This document shows, in pieces, positions 1-64,000 of a stretch of 64,000 bases of DNA. Source of the DNA: Mya arenaria. Taxonomy: Eukaryota; Mollusca; Bivalvia; Myida; Myidae. The stretch covers positions 23,661,473-23,725,472 of the forward strand of contig NC_069126.1 in the NCBI RefSeq assembly GCF_026914265.1, written 5' to 3'. A model generated the notes under the pieces. That model worked only from the letters and a program-made list of their open reading frames with translations. It was not told the DNA's origin and did not search any database. The first letter of the stretch is position 1; every line of letters starts with the position of its first letter. The position numbers were made by a program, and so were the translations under genes.

Positions 1-609
1 TGGGCCGCTTGCAGATTTGCAGGGTGATAAAAGCAGCGTGTTTGGCGCAAACTGTGAACTTATCTCACATAAGTTGTCTTCATCGGGTCTGATGGCTTAA
101 TTTGGGCACTTCATGTGAGCTCGCCTAATACTCCCCTCTTAAGGACGATTACCGCAAAGAACATTTCACTTTCAATTTAATATCGTTTAGATATAAAATA
201 CTTTGTCGCCAGTTTGACTTTAGACAACGGCGAGAAAGAGGCACATAAAGATATAAAACACAAAATTGTAAATAGTTGTGGTCACATTTTGTATCCATTT
301 TTGCCTTTAATATCACCAACGCATATTATTTATACGATGGTGTTGTTCGACACCATTGTATAAATGTAAAAATGGTTTGGCAAGATTTTATTTCATTTTC
401 TAATAATGAAATTGTAGAATAGTTTGATAAGAGATAGAATCGTATGGCAATTCTTGTTCAAATGAATACGTTATAATTTCCAACCGTACAATCAGACGTT
501 TTTGCTTACGATCTGTACAGACATACATCTGGAATAACGATCTCATTTAAAGGGCGCAAGGCAATCAACGCAAAAACGGCATTCGCCAACCTGTGAACAT
601 TCACTTTAA
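1..609. other. non-coding, nothing recognised
   Basis: AT-rich sequence with no convincing open frame, RNA gene or repeat. It ends at the TTAA that flanks the next element. Confidence 0.5.
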
Positions 610-966
610 AGCTGCACTCTCACAGATTTAACGTTTTGACAACCTTTTTTTATATATTGTCTTGGAACGAGCCAATTTTTGCGAAAATGCAGGGAAACCA
701 GTGATATAAGACTGCTTAAAAAACAATAGATGGCAGATTTTTATATTTAAATTCAAAAATTGATGTTTTATGCATTTTTCTTAAACCGTTAATAACGGTT
801 TTAGCTATAAAACATTAATTTTCTAACGGAAATATGAAAATTTGCGATCTGATCTTTTGTCAGCAATCTTTTATCATTGGTTTGCAGATATTTACGTAAA
901 GAGTTGCTCTTTCAAAGACAAAAATAAAAAAAGTTGCAAAAACGGTATATATGTGAGAGTGCAGCT
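610..966. mobile_element. TTAA-flanked MITE, family A, complete copy
   Basis: The element starts AGCTGCACTCTCACAG and ends with the near-reverse-complement TGAGAGTGCAGCT. TTAA sits on both sides (606-609 and 967-970), as expected for piggyBac- or Kolobok-type insertion. The interior is AT-rich and holds no open frame. Partial relatives lie near 27655-27795, 28940-29008, 34118-34321 and 59281-59460, so this is a genuine dispersed family. The TTAA target is seen directly; the superfamily is inference. Confidence 0.8.
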
Positions 967-970
967 TTAA

Positions 971-2039
971 ACTTAGAGGGACTCACTCAAAGAACTTCTG
1001 TTGGCAACGAGTTTTTAAAAGTTTGTTGAAATTATAACTGTTGGATTATTTTACTTATTTTAATGGACAATCACTAATTTGCAATTGGCAGACTCATTTC
1101 GAACATAATTTTGTAAATCCAAGCATAAAAACATTCAATTTTCAATTATCGTTACTATCGCTTTTCAGTAAAATAGAGCATTTTCGGTCTCATTTTATTG
1201 ACAATTAGATCTAATTTGATCTTCAGATGGTGTTTTGTCATTGTAAAAACATTTGGTTTTCATTTTATTCAAAATATTATTTTCAATGATTGGCCCTATA
1301 AGATATGAACGAGTCTCTTTTAGACGCCACAACAAAAACACATCATTTTTTTAAAAAAAATTATCAGTATGACGAAGTGGATTTCATAATTATAAATTAC
1401 ATATTATGAAAAATAAACTTCAAAACAGTAATCTACAATACTGGTTCCACAAAGAGATGCCATTAACATGATAAGGTGGAGTGCCGGACACTTGTCTGGC
1501 CCGTTTTGTTGAAGAGAGCCACTTTGCTTGTCCGCCGGGTTTACGAGACAATTTTATCAAAATATTGTCATTAAAGTCACAATTGATACAGTTTTAATCC
1601 GACAAGTAGTGTTTGACCAACACTTAGCCTACCAAAACATAAATAATATAAACCTGGCGGTGATAATTTAAAATCTAGCTACTTAATAACAATATTTACG
1701 GACCTAGAGCTATGTTTACTGACCGATAGCGACTAAGAGCTTCGTAAACAATGGTTGGGGCATTTAACAGCGGACTTTATGGTCAATGGCCAAGTCAAAT
1801 CAGGGCAGAGCGGGCCATATTGTGACTGTATTGACTTAAGTCGGCTAAGGCCATAACAAATTGATTTTATGATTAGGTTCAGGTTCCAATTTTTAAAAAA
1901 AAACATCGTTTAAACATTCCTACCGAAACAACAACAACAACAACAACAAACAAACAAATAAATGTCAAGGAAACTGACATTAAAACAAAAGTTGTTTCGT
2001 CCGATGTAGTTAACTCTTTTAACTGGGGTGGGAACCCTA
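971..2039. other. non-coding, short CAA run only
   Basis: No gene seen. A short CAA/ACAA run lies at about 1926-1960. Short open frames on the minus strand come from this run and from the adjacent array. Confidence 0.45.
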
Positions 2040-2470
2040 TGGCTCTTGGTTGGATAAGTATGTGCCACACAACTAGGGAGAGAGTGGTCTAGTGGTATAG
2101 TTTCCGGCCTCTCACCCAAATACTGGTAGGCTGGGTTGAGAACTGTAGGGCCCTGGGTTGGATTATAACATGTGTGATGTGCCATATAACTAGGGAAAGA
2201 GTGAACTTGTGGAAAAGTTTCCCCGCCTCTCACCCAAAAACTGGTAGGCTGGGTTGAGAACTGTAGGTTGGATTATGACATGTGTGATGTGCCATATAAA
2301 TAGGGAGAGAGTGAACTTGTGGAAAAGTTTCCCGCCTCTCACCCAAAAATGGTGACCTTTAGGGCTCTGTGCTGGATATGTATGGGCAAAATAACCAGGG
2401 TTAGAGTGGACTAGTGGTATAGTTTCCCGCCAATTACCCGAGAAGTTTAGGGTTCCGCCAGGGGTACCTT
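2040..2470 (+). repeat. tandem array of tRNA-Glu-like units
   Basis: About four diverged units of roughly 110 bp. Each carries a segment like agtggtctagtggtatagtt followed by a cggcctctcaccc-type segment. This resembles the D-arm and anticodon arm of eukaryotic tRNA-Glu(CTC), which reads TGGTCTAGTGGTTAGGATTC then CTCTCACC. The box B region is degenerate in every unit, and the acceptor stem cannot be closed. It is best read as an amplified SINE head or tRNA pseudogene array, not a working tRNA cluster. Confidence 0.55.
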
Positions 2471-2479
2471 TTCATGGTT

Positions 2480-3399
2480 TTTCAAAAAAGGACATCAGTG
2501 TCTACCTATGAAACGGACTCCAGAATGATTCATATAAGCTGTCGATGGTCTTCACAATAGAATTGATATAAATTAATAAGAACTAGGCAATCACTCAATA
2601 CAAAGTGTTTTCTAAATAATATGTCCACTAATGTCTAAAACAACAGCATTTCAAACACTTTCTGCATCTTCCAGAATGAAATTAATTGCAGACTTTTCAA
2701 TAAACTCCGCTGATTCTACCCTTCAAAATGTTAAAACAGTGAGGAAATATTTTAGAAGAGATGCAATGATTAAATGAAATTGCGCAGGTGCAGGAATTAT
2801 TCTTGTAAAACTAAGTGCGCCAAGAACTATGATAGTCGCTGATTTGGGTTCCACCGTACGTTAACAATAAACTTACTCTCAGAAAAACTAAAAAGCGGTC
2901 AAATCAATTACCATTTAAGAGTTGGAGCGTTTATGTTTTGCGCCATAAAATACACAGGCTCCTCATAAACCTCCGCCGGAGTCGTAAAGTCAGACTGTTA
3001 ACCGACGGTGAGTAATTGGTCGGCACCTCCCTTGTCCAGAAACGTACTGTCTGAGAAAACTGTACTGGCGAGTTTGTGAATAGTTTTATGTTCGCGTAAT
3101 ATTTCATGTATATTAAAACATTTTTTTGTTTTTCTTTGCCCATAGGTGTCTTATAATAGCAATGAATTGTATTTGCAGGCTTATGTTAACACAATACATG
3201 TTCTGTTCTTTTCTGTTCTGTTCAGTGTAACTCTTGCTTAATATTGAATATACATACGTTTATATTTTAAATGTATTTATAAGTATAAATCTATGAACGT
3301 ATGGTCACATTTAGAAAATAATAACCTTTTGCAATTAATGGAACTGTTTATATGACTAAACTGAAGAAAAAGACGTTCATGACAAATATCTTTAAAGGT
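2480..3399. other. non-coding, nothing firm
   Basis: A minus-strand open frame at 2931-3143 encodes 70 residues. It has no start context, domain or exon signals that I recognise, so it is not called as a gene. Confidence 0.4.
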
Positions 3400-6300
3400 T
3401 TGGGTTAGCTAAAATTATGTTATCCTGTGGTAAGGGATATTAGCTGCTAGCCTCGGATTAAGGTACTAACACCAATGATATCAGCATAGTATTAGGGCAC
3501 TGGTTGCTAACCCTAATGATATAAGCATACTGCTAGGGTAAGGGTGCTTACCCTAGTAATGTATGTTGAGGATAAAAGTTAGGGTACGGGTTGCTAACCC
3601 CAATAATGTAATCCTAGAGATAGGGTGCGGGATGCTAGCCGCAAATGTGTAAGCCTAGAGTTAGGATACCGGTTGCTTACCTCAATAATGTAAGCCTAGT
3701 GTAAGGTTATGGGTTCATTTCCCCAATGATTTAAGTGTAGAGTTAGAGTACGGGTTGCTAACCACAATAATGTAAGCCTAGTGTAAGGGTATGGGTTGCT
3801 AACCCCAAAGATGTAAGCCTAATGTTATGGTAAGCGTTGCTTACACCGATGATGTGAGCCTTTAGTTAGGGTACGGGTTGCTAACCCTAATAATGTAAGC
3901 TTAGTGGTAAGGTATGGGATGCTAGCCGCAATAATGTAGGCCTAGAGTTAGGGTACGGGTTACTGACCACAAAACCGTTAGCCTAGGGTTGATGTTTGGG
4001 CTACTAACCCTAATAATGTGGGCCTAATGTTAAGGTACGAGCTACTGACCCCACTTATATTAGCCTAATGTTGAGGTACGGGTTACTGACCGCACTTGTG
4101 TTAGCATAGTGTCCGGGTAAGGGTTACTGACCGCACTAATGTACGCCTAATATTTAAGTACGGGATACTGACCGCACTTACGTTAGCCTAGGGGCCGGGT
4201 TGGGGTTACTAACCGCACTTATGTTAGCGTTGGGTCCGGGTACGGGTTACTGCCCGCACTTATGTTAGCCTAGGGTCTTGTTACGGGTTACTGACCGCAC
4301 TTATGTTAGCCTAGGATCAAGATACGGGTTACTGACCGAACATATGTAAGCCCAGGGTCCGGGTACGGGTAACTGACAGCACTTATGTAAGCCTAGGGTC
4401 CGGGTACGGGTAACTGACCGCACTTATGTAAGCTTAGGGTACGGGTAACTGACAGCACTAATGTTAGCCGAGGGTCTGGGTACGGGATACTGACCGCACT
4501 TATGTTAGCCTAGGGTCAAGATACGGGTTACTGACCGAACTTATGTTAGCCTAGGGTCCGGGTACGGGTTACTGACCGAACTTATGCTAGCCGAGGGTCC
4601 GGGTACGGGTTACTGACCGCACTTATGTTAACCTAGGGTCAAGATAAGGGTTACTGACCGAACTTATGTTAGCCTAGGGTCCGGGTACGGGTTACTGACC
4701 GAACTTATGCTAGCCGAGGGTCCGGGTACGGGTTACTGACCGCACTTATGTTAACCTAGGGTCAAGATAAGGGTTACTGACCGAACTTATGTTAGCCGAA
4801 GGTCCGGGTACGGGATACTGACCGCACTTATGTTAGCCTAGGGTCAAGATAAGGGTTACTGACCGAACTTATGTTAGCCTAGGGTCAAGATAAGGGTTAC
4901 TGACCGCACTTATGTTTGCCTAGGGTCAAGATAAGGGTTACTGACCGAACTTATGTTAGCCTAGGGTCAAGATCAGGGTTCCTGACCGCACTTATGTTAG
5001 CCTAGGGTCACGATAAGGGTTACTGACCGAACTTATGTTAGCCTAGGGTCCGGGTACGGGTTAATGACCGCACTTATGTTAGCCGAGGGTCTGGGTACGG
5101 GATACTGACCGCACTTATGTTAGACTAGGGTCCGGGTACGGATTACTGACCGCACTTATGTTAGCCTAGGGTCCGGGTACGGGATATTGACCGCACTTAT
5201 GTTAGCCTAGGTTCCGGGTACGGGATACTGACCGCACTTATGTTAGACTAGGTTCCGGGTACGGGATACTGACCGCACTTATGTTAGACTAGGTTCCGGG
5301 TACGGGATACTGACCGCACTTATGTTAGCCTATGTTCCGGGTACGGGATACTGACCGCACTTATGTTAGACTAGGTTCCGGGTACGGGATACTGACCGCA
5401 CTTATGCGGGATACTGACCGCACTTATGTTAGCCTAGGTTCCGGGTACGGGATACTGACCGCTCTTATGATAGCCTAGGTTCCGGGTACGGGTTACTGAC
5501 CGCACTTATGTTAGCCTAGGTTCCGGGTACGGGATACTGACCGCACTTATGTAAGCCTAGGGTCTTGTTACGGGTTACTGACCGCACTTATGTTAGACTA
5601 GGTTCCAGGTACGGGTTACTGACCGCACTTATGTTAGACTAGGTTCCAGGTAGTGGATACTGACCGCACTTATGTTAGACTAGGTTCCGGGTACGGGATA
5701 CTGACCGCACTTATGTTAGCCTAGGGTCTTGTTACGGGTTACTGACCGCACTTATGTTAGACTAGGTTCCAGGTACGGGTTACTGACCGAACTTATGTTA
5801 GCCTAGGGTCCGGGTACGGATTACTGACCGCACTTATGTTAGACTAGGTTCCAGGTACGGATTACTGACCGCACTTATGTTAGGCCTAGAGTTAGGGTAC
5901 GGATTACTGACCGCACTTATGTTAGACTAGGTTCCGGGTACGGATTACTGACCGCACTTATGTTAGCCTAGGGTCCGGGTACGGATTACTGACCGCACTT
6001 ATGTTAGCCTAGGGTCCGGGTACGGATTACTGACCGCACTTATGTTAGCCTAGGTTCCGGGTACGGGATACTGACCGCACTTATGTTAGCCGAGGATCTG
6101 GGTACGGGATACTGACCGCACTTATGTTAGACTAGGTTCCGGGTACGGGATACTGACCGCACTTATGTTAGCCTAGGGTCTTGTTACGGGTTACTGACCG
6201 CACTTATGTTAGACTAGGTTACAGGTACGGGTTACTGACCGCACTTATGTTAGCCTAGGGTCCGGGTACGGATTACTGACCGCACTTATGTTAGACTAGG

Positions 6301-6870
6301 TTCCAGGTACGGATTACTGACCGCACTGATGTTAGACTAGGTTCCGGGTACGGATTACTGACCGCACTGATGTTAGACTAGGTTCCGGGTACGGATTACT
6401 GACCGCACTGATGTTAGACTAGGTTCCGGGTACGGATTACTGACCGCACTTATGTTAGCCTAGGGTCCGGGTACGGATTACTGACCGCACTTATGTTAGA
6501 CTAGGTTCCGGGTACGGGATACTGACCGCACTTATGCTAGCCGGGGGTCTGGGTACGGGATACTGACCGCACTTATGTTAGACTAGGTTCCGGGTACGGG
6601 ATACTGACCGCACTTATGTTAGCCTAGGGTCTTGTTACGGGTTACTGACCGCACTTATGTTAGACTAGGTTCCAGGTAGTGGATACTGACCGCACTTATG
6701 TTAGACTAGGTTCCGGGTACGGGATACTGACCGCACTTATGTTAGCCTAGGGTCTTGTTACGGGTTACTGACCGCACTTATGTTAGACTAGGGTCCGGGT
6801 ACGGATTACTGACCGCTATTATGTTAGCCTAGGGTCCGGGTACGGATTACTGACCGCAGTTACGTCGTGG
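3400..6870. repeat. 41-bp satellite array with higher-order structure
   Basis: About 85 head-to-tail copies of a 41-bp unit, typified by actgaccgcacttatgttag then cctagggtccgggtacgggt. Units at 3400-4100 are strongly diverged, with forms such as gggttgctaaccccaataat, while those from 4400 on are highly alike. Unit variants carrying gggtctt recur at 5724, 6176 and 6627, spacings of 452 and 451 bp, or 11 units. Further copies of the variant lie at 5560 and 6750, also at multiples of 41 bp. There is no coding content. Confidence 0.95.
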
Positions 6871-7007
6871 GTAAGGGTTATCGTTCTAATATACAGTATA
6901 TAAGTTTATTGGTAGGGTTACTTGTCTTTTTACTGCTTAAGCTTAGGATAAGAGTTATTTGCCCCAAAATTTGCTTTAGTTTAGGGTTAGGGGTACTTGC
7001 CTTTGTT

Positions 7008-7255
7008 TGTCCGGTTAGCGCAGTGGTTAGCGCACTCGCTTCTCACCTAGGCGACTCGGGTTCGATTCCCGGCTTGGGCGCATGTGAGTTTGGTTTGTGG
7101 TCACCAAGCCGGACAAGTGGGTTTTCTCCGGGTTCTCCGGTTTCCCCCACAACACAAGACCACACTCTCGCGTAAAATCGTGCCAACGAGAGTGATTAAT
7201 ATAATGTTGTAATAACTTGTTTCACAATCGTTGTAAAATAAATATGTTTAAACTA
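7008..7255 (+). mobile_element. tRNA-headed SINE, near full length
   Basis: The head contains box A (ttagcgcagtggttagcg) and box B (ggttcgattcc), the internal pol III promoter. It is followed by a core with ccggacaagtgggttttctc and ccaacgagagtgattaata, and an AT-rich tail. Diverged relatives are at 42652-42826 (body only) and 52790-52925 (minus strand, head plus start of body). The core resembles the conserved central domains of widespread invertebrate SINE superfamilies; the exact superfamily is not assigned. It interrupts the right edge of the satellite. Confidence 0.85.
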
Positions 7256-8245
7256 AACTAATACTATAAGTTTAGCTTTATTTGCCCTTATATGGCTGAA
7301 TTTTAGGGTAAGAGTTACTTGTCTTAATGATGGAAGCCTTTAATATACGAAAATGTAGAATAGATACGACGGAAAAGAGAATAAATAGAAAAACAATGAA
7401 AAAAAAACACACAGATGAAGTGAGCATGAAGGGACTTGATGAACTATGAAATTCATTCAATACAGGACGGTACATTTGTTTTTTATACAAAAATAGATAA
7501 CGTGTTTGGCTGCTTTCAAGAAATGAATAAACAGAAACATTGATCGACCAAACATTTGTTGAGTAGTATAAATGAAAAGAAAGATTCGAATGCGAATGAA
7601 ATATATATGACGATTTTGAAACTGTGAAAATGACGAACATAGGCCATAGATATTTATAAGTGATATATTTTATTAAAGAAAGTGTTTGATTGTTTTAAAA
7701 CACAAATCAGTGGACCATCAGTTTAAATTAAACCTTACAGAGCGTGGAATTGAGCCGATAATCCCGCTCTTCAGTGCTTTAGCTGTAATTAAATTATACC
7801 AGCAAGTATAATCAAAACCCGTGCCTTGGTATTATTGCGGATAAAAAAGAGCATAAGCTTTTTAAACACTTTGTAATCCAAACCAAACATTAAAAAGTCC
7901 CAGATATGCAAACAGACTTGAAAAATAAAAGTGTCGGGCAAACACACTTGAAATGTTGAAAAACGCAATAATGATAAAATACAACATTGCCGGAATGCCA
8001 GAATAATGAGACGCCAAACGCACGGGCGCTTGTTTTACAAAGTCGTAGGCGGTTGCGGACCAATATCTATAATTGTTTATTTTGAATGTTATATAAATCC
8101 AAATAAGTTACAATTAAATGGTAACACTTTGCTGAGTTTAAATATATTGTTTGTATTACCTGACATAGTTGCACAACTCTTACTAAATACAGGGTGATAA
8201 AGGAAGAAAAAAACAAGATCACGAAAGGACTCAAATCTTAGCTCA
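7256..8245. other. satellite remnant, then non-coding
   Basis: At about 7258-7330, phrases such as tagggtaagagttacttgtc repeat the diverged pattern left of the SINE (6870-7000), so the SINE landed in decayed satellite. The minus-strand frame at 7278-7640 (120 residues) is hydrophobic and low in complexity and is not called. The rest holds nothing recognised. Confidence 0.45.
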
Positions 8246-8416
8246 GGGCTGGTATTCAATAATGATCTTAATTGGCTCTTAGGATGATATAGCTAATCGG
8301 ATAACTTGTTATTAATAACTGACCCAAAAGGGTGAATGAAGTCCATGATGTATGACAAAAAGATTTACTTGTATAAGTAAATACAAAGTTGAAAGTTGTA
8401 TATTGAATACCATCCC
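8246..8416. mobile_element. short inverted-repeat element (MITE)
   Basis: The ends ggctggtattcaat and attgaataccatccc are inverted copies of each other, enclosing about 140 bp without an open frame. No clear target duplication is seen, so the superfamily is left open. Confidence 0.6.
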
Positions 8417-8833
8417 AGACTCCAGGCTCAAGTTTGAAAATCTTAATTTATTATAAACATCGTTCTTTAGGATAGTGGTCGTGGAAGATGCATTGTATAT
8501 CTAACCACTTAAATGTGTCAAAACATTTTGTTATAGCAAAAAAATATTAATCATATACTTTACGATTGTGTTTCTTTTCTGAGGACTATAACGTGAGAAC
8601 TGTTTGTAAACATCGGTTCGAGACCTTGAGACATGTTTACTCCCGAAGCTGAGACCATGCTAACAAAATGTGCAAAGACTAACTGTATGTGCGGTCTCAT
8701 TTATAATCTAACAGCTCATCGTTTGGAAAGGTACTAAACAAATGTTTGGCGCCGTTTGAAAGAATATCACAGAAAAGTCACGGCTTGCACATTTGGGAGT
8801 AACTAGGGACTTTTAAGAACTCGAAAGTCCGTA

Positions 8834-9222
8834 CAGTCGAATCTGGTTAATAGCCTGAACCGCCTAGGTCGGACAGTCCAGAAAACTTCAAACTATCAAT
8901 CCTGTGATGGGACCTTTTTCAATTCATAGCGAATACAAGCAATGAAACAAAATCATCGATGTTCATATATCATCAACATAAGGAACTTATTACACAACCT
9001 TCTACCAGACAAGAATTTACAATCTAGTTTTGCCACACATTCTACAAGATCAGCTCTTTTATTTGTCTAAAACAAAACAAGTGTCGATTTTGGCAAATTA
9101 TGCCACTTAAGAGATCGCGAGGTCTCAAGTGTTCGTATTAATCTGACGTAGCCTTAACAAATTGTTAATCCGGGCATATGATGAGAACATGGTTCGGGCT
9201 TAACCCCGATTATCTGACAATC
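8834..9222. mobile_element. possible pogo/Tigger-like MITE, degraded
   Basis: The left end cagtcgaatctggttaatag continues with cctgaacc. It matches, inverted, the right-hand region around 9180-9222 (ggttcgggcttaaccccgat). The CAGT start resembles the better-preserved TA-flanked elements at 12617 and 63793. The boundaries are approximate. Confidence 0.4.
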
Positions 9223-10331
9223 GCTACATGTCAAGCCCCGTCCTCTAGATCCAGTCTACTTATTCCTGATTTCCGTCGGCGCTCGGGTAAAATGTTATCT
9301 GGCTACCCGCTCTGAGTTTAGACAATTGTTTGTAACGCTGAAATACAGACATGTAAACAATCGTGAGTCACATTGCAAACAAATCGGGTAAAACAAGAAC
9401 TAGAGCTGTTATAGTTGTAAGATAACTTTTTAGATGGGAGTGCAACACTCACAGACCAAGACGATACTACTCACGGGCAGGGATAAACATCTCGAAGTTT
9501 CAATATGATAGTTATTGTTATTTATGTGTGCTTTGTAATTTTACACTTTCCTTTCTCTTTCATACACAGCCACTTGTGTTCCAAAGTTGTTATTTGTTGC
9601 GTGCTCAATGTCTACCGTATTATTTACATTTTCCAAAAAAGAGTTGAGTTGAGATGAGTTGAGTTGAAGGTTGCCGACATTATTGATTTAGACTTCCTCT
9701 AATGTTTTTGTATTTTCCAACTCAAATTGCGCACCAGAACCTGTTTATGTGACAAGGAATATCAATACATGTACAATACCACGTATTTACATATCTCATA
9801 TTTGCATATGTCGCGTTTTATCGTTTTATAAATGTTTCATGAAATGTACTGCTATTTATATCATGTCATAAGGCATGCGCGTTTGACCAAAATAGTCCTT
9901 AATGTGTTGACTTCTACATCCTTAATTATACATTAAGTGGTATACACAACCCATCCTGTGTAACAGTGTTGTCCCAAATGACAAATTGTGATTTTCTTCA
10001 CATCTTTTTTATGTGTCTGTCGCTAGCGCTGAAAGTTCACGTCAGAACGTTAACCAATTGTTTCGTGGAATAAATGGCACGTGGGTAAATTGCAACGATA
10101 TTTCAATATACGCACGCTACGTATTGCACGCTAAGCTTAACAGTTTTTTAAAGAGCAAATACTTTACCTACCCTTCGAGATTGAGGGTATGCATAACTCG
10201 CCCTCCAAGCTCGGTGTGTGTACTTTTACTTTAGGAAGTTGGGAGAGTAAATATTTCTTAACCCACGTTTAGAACATTTTTTTTTCAAATCATTTAACAT
10301 ATAACAAGCCATATATTCTTTCTCTCCACAG
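9223..10331 (+). other. non-coding, 3' part of hedgehog intron 1
   Basis: No exon with the expected hedgehog first-exon motifs (CGPGR, LTPNYNPD) was found here or further upstream in the window. The first coding exon therefore probably lies outside, which makes intron 1 longer than 10 kb. The stretch ends in the acceptor ctctccacag. Confidence 0.5.
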
Positions 10332-13300
10332 CGCTGCAAGGACAAGTTGGAGGCCCTGGCCATCAAGGTGATGAACCAATGGCCGGGCAGCCCACCGGAA
10401 ACGCCGCCCGTCAAGGTGCGCGTCAAGGAAGCGTGGGACGACAACTTGCTGCACGGGGAGACGTCGTTACACTACGAGGGCCGCGCCGTGGACGTCGCTA
10501 CAAGTGATAGGGACAGGTACGGATATCAACGGCTATTACCATTTCAGCTTTGTACGAAGATTTGATAAAACAATATTTTGTCACTGTGTTCTATGTAGGC
10601 ACTTGATAATTTTGCAACATTAAAGAAGCACACCCTGATCAATAAATATATACCAACTTATACCAACAAAACGCACTCTCTGTACAGTAAAGGCCCGCTC
10701 TCAGTTCATTAAGGACCCACTCTCTGTTCATCAAGGACCCACTCTCTGTTTATTGAATACCCCCTCTCTGTTTATCAAAGACCCACTCTCTTTTCATTGC
10801 AGACCAACTCTCTGTACATTTAAGACCCGCTCTCTGTTCATCAAAGACCCGCTCTCTGTGCATTGACTACCCACTCTATGTACATTTAACACCCACTCTC
10901 TGTTCATCAAAGACCCACTCTCTGTACATTGAAGACCCACTCTATGTACATTAAAGACCCACCCACTGTACATTGAATACCCACTCTCTGTTCTTCAAAG
11001 ACCAACTCTCAGTTTATCAAAGACCAACTCTCAGTTCATCAAAGACCCACTCTCTGTTCATCAAAGACCAACTCTGTTCATCAAAGACCCATTCTCTGTT
11101 CATTAAAGACCCAGTCTCTGTTCATTAAAGACCCACTCTCTGTTCATCAAAGACCAACTCTCTGTTCATCAAAGACCAACTCTCTGTTCATCAAAGACAA
11201 ACTCTCTGTTTTGGCATTTGTTATTATTAATACTAAACACCAGATATATAACAATCAATCAACATCTTAAAAATTGCAGAAGTTGTGCAAATATGCTTAC
11301 AGATTTTAAAGTGTTCGAAAACTGAGCAATAAAGAACAAGTTAACACAGTTAACATTGTAAACATATTTAACATATAAATATATAGTTAAACACAAGTAC
11401 ATTCAATGCTATAAATGTTAGATTTTGTACTTCAAATTGTTTATCTTACATTGGGTCAACATTATGATTTTAACTAGCGATTTTGATAGTATATGAAGAG
11501 CTTATATACATAACTGAAATGAGGATAATAAAAGTTGTGTATAGGAATACTATAAATGAATATTATAATACATGTATTAAGCGCATTGAACGCTTCTCAG
11601 TCATTTACTACCGTTTAGCAAAAATGTCGACAAGATAATAGCATTGTCCTAAAGATCTGTTCTGCAGTCATAACAAAAACATTTACCATTCAAATGTTAA
11701 CAATCCTTGTTGCAATGTTTACAAGATCCAGCGCATTTATTACGCTTTTATATGTTACATTAAATCCTCCATAAATATATGTCTAACACTTGGCCGATTG
11801 TTGTTGTTTTTTAAAGTTATAAACGTTATTAACGGCATCGTTGTTAACTTAAAATGGTAAATTATCTTATGATGTGCTCATCTACTTGAATAAAACATGC
11901 ACAGCAGAAACAGTTTCCAAAATCTTGCTAAGAGTACTGCAGATAATAAGTGTATCCATTGAACTTCTAGTACTGTAAAATGTTCAAAGTTAACACCGAT
12001 GACGTTAACAACGTTGTTAACTGTAATACAATTCTAAGCAATCGGCCGACTGTGAACTATACATGCCCTCGACTGTATACCTAGAATACATGACCTCCTC
12101 CTCCTCCTCCTCCTCCTCCTCCTCCTTCTTCTTCTTCTTCTTCTTCTTCTTCTTCTTCTTCTTCTTCTTCTTCTTCTTCTTCTTCTTCTTCTTCTTCTTC
12201 TTCTTCTTCTTCTTCTTCTTTTTCTTCTACTGCTACCTCTTCTACTGCTTTAATATCAGTCTTTGATATGTACCCTGTCTCCTAGGTTTAAAGCAACATA
12301 TTGATCTGTCTGATTTATCAAATCAATGACCATCTTTCGCTGATTTGTATTATAATGTCATATCTTTCAGGTCAAAACTGGGTACACTGGCCCGGCTTGC
12401 GGTGGAAGCGGGCTTTGATTGGGTGGAATACGAATCACATGGTCACATCCACTGTTCCGTGCAGTCAGGTATGTGCTTAATATATGTAAGGAACTGTGTA
12501 CTATCGTTTGTGTAAAGGTATGACGTCGGCAAGTAGTTACTTCCTTGTGGCCAAATATATTTACACATGGCGAGATCACAAGTGGCAGTATCAACGAAGG
12601 GAGGTGAAAACATATACAGTCGAACCCCGTTGGCTCGAATTATCTTGGCTCGAATTCCTCGTTGGCTCGAACTGGATGTTCAAGACTGATTTCTTTATAC
12701 TTAAAAAAATCTCGCTTGGCTCGAATGTTTCGAGGCTCGAGGTATTTTCGCTGGTCCCTGAGTATTCGAGCCAACGGCGATCTGCTGTATTTTGTTTAGA
12801 TATCATTCCATTTATAATAAATACAATTATATCCCCAATATCTGACTAATACTACCACCTATAGTAGAAAACATTTACTTTTGCCAAGGTAAAAACAAAT
12901 CTAACGAAACAGATGTCACTCCTTTTCATTGGCTTAAAATGTGGGTTAGAATTTGCGTTAAGAATATGTATGGTTGCCATAATCAGCATTAATAAAGAAA
13001 CAACTTAGAAATTGGGTCATATTATGCATAGAAATGGTAACGTGCAGGGGCGTAGCTAGTCCTCCTTTCATATGGATTCATAAGTGTGCTAGTGGGGTCC
13101 GGGGCATGCCCTCCTCGGAAAATTTTGAAAATCATGGTACAATCTGGTGCATTCTGTGCGCTTTGAGGTGTTTTATTTAATTTTGTAAAATTGGCAGTTT
13201 TAGGATCATGTAGTCAAGTATGCATACTGCAAATTTGGCTGATTTTTTTTTTGTCAGAATCATGTGGATTCATCCACGTACTCGCGTATAGGCAGCTACG

Positions 13301-13827
13301 CGCCTGACGTGTACCCTAGAAAGGCAAAAAGAAGTTTCCTTGCGTTTGCAATGACCACAATACAATGTCATCTTTTACCTCTTATATAATTATATAACTA
13401 TTTGCATGTGATGGCGATATACCTTATGTGAATTCATTAAAACCAAACATTGGGTCGATTGTTCAGCACGTTGATAAAGTTAACAACGTTGTTAACGTCA
13501 TCATTGTTAACTTTCAAATCTTTACTGCTCTGAAATGCTTTGCTTGTGATATGCAGTATCTTTAATAAGATTTTTTCACAGCTTTTTCCGCTGTTCTTGT
13601 TTTTATTAAAAAAATGAACACATCATCAAATAGTTCACGTTTTGAAGTTTACAACGATGTCATAAATCACATGATGTCTAAACAGTCGGCCAAAAAACTG
13701 TACTAATAGAAATGGTGCCAATATGCTTTCCATTTGAATGGCAATTATTTCTGAAACAATATAACAACAGCACTAAGATGCAGATTTCGGTAAACGATCT
13801 TTGTGTATAATAATAATAATAATAATA

Positions 13828-13884
<57 letters not shown>

Positions 13885-16238
13885 TAAAATAATAATAATA
13901 ATAATAAATCTGCAGAAACGTCATAAATGCGAACAAGCTCATTTATTTTGATTCCTTAACCTTTTTGTTAATTTTTACATTGATTATATAAGTTCATCTC
14001 ACAAAGTCGCAAAATAACGAGAATAGGATAATATCAATGTACGACTAGGACAGACTCAAATCTTTATTAAATCTGGCCCCAGTGTTCCATAATAAAGGTA
14101 TATCGTTGACGTGTCGTCCGAAAATTCATATAGTCTAGTATATGTGTTCCATAGAGTCTGATTTATGTGGCGACTTGCTTTCATAAAATCTAACAAAAGT
14201 CTAAAAGAACGAATTTTACATGAGTGGTGGTCATTCAATGCAGGATTTGTTAAACGAGTTTTCTAAGATTTACACTAATAAAAACGAGCCACATTTTTTT
14301 ATTATCAAATTTCGCAAACTTGTTAGATAAATATCGTATTGAATTTCGACGAGTATGGTATTCTAGTTATATCATACTGCTAATATGATTACTTTTAGCG
14401 TTTAATTACATACAACCTCGCTATGGTAAATATTTTTAACTTACACAAGTTATACATCAAATATATGACGTTAGCTCAGGCTGGCGACGGCATTTATGAT
14501 ATAAACATTTATATAACACAGCGAGTGACGTGTTTCGTGTCAGAATTATGATTAAAAAATTCAATTAGTTTCTTTGGAGTGCAGCAATCGATACGTATTT
14601 GAGAAATAGATCAGCTGATTTCCGCTACTCATTTGATGAAAGACATTACGCTGCTATAAATTTCAATGATTTTCATCCCCTTAATCTTATCGTGATAACA
14701 TCATTTGCCTGACTAGCACCTGACAGCACTTAAGATAATAAAATATATGGATAACATATTCTTGGTCAGAATTATCAGTAATGTAATTAAAAAAATAACG
14801 TCTAAAAATATTATTTTAAGGCTTTTAAATACACTGTTTATTTTGTTACCAATCAAATATTTGCTAGCGCTATTAAAAAGGTAAATACAAAATAATTGAT
14901 ATTGACTTTTCTTTGATTGAATTAAAGGATGATATCCCGTTTCATTTTTCTTTAGTGAAATATCTTCAACGGCGGGCTGTTAAGAAACAGACCTGAAAGT
15001 ATACATATCGTCGACACCTTGCTCAGATATTTGTTTAACTTATCAACTTGCATATATTAGCTTTAAAAGCATATTTTAGGATTGTATATATACCAATAAA
15101 ACACTGCTCATTTCATTTAAAGTTCTAGTTATTGAGATCTGAATATTTGAGAAAGGAAAGCGGCCAAATCTAATGAATTTTCGTTGTTGACCCCTGTCGC
15201 CCAAAGTCTGAATTGTTTGGCTTAATACTCGCAGTTTATTTACAATTTCGCCGCCATAATCCCCGATTTTCCGTTTTAGTCACGCGTTCCTATCGATGAG
15301 AAGATTTAATGAGGATTTTTAAAAGAGATGTTAGTTTAAGAGTACATAATTACAATATGATCCGATTGAAGAACTGAAAAGAAGATTTCAGCCGATCGAA
15401 AAAAAAAATGTTCATGGTTTCTACACCAAAAATAGCCAAAAAACACACAACATGTATCGATGTATCTTTGCCATAAAAGGAATAATAATGCATGCATTAA
15501 TAATAATACAAGTTTATTCATTAAAAGTTGCACATGTTTTATTTGTAATTTTATTTTACAGACTCCTCTGCGGCTATTAAGAATGGCGGATGTTTTAACG
15601 GAGAATCTACAGTTCGGCTTTCTGACGGAAAAACCCGAACGATGGCGGAAATACAGGTCGGAGATCACGTGATGAGCATGCGCAGTGATGGTGTCATTGA
15701 ATACAGTGAAATAATTGCTTTTATGGACCGAGATGACAATGGCTATGGATTGTTCTACACTTTACACACAGAAACGGGAGAAAGTATAACGCTTACGGCA
15801 AAACATTTAGTGTACATTGTAAATCAAAACATGTCATTAACTATTGATAGGATGGACGCGGTGTTCGCGGAAAGCGTCGAAGAGGGGCAATTCTTGTTGA
15901 TAGGAGAAAGAGACTCAATTAGATTATCTCAAGTGACAGCCGTTACCGTGGAAACGAGGCGAGGAATTTACGCGCCTCTTACGAAGCACGGCACTATTGT
16001 CGTGGATGACATCGTCGCCTCGTGCTACGCTTTTATAGACAATATTGTAATTGCGCATGCGGCTTTCGCGCCGATGCGGGCTTATCACGACATATCGCAA
16101 TTTCTCCCTTCCTACACATGGTCAGTAGACAATAATGACACTAGTGTGGCCACGCCCACTGGGATGCACTGGTACGCTAACGTGCTGTATACGGTGGGTA
16201 GGACTCTGTTTAGCAAAGACACGTTATACGTGCATTAA
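10332..16238 (+). CDS. hh: Hedgehog signalling protein, last three coding exons
   Basis: Exons 10332-10516, 12371-12468 and 15562-16238 are all bounded by GT-AG and join in frame to 319 residues. The first exon (signal peptide, palmitoylated CGPGR) is missing from view. Residues 1-94 are the second half of the secreted signalling domain, starting [19 protein letters not shown]. The zinc ligands H47 ([10 protein letters not shown]), D54 and H89 (HIHCSV) are kept. Residues 95-319 are the Hint domain. Self-cleavage with cholesterol transfer is expected between G104 and C105 of GGCF. The TAKH block, FMD aspartate and SCYA cysteine are present, and the C-terminus [17 protein letters not shown] matches the sterol-recognition region. 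The product would be a lipid-modified morphogen acting through Patched. Exon phases match the conserved hedgehog structure. An odd 7-residue insertion, SPPETPP, follows WPG. The introns are full of MITEs and microsatellites, but the coding exons look intact. Confidence 0.95.
10668..11212. repeat. 22-bp minisatellite in hedgehog intron
   Basis: About 24 copies of a unit like agacccactctctgttcatc plus aa, with variants (attgaa, attaaa). It begins about 150 bp after the donor at 10517. It is non-coding and pyrimidine-rich. Confidence 0.9.
11787..12054. mobile_element. palindromic MITE, family B, copy 1
   Basis: Long terminal inverted repeats of about 65 bp. The left arm reads tggccgattgttgttg and then gttattaacggcatcgttgt. 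The right arm carries gatgacgttaacaacgttgt and ends atcggccgactgtg. A second copy lies at 13448-13694 and a left-end fragment at 37044-37120. The arms hold GTTAACAACGTTGTTAAC, itself a palindrome. Confidence 0.75.
12095..12238. repeat. (TCC)n-(TTC)n microsatellite in hedgehog intron
   Basis: A run of TCC triplets passes directly into about 35 TTC triplets, lying 130-275 bp before the acceptor of the exon at 12371. The long open frame across it is an artefact of the repeat. Confidence 0.95.
12617..12787. mobile_element. TA-flanked pogo/Tigger-like MITE
   Basis: The left end cagtcgaaccccgttggctc pairs with the right end ttcgagccaacggcgatctg, and TA lies immediately outside both. The 171-bp element has internal ggctcgaa repeats and no open frame. 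TA targets and CAGT-type ends are typical of Tc1/mariner/pogo elements. Confidence 0.75.
13045..13306. mobile_element. hAT-like MITE
   Basis: The ends caggggcgtagctag and ggcagctacgcgcctg form the imperfect TIR common in animal hAT-derived MITEs. ACGTG occurs immediately outside both ends and may be a remnant of the target duplication. It sits inside the hedgehog intron between the exons at 12371 and 15562. Confidence 0.75.
13448..13694. mobile_element. palindromic MITE, family B, copy 2
   Basis: The left arm tgggtcgattgttcagcacg continues with aaagttaacaacgttgttaa and cgtcatcattgttaac. The right arm has acaacgatgtcataa and ends acagtcggccaa. It is the same family as 11787-12054. Confidence 0.7.
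13809..13908. repeat. (TAA)n microsatellite
   Basis: An almost pure run of TAA/ATA triplets of about 100 bp in the last hedgehog intron. No gene is present. The rest of this intron (13909-15561) shows nothing else I can name. Confidence 0.95.
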
Positions 16239-16365
16239 CCGCCCCACGCACCCGTGTATCAAAGGTTATTTATTAAACAATACTTATTCTTGTTCAAATC
16301 CATGTCAAAGTATATGTTCATGAAATCAGCGGTTTGATCATTTGTTAACAAGCATACAATGTACT

Positions 16366-16589
16366 AGCAGTTCCAGGATGGAGAGGGTTAAGGATTGGTG
16401 TAAATAAATTTCATCAAAATACACTGTTTTAGACTTCAAAGGTAAATATTTAATTCGAGGAAGAACCCAAAACCCACCTAACCATGCTGAGAGCCTAGGA
16501 AGGGGTTTTCTGGGGAAGAGAGCGCACACGCAATGTTGCCCCCCCCCCCTTTCGCCCACATTGTCAAATTCTGGAACCGCCCCTGCTAT
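16366..16589. mobile_element. possible hAT-like MITE in hedgehog 3' UTR
   Basis: The left part actagcagttccaggat resembles the inverse of the right part ctggaaccgcccctgctat. The right end, inverted, reads agcaggggcggttccag, a common hAT-type terminus. A C9 run sits near the right end. If real, it lies within the 3' UTR of hedgehog. Confidence 0.4.
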
Positions 16590-16688
16590 GAAATATTGAA
16601 CTATGATTTTTATGTCCTAATCTCATGTTTTATGAATACTGCCATATGCCATTTAATAGCGTCGTATGTCGATTTGCAATTAATTTTA

Positions 16689-16719
16689 AATAAAGATGCT
16701 GATTTTGGTAGTAAATAAA
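16689..16719 (+). promoter_or_regulatory. candidate poly(A) signals of hedgehog
   Basis: Two AATAAA hexamers, at 16689-16694 and 16714-16719, lie about 450-480 bp after the stop codon. They would give a 3' UTR of ordinary length. Use of either is inferred. Confidence 0.5.
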
Positions 16720-18124
16720 GCAAACAAAAAGCTATGGTACTGTTAAAATAATTGGAAGGTAAACTGAATTGTGTCAATAAAATACTCTAAAGACTTTGAG
16801 ACATATTATAGATGATAGAGAAGGTTGTTATATGCATTTTACTGTTTTTACGTTACTGTATAAAAGGGACATAATTCAAACTGTTTGTACTTTTACATTA
16901 TTGGAGTTACCTTCCTTGGATGTCTGTGATTACTATTCTACATGTTGATATTGTTTTATGCTATACATGTACACTAATATAAAGATGTGTAAATGAATTT
17001 TTCACAAAGGTGCAAATAAGATTTTGATTTTTTCAACATTCTTATAAAGTATGTTCGATTTTTAAAATGAGATATTTTTAATTGAATAGTTTTTTGAAAA
17101 TTTGTAAAATCAGAAATGAGCAAGATTTTATCCATGATTTGAAAAACATACTCATCATGGAGCATTTACTAAATAAATTAGAAATACATTGTATGCTATA
17201 TTATTTGTACATAAAAGGCATATTATTTAACATACTATCACACTTTGACACGATATTTTACAAGTGTAAGCTATTGAAACAGTCAACAAATATTATTTTG
17301 CCAATTTGCAAAGTATATTTTTTTTTTTGTTAGGCCAGAAGTAAGAATTAATTTATTTGCGTTTCCCGTCTGACTCACTAAAACCAATCATGAAAAAAAT
17401 GTGTTTAAGCTATCCTTTCGGCATATTTTTCATAGTTTTTGACAACATTGCCATCCATAAACGTATAAATTAATGAGTTGTTTCGATTCGAAATAAGAAA
17501 CACACTCCACGTTTCAATTCTTACATTGGAAAGTCTTGATATGTAATTCTAAATTCAGTTGAAAAGTTAAGTGTAACGTAATATAGTACTTGAGAAGAGT
17601 ATGTCGTATATACAGATGTTGCGATCATGTCTTCATTTCGGCTTGTTTTATGTCGACTTGGTAGTTTTAATTCAACATGTCGTAATACTTATGTCGACTT
17701 ATCAATTTAATTAGTGAACGAGTCGACATAGTTAAAGGGACATGTTGTGCTTATACATCCAAGTCAAGGTAAACCAAGCCGATATGGGTACATATTCACA
17801 TTATCTGATTATTATTATTTGATAATTCTCAACTTGGTATTTTCAAGAACGGTTTATTTCTCAATGCAATTTCATTAGGTTATTATTTATCATCCTTTTA
17901 AAACTGAATAAATTCTGTAAATTGATCAGTTCTTAATATATTGTAATTTTAAATTTCCATAGCAAGTGAAAATATAATTTATACGTTTGTACTACATTGA
18001 TATTTTATTGCATATTTATAAAGTTAAAATAAATGTTTCTTGCCAAAAGTGTCAGTACTATTTGTGTTTAGAATACCAAGCAATGTGCATGTTACTTGGT
18101 CAGTGTGCATACGTGTTTGACAGT
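16720..18124. other. non-coding, one short palindrome
   Basis: AT-rich and without a gene. Tatgtcgact and agtcgacata form a small inverted repeat around 17690-17732, possibly a MITE remnant. Confidence 0.4.
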
Positions 18125-18275
18125 GGCGACTGCGTGCTATAGTGATAAAACACTTGGCTGTCAACCCAGTGGTCGCAAGTTCGTTCCGCCGCCTTACCAC
18201 TGGAAGCACAAGATAAGTTAAATGTGAGGGGGTGGGAGTGGGAGGGGTTTGTGTCATGTAACACATCTTCGAACG
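18125..18275 (+). mobile_element. probable tRNA-derived SINE head
   Basis: A tRNA-like segment runs from ctatagtgataaaacacttg through gctgtcaacccagtggtcgc to a box B-like aagttcgttccgcc. A G-rich body follows. It is degenerate and unlike the SINE at 7008, so this would be another family. Confidence 0.5.
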
Positions 18276-18609
18276 CACGCTATATTATGTTGATTACTTT
18301 ACAAAATATCCGTTCTGAAAGGACTTGGCACCGGGGATGTGCAACTGGGTTGTTCTAATGATAGTTTGCACGAAATAAGGATACTGCGATGGAAGGGACG
18401 TTGGAACGATGCTTGATGGAATAAAGATTCGATGAAAAGATGGAGAGCCTGTGGTGAAATTGTCACCGCAACAATGTTGGAGACGAAGGAAAGGTCAATG
18501 GAAGGAAGGTCGCAAGAATGAAGGGTCAACGATGGAAGGGTTATAGAAACGATGGTAAGCATGAAGGAATTATAAAGCGCACGGTCGTTGAAGAAATGAC
18601 ATATCAATT

Positions 18610-21205
18610 GAAAGATGGTAGGAAGGAAGGATGGTGGGAAGGAAGGATGGTGGAAAGGTCGGATGGTGGAAGCGAAAAATGATGATGAAGGAAGGATGGT
18701 AAGTAGGAAGGATGCTGGGAAGGAAGGATGGTGGGAAGGAAGGATGGTTTGAAGGAACGATGGTTGGAAGGATGTATGGTGGGAAGGAACGATAGTAAGA
18801 AAGAAGGATGGTGTGAAGGAAGGATGGTGGGAAGGACGGTTTGGAAGGAAAGATGGTGGGAAGGTAAGATTGTGGGAAGGAAAGATGATAAGAAGGAAGG
18901 ATGGAGGGAAGGAAGGATGGTGGGAAGGATGGTGTGAAGGAAGGATGGTGGTAAGGAAGGATGGTAAAAAGGAAGGATTGTGGGAAGGAAGGATGGTTGG
19001 AAGCAAGGATGGTAAGCAGAAAAGATTGTGGTAAGGAAATATGGTAAGAAGGAAGGATGGTGGGAAGGAAGGATGGTGGGAAGGAAGGATGATGTGAATG
19101 ATGGATGGTGGGAAGGAAGGATGGTGGGAAGGAAGGATGGTGGGAAGGAAAGATGATGGGAAGGAAGGATGGTGGGAAGGAAGGATGATTGGAAGGTAAG
19201 AGTGTGGGAAGGAAGGATGGTAAAAAGGAAGGATGGTGGGAAGGAAGGATGATGGGAAGGAACGATGGTGGGAAGGAAGGATGGTGGGAAGGAAGGATGA
19301 TTGGAAGGTAAGAGTGTGGGAAGGAAGGATGGTAAAAGGAAGGATGGTGGGAAGGATGGTGGGAAGGAACTATGGTGGAAAGGAACTATGGTGGGAAGGA
19401 AGGATGGTGGGAAGGATGGTGGGGATGGTGGGAAGAAAGGATGGTGGGAAGGATGGTGGGAAGGATGGTGGGAAGGAAGGATAATGGGAAAGATGGTGGG
19501 AAGGAAAGATAGTAAGAAGGAAGAATGGTGGAAAGGAAGGATGGTGGGAAGGAAGGATGGTTGGAAGGATGGTGGGAAAGATGGTGTGAAGGTAAGATTG
19601 TGGGATGGAAAGATGGTAAAAGGAAATAATGGTGGGAAGGATGGTGGGAAGGAAGGATGGTGGGAAGGAAGGATTGTAAGAAGGAATGATGATGGGAATG
19701 AAGGATGGTGGGAAGGAAGGATGATGGGAAGGATGGTGGGAAGGAAAGATGGCAAGAAGGAAGGATGGTGGGAAGGATGGTGGGAAGGTAAAATTGGGGG
19801 AAGGAATGATGGTAAAAAGGAAGGATGGTGGGAAGGATGGTTGGATGGAAGGATGTTGGGAAGGAAGGATAGTGGGAAGGAAGAATGGTAAGAACGAGAA
19901 GAAGGAATGATTGTGGGAAGAAAAATGATAGTAAGAAAGGATGGTGAAAAGGAAGGTTGGTGGGAGGGAAGGATGGTAGGAGGGAAGAATGGAGGGAAGG
20001 AAGGATGGTGAGCAGGAAGGATGGTGGTAAGAAATGATGGTGTGAAGGATGATGGGAAGGAAGGATGGTGGGAAGGATGGTTGGAATGTAAAAGTGTGGG
20101 AAGGAAAGATGGTAAAAAAGAAGGATTGTGGGAAAGTTGGTGGGAAGGAAGGATGATGGGAAGGAAGAAATATGGTGGAAAGGAAGGTGGGAAGGAAGAT
20201 GGTTGGAAGGAAGGATGGTGAGAGGGAAGGATGGTATAAAGGAAGGATGGTGGGAAGGATGGTGGGAAGAAGGATGGCTGGAAGGAAGGATGGTATGAAG
20301 GAAGGATGGTAAGAAGGAAGGATGTTGGAAAGGATTGATGGTGAGAAGAAGTATGGTATGAAGGAAGGATGGTGAGAATGATGGATGGTGGGAAGGACGG
20401 ATGGTGGGAAAGAATAATGGTGGGAAAGGAAGTATGGTGGAAAGAAATAATTGTGGGAAGGAAAGAATGTTTGAATGAAGGTTGGTGGGAAGGAATGTTG
20501 GTTTGAAGGAAGGATGATGGGAAGTGAAGATAGTGGAAAGAAAAGATTGTGGGAAGGAAGGAATGTGGGAAGGAAGATGGTGGGAAGGAAGAAATATGGT
20601 GGAAAGGAAGGTTGGAAGGAAGATGGTGGGACGGAAGAATGGTTGGATGGAAGGGTGGTAAGAAGGAAGGATGATGGAAAGGAAGGATGGTAAGAAGGTA
20701 GGATGATGGGAAGGATGGTGGGAAGGAAAGATGGTTAGAAGGAAGGATGGTGGGAAGGATGGTGGGAAGGTAAAATTGTGGGAAGGAAGGGTAATTGGAA
20801 GGTAAGATGGTTGAAAGAAAAACTAGTTGGAAGGAAGGTTGGTTGAAAGAAAGATGGAGGAAAGGAAGAATGTTGTGAAGGAATAATTGTGGGAAGAAAG
20901 ATGATGGTAAGAAGGGATGGTGAGAAGGAAGGTTGGTGGGGAGAGAGATGGTGGAAAGAAAGGATGGTGGGCAGGAAGGTTGGTGGGAGGGAAGGATGGT
21001 AGGAGGGAAGAATGGAGGGAAGGAAGGATGGTGGACAGGAAGGATGTCGGGAAAAAAGGATGGTGAGAAGGATGGTGAGAAGGATGGTGGGAAGGATGGT
21101 TGGAAGGAAGTATGGTGGGAAGGAAGAAAGGTGGGAGGGAAGGATGTTGGGAGAGAAGAATGGAGGGAAGGAAAGATGGTGGGTGGGAAGGATGGTTGGA
21201 ACAAT
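18610..21205. repeat. 2.6-kb 16-bp minisatellite, cytosine-poor strand
   Basis: Tandem copies of gggaaggaaggatggt (16 bp) with frequent 12-bp variants (gggaaggatggt). The plus strand is almost free of C and mostly purine. The minus strand is open for 866 codons, but only because the repeat lacks stop codons in that frame. The Pro/Ser/His-rich product has no start context, domain or exon signals, so it is not called as a protein. Confidence 0.95.
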
Positions 21206-21239
21206 GAATAAAAGTCGGAAAAGTGTTTAAAGAAAGGTA

Positions 21240-21577
21240 CGGAATGCCGTTAAGGGCCATCGCCTATGAATGTGTTAATCTGAAACGCGATACTCGATAA
21301 CTTACGATCATGATGAAAACGCGAAATCATGAAACTACGATAGCTGACATGATTCAATGACTTTATACAACATCGCGCTATCGCGTTTTCACAATCGTAC
21401 TATCGCGTTTTCATCATCGTACTGTCGCGTTTTCATCATCGTACTGTCGTGTGTTCATCATCGTACTGTCGCGTTTTCATCATCGTAGTTTCGTGATTTC
21501 CCGTTTTCACCATCGATCTATCGAGTATCGCGTTTCAGATCAACACATGCATAGGTGATGGCCCTAACGGCATTCCG
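21240..21577. mobile_element. TA-flanked MITE with internal 23-24-bp repeats
   Basis: The ends cggaatgccgttaagggcca and tggccctaacggcattccg are inverted, and the match extends about 65 bp. TA flanks both sides. Inside the right half are about five tandem copies of catcatcgtactgtcgcgtt. It directly abuts the minisatellite. Confidence 0.85.
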
Positions 21578-24399
21578 TAGTAAGGACTGAATCGTTTAAA
21601 TACCATGTTTATGTTGAATTGTATTACCTATTTTTTTATCTTGGTATTTGGTCTTTCTTTTAATTTAACAATATTTTTGCATGAATATTATTTTAATGAA
21701 ATAATGAATACAACATAAACTGTATTGGTATTTGAGACAAATAATTCAGTATCAAACATGCAAAGGGACATTTTGCACTCCTCGGACATTTTTATCGAAA
21801 TCAACCACGGATGTATGCCGGTACATCAGTAGAAATAGTTCGTAAAATTTTGAATTATATCATTAGTTAAATTTAGTGTTTTAGCTTGTATTTGTTGATC
21901 TAAGTTTAAATTGATGGCCTGTGAAGTGTATTATTGCAAAAATAATTAAGATTCCCAAGAGTTAAGTCATTAAGTTTAACTGCTAAATTAAATTACTACG
22001 CGATCTACCTGCAGCGGACTTAAAAAGACCAAAATTCTGATCATCCATATCTGTCCATTTACATCCGAGGTTGTTTTATAGAAAATGGCCGAGGAGCTCC
22101 GATTTGCAAAGGGGATTAGCCACGAGGTATACCAACATCAAAAACAACCAGAAACATCACATTCATTACCAAACAAAGGTGTTTTAAAGCAAGATAGTAA
22201 ATTTTAAATCAAAGTATATTGTTTATCTGTTGATCTGTTGAAGATGTAATGAGAACATTTTAGTAAAAGATGTGAGAAAAAGAAAGAGAGAGGTAGAGAG
22301 GCAGACTCCTCCTACAGACTTACTTCAAACGACGGGTATTTTTGATGAAACATTGAACTTCTCTGAAGAAACACCCATGCTGATGCTCGGAAAAGCTATT
22401 TAGATCGGAAGGTAATTTAGTAGAGCTAAATGGTTGGAATTGTTTTGTTTTCCCAAAAAGATTTATTCGCTGCTCTGTGAATAGTGTACAAGAAGATGAA
22501 GATGAAGATGAAGAAATGCACAACATCTTCGATTACTTTACAATGTGTACACTGTCTTTATTTAGGTCAAACACTACTAAATGAATTTCCTATATATTAT
22601 ATAGACAATTGACAAATTTGCATGCACGATTATACTGATTTCTCGTGCTACATGACCACCAACATCATGTTTACGTGCGAACTAAACATTAAACAACGTT
22701 AGAAAATAAGTAACGTTTCTCTTTAGAAATGTTAATTTGGTTGAACATAACATTTGTGTTAAAGTAAAATAACAATATCCGGTGTATGAGGACAAACAAT
22801 GCGGTGAAAATGTAAACAATAAAAAAGTAGGTCAAGTATATCCAGTATATTCAGCTTGTTTTTGAAATCACAAACCATTCAGCTTCAAAACGTATAAATA
22901 TGGAAGGTAGCTAAAGGTCTGAGTATTGAAAGCCATGCTGTGATTCACGGTCATGTGTTAATTAATAGAAATAAGGCATGTGACAATGAGTAGGCACTTC
23001 CGAATAGGTGTAATTTGCCATTTAGGACTCGTATGCGTATCAATATGGAGTGCTAAACTTTCAAAATGCATACAATCAAATTAGATTAACGATATTTTAT
23101 TTCAAACTTACATAAATATTTACAATATTACAAAACAGAAGGATCAGAAAACATATTACAGTAAACTAATGTACATTCCTTTTCTAACTTTATTTAATCA
23201 AATAGGCTTATAGTGTACATTTGAGGTCAAACTGGTTGGAATTAGAGGTGTGATGAAAGTGCATGTAATGGTATATTGTGTTATTACATTTAATGAATGT
23301 AGCTATATACTTAAGTTAAGATTTCATGCACAACACTCAGCCACGAAATACAACGTTAGGCAGTCCCAACAAACATCATTTATAAATGATGTTTTAAACC
23401 CTGCTCACAAGAAATATGTCCCTGTCCTGTTCAAGCAAGATAACAATAGGAAACACTTTCAATAGCGTTGCAGACATAATTATTCACAGATTCGATGACA
23501 CATTTTCGTAGAAGGTCACGAGTTTAAGCACTGTGCCCAACGGAGCGTACACAATTTTGACGTGGTAGATCATAAAATAATTGTAGTTGCCTGATCTTTG
23601 CCCGAAAATATTTCGAGTGTTCACAAGGGCTACTCCCAGCAACAGTCACTGATCATACCATGAACAAAAACGTTTACTTATTAGTGTGCGATATGTCAAA
23701 ACATGTTGAACAGCTTAAGAACATAAAAAAACTGCCGCTGTTTTTTTGCCTCAGTTTATAATTCAATCATAGACTGTTTCTTCAGCGCAAAATTTATTTC
23801 AGGCTAGTTGTATAAACATCACTGACCTGTACTATACAATGCATTTGACCCTGCAACTGTTCCTTATCCTGAAAATAGGCAAACAATTATAATTAATTCT
23901 TATTTTATTTTATGTTTTGTATCAGTTTTATATAAATACATTTAAAATATGTCAATTGCTCAATCATGATAGAATAATACACCAAGAAGTTGTTAAATTT
24001 TCAGTTTGGTAGCAATACAACTTCCCCACCCGACCATTGTAAAGACGTTACCGAACTTGAACTTAAGAACATGATAAAACCAACGCCAGTTTTAATGCAA
24101 ATATCTAAAGAGTTCAAATAAATCTTCATTGCACGTTATTTCCACAGAAAACAATCAGTTCATTAAGTGTTTCACTACCGTTCAATTGGTTTAAAAATGT
24201 ATTGTTGAATTAATCTGTAATCGACAGCTGTACATCACATAGTTTGTAATCTTCACACACATTATATGCATAAACAACGTCATCATGCGCATACTTTTCT
24301 CATTGCACCACTCGCCAAATTTGGGAACGCCTGATGTAATTCATCCTTTGTATTATTTGTTTATCACTGAACTTATGGGTTTTCCCACCAGTAATGGGA
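21578..24399. other. non-coding, nothing recognised
   Basis: AT-rich sequence without exons, tRNAs or clear repeats. A short GAT/AGA run is at 22495-22515. The small open frames at 22320-22526 and 23250-23465 have no recognisable content. Confidence 0.45.
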
Positions 24400-26290
24400 T
24401 GCCTTCGTCTTGTTTCTCTGTTGTTGCCCCCTGAAGACAGTCTTACTTCAAAGTAACGGCATTCTGTGTAATTTCCTCAACAAATAATGCTGTGTATTTG
24501 CCATGAATGCCCTTTCGTTAAATATTGAATACTTTTGGATCTTCATTCTTTTCTTCAACTGTGAGTTTTAAACTTTTGGTATTTCATCGTCGGTGCCAAT
24601 TTTCTGTAAGGCTTCATTCACCTGTGCTTCGCTTAGCCATAAACCATAGGATCAGATAGTTTCCGTCATTTATTTACGCTTATCCTTTTGGCTTCCTGAT
24701 GTTTTCTTCTTCGCTCCTCCTCCTGCCTCCCAGCCTTTTTGTTTCGATTTCTTTCAATCTTACTTTTAACTGATTCCTGATCGCTTTTGCCTCTTTCTTG
24801 CATTATTCAACAGTTGCTCTCTTTCATCGTCGTTCAAGGCAGTAAGACACCCCATAGTTTTATTATGAAATACAATAAGAATGGTGTAAAAGTGATTAAA
24901 GTAATAGTAAGCCTGTAGCATAGTAGCTGTTATAAATATCTAAAACAAATTCTGGGTGGCTTTGTTTCTGCAATTACTAGTTAAGTTGGGTTGAATATTA
25001 AGCCACTTGAAAAATGTCTGCAACCATGCGATTTTACACTTCTGATATAGACAGGGATAAAGCTTGTTACATTGGACACATCACTTCTTTAAAAGTATCA
25101 TTGTCCTCAACCTAAACTCGTGATTCTTCGTCTTTTTTCATAACATTGTTAATAAAATAGTCTCTGCTCTAATGAACTGACCAATCAAATCAATGTCATT
25201 GACACCTAAGTAAAAAATCCTACAAGTTTCCTGGAATATATATTCATTTCAAGTACGAGACTAAGGGCCTCAATGATTATCCACAAGGGACCAGTTGTGA
25301 GCTTTGAAATTAGTCCTAATGCCTTCAGTCCTGTAAAAAAGATGTCATCTTCAAAAACACAGATATCTACACATTGTGAAATTGATTTTTTTACGGTGGT
25401 AATTAGCTAAAGTTTGAACCGATCTATGCAGTTTTTTTTTCATTTCTTGACTTTTGGTACGTGATCCAATACAAGCCTACACCGTTCTTCTCATCCTGTC
25501 CCAATACAAAGCATTTTGAAGGAGTTCTTATCAGACGCAATGTACCTTTTTATTTGTTAAGCTCTGGTTTCTTTGTGGAGCCTAAATCTTTTCTATCGCA
25601 GTAATTATTTTCTTTTTTAATGTACTTTCAAACGTGCCTGCAAAACCACCTAATTAATGAATGCCAGAGTAAAAACAAAGTGTTCTAGCCCCTAAACTGA
25701 ATCTCAGTTATCAATAAATTGTGGTAAAATATATTTCCTGAACTGTTTTAGCAGATCATTGAAGTGTTGTTTTTTCTGTCAAAACCCTCAGACATCGCTG
25801 GCAGTATTTTCTTATATCTTTCAAAATGGTTTTGAGAGTGACCAAGGTACTCATACCACTTTCATCCACCATCTCGCGCAATCCTAAAATGTACGAATTC
25901 TGCTTACCATCAGTCACAATAAACGTCTGCATGCATTTCCCATTTTTTTTTATTTACAGGATATTTCAACAAGACAGCCTAACTACTGTCGTAGGACAAA
26001 ATCAAGACAGCCACAAGGCATTCATACAACATAAAATCGTCGAACATTAAAGGTGTATGTCCAATTTTGCTTCACCATTGGAAGTCGAATATCACGAAAC
26101 TAACAACATTGTAGGAGGGAATGTCTTGCGACGACGCCCGATCACCCACGATCTGTCCAAATGTTCTCTTTTGTCGTGTCTTGAGTACGTTGTGACAAAG
26201 CATTCAGAGAACTAAAAACCGAGCCGTAGACGACAATGCATGATTTGATTTCCGCGCTAACCGGCATTGTAAATTGGTAATAACTTTCTA
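24400..26290 (-). pseudogene. decayed coding sequence of an unknown protein
   Basis: Read on the minus strand, protein-like segments appear in order across changing frames. Near 26190 is a segment with SSLNALSQRTQDTTKENIW. At 25850-25930 is FIVTDGKQNSYILGLREMV followed by a helical stretch. At 24750-24860 is LTALNDDEREQLLNNARKR, followed by a Lys/Arg/Glu-rich helix. At about 24570-24640 is GLWLSEAQVNEALQKIG. The order, composition and spacing argue for one old protein of about 500 residues, but many disruptions prevent translation. I do not recognise the family. It may derive from a multicopy, transposon-like gene. Confidence 0.45.
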
Positions 26291-26299
26291 GTGTTTAAA

Positions 26300-27140
26300 A
26301 TTTGAGTAATTGAACTGACTCCGATTGACTTGGCGCTATTGGAAGGAAATTCCATAATCAGAGTGTAGCAAGAAGAAATGAAGATGCATATGATTGGGTT
26401 CGACACATAGGTATGGGTACGTTTTCACAGTAGAAGTAAATAATCAGGTGCTATGCCTTCTTTGATCTCATAAATTTAGAACAAGTCAGTGTTTCTTTTT
26501 TCTAGATGCAAGGGTGTCCCACTTTAAGTCAACCAAAATACTCTTGAATGTTTCAAAGATTAATGGCCCAGGTTAATATTCGTGCTGCCTCAATCTGAAT
26601 TGCTTCGTTTTCGTTCTCTAATACAGTTGTCCAACACGACATCACCAAACTCCAAAAGGAGCCTGATGAACTTTAAGTACAATTTTTCAAGGCAAGAGTG
26701 GGACAGTTCTAATGAAAGGGAACGCAATTTACTAAATCTCTGTCAAGATTTTCTGAGAACAGGGTTGATATGATCTTTCCATTTAGCACTATCAGAGAGA
26801 CAAAGGCCGAGATGTTTGTGAGAAGGAACACTTTGTATCTGGGTTTTGTGCATAAGCAAAGGTGGATGAAATAATTAACCTGTTTCTAGAGGAATTCATT
26901 GTTTTAGATGGATTGAATGTGGTAAGCCAGTTTACTTGACTAAGTTGTTCGTTTTTGAAGACCAGTACTGATTATAGTAGCTGAAGCGTCATGTGTCTCG
27001 ACCACAATATAATGACCAGTATCATTCACAAATAAGCTGAGTTTAGCAGCCAAGGGGAACTCTTGGCAGTATATTAGCCAAATGACGAAGCATTCGAGAC
27101 AGCAACACTTCGGGGTATTGTTCTGGCGAGAAATGAGGTT
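26300..27140 (-). mobile_element. LINE fossil, reverse transcriptase C-terminal half
   Basis: The minus strand holds decayed motifs of a non-LTR retrotransposon. LSLFVNDTGHYIVVET takes the place of the FADD catalytic box of the palm. WLTTFNPSKT corresponds to the W-x-v-x-FNPxKTE block. Further on are counterparts of the HLGL and LEYxxxVWDNC regions and of the maturation end. Numerous stops and frame changes show a long-dead copy. It resembles jockey/CR1-type RTs; the clade is not assigned. Confidence 0.65.
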
Positions 27141-27654
27141 ACACAGTTGAGCAGGCCAAGAAAGTTAAAAACAGAAATATTGCGATATTTTGACAGCTTC
27201 AAGAGGATCGGACTTTTAAAAATAGGAGTTATGTTAGAAGATGGATATGAAAAGGTGGCAATTAATTTGATAAAAAAAACCCGAATGAAGCCGCCAGAGC
27301 ATCTGCTCCGTCACAGGCATTATAGGCATATACCCGCAGCTCAGGAGTGTCCTAAGAGAAAACTGATATCCTTTGATAGTTCTTTGACTTCAAGGTTGTC
27401 ATGGAATGTTCTAGGGTGTCAAATGGTAGACCGGAACCGTCCTTGATTAGTTGTGAAATGTCCACGGGTAGTTGTAGAGGTGTTTGGGAAGTCCTGGGGT
27501 GTCCTTGGCTTGTCATGTACTCATTAATAGATCATCCTTGGGTAGTCCTTGAATGTACGTGGGTTTACATTGTCTGTGTTTGTGCAGTTATATGGTGTCA
27601 CTGGATAGTCTTCAACATTCATTTCGATTAATCTTATTGTTGCATCCCGTTCCG

Positions 27655-27795
27655 TTTTTAACCGTTCGACAACTTTATATTGTTTGGATAGGGATGAACA
27701 AACTCGTAAATGTCTGTAGAGCAGTGATATAATACAGTTGACAAAAGATCAGATCGCAGTTTTTACTATTACGTTCGAAACTTGAAGCTGTATGG
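27655..27795 (+). repeat. fragment of MITE family A
   Basis: Aaccgttcgacaactttata, then agtgatataatacag and aaagatcagatcgcagtttt, parallel the interior of the element at 610-966 (gttttgacaacc, cagtgatataagac, gatctgatcttttgtcag). Both terminal repeats are missing. Confidence 0.5.
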
Positions 27796-30700
27796 CCACG
27801 AGCGTTGCTAGCGCATTAAGATCACAGCGCTGATAGTGCTGAATGGCTAGAGCGATGATTCCTTCTATGTGATATTCAAAAATGATCATATGAATGATAG
27901 CATGGCCATCGCTCACTCTAACTTACGCTTATGCGGCCACACACCCAACCTGCCGACACACCCGCCGGCCCACGCACTCACTCACCGCACAAAACCCACT
28001 TACAGCCCAACCAAACCAGTATACTGATTCGGTGTATCCCATGAGCAGCAGAATAAATCGGGTATTATAGCTAAAGGTGGTATTCAGATTAAACTTTTAA
28101 CTTGTATATTTTTTAATTTGCCTATCAACTTTAATTTTAAGAGAATGTGAGCACAATTGTAGAATAGAAAATACTCTTTTAAATCAGAGCATAGCTTAAA
28201 CAAATAGAGTATAACAAATTATTTACAAATGTACATATTTAAACCAATTATACGTAGCAACACTATAAATAAATAAGAATCATTAGACTGTTTATAAGCA
28301 TATCACTTACATACACATGGGTTGATATTTTTTTTAACGTATACGCACACATACATAGCAATACAGAGGGAAACGACCCAGCTTACCAAGAGAGTGGGGT
28401 ATAAACGCCAATATACGTTCACAAAATCTGAAGTATATATTGATAGATAATGATAAAGTATATATGTTCTTCCATCTTAAATACCATGGTACTAGGTATA
28501 TTTCGTCCATTTAGCTAATTTCACTGCTAGAGAAGTGCAGGCAAAAAGGGAGAACACCGCACTGAATTAATTATGTATTGTACATCTGAATTCCTTCCCC
28601 TGTTTTATTTTTTATATATAAGTATTATCCAATGAGGAAAAACCCAGAACTTCAAGGAGTTTTGAGGAGATTTGTATGTACAAGTTTTATACATGTGTTT
28701 TATTGTTCATATTCGCAAAATATTACATACCATTACATGAACTTATTTTGAAAATCAAACATTATTCCAAGTATGTTCCAGAGACAGATTTTCATTAAAA
28801 TCTGGGACTTTCGAGCATGATGTTCTTCTCCACATGGACTCAGGTCCATTACAATGATTTTTGGCTGTTTTCCAAAGAATAGGTTTTTTTATTGTATTTA
28901 TTTTGCATATGACTAAATTGAGGGAATTAAAGACAAAGTCAGCTGTTTTTGAGACAAAATTTCAAAAATACGACAAACCTGTCAATCTGTGAAAGTCAGC
29001 TTTAATTAAGATTCCTTTCAAAATGTCCAGTCGTCGTCTTTTGTATTGTCTAATGGTCTTCAACTAGTTGTCAACCGAACCGTAGTGACGAAATCAGCAT
29101 GTCCTCCAAACGACCATTTGTATTCCAGCAGGCCTGGCAGAATAACAGAAGTTTTAGGTCTGGTTCACCGGCAGCAGCTTCGTTGACAGGAGCCACTTTG
29201 ATGGCATAATAACTCTGTCCTATAAACTATTGAAACATAAACATTTATTATAGAAATCTTAAAATCAACCCTCTGATATGATATATAGGATCTGATACGA
29301 GTTGTCATTTAATACAAGATTTTATTAAACGAGTTCATGAACTTTGTTAGTAAGCGAGTCTCTGGCTAAAAATCGTGTATTAAATGACAACGAGTGTCAG
29401 ATCTTTTTTATCACATGCTTAAAACGGTGTTTTTATTATCAATTTAGTTCCACTTTCTAAACCCATTGTTTGATAGCCAAAGTACTCAGAGTGGAATGTC
29501 AACGAAGCGCCAAATAAATAGTTCCAAATGAAAATGACAAACACAGCTAGCAGTTATCAAGTTTTAATTCTGATAAAGCGCTGAACAGGTCACAAATATA
29601 AAAATGTGTAGTAAAATATCACACAACATGAATAACGAACAATTTTAACCAAAAAAACACAATAAGTACACAATTTAAAGACGTCACACTGAGAGTACAT
29701 GCATTTACGCGGTTTATGTGACCTACATCGCTCTGTCAAGTTTTACTGTGTGCATGGATTTATAAGTTATTCGCTGTTTCTTTCTACGATGACTTTGAAG
29801 CGTTTTCTTAGTGAACATGGATTTTCGCAACATGTAGATGATTACGACGAAGCCTTACTCTGTACTGCATGAATGTTGATGATGAAAAAGTTCCAGCAAG
29901 AATGTTTCCAGAGAACATGCTGTTTTAGCCTTCATGGGATGTGTAATGAGAAGCCTGTGCTGCGGAATTCTTATTTGTGTTTTGGTAACCGACGGCTGAT
30001 TAAACTGGCAAGCAAATTTTATGGCATTGATTGCATTTCACAATTCCCACTTGACATTTCAAATATCATTGAAAACAAAACGACAAACACAACCACTGAA
30101 TATGACGCAAATTAAATTGCAACACAAATTGCAAAGTATGTTCTTGACACAAATACGAACTGAGTGTTTCCATATGGAATTTATTTCTACTGGTGAAATG
30201 ATCGATAACATTAATAATACTAAAGCGTTTGGACATCAACACAGTTGCACAATTACCACAATCAATTCCTCGTGCACATGTATAACCAACCGCTGATAAG
30301 TGGATTTAATTTGTCTATAAGCATATTCAAATTATACACGTTATCCACTTGCACATGTAGATAAATGAGATTTTAAAGGCAATATAGCATTTTATACGGA
30401 TTGAAATATGGCTGAATCTGGCAAAAACAAAGCATGTATGGTAAGATTCGCGACATACTATTTGGTAAAAGTGCATCAGAAAGTTTAACAGACCCAAACA
30501 AAGTGTAAGGCGATTTGCTCTTCCTTGCTATATTGTTTCAAGATGGATATTCTTGTTTATGGAAGAAAAAAAGAAACTTAAAGATGAACGGCGGTCCCCT
30601 CGGCCGATTTTGCCGGCTCTGACAAAGATATCGATACTGTCAAACCCATACTACAGCAAGTTGCTCATCGTATAGTGGAAAAATAGGGAACGTACCAATG

Positions 30701-32497
30701 ATATCGTCAGCAGTATATTTGATTTTCAACAAAAAAAGCAAGGTTTACACAAGTTGGATACGACTTGTTGGCCCAAGAACAGAAGCGTGCACGTTTTGAA
30801 ACGGCATTTCTCTCTAAATACTAAGACATGAGCCTTATGAGATAAAGAGAGATTGCGAATGATGATAGAATAATATAATGGTTCTTGTTTTTGGAGCCCA
30901 CCATCAAAATCAATAACCGAATGTGGTTGGGTGAAAAATATTGAGCGTTCTGTGATAGCTAGGCGCAGCAGGAGTGTCGGCTGGGTCATGTACTCTTTAT
31001 GTGTTGACGAGGAAGTAATTGAAGCCCGTATTTCATAAGGATCATGTGCTCTCTGCTGTTATTGAGCACCATGATACTAAGCGCCAACGGCTTGGGTTGC
31101 CTGGTGTTAAGTTCTGGACAAAAATGCACCGGCGCATCGCTGTGCAGTAGTTACAGAGTATTTGCAACAGCAAAATCACCAAGTTTTGCAACATCCACCA
31201 AACAATCGAGACATTTTACGGCACTAGACTCGAACGTTTAATTTTCCATAAAGACCTCGAACTTAGCTTTAGTGTATATAATGGTTAAAATCACTATTGT
31301 TTGCTGACAAGGGACGTCTACTTTCAAACGAACATATTTTCACCTCTACCGCTGAAACACCTTCGCGTAAAAAACGGTCATGTAGATGTGTTATCATTTT
31401 AATATGCCTAGTTTTTGACATCCATTTTCGTTGTTTAATAAGCTGAAATAAGTTGTCGTTGAAATGAGTTTTGGATTAGATTTTACTTTACCGCGATTAA
31501 AGTTCCGTTGTTTTATGGGTTTTTTTTTGCATGACTGCCGCTGTTTTGTTGAAAAACGCTGTCGTGCAAGTATATTGAACACTGATTAAAACGGATAAAG
31601 ACTTCTCCCATAACTGAATACGAATCCGAAATTGCCATCTTAATTGTTCTATAAATTATCAGGCAAATATCGATGTTGACTTGTGCCTTTTGACTAACGA
31701 ACGAGCGTTGTCAACAGGAAGAGCAAAGCTGTGGTGTCCTTTGGTGATTCATGCATATAGTTATTTATGATTAAAAACTCTTTTTCACAACAAAAGATTC
31801 TTTTTAAAGCTGCACTCTTATACAATGACAAACGAGATATATATATATATATAAATTAAATATTCTTTCATCGGTTTTAATTAAACACCACGTGACGGCT
31901 CTCGTCCGGTGAATGTGTACAAATAGGGTTGTAACGATACGTCAAGAAGCTGATCGCGATGTATATTTCGATACCCTAGATCAGTATCACGTTATATCAC
32001 GGCTACAACATAAATGGCGCAACCCATTAGTCTAGGACTGGTCACGCGGTGAACCCATATTTTTCCATATTGGGTCACCAAATTTATCTCGTTACATAAT
32101 GGCGTCTATTTTCCGATTCCGATGAATAAATGAAACATTTAAACATTTAAATAGGTGTGGATGTGATATATACGTTACGGGGGGTTAGTAGGTATATACA
32201 CGCTATAAGATTTACGAGGTGCAGGAAACCATATTCGGGTTCGAGCTTTGCTCTTACCCGACATGGTTTACTTTGCCCCGTATATCCCATATCGGGTCAC
32301 CTTCTAACCTCTTAACATATAATAATGCGGTACATTGTTTTTTTAAAGTATTCGTCTAACGGTTTCAATAACAAACACCACGTGACTACACTTGTCCAGT
32401 CAATGTGTTTACTGCGATATGTAAATTGTATTTTACGCAATATTCAAGTCATTGCAGTTACGCAGGTAAACTTGACTCAAGTCTCATGAATGAAGAC
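27796..32497. other. mostly non-coding, small MITE fragments
   Basis: No gene that I can support. A right-end fragment of MITE family A lies at 28940-29008 (gtcaatctgtgaaagtcagc). The segments 31858-31920 and 32345-32410 are diverged copies of each other (aacaccacgtgac and following), as are 32040-32110 and 32270-32335 (atattgggtcacc), pointing to an old duplication about 490 or 230 bp apart. Small frames at 29873-30296 and 31044-31241 are unrecognised. Confidence 0.4.
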
Positions 32498-32501
32498 TTA
32501 A

Positions 32502-32980
32502 AGGGACTGTACACCAGATTGGCACCAAAAAAGTATTTTTCTTTAACGAATCTCAGGGCAATTGTCTAATAGAATGTGTAACGCTTTGAAATCAAAATTG
32601 TTAAAAAAAAGTACCTTAATGTAAAAAAATAGGGTTCGAACCCGTGTCGCCAAAATTGCAGTCCAGCGTCGTATCCACTGAGCTACACCGGCTTACTCTA
32701 ATTGGGTGACATAATTAAGCTATACACCTACCTCGGTAATAGCACGTGATAACACCGACTAGCCAATCACGCATAAGGAATTAATTATATCTGGTAGGCA
32801 TACCCAGTAATCTTTTTAATAGAAAAATACGAAATAACTGATAAACTTGAATAAATTGTAAACTATGTGGTACTTCAGTTAGTAAGTTTCAATGCATTGT
32901 ACACATCGATGCCAAGTTTATTTCAGTTTTCGACAATTATCTTTTTTTCCCGCTATTTTATCATACGGAGTACAGTCCCT
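32502..32980. mobile_element. TTAA-flanked TIR element carrying a tRNA-like segment
   Basis: The ends agggactgtac and gtacagtccct are perfect inverted repeats, flanked on both sides by TTAA (32498-32501, 32981-32984). Inside, on the minus strand, lies a tRNA-like sequence with boxes A and B (32632-32692). The element thus combines DNA-transposon ends with a SINE-like pol III promoter. No open frame is present. Confidence 0.8.
32632..32692 (-). pseudogene. tRNA-Cys-like sequence inside TIR element
   Basis: On the minus strand it begins gccggtgtagctcagtggat and ends in the perfect box B cgggttcgaaccc. The anticodon loop reads CTGCAAT, giving anticodon GCA (Cys). The 5' acceptor strand gccggtg has no partner downstream and the anticodon stem relies on G-T pairs. 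It is therefore a tRNA-derived promoter, not a functional tRNA. Confidence 0.65.
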
Positions 32981-32984
32981 TTAA

Positions 32985-33795
32985 CACGATATAACTATTT
33001 TCTTATTTATCTGTTATCATATTTAAGATTTTTTTTATAACAGATGAATGGTTTTTGACAGTATTATTTATTCATTTGTTGCAAATGTTAAAACAATAAA
33101 AAAAATATTCAAGGTTACATGCAACTAATTTTTACAGTAAAATAGGATCGTACTTTTAACGGAATGATGCATAAATGAAATGCATTTACTTCTGTTTTTG
33201 ATAGAATCAAGTCTTGGCTTGAACTATTTTTACGTTTTATATGCATTAGGTCTGTCATCACCTGACGTTGGGAAAACTATATAGTATAAGCAAAGGTTAA
33301 GGCTTTAAAATGTATATTCAAAGGGGGGTAAACCATATCGGTAACACCAGACAACCGAAAGTGTTGTCTGCTACGCTTTTCTATAAAATATTACGGTCTT
33401 GAAGACCTTTCATTATTTCCTAATTAAGAGAATCTTTCATTAACAGTTGCATTTTTACTTAACTGTTTAAAACGATATCATTATTTATTCAGTGCACACG
33501 GGAACATATCACCCAGACTTTTCAGGGTTACATGAAACTGATACTTACACATAAAATACGAAACGTGATTCGAACTGAATCATGCACTTTAACCAATAAT
33601 TTCAGCGGTATATGATCTTATCAAGTTTTTGCTTCATCAATTTTGATCGGAAGAATGTCTGTCATCGCTTAATATTTGCAAAACTATATGGTAGAGCAAA
33701 TATAAAGACTGTTAAAATATAAATGATCACGTAAGCGGTAACATAAGATATTCGAATTTTTTGTCTGCTACGCTTTTTTGATTTATAAATAAATA
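32985..33795. repeat. diverged tandem duplication, about 400-bp unit
   Basis: The left copy (about 33000-33390) and right copy (about 33440-33790) share, in order, aggttacatg/gggttacatg, acagtaaaata/acataaaata, tctgtcatc, aaaactatat and ttgtctgctacgctttt. Neither copy has coding content. Confidence 0.55.
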
Positions 33796-34117
33796 AAAAA
33801 TATGCTTTCATGTTCTAAATATGAACTCACACCAAGGGGACAAGCTGTTTAACATGTTGATCAACTTGACTTTGTGTTATCTTTCTGCGTAATTGGGAAT
33901 TACAAACACAGTTTTTAATTACTTTACTGAGAGTTTACTGTGTTTGAAGACAGGACATCACTACCTTTTGAAAATAAAAACACAATGTTACTCTAATGAC
34001 ATGAATTTTAATTAAGAACTCGGCCTTCCTGATGCACCTGAAAACTAGCAATTCATACAGAGCGCCTCGATCCCACGATGCGCCAACAATAGAACAGATC
34101 TCATTTGTTAAAAAAAC

Positions 34118-34321
34118 TGCCGAAAAAAATCATATTTCTTAAAGCGTTAGTAACGCTTTTCACCGTAAAACATAATTTTTCAAACGTAAATATGCAACGC
34201 TGGATAATGATCTTTTGTCAGCATTCTTGCAAAACTTGTTTTCACACATTATCACAAATAAATAGTCACAAGACAAAATATTAGAAAAGTTGTAAACAGC
34301 TCAGTCTGTGAGAGTGCAGCT
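34118..34321. mobile_element. MITE family A, right half
   Basis: It retains the interior (aaagcgttagtaacgctttt, gatcttttgtcagcattctt) and the intact right end tgtgagagtgcagct followed by TTAA. The left terminus is lost. Confidence 0.65.
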
Positions 34322-34828
34322 TTAACTTATTGTTTAATAAAGGCAGATCTGCAAATATCCGCGTTCCTCTTTCAGCACTGTTTTAGATGAATGACGCTTA
34401 CGTCAAAACATACTATTTTCAACGGCAAATATATTGGTGTTTCAACCTTTAAGAATGGCAAGTAAACCTTCGATATAAAATCATGTGAAATTTAAAAGAC
34501 GAATATTTACTAAAATATTTAAATTTCCTTGGTTTCAAATAATTTCATGCGTGATCAACTTTTTAAGCAAAACCTTAAGTCAGACAAGCAAATTAGTAAT
34601 GCTCTCATGACATCATTCAGTATTTTCCCCGAATGATGAATGATCTATGTTTTAAATTCCTGTTGCAATGTTAGGATTGTTGATGTTTGTTTTCCATTAT
34701 GAGTGCAGCATGGATGTGTCAATGAGTGATGATTTGTTTTAGACCAATAAATGTTAAATCTATGAGCATTGTTTTATCAATATTGAGTCATAGATGATGA
34801 CAACAGTAACATTATGATGATTATTATG

Positions 34829-34847
34829 ATTATGATATTGCTGCTAC

Positions 34848-34888
<41 letters not shown>

Positions 34889-34979
34889 ATGATGGTGATG
34901 GTGATCCTCACCATTATCGTTTTAAGTATCAGTAGTAGTGGTACTAGTACTAGTATTATGATTATGATATTGCTGCTAC

Positions 34980-35032
<53 letters not shown>

Positions 35033-35110
35033 ATGGTGATCATCACCATTATCGTTTTAAGTATCAGCAGTAGTGGTAGAAGTAGTAGTAGAAGCAACAG
35101 CAGCAGCCAA
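34829..35110. repeat. duplicated CTG/ATG compound microsatellite
   Basis: Two copies of a unit of about 132 bp: gattatgatattgctgctac, a CTG run, an ATG run, then tcaccattatcgttttaagt and an AGT-rich part. The open frames on both strands are repeat artefacts. Confidence 0.85.
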
Positions 35111-35354
35111 CTGATTGAATGTGTGAATGAACAAAGGATGTATAGAAACATTGAGAATTCTCAGGCTTTAATGAAAATATGATTAGTAACATGGAGTGAG
35201 ATGACGATGTTGAATGATTAGATTTCGAAGGAACGTAGCTCTTTATTATAGCGGTAAACGGGGTGTTAATTAGATGGCAATACCTTATGTACCATGTTTA
35301 AGAGTGCTGCCATTTCTTGCACCTATACGTTTACTCCATATCGGCACGTTAAGA

Positions 35355-35495
35355 AGTAGGCGGAGCGTAACTGTTCAATAACTAGCGCGCGGATAAGTTA
35401 CAACGCTATTCACCTGTACCGAATGCTAGTTATTGAACGTTATTCTTGATAACATAGTACAAAACAGTTACGCCACCCGCTACCCCCAAGACTGG
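35355..35495. mobile_element. nested inverted-repeat element
   Basis: The outer arms ggcggagcgtaactgtt and aacagttacgccaccc enclose the inner arms gttcaataactagcg and gaatgctagttattgaac. A diverged relative is at 53275-53405, inside an intron of the lectin gene. Confidence 0.6.
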
Positions 35496-35689
35496 GATTT
35501 TACACACCTACTGTAGCGCTCGAGCATAATTTCAATAGCTCGGGATGTAGCTGTAGTAACTGTTTCTTAAGTTGAACTACTGATAATTACATGCTGATTA
35601 ACGAATACACATTCGTTTGATCTTAGAATTTACGACATAAACATTTCGAATTAAAATATTGGCGAATGAACACTGTTCAATTAAGGACG

Positions 35690-35800
35690 CCTTCTAGCTG
35701 GATCATTTATCTGCTTTCCCTATAATTGGTGACGTGTAGAGTATCCTGCAAACATGATAGCTGTATAAATACGGAAGGAAGACAAGCAGGATTTCAAATC
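35690..35800. repeat. duplicated segment, copy 1
   Basis: Aaggacgccttctagctgga and gtatcctgcaaacatgatag reappear, slightly changed, at 36912-37022. The function is unknown. The DNA between the copies (35801-36911) shows no gene. Confidence 0.6.
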
Positions 35801-36911
35801 CAATTTGTGTTTGTTTTATGAAAACGCTCATAACGTGGATTAAACTATTTTTAACCGATTCAACTGGGAGCACTAAGAAATAGTTCCAAATTGGAATGGT
35901 TTTGGTAAGAAATATTTCCTTTTTTATTTTATAAGCTTTAATTTTAAGTCAGGTTTTATTTAAACGAGATACTAATTCGTTTTAACGAGTAAATGAGTCG
36001 TGTAAACGTCATAAAAGTAAGTCGTTTTACCAAGTTAAAAAATAACAAGTATTTACCTCTATTCCATCGCATTTACTTGATACTCACAACTATTTTACAT
36101 TGTACCTTGTTAAGAACTGGATGTGTTTAAAGGAATAGTTTAAGCCTTCTATAAGTGACCCCCCCCCCTCAATATGCGTACAGTACACAACCTCTGTGTA
36201 TTAATCTTAATCTACTTGCCTTGATCCCTCTAGTCAGATCTCCGATCTGAATATCCTGTTGTGCAGTTTTCGAGGTTTTATTATGGAAATTGACCCTAAA
36301 TAAATGGCCCTGAGCCAATAAACGAATACACAGGAAATGGCCCCTACTGTGACACCAGTGCTATTAGCAGGAGATACACAGCAGGGTATTATCATGCCAA
36401 ACATTCCTTAAACTAGGCCTTTAAGAAGGGACATTTTGTTGTTAACTTTGACTTTAAATATGGAAAGAAAAAAGAAAAAAATGGTAAACATTTTTTAGTA
36501 ATGTTATGACATACAAATAAAATTCAATCAATCTGAAAGAATAGATAAGTAATAGAACTGTCGGTATTGGTTTGAACTCCGTAGATCTATAAGGAAATAT
36601 CAGGCACATTTTGGAACTATTATAATTCGTTAATTTACGGTTTGTTTTTAAAATGGAACAGTTACAGACAAAGATGAATACCTTTCAGAAACAAAATATT
36701 TTGTAAGTGGGTATTAGCAACCGGCGTGTGAAGCACAGTGCAATTCGTATTAAGTTAAGAAATTGAAAAAAGAAGTGTTTTGCACTTCGTTTGTGTTACA
36801 AACCATAAGGCCATGTCCGGTACTGCTTTATTATGATAAAATATATAATCGATTGATCTTATATTCGTCAATTTCTGAGAAATCATGCCAGAATCATTTG
36901 GAATTGAACTA

Positions 36912-37022
36912 TTTAATCAAGGACGCCTTCTAGCTAGATCATTTGTCTGATTTTACTATAATGATGACAGTTGTGGTATCCTGCAAATATGGTAGCTGTA
37001 CAAATACGGGGGACATAGACAA
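36912..37022. repeat. duplicated segment, copy 2
   Basis: Same order as at 35690-35800: aaggacgccttctagctaga, then gtatcctgcaaatatggtag, then a gctgtacaaatacgg-type phrase. The copies lie about 1.2 kb apart in direct orientation. Confidence 0.6.
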
Positions 37023-37043
37023 ATACAATTTGTTATATAATCA

Positions 37044-37120
37044 GATACAGTGGACCGATTCTTAAAACCTTGGTTGAAGTTAACAAAGTTGTTAACGTTA
37101 TCTTTGTTAACTTTTTTTTT
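37044..37120. repeat. MITE family B, left-end fragment
   Basis: Gtggaccgattctt leads to gttaacaaagttgttaacgt and tatctttgttaac, matching the left arm of the elements at 11787 and 13448. A clear right arm was not found. The following 37121-37970 shows no gene; the frame at 37450-37698 is unrecognised. Confidence 0.5.
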
Positions 37121-37974
37121 TTAAATTTTGTAATGTTAACTTTAATGGATTACACTTGTGGTCTACTATATTTTTAAAAATTTAGACAGCTATTCCTGCT
37201 TTGATTGATTTTATTTAAACAGAGTTTTTTATTAGAGCGGCTATAAGTTAAGTATTATTTATACAAAAAACTTCATTTAAACAGTTTGATCAATATCAAA
37301 ATTATTATCATATTTAATAAATTAGCAGTCTCATCTAAGTTCAAAGATATGCTCTCAGTGAATATGAAATGAACGAAACACGATACAATTCTTGTTTTCT
37401 TTGAAATATCTATTATGTTCTATAACAATATTTAAAATCTATCGACCCCTTGCATTTCAATGCGCATCGTCGGATATCCCCGATAGTACGCACTGCTCCA
37501 TTGAGTTTCCTTGGACATGGCGCAGTTTCTTTGGTGCCGAATCGGACCTCTTTGGAATCTAAGCCAATGAAATCCCGGTTGTATTATTTTAAGCTGTATA
37601 ACCTCAAATCGAAATCAGGTATCGTCAGATCTACTTTTTGTTATAACATGTTAAAAGAATTAGTGCGCCCGGGTTTCGAAATTGGAGGAATAGTGTAAAA
37701 TAGTGCGAATTAAAAGACCACTTTATGTAAGTACGTTCATAAGATTGCAACGCTAATGTGTATTTTAAAGGAAACCGAAGAGTCTAAAATAAATCTAAGT
37801 GAGGAACCGATAAGAATATGTAAATGATGATAATTACGTAGAAAAGGGAAATGTCTTGACTATAATACCCTGCCTTACTTTAACTAAAACGAATAGTCAA
37901 AACGTCCTTCGCAAATATTTCGTTTTCTTTCATGCTCTTCGATGAAATATGGAGTTTTAAAGGTGAAATAACAA

Positions 37975-38029
37975 CAGTGAAAAAATCAATTTGATATTTT
38001 CACTGCATTGCCTGCAGTGAAAATATCAA
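37975..38029. other. clustered inverted repeats upstream of recombinase
   Basis: Three alternating copies of one motif: cagtgaaaaaatca (37975-37988), ttgatattttcactgca (37991-38007, inverted) and tgcagtgaaaatatcaa (38013-38029). The last two form a perfect 17-bp inverted repeat around the 5-bp spacer ttgcc. The layout is like the core site of a tyrosine recombinase and lies about 190 bp before the Crypton frame. The link to the recombinase is inference. Confidence 0.6.
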
Positions 38030-38216
38030 CATTTGGGACTACTTTTTTCATCAATTGTAGTTACTTCCCTTGGGTCTCAGTAAAACTGAATTACCTCCCT
38101 TGCCAATAAACATGTACATTAAGTTGCGTCTGCAACACTTTTGACAACAGGCCAAAAGTGAAAGCAAATAATAATTTGTGATTTATTTCATTATTTACAC
38201 AGAAAAAAGGTAAAAA

Positions 38217-40076
38217 TGGATGAACTTAACGAAAATGACTAAGATCTCTTGTTTGGAAACATTTTTGATGCGGATGCATTTTTAAATAGTGATTTTGAAA
38301 TTGAACCAGTTGATGAACACACAGCTAGAGAAACAACTTAATTCCCTCAAAATAATGCTGACAGATCCATGCCTGAAGAACATTCCCTAATGTCAGAAAT
38401 AGTGAATGTAAGGGAATTCAGAAATGTGAATGTAGATCATTTTCTCGAAGAAAACGTAAACAAAAATACAGTGAAAAAAAAACAGAAAGTGATCTTAAAG
38501 TTTTCCGCCTTTTTCTTTCTCACAAGGGAGAAACCGCAACATTCAATTTATTCCATCTGGTCAACCAAATGACTTTATCTGCATTTTTTTTGCTATCTGT
38601 AACAAAAAAAAATGGGGAAGAATATGAACCGACAAGTTTGAGAAGCATTGTCAGTTCTATAGACAGACACTTGAAGGCATCACAGTCAAAAGCATGCATC
38701 GTAAACGACATAGAGTTTGCAAAATGTCAAAATGTGCTAAATAGCAAACAGAAATCACTGAAAAAGCAAGGGCTTGGAAACAAACCAAAGGCCGCAGAAT
38801 CCCTGACAAATCACCCTTGGAGATTTCACTGCCAAGTCATTAATTCACTCCATGTGGTTCATATGTGTCACTTTCTTCGGGATGCGCACTGGCACTGAGA
38901 TCCATAATCTTAAGTGGGGTGATGTTTCTGTTGGTCTCGATGATGGCTCCGGACGCGAGTTCTTGCAGCTGTCTACAGAAAGACAAACAAAGACCCGTAC
39001 TGGGGCAAATGCACGAGACATAAGGTATTTACATAACAGTGCCGGTCATATCAAAGCTAGAAAATAAATTATATTTTTGTGTAACAAAATGCTATTGAGA
39101 ATTTGATTTATATATAAAAAAGTAAAAACAAAAAGAATTGTACCAATAATTATTATTTCTAAACAAATAACTTTTCCTTAAAACGACAAAACCAACCAAG
39201 AGCTTATGCTGTGCTGGGAGACCCTGAAAGAGATCCTGTTCATCTATACAGAACATACACAGACAAGCGCCCAGCTGAAATGCTTCAGGAAAACAGCCCG
39301 TTTTTTCTCAGCATTTGTACTTCACGTCAGAGTGGATGGTATAAGAGATCTGCAATGGGTGTTAACAAACTATATAACACCATGAATGAAATGAAAGCAG
39401 ATGCCGGCATTGACGAAGCGAGAATAACTCCCTACAGGTATAGTCAACAATTTATTCAATAAAAAATATCTCACCCTTAAGTTTTTTCCGGTATATTTTC
39501 CATAGTTGTTTTCCCTTGTTGTTGCTCGTGTCAAACATTTGCTCTCGTTTGGATAGATACATTTTAAAAAACAAAACAAATGCTCAAACACTTTTAATTT
39601 CATCTTTGTCAATTTCAGCTGTATTTTGTTATCTGTTGATGTTCTTTTGCAGTGCCAGAAAACGAATGGTTCAGAACCTCAACGACGAAGGTGTACCTCC
39701 CAACCAAATCGTACAAATTTCAGGCCATAAGAATATACACAGCCTGAATAATTACAGTAAATTGAACACAAACCATTCGATGGAGATCTCGGATATTTTG
39801 TCAAATGCTAATTCCAATGGTGGACCAACTAATGCATCCAGAAGAAACTTGCCTGCATCCGATGCTGCTACGAACATGTCCCAGGGTTTCGTTGTAAACA
39901 CCAATTTCATGGGAAATGTCACTTTCAATTTTAAGAATTAAGAACAAAACACTCTCTCGCAAAAGCAGCATGTGGTGAACAGAAATCCACAAATTCCTTC
40001 TCCATGTTCCAGTCAGGGAGAGAAAAGACCTGTCTACAAGAGAATCCGGCTGATATCTGATAGCGAGAGCGATTGA
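38217..40076 (+). pseudogene. Crypton-type tyrosine recombinase, decayed, with introns
   Basis: The coding parts follow the DUF3504/Crypton recombinase order. First comes an N-terminal acidic region, then a core-binding part with KKNGEEYEPTSLRSIVSSID. The catalytic arginine is in FFGMRTGTEIHNLKWGDV. Then come VHLYRTYTDKRPAEML, MGVNKLYNTMNEMKADAGI and the end block KRMVQNLNDEGVPPNQIVQI, SGHKNIHSLNNYS. GT-AG introns are evident at about 39026-39190 and 39438-39652. Several frame breaks and early stops mark it as dead. Across the last intron the joined codons read TPYSARKR, with Tyr where HSxRK would normally supply the catalytic His. In-frame sequence after the stop at 39941 continues to KRIRLISDSESD at 40076, so the ancestral protein was probably longer. 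An AATAAA is at 40229. Cryptons are DNA transposons that use a tyrosine recombinase alone. Confidence 0.75.
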
Positions 40077-40544
40077 ACTAGTTTTTAAAGTTAAACATCT
40101 GTCGTTTTATTTGTAAATCCCCATTTGTTGAACTGACACTCTCGACTTGAAATATACCATTCAGTTAACGCCGAAGCGTGTAATTCGGTTTGTATTCATG
40201 TGCTCTTCAATTGTATTTGTTTATTGTTAATAAACTGTTATTATTTTGAAACATATGCATGAAAAAAAGTTCATTAATATTATTTTTATTAAGTTTGCAC
40301 TGAAACATCAGTAATTTCTAAACTACAGCATAATGACTTGGATAACTATTTTTTCGGCGAACCGGAAATGAAAAATGAGGTCACTCAATTTGCATGAGGG
40401 GCGTCCCACGGGTAGTGTCGTAAATATCACTCTTTTGAAATAAGGGGGTAATGAAGAATTAAATTAAAAAAAACTAATAAAACTCCAAAAATAAGCATAA
40501 AAGAAACAGAACATTTGTTTATTTTAGCGTAAAATCGTATTTAA

Positions 40545-40609
40545 TTTCACTCGTGATCATAGAAAAATTATATTTTCAAAAATATGTTTTTCTATGACAC
40601 TCGTGAAAC
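40545..40609. repeat. 65-bp hairpin
   Basis: The arms tttcactcgtgatcatagaa and ttctatgacactcgtgaaac surround an AT-rich loop. It looks like a very short MITE or hairpin repeat. Confidence 0.55.
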
Positions 40610-42651
40610 TCTACACTAGAAATTCACTTGCGAGATGAAAGCAATGGTTAGATATCCACGTACATGTAGGTTTATCAGTAACCGATATGAAACTAGCTAC
40701 ATGTAAATGTAAAAACATCATCAACTAACTTTACCTATGTTTCGATAATTAAAGGCTATTATCTGTTAAGAGTTTGGGGACACTCAAAACAAAGTTTGAT
40801 TTAATTTTTATTGCCAGTGAACAGAATTGTAAAAAAGTAAAATCACGCTTGTCGTGCCTATAGCCTCTTAACGATATCATTTATTTTGCAATAGATCCAT
40901 TGTATGACGTCATGGTTAATTTTCTATGTTGAAGAACATAACATCGTAACAGACGATTTCATTAGAATAATATTTGTCTTACATATCTCATTTATAACCA
41001 GAGAGAAGCTTACATATCTGGCCTCCGGGTGAGCGTATTTGTTGTTGTTTTTTTTCTCCTGTATTGAAAAACAAAGTAAACTTGGACGATTTTAGAGGGG
41101 CAGGGGGCGGGTGCTAACCCCCTGGACCTGCTCACAGTGCCGAATACGTACAAACATGAAGGTCATGATATTCTTCTATTGCAGAAAGTCCATAACTAAC
41201 CTCCTAGATTATTAGATACTAATCACAGTTATCCACTAATGGTGAGACGTGTATCTCGTATTATGGGCTATAAAAAGTTATTTTCGACGGATAAGAGTCG
41301 AGGTGATTATTATATTATTTTGTTGTTTTCAATAAAATGTGATAAACAAAAATGTTATTATCATTTTTAGCCTTGCAGATTAAGTCAATATTTATTAAAC
41401 TCGTTCAGTTTCCGATAGAAGCAAACTTTGCGCTGGCACACCTCTAAGGATACTTCTTTGTTAGTCATCGTATCTTTTTCAAAATGGCGGCCATTTAAAA
41501 GATGGCCGCCAATCCCGATTGAAAGTAATTATTCTTAAACAACATATTGGATTTTCCGAATTATTAGACCCAAAGGAGTCTCCATGATAATTTTGGTGCT
41601 TGTACCACAATATGATCGACTTATCTGCCGGGCTATCTGTAAGTGGTTTGTTATTCATAAAACCTCGTAATTCATCATATTTTAATCATAAAAAAATGTT
41701 ATGCTTAGAAACTTGCGTTAAGTTTACTTCTGGTGGCTTATTTTTGAAGACGTACAGCGAGAATGAAGCAACATTCTATAGCGCATGCGGTTTTTAAAAC
41801 TGTTTATAGAAATATTCCATTTTTGTCGGAATGTCCCTTTCTATGGTGTATTACGAAACAGCCTTTATGCAAGTGAAAAGTGTGGAAATAGACCAAGCAT
41901 ATCATAAAAACTTGCCATCATTCTTTCCCGCACATAAGTACGTATGTATATGCGCTACTTATTTTCTTATTTTCATGGATAATAACAACAAAAACAACAG
42001 CGTATAATAATTCACAATCAGTGAATTGTTTGTTCGATAATCGAGGCTATCTTGTTGTAACGTAACATCATTGGTCTGTTTCGAAAAATCGAAAGGCAAT
42101 CCTATGCGCTTCTCGGATTCGCTCTGAAATTACATCACCATGTAATCCCTATACGACGTCCGTATGGGACTTGAAATGCAATGACAAGTCCCTGCGCAAT
42201 TATAAATATTATATGAGGATCATTGAGCCCTAATCGTTCTGATTTTAAGACACCTTATACCGTCGTTTTATCAATATGTTATCCGTAGACGAGTCAATCA
42301 ATCGAAGTTTCATATTTCTGAGCTTTCCTAAAACTTTGAAAGACCTATTTATTTATTAACGGTTAAACGGTTAACTTCAAAGAAAAAAATGCACGATTTC
42401 AGACATATTATTATTTACCGGCGAAACATTGATAATGAACGTTACCAAATACCAAATATCAGAAGGCTTTGACCTTATATACGAAATGAGATTATTTCGT
42501 AACACTTTCTCACAAATTCTATAATTATTTTGTTATTTTAAACTTCTAGCCTCATGCCTGAATACTTAAGTGAAGTTATTCCATTTACCAGTTATACAAA
42601 CTACCCATTGCGGTCTGCTACCCATAATGATTTAAGTCATAGATATTCCTG
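40610..42651. other. non-coding, small palindrome with ATGGCGGC motif
   Basis: No gene seen. At about 41484-41515 the inverted repeat atggcggccat / atggccgcc contains the YY1-like core AAAATGGCGGC. The frame at 41600-41797 is unrecognised. Confidence 0.4.
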
Positions 42652-42826
42652 TGAGTTTGGTAAGGGTTCACCAAGCCGGACAAGTGGGTTTCCTCCCGGT
42701 ACTAGGGTTTCCCTTCACAACACAACACCACGCTCTCGTGCAACATCGTGCCAACGAGAGTGACTTAGTATTAGCTATCATAGCTTTCTTTACAATCGTC
42801 GTGAAACACAAAACGTTTAGACTAAC
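42652..42826 (+). mobile_element. 5'-truncated SINE
   Basis: Same body as the SINE at 7008: gtgagtttgg, caccaagccggacaagtggg, ccaacgagagtga and caatcgtcgtgaaa, but without the tRNA head. 5' truncation is the normal outcome of incomplete reverse transcription. It abuts the MITE fragment at 42828. Confidence 0.8.
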
Positions 42827-42827
42827 A

Positions 42828-43030
42828 GTTGGTAAAATCCCCGCCAAATGCCCCCGCATCCCAGGGACCCTAGGTAAGGCCCATTCCCCGCTATATTATG
42901 CGCGAAGACAAAACCACCGCATTCACCCGGCACTGCGGGGCCACCTGAAAGGTAAACACACGACCCATTTCCCGGCTATCCTCGGTATACCCCCGGACCT
43001 GGGGGCTTTGGTTACAATTGACTGGTGCAT
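42828..43030. mobile_element. GC-rich MITE family D, right part
   Basis: It matches the right two-thirds of the element at 45983: ccgccaaatgcccccgcatc, ttcacccggcactgcggggc, then the terminal ttacaattgactggtgcat. The left terminus is missing. Confidence 0.75.
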
Positions 43031-43550
43031 AACTATGGTAAGAATTCCTTTACTTATTTTGCTAAATCTGTATGGAATTCTATACTTGTAAATCAGCGAA
43101 ATCTGCACGAAAATTATTAAGGAGTGTTAAAACTGAAGTTACTGACAGCTAAAACCATTCAGCAATCGTTGATATTTGCTCAAATATCGTCTTTGAAGAC
43201 CACAATTTTCAAAAAGCGTTATTAACAGGTTTCAGCGATTCGTGTTTGCGTGATTGGTTGATTTACAGTATCACGTGATGTTTTCAATGTACATTGTATT
43301 AATGTAAAAATACCAAAATATCCATCTCTGTTTTCTATTTTATTCTTGACTTTACCGGTATGGGTTGGCACCCCACTTAAATCAAAGTATTGATTAATAC
43401 TTTAATATTCTTCTGCAATTTCGATATCATAGAGAAAAAAATAGTGATAATAAGTGATTTCAGATGCAATATCGGGATTGGCGATTCTTTAAAGAATATC
43501 CTTTTTTATGAATAGAAATAGTATGGACAATCATTGGCCATTAAAAGTGA

Positions 43551-43912
43551 CACTCTTATTCAATATCAATGCATACACATGTACAGCAGACATATATTTT
43601 GACTGATGAACCTTTAACTAATTACTTAATAATACCTTTATGGGAAATATTAATTACTGATAACAACATTGTAACCGTGTATATAATAGCTGAAAACGCA
43701 AAAATATTAAATGATTGGTGAATGCTGATTTCTGTGATCTACTATGATCTTAAATGGTAGAAATACTGTGTTTTATGCACATTTCTTTTATATTAAAATA
43801 GGTATCCTTTATAAGAACCATTGTTTTCGACATTTATTTATCCTTTCTGGAATAATAAAACAACAGTATTAATTGTGGTAAATCTTATGTGGGAGTAAGA
43901 GTGCGTCTTTGA
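43551..43912. mobile_element. TTAA MITE family C, copy 1
   Basis: It starts TTAAAAGTGACACTCTTATT and ends around gagtaagagtgcgtcttt. The interior shares taattactgataacaacatt, taaatgattggtgaatgc and gtattaattgtggtaaat with the copy at 59461, and inverted with 62854. Confidence 0.75.
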
Positions 43913-44135
43913 CAAATTGCTTAACGGTTAAGTTATTATTACGTGTATGTTGGACAGCTTGTAGGCGTAAGGCTTTATTGTCAGTTTTCTAATCTTTACT
44001 TGACTGTTCTTGCGTGGGTTCGCACCTCACGAAAACTTGACTATTTTTATCCGTTTAGTTATTTTTTGCGGGTTCGATATTATCAGATGTATTACCGGCA
44101 AAAAAACGTTGCCAAAACATGAGCGAGCCACTTTA

Positions 44136-44454
44136 ATGCACCAGTCAATTATAACCACGCCCCCCGATTCTGCAGGTCCGGGGATATATCGGGGATAGCG
44201 GAGGAAATGGGTCGTGTTTTTACCTTCTAGGTGGCCCCGCAGTGCCGAGTGAATGCGGTGGTTTTGTATTCGCGCTGAAAATAGCGGGGAATGGGCCTTA
44301 CCTTGGATGTCCAGGGTGTGCAGGGACATTTGGCTGTTTTTAACAGCAGTTTGTACCGCAGGGCGGGGATTTAACATGGCATTGGCTGTACCGAAAGTCA
44401 AAGTCTCCACTATTACCCGGAACTGGGGTCCGTGGTTACAATTGACTGGTGCAT
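44136..44454. mobile_element. GC-rich MITE family D, full copy
   Basis: The TIRs atgcaccagtcaattataac and ttacaattgactggtgcat frame about 320 bp that is much GC-richer than its surroundings. It ends about 135 bp before the GPCR start codon and so lies in its promoter or 5' UTR region. Confidence 0.85.
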
Positions 44455-44590
44455 AACGCAGTCGTACAATGATACAACAACACGCATTTAACAGAGTCTG
44501 AATACTTTCGTTAATTTTCACATTTGGCCCTTTAACAAATGAGATTTTACTTTACTTTTCAGTGTTCATAAACTCGCAAGAACCATTCCA

Positions 44591-45682
44591 ATGAATGACA
44601 CAAACCCTACGTCTGTCCTGAGCGGTGGGACGTCCGTCTACGGTTCGATAGCCGGGGCGTTGGACCTCTATTCGCCGCCAGTTCTTATCGCTATTGGAGT
44701 CACGTGTAACGTCCTCGTGATCTGCGTGATGCGACTGCCTTATTTTAAGCACGTGTCCACGTCGTTATACATGTGCACAAACGCCGTGGTGGACAACGCC
44801 AGCCTTCTCGTGGCCTTCCCGCCGCACTGGATTCACGTCAATTTCCCGCGCTTAATTTTCAGGGGAGAGCACGCCCACTTTCTGTGTAAGCTGTTCAACT
44901 TTGTTGGATGGGGGACCAGCAACCTTGGGATTGTCCTCACCGCCGCCATGACGGTGGAGCGAGCCATCGCCGTCACGTTTCCACTTCACGCATCTGCTCT
45001 TTGCACAAAAAGGAGAGCGAAATACGCCACTGTCGCTCTACTGATATTTATATCTATAAAAGACGCCCACTTCCTGTTAAAGTCAACAATGGCGCCTCTT
45101 GAGTTTGAGACCCAGCTTTGTGTGATCGATACGTCGGACCCATACGTCAGATATTACGCGAAAACCGTATGGCCAATAATTCAACACGTATTCTTATTTG
45201 TCACATTTGCTTTCATCATTGTCAGCAACGTTATGATCATCAAACAAACACACTCGATTACAAGTCTAAGTACATCACTAAGAACTTCTTACAGACAGAA
45301 TGGAAACGGAAACCAGCTTACCAACCCAGCACGGTCGAATCAAATGAAAACGCTGACCATCATGCTGTTGATTGATTCTCTATCAGTCATGGTCTGCACT
45401 TTACCCCTTACACTACTGCATTTAATCAACCCGCAGTTTAGCGACCCGGAAATAGGTAACATGCTGTTCTCCATCGGATTTTTTCTTGTGTATGTGAACC
45501 GGTGCGGGAACTTCTTCCTATATTGTATGAGTGGTCAGCGGTTTCGCACAGCACTTCGGCTGCTAGTGTGTGGGGGTGCGAGAAATCTACCCGGGGGTCA
45601 GGCCTTTTTCGTCACTCAAGCCTCCCGTTCCGCTGGTCTGGTCTTGTCGGCATCAGACCTCAACAGTGGTCAGAATTCATAG
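44591..45682 (+). CDS. rhodopsin-like (class A) G-protein-coupled receptor
   Basis: One uninterrupted exon of 363 residues with seven hydrophobic helices. TM1 contains GNVLVICVM, with the conserved Asn at 40, and TM2 has Asp 68. C99 at the top of TM3 and C177 in extracellular loop 2 form the usual disulphide. After TM3 comes ERA (123-125) where DRY is normal. TM6 has TLP instead of CWxP, and TM7 ends NFFLY (307-311) instead of NPxxY. N2 lies in an NDT glycosylation site. It would sense a peptide or small ligand at the cell surface; the ligand cannot be told. The profile resembles invertebrate orphan or neuropeptide receptors. An acceptor-like tttacttttcag ends at 44562, so a non-coding 5' exon is possible. 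AATAAA at 45876 may end the transcript. The frame is intact despite the surrounding MITEs. Confidence 0.88.
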   Translation: MNDTNPTSVLSGGTSVYGSIAGALDLYSPPVLIAIGVTCNVLVICVMRLPYFKHVSTSLYMCTNAVVDNASLLVAFPPHWIHVNFPRLIFRGEHAHFLCKLFNFVGWGTSNLGIVLTAAMTVERAIAVTFPLHASALCTKRRAKYATVALLIFISIKDAHFLLKSTMAPLEFETQLCVIDTSDPYVRYYAKTVWPIIQHVFLFVTFAFIIVSNVMIIKQTHSITSLSTSLRTSYRQNGNGNQLTNPARSNQMKTLTIMLLIDSLSVMVCTLPLTLLHLINPQFSDPEIGNMLFSIGFFLVYVNRCGNFFLYCMSGQRFRTALRLLVCGGARNLPGGQAFFVTQASRSAGLVLSASDLNSGQNS

Positions 45683-45875
45683 ATAAGTTATAACCGAGTA
45701 TAAGGATGGTCTAGGGATATATATGCCCGCCTGGTCCGGGGCAGCCCGGCCCCGGTATGAGCCCTTAGTCTCGGTCGGCCGGGCTTGAGACCGGGACCCG
45801 AAGATGGACGGGTCAAAAGGTTCGGTTGTTGACGGATTAGGATGGCATAGGACTACTCTTTTGTTATTTTAAGAG

Positions 45876-45881
45876 AATAAA
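45876..45881 (+). promoter_or_regulatory. candidate poly(A) signal of the GPCR gene
   Basis: AATAAA lies about 195 bp after the stop codon. Between them, at about 45725-45790, is a GC-rich stretch (gtccggggcagcccggcccc) able to fold into a hairpin. Use is inferred. Confidence 0.45.
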
Positions 45882-45982
45882 ATGTGCATGCACTTGCAAG
45901 TGAATAACTATAACTAATAAAATAACTAGTATTTTAAACCATAGGAGACAATTGTCTTTGTAACTTGAATTGTCCGGTTATA

Positions 45983-46294
45983 ATGCACCAGTCAGTTGTA
46001 ACCACGGCCCCCTCAGGTCCGGGGAATAGCGGGGACTTTGACTTTCGGTCCAGCAAAGCCCGGGTAAAAACCCGCCCTGCGGGCACGAACTGCTGGTTAA
46101 ATTCCCACCAAATGCCCGCGCACCCCAGGGCCTTAGGTTAGGCCCACTCCCCGATATATTTGGCGTGAAGACAAAACCGCCGCATTCACCCAGCACCGCG
46201 GGGCCACCCGAAAGGTAAAAACACAGCCCATTACCCCAGCTACCCCCGGTATACCACCGGACCTTGAGGGTCGTGGTAACAATTGACTGGTGCA
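45983..46294. mobile_element. GC-rich MITE family D, third copy
   Basis: The TIRs atgcaccagtcagttgtaac and taacaattgactggtgca frame ccgccctgcgggcacgaact and ttcacccagcaccgcggggc. Together with 42828 and 44136, it brackets the GPCR gene. Confidence 0.85.
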
Positions 46295-46604
46295 AAACAA
46301 CAACACATTGTTGTCAATGTTGACAAGTACAGAACAAATCAGTATGTTGTAACACGATTGGAGTTATTTAGCATTTTAGCCGAATAAAATGAAACGTATA
46401 CTTACGAAGTTCTTATTTTGTTATATGTGCATGTTTTATTAATCGAGATATTCACTAAGAGTGTCTTGCAACAACCATGGCATTAAAACGAAAGGTTTGA
46501 AATGCTGAGTATATAAGATAATATGTAAACATGAAAAACGGACAAACATGTTTTACTTCAGAATAAGTTACAGTATTAAGATTGAACTTGAATCATTGGC
46601 AATA

Positions 46605-47057
46605 ATGATGCTAGTGGTGGTGGTTGTGGCGGCGGCAGTTGTTGTGGTGGTGATGATGATGATTATGTTGCTGCTACTCCTCCTGCTACTGCAACTCCTG
46701 CTGCTTCTCCTGGTGCTGCTGATGATGCTACTACTGCTGATGATGGTGTTGGTGATGATGATGCTAGTGGTGGTGGTTGTGGCGGCGGCAGTTGTTGTGG
46801 TGGTGATGATGATGATGATTATGTTGCTGCTACTCCTCCTGCTACTGCAACTCCTGCTGCTCCTCCTGGTGCTGCTGATGCTGCTACTACTGCTGATGAT
46901 GGTGATGATGATGGTGTTGGTGATGATGATGAGTATGATGATGATGAGTATGATGATGATGAGTATGATGATGATGATGAGGAGGAGGAGGAGGATGGTG
47001 GTGGTGGTGATGATGATGGTGATGATGGTGCTGCTGCTGCTGTTGCTGCTGCTGATA

Positions 47058-47128
<71 letters not shown>
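46605..47128. repeat. compound GTG/GAT/CTG microsatellite
   Basis: A 153-bp block starting ctagtggtggtggttgtggc occurs twice (46611, 46764) and is followed by GAT, GAG, GGT and GCT runs and about 25 GAT triplets. The long frames on both strands are repeat artefacts. Confidence 0.95.
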
Positions 47129-47684
47129 CTTTCTTGGAACATTTTTTTTCACAAATATAGCTATTTGTGCAATATCCTGTAACCGTTAAAACACTGAAAA
47201 TACGCAGGCTCTTTTGGTTTCGAATTTTTCGCAAATATTAGTTTAACAGGTAATTCTAAATAATAATATAACACACATTTAAGCACTGCTGTTTTCCCTA
47301 AATGCTTACTTCATTTTATATCATTTTATATAAGTTAAATTATAGAAACTCGTATCGATTGGTAACGGTAGTATAATAATTAATTCAGGAAGTAACGTTG
47401 AAATTAAACGTCAAACGTTTGCCTATAACGTTTATCATAAATCGTTAACCAATCGCAACACCTCATATGAAGCCCCTAGGGTCTGATCTCGCCGCTTTGT
47501 TGTTGTAATTGATAATTTGTAAATATGTACACACTTTAAACAATCTGATAACGTGGATAACAAATTTATTCTAAATATTATTGTATCGATACAAGCTGGC
47601 ATAATACTTTCCTTGGAGTAGAAAACTATTTCTGTGGCTTAAAAAGTGATATTTATTTTGTAAGTGGAAGGAAATCCCAGACAA
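47129..47684 (+). other. upstream region of the lectin-WSC gene
   Basis: No coding feature. The promoter and 5' UTR of the next gene must lie here or in an unseen upstream exon. No TATA box or other element can be singled out with confidence. Confidence 0.35.
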
Positions 47685-50600
47685 ATGCGGATATTAAGAT
47701 GCGTAGCTGTTATTTTTCTTTGGAACTTAATACTACACACAGGTTAGTTTTTTACATATTTTTTTTTTAAATATTGTATCTACAAGGTTAAGGCACTGAG
47801 GCTAATAAAAAGGAATTGGGCATTAAGGGGCACACTTTAGGTTGATGCAAACAGCTTTTTTTTACATTTTAATGCAGTATAGATTTTAACTCATTAATGA
47901 ATAGCTACGTGGGCACAAATTCCCCTGTTAAAAGCGCCAAATCATCGCTAATGATTGTTTAATCTAACCCTAAATCATACGCATTTTCTTGTTTTTTAAT
48001 CAAAGTGAAATTAATTAAATAAGATACTGATTTATTAGAATAAAAAAATACATCAACCTATATGATGCGCCTTTAAATCGTTTAATGTATATTTGTAAGT
48101 GGATATAGTTTTCCATTTAAAATGTAGTTCTTTTTTATCAATTTTGCCGATTCCCTTTGGGATGATTTAATAAGTTTAGGACGAATGGCAGTTTAAATAC
48201 ATATTTACATATTAAAATTAGGAATTTTTTTATAAAAATGTTTATTATATGTATTGTGTAACTGAAAGTGTATTAATAGTGTTGAAAACATGTTGTTTAT
48301 TTATATAATATGTTATGTTTGCCTTGCAGCCTGCAATGAAGTCAACTACAAACTTATTTCGGACAGGAAGCAGTGGGCGGACGCGGACAAAGACTGCCGC
48401 TCACGTGATGGGACGTTGGTGGTTCTGGATACGCATGATCGCGTAATGGCGATCCAGGCCGCTGGGGTGCTAGAAACCGGACGTCCGGTGTGGACGACCG
48501 CCTACCGCCAGCATTCGCCCTGGGTTTGGGTGGAAGGTGAGTAAAGTGCGAGATCAATATAAAGATTAGAAATACAAATAACTGTGTAAAAATATTTTAA
48601 TATAAAGACTACTAGTATCAAACTATTTTTGAGCAATCTCAAGATATAGCAGGATCGGTATATCAGATCAGGCGAAGCTCACTATTTTTTTATAGGTAAA
48701 ATACTTGCAATTTTCTTCTCTTCAGAGTTTTGAGACATTTACAAGAAACAATAATAAATATGATCCCAATCAATTGACCGAATGGACCGTCTGTAGGAAA
48801 ACGTGATGCCTGTGGTGAACAACCCGTAACAATGTTGAATTCAAGTTTAAGACATTTTGAAAGTACATCGCCATTTTGTTATATACAATGTAGATTAAGA
48901 ACATTAAAATAAAGCTAATGAATGAAAGATAGGTTCATAGACAAAGACTTTTATATATCTGTTTGGTGTATTGTGCAGGTTGTTTCTCGGCGCCATTCCT
49001 CACAAAGACCGACGGGACGCGGCTCGCGGGGAACCAAGCCGCCGAGTGTTCCGCCGCCTGCAGGGACTTTAACTACGCCGCCGTTAAGGTGCATATTTAC
49101 TCCTCTTAGATACTTCAGTGTGTATGACACATGTATGGCGCTTAAAGTCCTTGTTAACGGATCAGGGTTTTTTATGCTACGCATCCCCTGTTTATTGCCC
49201 AGTTATCACAACACTCACCCCCGGTGCCAAATGTCCTCTGTGTTGTTGTTGTTCATATGAGTTTATCAATGTCTGCCCGCGCATATTGGTTCCATTATGA
49301 CATGACCCAGCAATGACGCCATCATAACTTAAATTATGTTCAAATGCCATAAGTGGCATAAGAAAGAATTGACTGCAATTCCCACTCTACTACAGGCATT
49401 AGAATTCTTGGAAAAACAGAGTGAGATACATGGGATCCGGGTGCGATATCTCTTTTTGTTACCTAACTTGCACTTGCGGCGGTGTAAGGCACTTATACAC
49501 CAGACACAATTTGCCTGTGTTTATCCAGTACTGAGCACACCATTTTCGAAGTACTGCCCTTTTAAAACCAAGCGCTAAACAAGGGAGATACTGACACCAT
49601 ATGCTAACGTCTTTCGGTTTGAGGCGGCCGGGCTATGAACCCAAGACCTTCCGCATCCGATACAAACGCTCTTCCACGGGGCGATAAGCAGTGTATTGTT
49701 TGTTGGCTAATTGTGATTTATGGCCGTATTCAAAGAAAATGGGCTGCATCGGATAGGCCTTGACAGATTTCCATTTTTAATCGGAGATCGGAGATCTGAT
49801 CAATGATAGGGGCAATAAAGATCAGAACCAATAAATATGTGCAATATCTTGGATAGTGTTTGATATTATATAACTACCAATTTCTTTAAATGCTGGTCGG
49901 TGTTTACGCAATTTCAAAAATATTTAACTGGCCGGTTGAATAAATGGATTTAAACCATTTGTTATACTATGCTACGTACTCAGCTAAGGGTAAAGGGCAA
50001 GCTTGTATTATGGGAAAACAAGGACAAGTCTGGTAACAAAATAAAAGTTAAAAGTTCTAGTGTTTATAAAATTAGATGTTAACAAAATTGTTCAAGCTCC
50101 CTCTAATACAGAAACGTTACCCGCTTACCTCCCCTGCAGGGTCACATGTGTTTCTGCCTCGAGGACATGCGAGAGTTGCAGCCCCTAGACGCCCGGGAGT
50201 GCGGTGTCCGCTGCCCAGGGTCTGCCGGCGAGTGGTGCGGGGGTGACCGTGGAGCCGTGTCCGTTTATAGCCTTGGAGGAGTGAACGGATATAAGGGTAA
50301 GGGAGATCACTCGTGGATGGTATTGGGAGTACATGATTTTGAGTTAACTCCATTAATAGCTGAGTACACAAATATTGCATTAAATTTTAAAGTTATAACC
50401 GCCGTCAATAATACGATTTGCAAAATACATTAAATTGGTTTCAGCCACAGGAATTTTGATATCGCTCTGTATTTGTGGCGTGTGTGTTTGTGTGAATGTG
50501 TTTTCCCTCGGAACCTTACTTATATAAAGGGATTTAGAAATAGCATACGGACCCATGTATTTACAAACCATTGTTAATTTTCAGAATCGGAGAGGAAAGA

Positions 50601-53600
50601 AGATGATGTAGAGTTGCAACAATCAGTTCACGGTAATATATCAAAGCTGGAACTTATATTTTTATGTTATTACACAAAAGGATTAGTGTACCGTCCGGAT
50701 TATTAAAACAAATGCACATTAATATAAAAAACAACCGAAACACGCCATTTATAAAAAGGTAATAACTACATCAACCACAGCTTGAGTTTCTTTGCAATAA
50801 TTTAGTTTAAATTGATTAAATTACAACTAACTATTGTAATACTTTTATGTATATTCCTGTGTTTTCTTATATCTGCTATCGTTGGCAGAGGCATTTAATA
50901 TTCTTTAAAGGGGCATTCTACTTATTACCCTAATATACTTAAAGTTGTACAGGTGTATTTGTATCCATATTGCAGAGGTGAGTCGGTCTGATTGGAAGAA
51001 CTGTGTGTACATACTGAAGCACGATACGCCCGTTTGGATATCCTCAGACTGTCGCAAGGCCCGACCATTCCTCTGCAAAATATGTAAGTACTCGTAACAC
51101 TGTTTGTTTATTATTGGAACAGTCTTTTTCTATAACTGTATTAGCAACATCATTATCAACATCATCATCAACAACAACAGCAACAACAATAACAACAACA
51201 ACAACAACAATATCACCAAAAATATCAACAACACCCACCACGATAATGACATTCACGTGTATAACGTAACAAACAAGAATAAAAAAATAGTTTCACGTTG
51301 AGGGGCATAAATGTGACCATAAAATTTCTTCTTCCTAATAAGCAATTATAATGTAAACTTGTCGAAATATTCAAGGAAATGTCACGGATAGTATGATTAA
51401 TGATTGAAGCCATATAAAACACGCACAATCTTTATATTTAAACACAGACGAAAACATATAAATAACAATTACTTTTGATTGATAAAATTTCACTAGAATA
51501 CAATCACAGAGTGTGTATACCCCGTGATAAATTACGTCATATATGCTACGTCGGAAGGCAACATTTTACATCAAATGAAGACTAAAATCAAAGATAACTT
51601 TTCTTATACTACACCATTTTAAATAAAACGAAGGGCAGTCTACGCCACTTAAAGAGCTCCGCCTTTGTTTTATTACAGAAGTTTGATTATGTGATTAGTT
51701 TCATCAAATACTTCAACAAACCTGTTTCCATAATAATGTTTTGACAGTGCTCCATCAGACGGCCGTATTGCGAAAAGGTTTTTCGAAGTGTTTGAAGAAA
51801 CTAAACTCGCAATCAAACTCTGGTAAAAGACCGATGGCGGGGCGTAGACTGCGCTATGTTTCATCTAAAGTGGTGAAGAAATAGTGAAGTTATCTTTGTT
51901 TTAAGTCTTCATTCGAAGCAAAATATTGCCTTCCGACGTAGCATTTATGACGCAATTTATCTCGTGGTATACACACACTGAATCATATCGCTACCATACC
52001 ACAAACTATTTAAACTAATTTGCAGACCGTGAAGAGGGTTCGGTGATCGAATACAAGAGTCCCCGGCGGAAGACGGGCTCCTGGTTGGAATCACGTGACC
52101 TATGCCGCGCGGAGGGTGGCACTCTGGCCGACCTACATGTGAACAACATGGAGGCCGTGCTGGCACTTCCGGACCACAGCGAGTTCTGGGTTGGGCTTTA
52201 CCGAAACACTTCTTGGACGTGGCAAACAGGTTCGTTATCATGGACAATGGCAAAAATATCCATAATGAAAATGCGAGTTAATGCAAAATGAAAACACCAT
52301 TATCTTGTTTTTTTCGGGGAGTTTCTGTGAAAACGATAAAGTTTAGTTATCATTTGCTGGTTGAATTGCAACATACAAAATATAATTGTATTTGTTATAG
52401 TTGGTTGTCAGCAAACTTCAGTCTCAGTGTTAATAGGCCCCAAATTGTGTACTCACAGAACTACAATGATTGAAGAGCATACATACGATGCGTCATAGAT
52501 CATAATGGAAGTGATAAGATTTGACTTCTTTGTACTTTCTCAAATACATGCTTATTTAAATCCTCCCCCCAAACTTCAGATCCGGTGTTGGAATTTCCTC
52601 AATGGTGTACTGCAGTGACTGAAGATAAACTCGGAGAGCTTCACTTTAACACGGAGTCTTGCAGCATACCACATGATTACATCTGCCAAATACGTAAAAA
52701 CGATTTAATTTAAACTTGTTAAAGAAGTTATTACATTATTATATCAATCCCTCTCGTTTGCACAATGCTACGCAGGAGTGTAGTACAATGTATTGCGTTG
52801 TGGTGGATACTGGAGTAACTGGAGAGGCCGACATGTCCGTCATGCCAAACTCATGTGTGCACTGACCGGGACTCGAACTCGCCTTGTTGAGGAGCGAGTG
52901 CGCCATTCACTGCGCCAACAAATTAATTTGCCTGAATTTAAAAGTGTTATATATGAATAACTAAATTAAATAGCAAAAGCAGTCACTTTTTATAGAAATT
53001 CTTATTTTTATATCTTATTATTTTCAGCTGTCCCGGTTGCAACTCAAAAACGTAAGTGTTGCTCATATTGATATTGGAATTTATAGAACACCAGGCATAG
53101 TTATGGGGACGTTAATGAAACATCTATATATGATTAATCGATTCACATGATAAAGTATACTCTGTCGGAGTTTACTGGCAAATATATAACAGTTACTGTA
53201 CCCAAAACCCGAGTTATTGCAATGATACACGAGCACTTTAGCGCTTTATCGCTCATGTATACTTTTAATCTCGAGGTAAGTGGGTGACTTTACTGTTTGG
53301 TACCATGATATCAATGGCAATGTTCAATAACTAGCGTATGTATAAATTAATAGCTTTGTAATGTATCCGTACGATAGTTATTGCACGGTAAAGCTTCGCC
53401 TACGTGTTTCCGTTCCAATATGGAAGTCTATGTTTAAACGAAGACAAGAAACTCTAGTAAAACAATTGTTTAAGCCTTCCTCACTTCCGAACTCAACCTC
53501 TGCACGCAGAGTGCTGGTACTCAAATACAACGACGCCATTACGTAACGTTCTGGAAAAAACACACGCTACTATTAGTTGTTTATAATCTTCTTAGGTATA

Positions 53601-55178
53601 TAAGTAAGTCAATTTTTCACTCGTTATATATGCCGTTATGAAACCAAACGGTTTCAAATGTTGTTACACGTCATTTTATCGGTTCCTTTCTACGAAATGT
53701 TTACATTAACTATGTCTTTGCTACATACTGGAAAATTTATTCCATTAACTTTGACATTAAATGGTGGGGGTATTTCAAATACATTTGGTGGTTCTTTGAA
53801 TGAACGTATGTTTTGTTTATGCATTTATTTCACATTTTTCAAACTATAAATGTCGCCTAGTTATATTTCAGAATATAAACGTACAGGTCTGGAACCAAGC
53901 GTCCATGATAACGGAAATGTGATTAATTTATAATCGATTGTTTATTGTGATGATTGACCAATGATTGATTATACTCCATTTATAAAAAAATAAAAAAATA
54001 ACAAAACACATGAACATCTATACACTTAATTACCTGACATCTCTCCTCTCTCCCCCAGACTCCCCAATGGTAGCGTACCTAGTTACGGGCAGCGTGGTCT
54101 GGGTGTTAGCCATAGCAACGGGTGTGTTCGTCTTCTACATGGTCCGCAGGAAGTACGTGCTTACTAAGGTTACTTGAACGACGTTATATCGCGAGAAACT
54201 TTCGATACTGGGACATTTATAAATGGATTTCCCTGTCTAGGACTAAGTCAGGCAGCAAAACTTATATTACGTCATCGACGAAACTGTTGAGTGTGACAAC
54301 TGTTCAAGAAAATAGCAAATAACATTCAACAGTTATTTCCCTTTTTATGACTATTTCAGTACGAACACAAATATTCTAAATTCTTAATATTTTATTGAAA
54401 AAACAAAATTGGGTCTGTTATATACCTATGAATAAGACTGGTAGTTCTAATTAACAACTTTACGTTTTAAGGACATTCAATATTGGTATAGATTTTGTTA
54501 GTCTCGTTATTCTATTTAACAATAATAACTCTCTGGATTTAACTAAAGGCTATTGTTTCTGTTAATAGAGGCTGTTGTAAACGGTCGAGCGGCGGTCAGA
54601 CACGGACCAGCTACCTTGACTTAGACGAAAGCGCCATGACGAGCAGAAATGCCAGAACGCGCCCGCCGCGCCCACTTTCACACTCTTACGTCAACAGTGA
54701 CGTCAGTAACGCACCGTCATGCTCACAGCAACGGTTTGACAGCTCAGACCCGCCACTGAAATCAAAGGGTGGCTCTGAACAGGAGGATCAGTCTTACCGT
54801 AGCACCGGAAATGAATACGCGAGCGTCTGTATGTCCAAAATAGCGCAGAGGGACAATGATTTCTCACCGATGTCGGACGACGACGGGGCCTGTAACTCTG
54901 GGTACACCAATCGCGGGTCCACGAGCACTGAAGGTGATTATGACGTAGTTTGGGACTCCGTTAAGTTTGGGAAGCATCTAAACGCCGCTCTCGGGCGCTC
55001 AGACCGTGATTCACTGTCGTCTGACAACATTTATACGGAAATTGATAGGGTGACAAAGATTGACATTCCCTCCGATGATTTTGAGGCCGCGGAGCTGTTT
55101 CCGCCGAGTGAAAGGTTTGGCGCAGAAGGTGCTACATCGAAATCTGCTCTCACGCGCACTCGATCTAGGAGCATGTAA
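47685..55178 (+). CDS. transmembrane receptor: CTLD with nested WSC, second CTLD, Tyr tail
   Basis: Exons: 47685-47742, 48330-48536, 48979-49088, 50140-50296, 50585-50632, 50976-51083, 52026-52229, 52580-52693, 53028-53051, 54059-54152, 54569-55178. All have GT-AG borders and join in frame to 577 residues. Residues 1-19 are a signal peptide. Residues 20-88 are the first half of a C-type lectin-like domain, with a DKDC cysteine and WVWVEG. Residues 89-177 are a WSC domain with all eight cysteines (GCF, AEC, AAC, MCFC, REC, RCPG, WCGG). Residues 178-193 are a charged linker. Residues 194-229 are the second half of the lectin domain (WKNC, SSDC, FLCK). Residues 230-335 are a second complete CTLD. 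The membrane helix is about 347-372, followed by RRK and GCCKR. The tail has Y390LDL, Y415VNS, Y458ASV, Y499DVV and Y530TEI. No EPN/QPD calcium motif is seen, so classic sugar binding is doubtful. A role as a cell-surface recognition receptor is inferred. Confidence 0.88.
49400..49692 (-). mobile_element. probable tRNA-derived SINE in intron 3
   Basis: On the minus strand, ccccgtggaagagcgtttgt and ggtcttgggttcatagcccg resemble box A and box B of a tRNA head. A body with ctcccttgtttagcgcttgg follows. It lies in the intron between the two WSC exons. The 3' limit is uncertain. Confidence 0.45.
51143..51238. repeat. (AAC)n/(ATC)n microsatellite
   Basis: CATCATCAACAACAACAGC-type triplets of about 95 bp, right after the exon ending at 51083. 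It is non-coding. Confidence 0.9.
51507..51980. mobile_element. MITE with about 115-bp TIRs and 5-bp target duplication
   Basis: The left end cagagtgtgtataccccgtg and the inverted right end cagtgtgtgtataccacgag continue to match for about 115 bp, including gctacgtcggaaggcaa. AATCA flanks both sides (51502-51506, 51981-51985). It sits in the intron between the end of CTLD 1 and the start of CTLD 2. A 5-bp duplication is unusual for the common MITE groups. Confidence 0.85.
52790..52925 (-). mobile_element. SINE fragment, head and start of body
   Basis: On the minus strand, ttggcgcagtgaatggcgca, ctcgctcctcaac, gagttcgagtcccgg and cacatgagtttggc match the head of the SINE at 7008. The rest of the body is absent. 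It is intronic in the lectin gene. Confidence 0.7.
53275..53405. mobile_element. inverted-repeat element, relative of 35355
   Basis: The inner arms caataactagcgtatg and cgtacgatagttattg lie inside the outer gtgactttactgtt and cacggtaaagcttcgcc. It shares the gttcaataactagcg core with 35355-35495. It is intronic, between the exons at 53028 and 54059. Confidence 0.5.
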
Positions 55179-55203
55179 TCAAACCGTGTACCATTTGAAT
55201 ATA

Positions 55204-55377
55204 CAGAATAAACTCGCTATGTCGAACTCCGTTATCTCGATGTTCCGGTTATGTCGTTTTTTTCTCGAATACTTTTGGTTAAGTTAGTCATATTCTATAT
55301 TTCGGTTATGTTAAATGATCGTTATCTCGAAGTATTTCCCGGGGTCCCAAAGACTTCGACATAACGCGTCTTGACTG
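55204..55377. mobile_element. TA-flanked pogo/Tigger-like MITE in 3' UTR
   Basis: The left end cagaataaactcgctatgtc and right end gacataacgcgtcttgactg are inverted and flanked by TA. It is closely related to 63793-63964. It begins 25 bp after the lectin-gene stop codon, and its first bases contain AATAAA (55207-55212). Confidence 0.8.
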
Positions 55378-56084
55378 TAGTTATCTTATATTGTTTATTT
55401 TAATCATTATATTTAAATTTATTTAATATTTGTAATTAAAGGGTTTTTGTCTTTTTGGAGAATTGTCAATCAGCTGCTATCACACTTTTACAGGTTACGA
55501 GTAACTTGTGAAGTGAGTGCTACAGGAAGTGCTTAAAAGTGTGAAGAAATTCTATAACACGCGGATGCAAAGAAACAGAGAAAATGGACACCTTAAATTT
55601 GGTGCAGATATCGTGCTGTTTGGCGTTAGAACTATGAAACGAATATTTTTATATTTATTTTGTTCAATTTATTTATTATATTGCAATAAATGTACATGTG
55701 TTTTTCATTATAAGTTTTTTAATTATCAGTATTATGGTTTCATTAAACTGCATATATGAATTAGGTGAGCGATCACGGGCGTTCATGGCCCTTTTTGTCT
55801 CTTTGTGTAGGATAATCCCTTCAATTATATCGTGTTGCGTTGCATTTGTTTCAATGTACATTATGGACACAATTTGTGGGTTAAAGGGACTACACACAAG
55901 ATGATATTATTGCAAGAAAAATAAGAATGGGGAAAATGATATCGGTGTGTACAAATGTTTGAATCTTACTTACTGATGTATTACATCGCTAACGACACAT
56001 GTATCTTTCACACAGTTTTAGCGTATTTTTTCATTCAAAATTTACCTGGTTTGGGGGTTTAACGTGAAACGGGTAAACTTAATG

Positions 56085-56225
56085 TTCGGGCTGCTGACTT
56101 CACGCTGCTGGGCTGCTGACTTCACGCTGCTAGGCTGTCAGTCTGCTGGGCTGCTGACTTCACGCTGCTAGGCTGCCAGTCTGCTGGCTTCACGCTGCTG
56201 GGCTGCCAGTCTGCCAACTTCACGA
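56085..56225. repeat. short minisatellite
   Basis: About five irregular copies of ctgctgacttcacgctgctg and ggctgccagt. The region between 55378 and this repeat is non-coding. Confidence 0.8.
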
Positions 56226-58188
56226 ACATGTAAACTCAGTTGAGACAGCGACAAAATATTCTTATACTCATGCTAAGTGATGTAATGCTGGCCTCATACT
56301 AGCTCCTATTGACAATTCTAGGCTTTATTTGAGGAAAAGATACATTTGCCGATTTTTGGATCTTGTGTCCATACATAACAACAAGCATATAATATCTTTA
56401 GATGCTTATGTTGACTATACTCACAAAATGTTGCAGGCCGAAAGCCATTCCAGCATTATGCTGACCATTGTACTGAGTGCACGAGGGATGCCACACGATC
56501 CATCAATATTTATTAGATAGTTCTTGCTAAAACCATTGCTTAAAACACATTCATGCTCGGCTGACATTATTGCATCTTTCACCCGCCTGTTATCCCATTA
56601 ACTTGTCCGACTAAGTATAGGCCATCTTGAATTTTGGGGAACTCAACTTTAAACATTAATGAATTATACAAAAGGAACTAATGTGAAGTAAAACAGTGTC
56701 AGACAATGTTGACACCTAAGCCTAGGAGTGATATTGTGATGTAGTCTGAACCATCCAACAATACACGACATACTGTCAGACATTTTGTTGAACCCTAAGC
56801 TCAGCCACAGTATCACGGGACTGACTTTAATTGATTCTTAAATGAACAAGCATAAATAATACATATCTATGCGTTTGGTGTAAAATGTATCTATACCTAT
56901 ATTCCCAGCCAATGAAATCGCCCATCGACCTCCAAAATGTAATACACTTAATTGTGAAGACTTTCAGTTTTACAACTGATCATAGCCTCTACACGAAATC
57001 ATAAAGTGGACCTCCCGCGGCCTGCAGAAAACGCGTTACCTAAGTCAGATAGAACATACAGTGTAAACTCATTGTAAAAGAGTTCGCTATACTCACCCCT
57101 TCCGCTTTTTTAAGTATTAAACTTGAACACACTTTGTTCTTATTATGACACAGCACGTGCAGAGGCTCGAACCGCTGCACAACTTGCGTATTAATGGAAC
57201 CAATGAATCAATAGATGGGAAATGGAGGTCGTTAAAATACTTAATTAGAATCCGTCCAACGATCCTATTGGAGGAGACGTGAGTGTAAACACTGAGCGAA
57301 GTCCAATCGGAACACCTCGGCCATTTTCCATCGAAAACAACCTCGGATGTACAGGGCACTGTCTGCTAAATTAATTCCCTATATATACTATTTATAACGC
57401 GAATTAACACTTATTTCTAGGGCTTCGCGCCACCAACTTCTAATAATGCATACTGGCATACATTCCATGTTGTTTCCGATGGAAAACGACCGAGGTGATC
57501 AGATTTAGCGTAGCCATATGATTTACAACGTTTAATTCACTTCGAAGAACAGTACTATTTTATATATCAATGCAGATCATTGAGCACATGTCATATCCCA
57601 CGAACTAAATTTTTACGCTTCTTTTCACCCATCGAATGGAACATTAACAGAATGCAGCTCACAGACAATTTAAAGTTGTCCTTCAGACGTATTGAATCCC
57701 GTTTGTAGTCTTTTAAATAGCCGGAAAGCTCGAAAACTCGTTGAGAAAGATATCACAGAAAAAATAGCTTATTTATTGCATTCAATTGTCGACTGATTCA
57801 TTTTTAAGTGAAATATCTTCACAACATCCCTATTCTATCATCAATTTCTCTCAAAGCTCGCCGTCGATTTAAATGAATGCGACTAAATTGGATCATTGTC
57901 GGAGGAAACTAATTGATTCATCAATGTGGCTCCTATTAAGCGAATTGCCTGGATTTTATAGAAATAAGATATTTTGCTGTAGGTTTAAAGAGATGACAAT
58001 TCTCCATAGATTAAAAGGCAAAGATTTTGGTTTTACCCTCATGCAACTCATATTATAATATACACGTATCATTCAAGTTGTATAAACTATCTATAGTTTT
58101 GTTTTATTTGTTTATTGATTTTTCATTGGCATCATTGATATTCTAAATTTAATTACTGGTGTTACATTACTCTTCACAATCCGCAATA
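56226..58188. other. non-coding, nothing recognised
   Basis: Several short frames (56329-56520, 57117-57359, 57873-58058) show no familiar domain, splice context or repeat relationship. Confidence 0.4.
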
Positions 58189-58568
58189 TCAAAGAAGAAG
58201 AAGAAGAAGACGAAGTACAAGAATGAGGAAGAAGAAGAAGAAGAAAAAGAAGACGAAGAAGAAGAAGAAGAAGAAGAAGAAGAAGAAGAAGAAGAAGAAG
58301 AAGAAGAAGAAGAAGAAGAAGAAGAAGAAGAAGAAGAAGAAGGAAGAAGAAGAAGAAGAAGAAGAAACAAAAAAAGAGGATGAGGAGGTGGAGAAGTAGG
58401 AGGAGGAGGATGAAGAGGAGGAAGAAAAAGAAGAAGAAGAAAAAGAAGAAAAGAAAAATAAGAAAAAGAAGAAGAAGAAAAAGAAGAAGAAGAAGAGGAG
58501 GTGGAGAAATAGAAGGAGGAGGAGAAGAAGAAGAAGAAGAAGAAGAATCATAAAGAAGAAGAAGAAGT
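58189..58568. repeat. (GAA)n/(GAG)n purine tract
   Basis: About 380 bp consisting almost entirely of A and G on the plus strand, mostly GAA triplets with GAG and GGA interruptions. The Glu-rich and Ser/Phe-rich frames are artefacts. Confidence 0.95.
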
Positions 58569-58975
58569 TTGTTCGAGGAAATATAACATACAACACATAT
58601 TTGAAATCGGTCAACATAACATAGAATTATTTACAAGTATAATTGTATCGCAGTTGGTGTATTTAGAACTATATCGATACTTTAATATATGATGCATGAC
58701 GTATACGATACTCCATTTAAAATTATAGACCAAAAATAACAACAGATAAAAATAACAAGCAAACCTAGCCATGTTTGAACCTCAATTACGCGCCAAATAT
58801 TTCATAAATAATTTATTTTTACAGCAGCACATCAAAGCAACATTGCCAGTCAGAAAGAGTAAACTCTTAAAGGACATGCCCTGATTTAGTTTTATGGGGA
58901 CAATTATTTCAGACTATATTGGTATTTAGTATCGATTGCTGTTGCTTCAAATCCAATCTCTCAGAAATGTTCTAA

Positions 58976-59238
58976 CGTTTTATGACATATTGATTAATGC
59001 CAGAATCGTCTTTTTTGCAATTAATTTTGTAAAAATTATCAAAACAATTCGTTTAAAGCAATGTTTTATGACATATTGATTAATGCCAGAATAGTCTTTT
59101 TTGCAATTAATTTTGTAAAAATTATCAAAACAATTCGTTTTAAAAGCAATGTTTTATGACATATTGATTAATGCCAGAATAGTCTTTTTGCAATTAATTT
59201 TGTAAAAATTATCAAAACAATTTGTTTAAAGCAATGTT
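58976..59238. repeat. three tandem 86-88-bp copies
   Basis: Gttttatgacatattgatta begins copies at 58977, 59063 and 59151. Each continues with gcaattaattttgtaaaaat and tatcaaaacaatt. Copies 2 and 3 differ at very few positions, so the amplification is recent. Confidence 0.9.
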
Positions 59239-59280
59239 TGCGGAGCGGGCGCTGTTGCTACGGTTGGACTCATTCGCTTA

Positions 59281-59460
59281 TAAAGCTGCACTCTCACAGA
59301 TTGACCGTTTTAACAACTTCTATTTTGTCTTTGAATAGGCCAATTTTTGAGTAAATGTCTGCAAACCATTGGTTCAATACTGCTGAGAAAGTATCAGATC
59401 GCAAGTTTTCATATTTGCCTTCGAAAATTGATATTCATGGCTAAAAGCGTTACCAACGCT
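59281..59460. mobile_element. MITE family A, left half
   Basis: Aaagctgcactctcacagat, then ccaatttttgagtaaatgtc, match the left half of 610-966. It stops where a family C element begins at TTAA (59461), so the second element most likely inserted into the first. Confidence 0.75.
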
Positions 59461-59836
59461 TTAAAGTGACACTCTTATATAAAATCAATACATTCACAAA
59501 TATATCAAATACAATTTTTGAGTGATACATCTTTAGCTATTTACTAAATAATACATTTATGGAAAATATCAATTACTGATAACAAGATTGTAACCGTGTT
59601 TTTAATAACTAAATATGCAAAAATATTAAATGATTGGTGAGTGCTAAACGATTTACTGTGATCTACAATTGTCTCATAAGGTAGAAATACCGTCATTTCT
59701 GCAATTTTCTATCAAATTAAACTCGGTATCCTTCATTAGATCCATTATTTTCGACATCTATTCATCTATTTTGGTAAATCAAAACAGTTGTATTAATTGT
59801 GGTAAATTTGTTGGGATGAAAGAGTACAATGGGGTT
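59461..59836. mobile_element. TTAA MITE family C, copy 2
   Basis: It starts ttaaagtgacactcttatat. The interior is shared with 43551 (attactgataacaagattgt, taaatgattggtgagtgc). The right terminus is eroded. The stretch from here to 60216 holds nothing else recognised. Confidence 0.75.
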
Positions 59837-60216
59837 TTCGGCAATTTTCCAATCAATTTAGATCTGTTTTTTTCGACTGAATTTAAGGCATTGAAGTTGG
59901 CTTAGTTTACGCTTATATCTATATTTTTGCTAGAATGGCAAAGGTGTTAGTTCAAACGTATTTATTTTACAACGATTGTGAATTAAGTTATTAAAACATT
60001 GATAACTCACATGTCGCTGTTACGATGTTACGCTGGTGTGTGGTCTTAACCACCGTCGGGACCTACGGTACTATCTTCCGTTACGATCCATACTTACTGT
60101 ACCATGAGAAAATTGACTGACTTAATCTCGTTTATATGAACATGCATGAGGCAGGGGACACGACTCAAACTGAATGTAACAATAAAATTATTTTCAATAT
60201 ATGTTAGTTGTCGCCG

Positions 60217-60292
60217 CATGAGAGTGGTCGAAGTGGCTGGTTTAAAATTTGTAATGATCAGGCGGACCTTGTTCAAATCGAGCTTTTGTCAG
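60217..60292 (+). mobile_element. possible Ser/Leu-tRNA-like SINE head
   Basis: Gagagtggtcgaagtggctg resembles the D-arm of class II tRNAs, and ttgttcaaatcgagc resembles box B about 40 bp later. The acceptor stem does not close, so it is a tRNA-derived remnant. Confidence 0.4.
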
Positions 60293-60873
60293 AATACCTT
60301 TTCTACGTGAAAACATAAGTATGAGTGTTTGTGCATATAAAGATTTCCGTTGGACTTCCTTGCAGAACCAACGAAACTGTCTCTTTGATTATTCATGATT
60401 ACGAGATTTTCCAAGCTAAATCACCCACGGTCAACAACGAAGGCTTGCGCAGTAGTTTATCGATGGTATACGACGATGAGTCCTACCTGGAGAAAACATA
60501 CTTGTCCGGCTGGTTATTACGCGCCCTTTGTCAAGCTTTGTTAAATAGCCTATACTATGGTAAAGTGCTTATTAAATTTTCGTTATTCAAAATGTTATCT
60601 TAAAACCTTGTCAGTTGTACGGAGATATTCATATTCTAGAGACAGTAAAAGATAGACTGCCCGTCTGTCTGAATGTGACTAACACTATGAAAATGCGCGC
60701 TATGGTAAATCTCATTTAAGGGAATATACAATGGTAAAGTGATTAATGTTTATTTATTCTTAAAGACATAAACTTAAAATCAGTTGAATAGATATTGATA
60801 CTCGAAAGATCGTACAAGCATTATCAAAAGTTATCAGACTGCCTGTCCGCCTGTACGTGAAGGATACTATATA

Positions 60874-61090
60874 TTATTAGTTATTTGGTCTATTACCGAC
60901 CCACTACAGAAAAATGGGGGGGGGGGGTGTCTGTGATTTCAAAATTTTGGAAATGAGAGGTGGTCGATGAAATAAATGAATTATTTGGTCTGTTACTGAC
61001 CCACTACGGGAAAATTGGGGGTCTGTGGATTATACAGGGGGCGAGGGCATTTTTCCGTTGCGTGTCAGTAACAGACCAAATAACTAATAT
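60874..61090. mobile_element. TIR element with duplicated left end
   Basis: Attagttatttggtctatta at the left matches, inverted, gtaacagaccaaataactaa at the right. The left end sequence recurs in direct orientation about 101 bp inside (ttatttggtctgttactgac). It contains a G11 run. No open frame. Confidence 0.75.
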
Positions 61091-61524
61091 TGTTTTTTTT
61101 AATTGAAATAAATGTTTGCAGACAATCTATCCGTCTATCGCGGACGCGTATATTAACGGCTGGGGGACGCTAGCCGGCTGTTAGCAATATGTTTGAAAAC
61201 AGTTCTAAATTATGGTGTTATTGGATCAATTGTATTGCTAGCAACCGTTGACCAGTCCACGGCTACGCGGAGCCCTCCCCCGGGTGGACTCTTACCCATT
61301 TCCGGTGGTCGTCGGCACTTGGTCAGCATTCCTTGAAATATGAAAGGATACTTACGTCTCACCTTGACAGTTGAACAGTTAGCCACCGAAGAGAGAAAAA
61401 TATGTGTGTTTTGTTGGTTATTGTATTTTTATATAACAAAGTTTTTATTGCTTGTTTTTATTTGTACATTTGTTATTGTTATGATTAAAATAAAGTAGTG
61501 TACTTACAATATTCCATAGCGATA

Positions 61525-63701
61525 CTAGCCCTCGTGCTGGTTCCCCTCAGCTCCCTCCATCCGCTTCTTCTCGTGTTTCACCATGTTACGCAGGAGGTCG
61601 CGGATCTGCCCCTCAGACAGCTCAGGCCATCGTCCCTTCCTTAATATCCTGACGGCGTGGATAGGGATGGTTAAACGAGAGCAGCTGAATTCTGCGATGA
61701 CTTCCGCATACGCGTCCTTTATCGAACGGCGCGTCCTGTCATCAACGTAAGTGCGCTTTTTCCGCGGCGCGATCAACTGATCCAGTGACTTGGACATGAC
61801 AGGCATCTTCTTCGTTGGCAGTCCAGTGTCCTCTTCGTGGGAGTGTTGGGGCAGGGGCCTCTTCCGGGAAGGCTGCGCTGGGACCTCTTTATCCAAACTA
61901 CCTGCTGTGGAGCTTGCTTCCGAAGAAATGGTAATTATCTCAGAAAACGTTTCATCGTCAGACAAAGCACATTGTACGTCATTCGTTACGTCATCCGTTA
62001 CGTTAAGGGCTGTTCTTATCGGATGGTCGTCGCCTGCTTCATCTGAGAGCTTGCTTACATTTGCCGTCGTCCATGCATCAAACGCGTTCCTGATCCAGGA
62101 GACACCCCTTATGTGTAAATCGTCGTGAAGTGGGATCAGGGGCCGCTTCCGGGAAGGCTGCGCCGAGACCTCTTCATCCGAAGTGCCTGCTGTGGAGCGT
62201 AACTGCGAAGGGATAGTAATTGCCTCAGAAGCTATGTCATCGTCAGACAAGGCTGGTCTATTTGGCTGGTCGTCGCATTCCTCATCCGGGCACCTGCTTA
62301 CACTTGCCGTCGCCATTGCATCAACCGTGTTTCTGATCCAGGAGACAGCCCTCGTGCTTATTTCAGGGGATATCATTGGCTGCTTCCTAACCTGCAAATT
62401 TTTATAATTGGTCCCCTTGCAGCCCTGCAGATATAGCTTTATCAGTGTGTATTTCCGGATGTGGATGTGTCCATCACGCATAGCCCACTCCCAGAAGTTG
62501 AGCACGGATTTGAAAATCCGGTGGATCGTAGCCGCTTCAACGTGCCTCTGTAGATCTTCCATGTGCTTAACGACCATATGTGTGCTCACCTGATTTAACC
62601 CATCTTCCTTGATATCCCCTGTTGCCAGGAAGCGGCTGACGTACCCTACGTCTCCAAAGTGCTGGTCTCGTCTCCTGGATCCACCAGCGCTCGATATCTT
62701 GAACTTATGCCACTCAACAACCAGGGGGTCTATAATGTTTTAATATCTAATTAGTGTTAAATGTTAAATACATTAATATGTAATAATTTTTTTATATTAA
62801 CATGATCAATAATAATTTACTGTCATGTTTATAATCGTAGCGTATTTCCTTAAAGGTGCACTATTACTCCCAAATAAGGTTTTACACATTTAAATAAAAT
62901 GATTTAATACAACTGTTCTAATATACAAACAAATAATGAACAAATGTCGAAAACAACCGTGCTTATGAAGGATACCGCGTTTAATTTGAAAGAAGTGTGC
63001 AGAAAACACGGTATTGCTACCTTATGAGACGATAATAGATCGCAGTAAATCTATTAGTATTAACCAATCGTTCATTATTTTTGCGTTTTCAGCTCATAAA
63101 TACACGGTTATAATATTGCTATCAGTAATTCATATTTTCCATGAATGCATTATTTAGAAAGACGTTGAGGGTTTATCACAAAAAACGTTTGTTATACATG
63201 TGTGTGTATTGATTTTGAATAAGAGTGTCACTTTAATCATTAACGTTATATAAGTTTTCCTTACGAGCCCTCCTTCCTCTGGTCACCAGCCGAGCGTGTT
63301 TTTCGAAAGTTATATCTTTGCTGGTCATCAGTGGATACTCTGACACTGGCAAAGGAACAGTCTCGACTTCAAGCTCGGCTTCCGGCTCAGCTTCCGGCTC
63401 TGATTCTGGCTCAGCTTTCTCCTCAGCTTCCGGTTCTGCTTCTAGCTCAGAGCCCGGCCCTGCTGCCGCCCCTTGCTCCATCCCCACATACTGCACGTGC
63501 TCCGGCATGCCATTAATGGTGTCCGACTCCGGGTGTGTGCTGTTACCACGCGCCGCTACCCTGGCGGATACCAACCTGCGATAAGACTCACTTCCTTTCG
63601 AGAACCTAGTCATCGCGTCGGCCATTTTCGGCGTGCCATTAGGAATGTTGTGGGCCGCCCCCTTCAAGTGCTTCTTCTTGTTCGAACAAGCGTGCCCACA
63701 A
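61525..63701 (-). CDS. unrecognised nuclear-type protein, last two exons
   Basis: On the minus strand, exon 63701-63265 (acceptor tttctag, donor gtaagg) joins exon 62729-61525 (acceptor attatag) in frame to 546 residues. The gene continues beyond the window upstream. It begins CGHACSNKKKHLKGAAH, a pattern like the end of a Cys/His zinc finger. Next come a Glu/Pro/Ala-rich repeat segment and a helical block (HPLVVEWHKFKISSAGG to VLNFWEWAMRDG) resembling the core-binding part of tyrosine recombinases. A duplicated acidic region follows, with SWIRN at the start and AQPSRKRPL at the end of each copy. The C-terminus is basic and helical (RRSIKDAYAEVIAEFSCSR, then GRWPELSEGQIRDLLRNMVK), like a SANT/Myb-type fold. 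A minus-strand AATAAA complement lies at 61444-61449. It could be a host gene or a domesticated element. The frames and splices look intact; the function is unknown. Confidence 0.6.
62854..63232. mobile_element. TTAA MITE family C, copy 3, complete
   Basis: Aggtgcactattactccc at the left and aataagagtgtcact at the right are bounded by TTAA at 62850-62853 and 63233-63236. The interior is the inverse of 43551 and 59461. It fills most of the intron of the minus-strand gene. Confidence 0.85.
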
Positions 63702-63792
63702 CTAGAAATTTAAATATAAAGAAAGCTCATAGCATTTCATTACCTTAATTTCAATCGTTTGACAAAATTATATTTCATTTGAAGTCCAATTA

Positions 63793-63964
63793 CAGTCAAA
63801 ACTCGCTATGTCGAAGTCGTAAAGACATCCGGGGGGGACTTCGAGATAACGAACATTCGATATAACCGAAATACAAAACATGTTTAATTTAACCCAAAGT
63901 ATTCTAAAAAAACAATATACCCGAGGTATCGAGATACCAGAGTTCGACATAGTGAGTTTTGACT
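63793..63964. mobile_element. pogo/Tigger-like MITE
   Basis: The left end cagtcaaaactcgctatgtc and right end gttcgacatagtgagttttg, then act, are inverted. TA precedes the left end. It belongs to the same family as 55204-55377. Confidence 0.8.
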
Positions 63965-64000
63965 AGTGTTTGAAAATCGGACTCCATTTGGTATCGATCG

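Follow-up and report, generated by a model that had tools for sequence, protein, structure and literature searches.

Does the gene described here encode a WSC domain nested inside a C-type lectin-like domain (CTLD) and, if so, how did it come to be there? The gene lies in a window (the whole stretch of DNA analysed) of 64,000 nucleotides from a bivalve, the soft-shell clam Mya arenaria (contig NC_069126.1). We put the probability that the layout, the nesting and an origin by exon shuffling are as set out below at about 0.8.

Gene structure

The gene is described by a model of 11 exons, given here in window positions together with an alternative last exon and, for the numbered exons, the evidence for each. 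Phases are those at entry and exit.

47685..47742, +, exon 1: start codon and probable signal peptide (spliced model; hydrophobic N-terminal end)
48330..48536, +, exon 2: N-terminal half of CTLD 1, Lectin_C profile positions 2-59 of 107, phase 1-1 (spliced model, profile match)
48979..49088, +, exon 3: first half of the WSC domain, phase 1-0 (spliced model, Pfam)
50140..50296, +, exon 4: second half of the WSC domain, phase 0-1 (spliced model, Pfam)
50585..50632, +, exon 5: linker of 16 residues, phase 1-1, with a gap at this place in the Potamilus protein (spliced model, alignment)
50976..51083, +, exon 6: C-terminal half of CTLD 1, Lectin_C profile positions 79-106 of 107, phase 1-1 (spliced model, profile match)
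52026..52229, +, exon 7: N-terminal half of CTLD 2, phase 1-1 (spliced model, Pfam)
52580..52693, +, exon 8: C-terminal half of CTLD 2, phase 1-1 (spliced model, Pfam)
53028..53051, +, exon 9: short stalk, phase 1-1 (spliced model)
54059..54152, +, exon 10: transmembrane helix, phase 1-2 (spliced model; hydropathy peak at residue 351)
54569..55178, +, exon 11: cytoplasmic tail with conserved tyrosine motifs, long form with stop (spliced model, alignment)
55494..55504, +, alternative last coding exon of the NCBI model, spliced from a donor site within exon 11 (54933)

All ten introns are GT-AG. Splicing reproduces the 577-residue product claimed in the preliminary description. The NCBI protein for this gene (P0001; LOC128233586, 499 amino acids) is identical to that product over residues 1-497 and, with the short alternative last exon, matches the spliced model letter for letter over all 499. 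The exon positions between 48330 and 51083, on which the claim of nesting was based, are borne out by these results.

A lectin domain in two parts

A Pfam analysis of the product finds Lectin_C (PF00059) in three stretches, plus WSC (PF01822), in agreement with the predicted split of one domain around the other. The Lectin_C profile has 107 positions and a curated cut-off of 22.6 bits. In Mya, neither half of CTLD 1 reaches this value alone (18.6 bits for profile positions 2-59 and 16.5 bits for 79-106), as expected from the initial claim that neither is complete. When the WSC domain is left out and the halves are joined, they match as one stretch (positions 2-106, 32.3 bits); joined in reversed order they still total 30.3 bits, but as two stretches. 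The halves are thus complementary parts of Lectin_C with an eight-cysteine WSC domain between them, and the insert would stand in for the long-loop region. The joined domain scores 29.7-40.0 bits across five species, above the cut-off in each, including all four orthologues with both halves. The Potamilus N-terminal half passes the cut-off alone (29.2 bits).

CTLD 1 was also compared with a narrow profile built from the orthologues' own CTLD 2 sequences, using 1000 shuffles (972 reported) as a control. The joined domains score 14.5-24.8 bits against a shuffle maximum of 13.0. Here the C-terminal half adds little or nothing: C-terminal halves alone give 1.0-3.6 bits, not above the shuffle maximum, and the values for joined domain and N-terminal half alone are 24.8/20.3 (P0006), 17.2/16.2 (P0002) and 14.5/13.4 bits (P0001), equal at 17.6 for P0004 and lower when joined for P0003 (17.1/17.6).

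The canonical CTLD cysteines (Cys42, 203, 219 and 227) are kept in all five proteins that have an N-terminal end. In each of these the aligned cysteines number one in the N-terminal half, eight in the WSC domain and three in the C-terminal half, so that the N-terminal cysteine needs a partner in the C-terminal half. A C1-C4 disulphide (Cys42-Cys227) would hold the halves together. AlphaFold models are too low in confidence to be used (mean pLDDT 40.7 with P0001 first in a six-row alignment, 36.9 with P0006 first in seven rows) and it is on the profile matches and cysteines that we base the view that CTLD 1 is most likely still one compact lectin domain.

The WSC domain

The inserted domain matches PF01822 with 31.0 bits in the whole protein and 35.9 bits alone (cut-off 27.8). 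Four of the five further orthologues also exceed the cut-off, the N-truncated P0005 reaching 26.6. The domain has the CGG motif and nearly the same cysteine spacing as yeast Wsc1 (PDB 7PZ2; match E = 0.0063): 22,4,13,2,15,4,8 compared with 22,4,16,2,15,4,8, one interval being three residues shorter. All five proteins with the whole domain keep the eight cysteines in family spacing, with the first interval one shorter in Potamilus. Exons 3 and 4 together therefore encode a full eight-cysteine WSC domain, as had been claimed. The PDB match to the WSC domain of Kremen 1 is not significant (E = 0.54). Unlike those of Wsc1 and Kremen 1, the Mya WSC domain sits inside another domain.

Section 3.2 of PMC9024836 gives the Wsc1 cysteine positions and its strand order, beta1-beta5-beta3-beta4-beta2. 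From this order, as described in that section, we infer that both ends of the WSC domain should be side by side. Aromatic clusters 1 and 2 of Wsc1, as they appear in the same source, keep an aromatic residue here at just two positions, F130 (for Y70) and Y168 (for Y107), as judged by alignment and spacing.

Origin of the insert

The inserted block, exons 3-5, begins and ends in phase 1. Exon 2 ends with WVWVE and one base of a Gly codon. CTLD 2, which has no insert, carries a phase-1 intron (52229/52580) directly after WTWQT, and the two CTLDs align at that point. Other WSC domains of the Mya genome are likewise encoded by a 1-0 and a 0-1 exon, with the intron at the equivalent position (among the loci examined, L009 has its intron elsewhere and L029 and L034 are ambiguous), which supports exon shuffling. 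This 1-0-1 pattern occurs in two scanned genes in which no CTLD was detected. Phase symmetry and the matching empty intron, both put forward in the preliminary description, are upheld by these comparisons, and its shuffling reading gains support.

We propose that exon shuffling brought a two-exon WSC module, bounded by phase-1 introns, into the phase-1 intron common to both CTLDs, after WxWxx, and that this would have taken place in or before the heteroconch bivalve ancestor.

Distribution of the layout

The orthologue search proposed at the outset found the layout with its insert in four further species: Ruditapes, Mactra, Mercenaria and the unionid freshwater mussel Potamilus. The layout is therefore at least as old as the heteroconch ancestor. 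Domain order is the same in all four and the junctions are near-identical, which is more than chance and argues that the layout is old and has been kept. The Dreissena gene model lacks the N-terminal end.

Protein searches with whole-protein and WSC-less profiles gave no insert-free orthologue; such searches take only proteins sharing exact words with the query and may miss distant pteriomorph or gastropod relatives. With the whole-protein profile, the same six proteins came back together with P0007, a metagenome protein that has several WSC domains. With shorter length limits, the WSC-less profile retrieved three of the six (P0001, P0004 and P0005) and P0008 from Sinanodonta. The latter is partial, starts at the position of the Mya exon 7 start and is uninformative on the insert.

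A search of the Mya genome with P0001 revealed no second copy: all eight matches obtained lie inside this same gene. A tblastn search with the CTLD pieces against 32 other Mya WSC loci (L009-L040, all placed around WSC matches, mostly with 1.5 kb flanks and with the eight loci of the present gene excluded) found only WSC and no CTLD. Viral contigs scanned with a WSC protein and with a CTLD alignment gave no relatives.

Alternative explanations

The WSC exons might be an alternative cassette, CTLD 1 being plain in some transcripts and nested in others. This is compatible with our explanation of the nested form and we consider it unlikely, though the strongest of the alternatives. Exons 3-5 form a symmetric 1-1 block and can be skipped in frame, joining exon 2 to exon 6 as a compact plain CTLD, which could make the insert optional. 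Isoform X1 is also the name given to the entries from Ruditapes and Dreissena, in clusters of six and three members. However, PF00059 and PF01822 occur together in all six clusters, although the length limits would have admitted a WSC-less isoform that was not grouped with the long form, and the WSC-less query (candidates of about 158-502 amino acids) gave no such isoform.

It is improbable that each half of CTLD 1 instead contributes to the lectin fold of a different chain in a domain-swapped pair. In snake snaclecs the long loop is exchanged between chains. That region is where the insert sits, and the best PDB match by sequence of the joined CTLD 1 is a snaclec, echicetin, but the joined domain fits the profile within one chain and no swap is needed.

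Less probable again is that CTLD 1 decayed after the insertion and is a mere linker around WSC. In its favour, the calcium-site motifs EPN, QPD and WND are absent from all six ectodomains (one, P0005, N-truncated); CTLD 2 lacks them as well. AlphaFold gives no confident fold for CTLD 1, but neither does it for the uninterrupted CTLD 2. Against it, all four CTLD cysteines are retained, and of the segments measured none is more conserved than the C-terminal half of CTLD 1, with a mean identity of 0.89 in five clams and 0.73 to Potamilus. This exceeds the WSC domain (0.73 and 0.48) and both parts of CTLD 2; the N-terminal half is less conserved (0.68 and 0.45).

That gene prediction merged two genes is hardly credible: exon joining, in Mya and the other species, is known from annotated or inferred gene models, but the layout with very similar junctions occurs in five species with both halves and in three record styles (RefSeq LOC, ACF0H5 and CHS0354), and neither Mya half passes the Lectin_C cut-off alone.

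Comparison with known systems and proposed function

CTLD 1, when joined, and CTLD 2 both exceed the PF00059 cut-off. They share the cysteine/tryptophan skeleton of this family and match ASGR1, the mannose receptor and echicetin by sequence in the PDB. CTLD 1 differs in having a whole domain in place of the long loop, and neither CTLD has EPN, QPD or WND (EPN or QPD and WND are the motifs of calcium-dependent sugar-binding C-type lectins). In polycystin-1 and the PKD1 family, WSC and C-type lectin domains occur in one protein, separate and in series. Pfam found no other polycystin domain in the Mya product. The texts of PMC1934368 and PMC9672506 contain both terms, WSC and C-type lectin. The earlier remark that no standard receptor has the Mya layout was not contradicted in a limited literature search.

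On balance, we favour the view that a complete foreign domain replaced the ligand-binding long loop, that the lectin fold serves as a scaffold for a WSC head, and that this architecture, maintained from the heteroconch ancestor or earlier, is unreported. The familiar outcome of exon shuffling is the addition of domains in series. In this gene, a phase 1-1 module has apparently been inserted into an intron that interrupts a domain, at the change-tolerant loop of C-type lectins, and the result is common to two bivalve superorders. Such a history would exemplify how nested domains arise via introns, and the product would be a natural CTLD holder for another domain, of relevance to protein engineering and to how bivalves build receptors.

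The product is likely a single-pass type I membrane receptor consisting of a signal peptide, CTLD 1 holding WSC, CTLD 2, a transmembrane helix and a tyrosine-rich tail. The WSC (PAN/Apple-fold) domain would occupy the long-loop region of CTLD 1 and so be presented on the side that many CTLDs use for ligand binding. This head probably binds a glycan or a protein. It would signal via the tail tyrosines, a role to which we give about even odds. An ITIM is defined as S/I/V/L-x-Y-x-x-I/V/L; none with S/I/V/L at -2 occurs in the six tails, and TxYxxL is present in four of them.

Gene model and domain architecture

The window spans positions 23661473-23725472 of its contig. The gene was modelled with 11 exons and GT-AG boundaries at all ten introns, giving a product of 577 residues. 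Its best match in a protein database search is P0001 (LOC128233586, Mya arenaria), to which it is identical across residues 1-497. The parts of the gene discussed below are as follows.

47685-55178 (+), the 11-exon model, a putative type I receptor
exon 2, N-terminal half of the first C-type lectin domain (CTLD1)
exons 3 and 4, WSC domain
exon 5, linker
exon 6, C-terminal half of CTLD1
exons 7 and 8, second C-type lectin domain (CTLD2)

A Pfam scan of the product identifies both Lectin_C (PF00059) and WSC (PF01822). Taken separately, the two halves of Mya CTLD1 fall below the Lectin_C cut-off of 22.6 bits (profile positions 2-59 with 18.6 bits and 79-106 with 16.5 bits). Once joined, they yield a single stretch, 2-106, with 32.3 bits. 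With the join set a few residues away from that used for Mya, the values are 31.5 for Ruditapes, 33.0 for Mactra, 29.7 for Mercenaria and 40.0 for Potamilus. The Potamilus N-terminal half exceeds the cut-off by itself (29.2 bits), and its C-terminal half matches positions 80-106 (16.8 bits). Placing the Mya halves in reverse order gives a similar total (30.3 bits) but in two stretches, so the gain from joining lies less in score than in the continuity of the domain.

The profile positions missing from CTLD1 are approximately 60-78, between WxWxxG and the second cysteine, the long-loop region. Four clams have 108-109 residues in their place and Potamilus has 91, counting from the glycine of this motif up to DWKNC. 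The insert has no linker at its entry, where this one glycine both closes WxWxxG and stands ahead of the first cysteine of WSC. At its exit, a separate exon encodes a 16-residue linker in Mya; the Potamilus protein is gapped at this point.

All five proteins with an N-terminal end share one aligned cysteine in the CTLD1 N-terminal half, eight in WSC and three in the C-terminal half. Additional cysteines near the N-terminus (residues 6 and 21 in Mya, 9 and 19 in Mactra, 9 in Mercenaria) fall within or close to the signal peptide and lack conservation. WSC cysteine spacing matches that of yeast Wsc1, apart from one interval that differs by three residues and, in Potamilus, a further difference of one residue. 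The study of Wsc1 (PMC9024836) reports its disulphide bridges, and in the strand order that it gives the first strand neighbours the last. From this we infer that the two ends of the WSC domain are adjacent, as required of a domain placed within a loop.

A literature search of titles and abstract openings retrieved no description of a CTLD with WSC or any other domain nested within it, which is weak evidence that the layout is new.

Orthologues and conservation

Searching about 5.8 billion proteins produced six clusters, all with both Pfam domains. A profile built from the six cluster proteins added only one multi-WSC protein; a profile lacking WSC added P0008, a partial Sinanodonta protein that starts past CTLD1. 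Both CTLD1 halves flank WSC in five species, Mya included, and the Dreissena model (P0005) starts inside WSC. The species belong to Heteroconchia, with Mya and Ruditapes in Imparidentia and Potamilus in Palaeoheterodonta. Mactra, Mercenaria and Dreissena are also placed with Imparidentia.

Mean identity among clams (Imparidentia) and to Potamilus; P0005 is left out of the CTLD1 N-terminal half
Segment, clams, Potamilus
CTLD1 N-terminal half, 0.68, 0.45
WSC, 0.73, 0.48
Linker, 0.57, no value
CTLD1 C-terminal half, 0.89, 0.73
CTLD2 N-terminal half, 0.80, 0.57
CTLD2 C-terminal half, 0.66, 0.55
Membrane segment, 0.59, 0.31
Tail, 0.54, 0.27

The CTLD1 C-terminal half evolves most slowly of all the pieces, and this speaks against a decayed CTLD1; the N-terminal half, however, is not slow.

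Origin of the insert

In Mya, a phase-1 intron interrupts CTLD1 and CTLD2 at equivalent positions of their alignment, and only CTLD1 carries the insert. Searching the 1.216 Gb Mya genome for WSC with an E limit of 10 returned 68 matches, 40 of them above the cut-off (one only together with its neighbours). The control set gave one match, in Escherichia coli, below the cut-off.

Exon ends were read by eye at 11 WSC loci. The domain is split at the place corresponding to that in the nested WSC by 1-0 exons (L024, L038) and by 0-1 exons (L026, L035). Also among the 0-1 exons, L027 shows only its acceptor clearly and L037 only its donor. The acceptor of L009 is elsewhere, in phase 1; L034 and L029 have ambiguous ends, and L032 and L022 gave no inference. 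Coding-strand scans of two such WSC regions found WSC with one sub-threshold match (L039, 9.0 kb) and WSC with EGF repeats (L040, 8.5 kb), and Lectin_C in neither. Identity between the nested WSC and the other stretches of WSC that tblastn matched in Mya is approximately 26-41%, and thus no recent donor was seen among these.

Predicted function and tail forms

The protein and its orthologues have an N-terminal hydrophobic stretch (except the truncated P0005) and one transmembrane peak, after CTLD2. A motif search of the six ectodomains did not find EPN, QPD or WND, which makes sugar binding of the classical calcium-dependent kind unlikely.

Annotated tails are 129-210 residues long, with recurrent tyrosine motifs: GNEYA and Y[LV]D[LM] in all six, SYVNSD in five, and YDxVWD in four as well as in the long Mya tail. 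A strict ITIM is absent from the tails of the six orthologues. The tail may signal through tyrosine phosphorylation.

The long tail is present in the Ruditapes, Mactra, Dreissena and Potamilus models. In the NCBI models for both Mya and Mercenaria the cytoplasmic tail is a shortened alternative form; it lacks the distal motifs, YDxVWD and the NIYTEI type, which the other models retain. Cutting exon 11 at 54933 and adding an exon at 55494-55504 reproduces P0001 exactly (499 residues); the short Mya tail arises from this internal donor, joined to 55494. The Mercenaria protein (P0004) also stops early, at about the same place, with a different ending (...SSEGFKR).

Other features of the window

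15642-16238 (+), ORF that contains a module for hedgehog autoprocessing (Hint, E 5e-57)
18299-21260 and 46620-47130, extended tracts of simple repeats, in which the long ORFs are probably spurious
39516-39941 (+), C-terminal end of a protein resembling tyrosine recombinases (sub-threshold match to Phage_integrase, E 3e-4), perhaps left behind by a mobile element
44591-45682 (+), single-exon rhodopsin-type GPCR (7tm_1, E 5e-16), about 2 kb upstream of the gene
51507-51980, large inverted repeat in the intron between exons 6 and 7 (arms 51507-51646 and 51841-51980, 84% complementary)

The inverted repeat contains a second pair of arms and is perhaps a foldback or MITE-like element.
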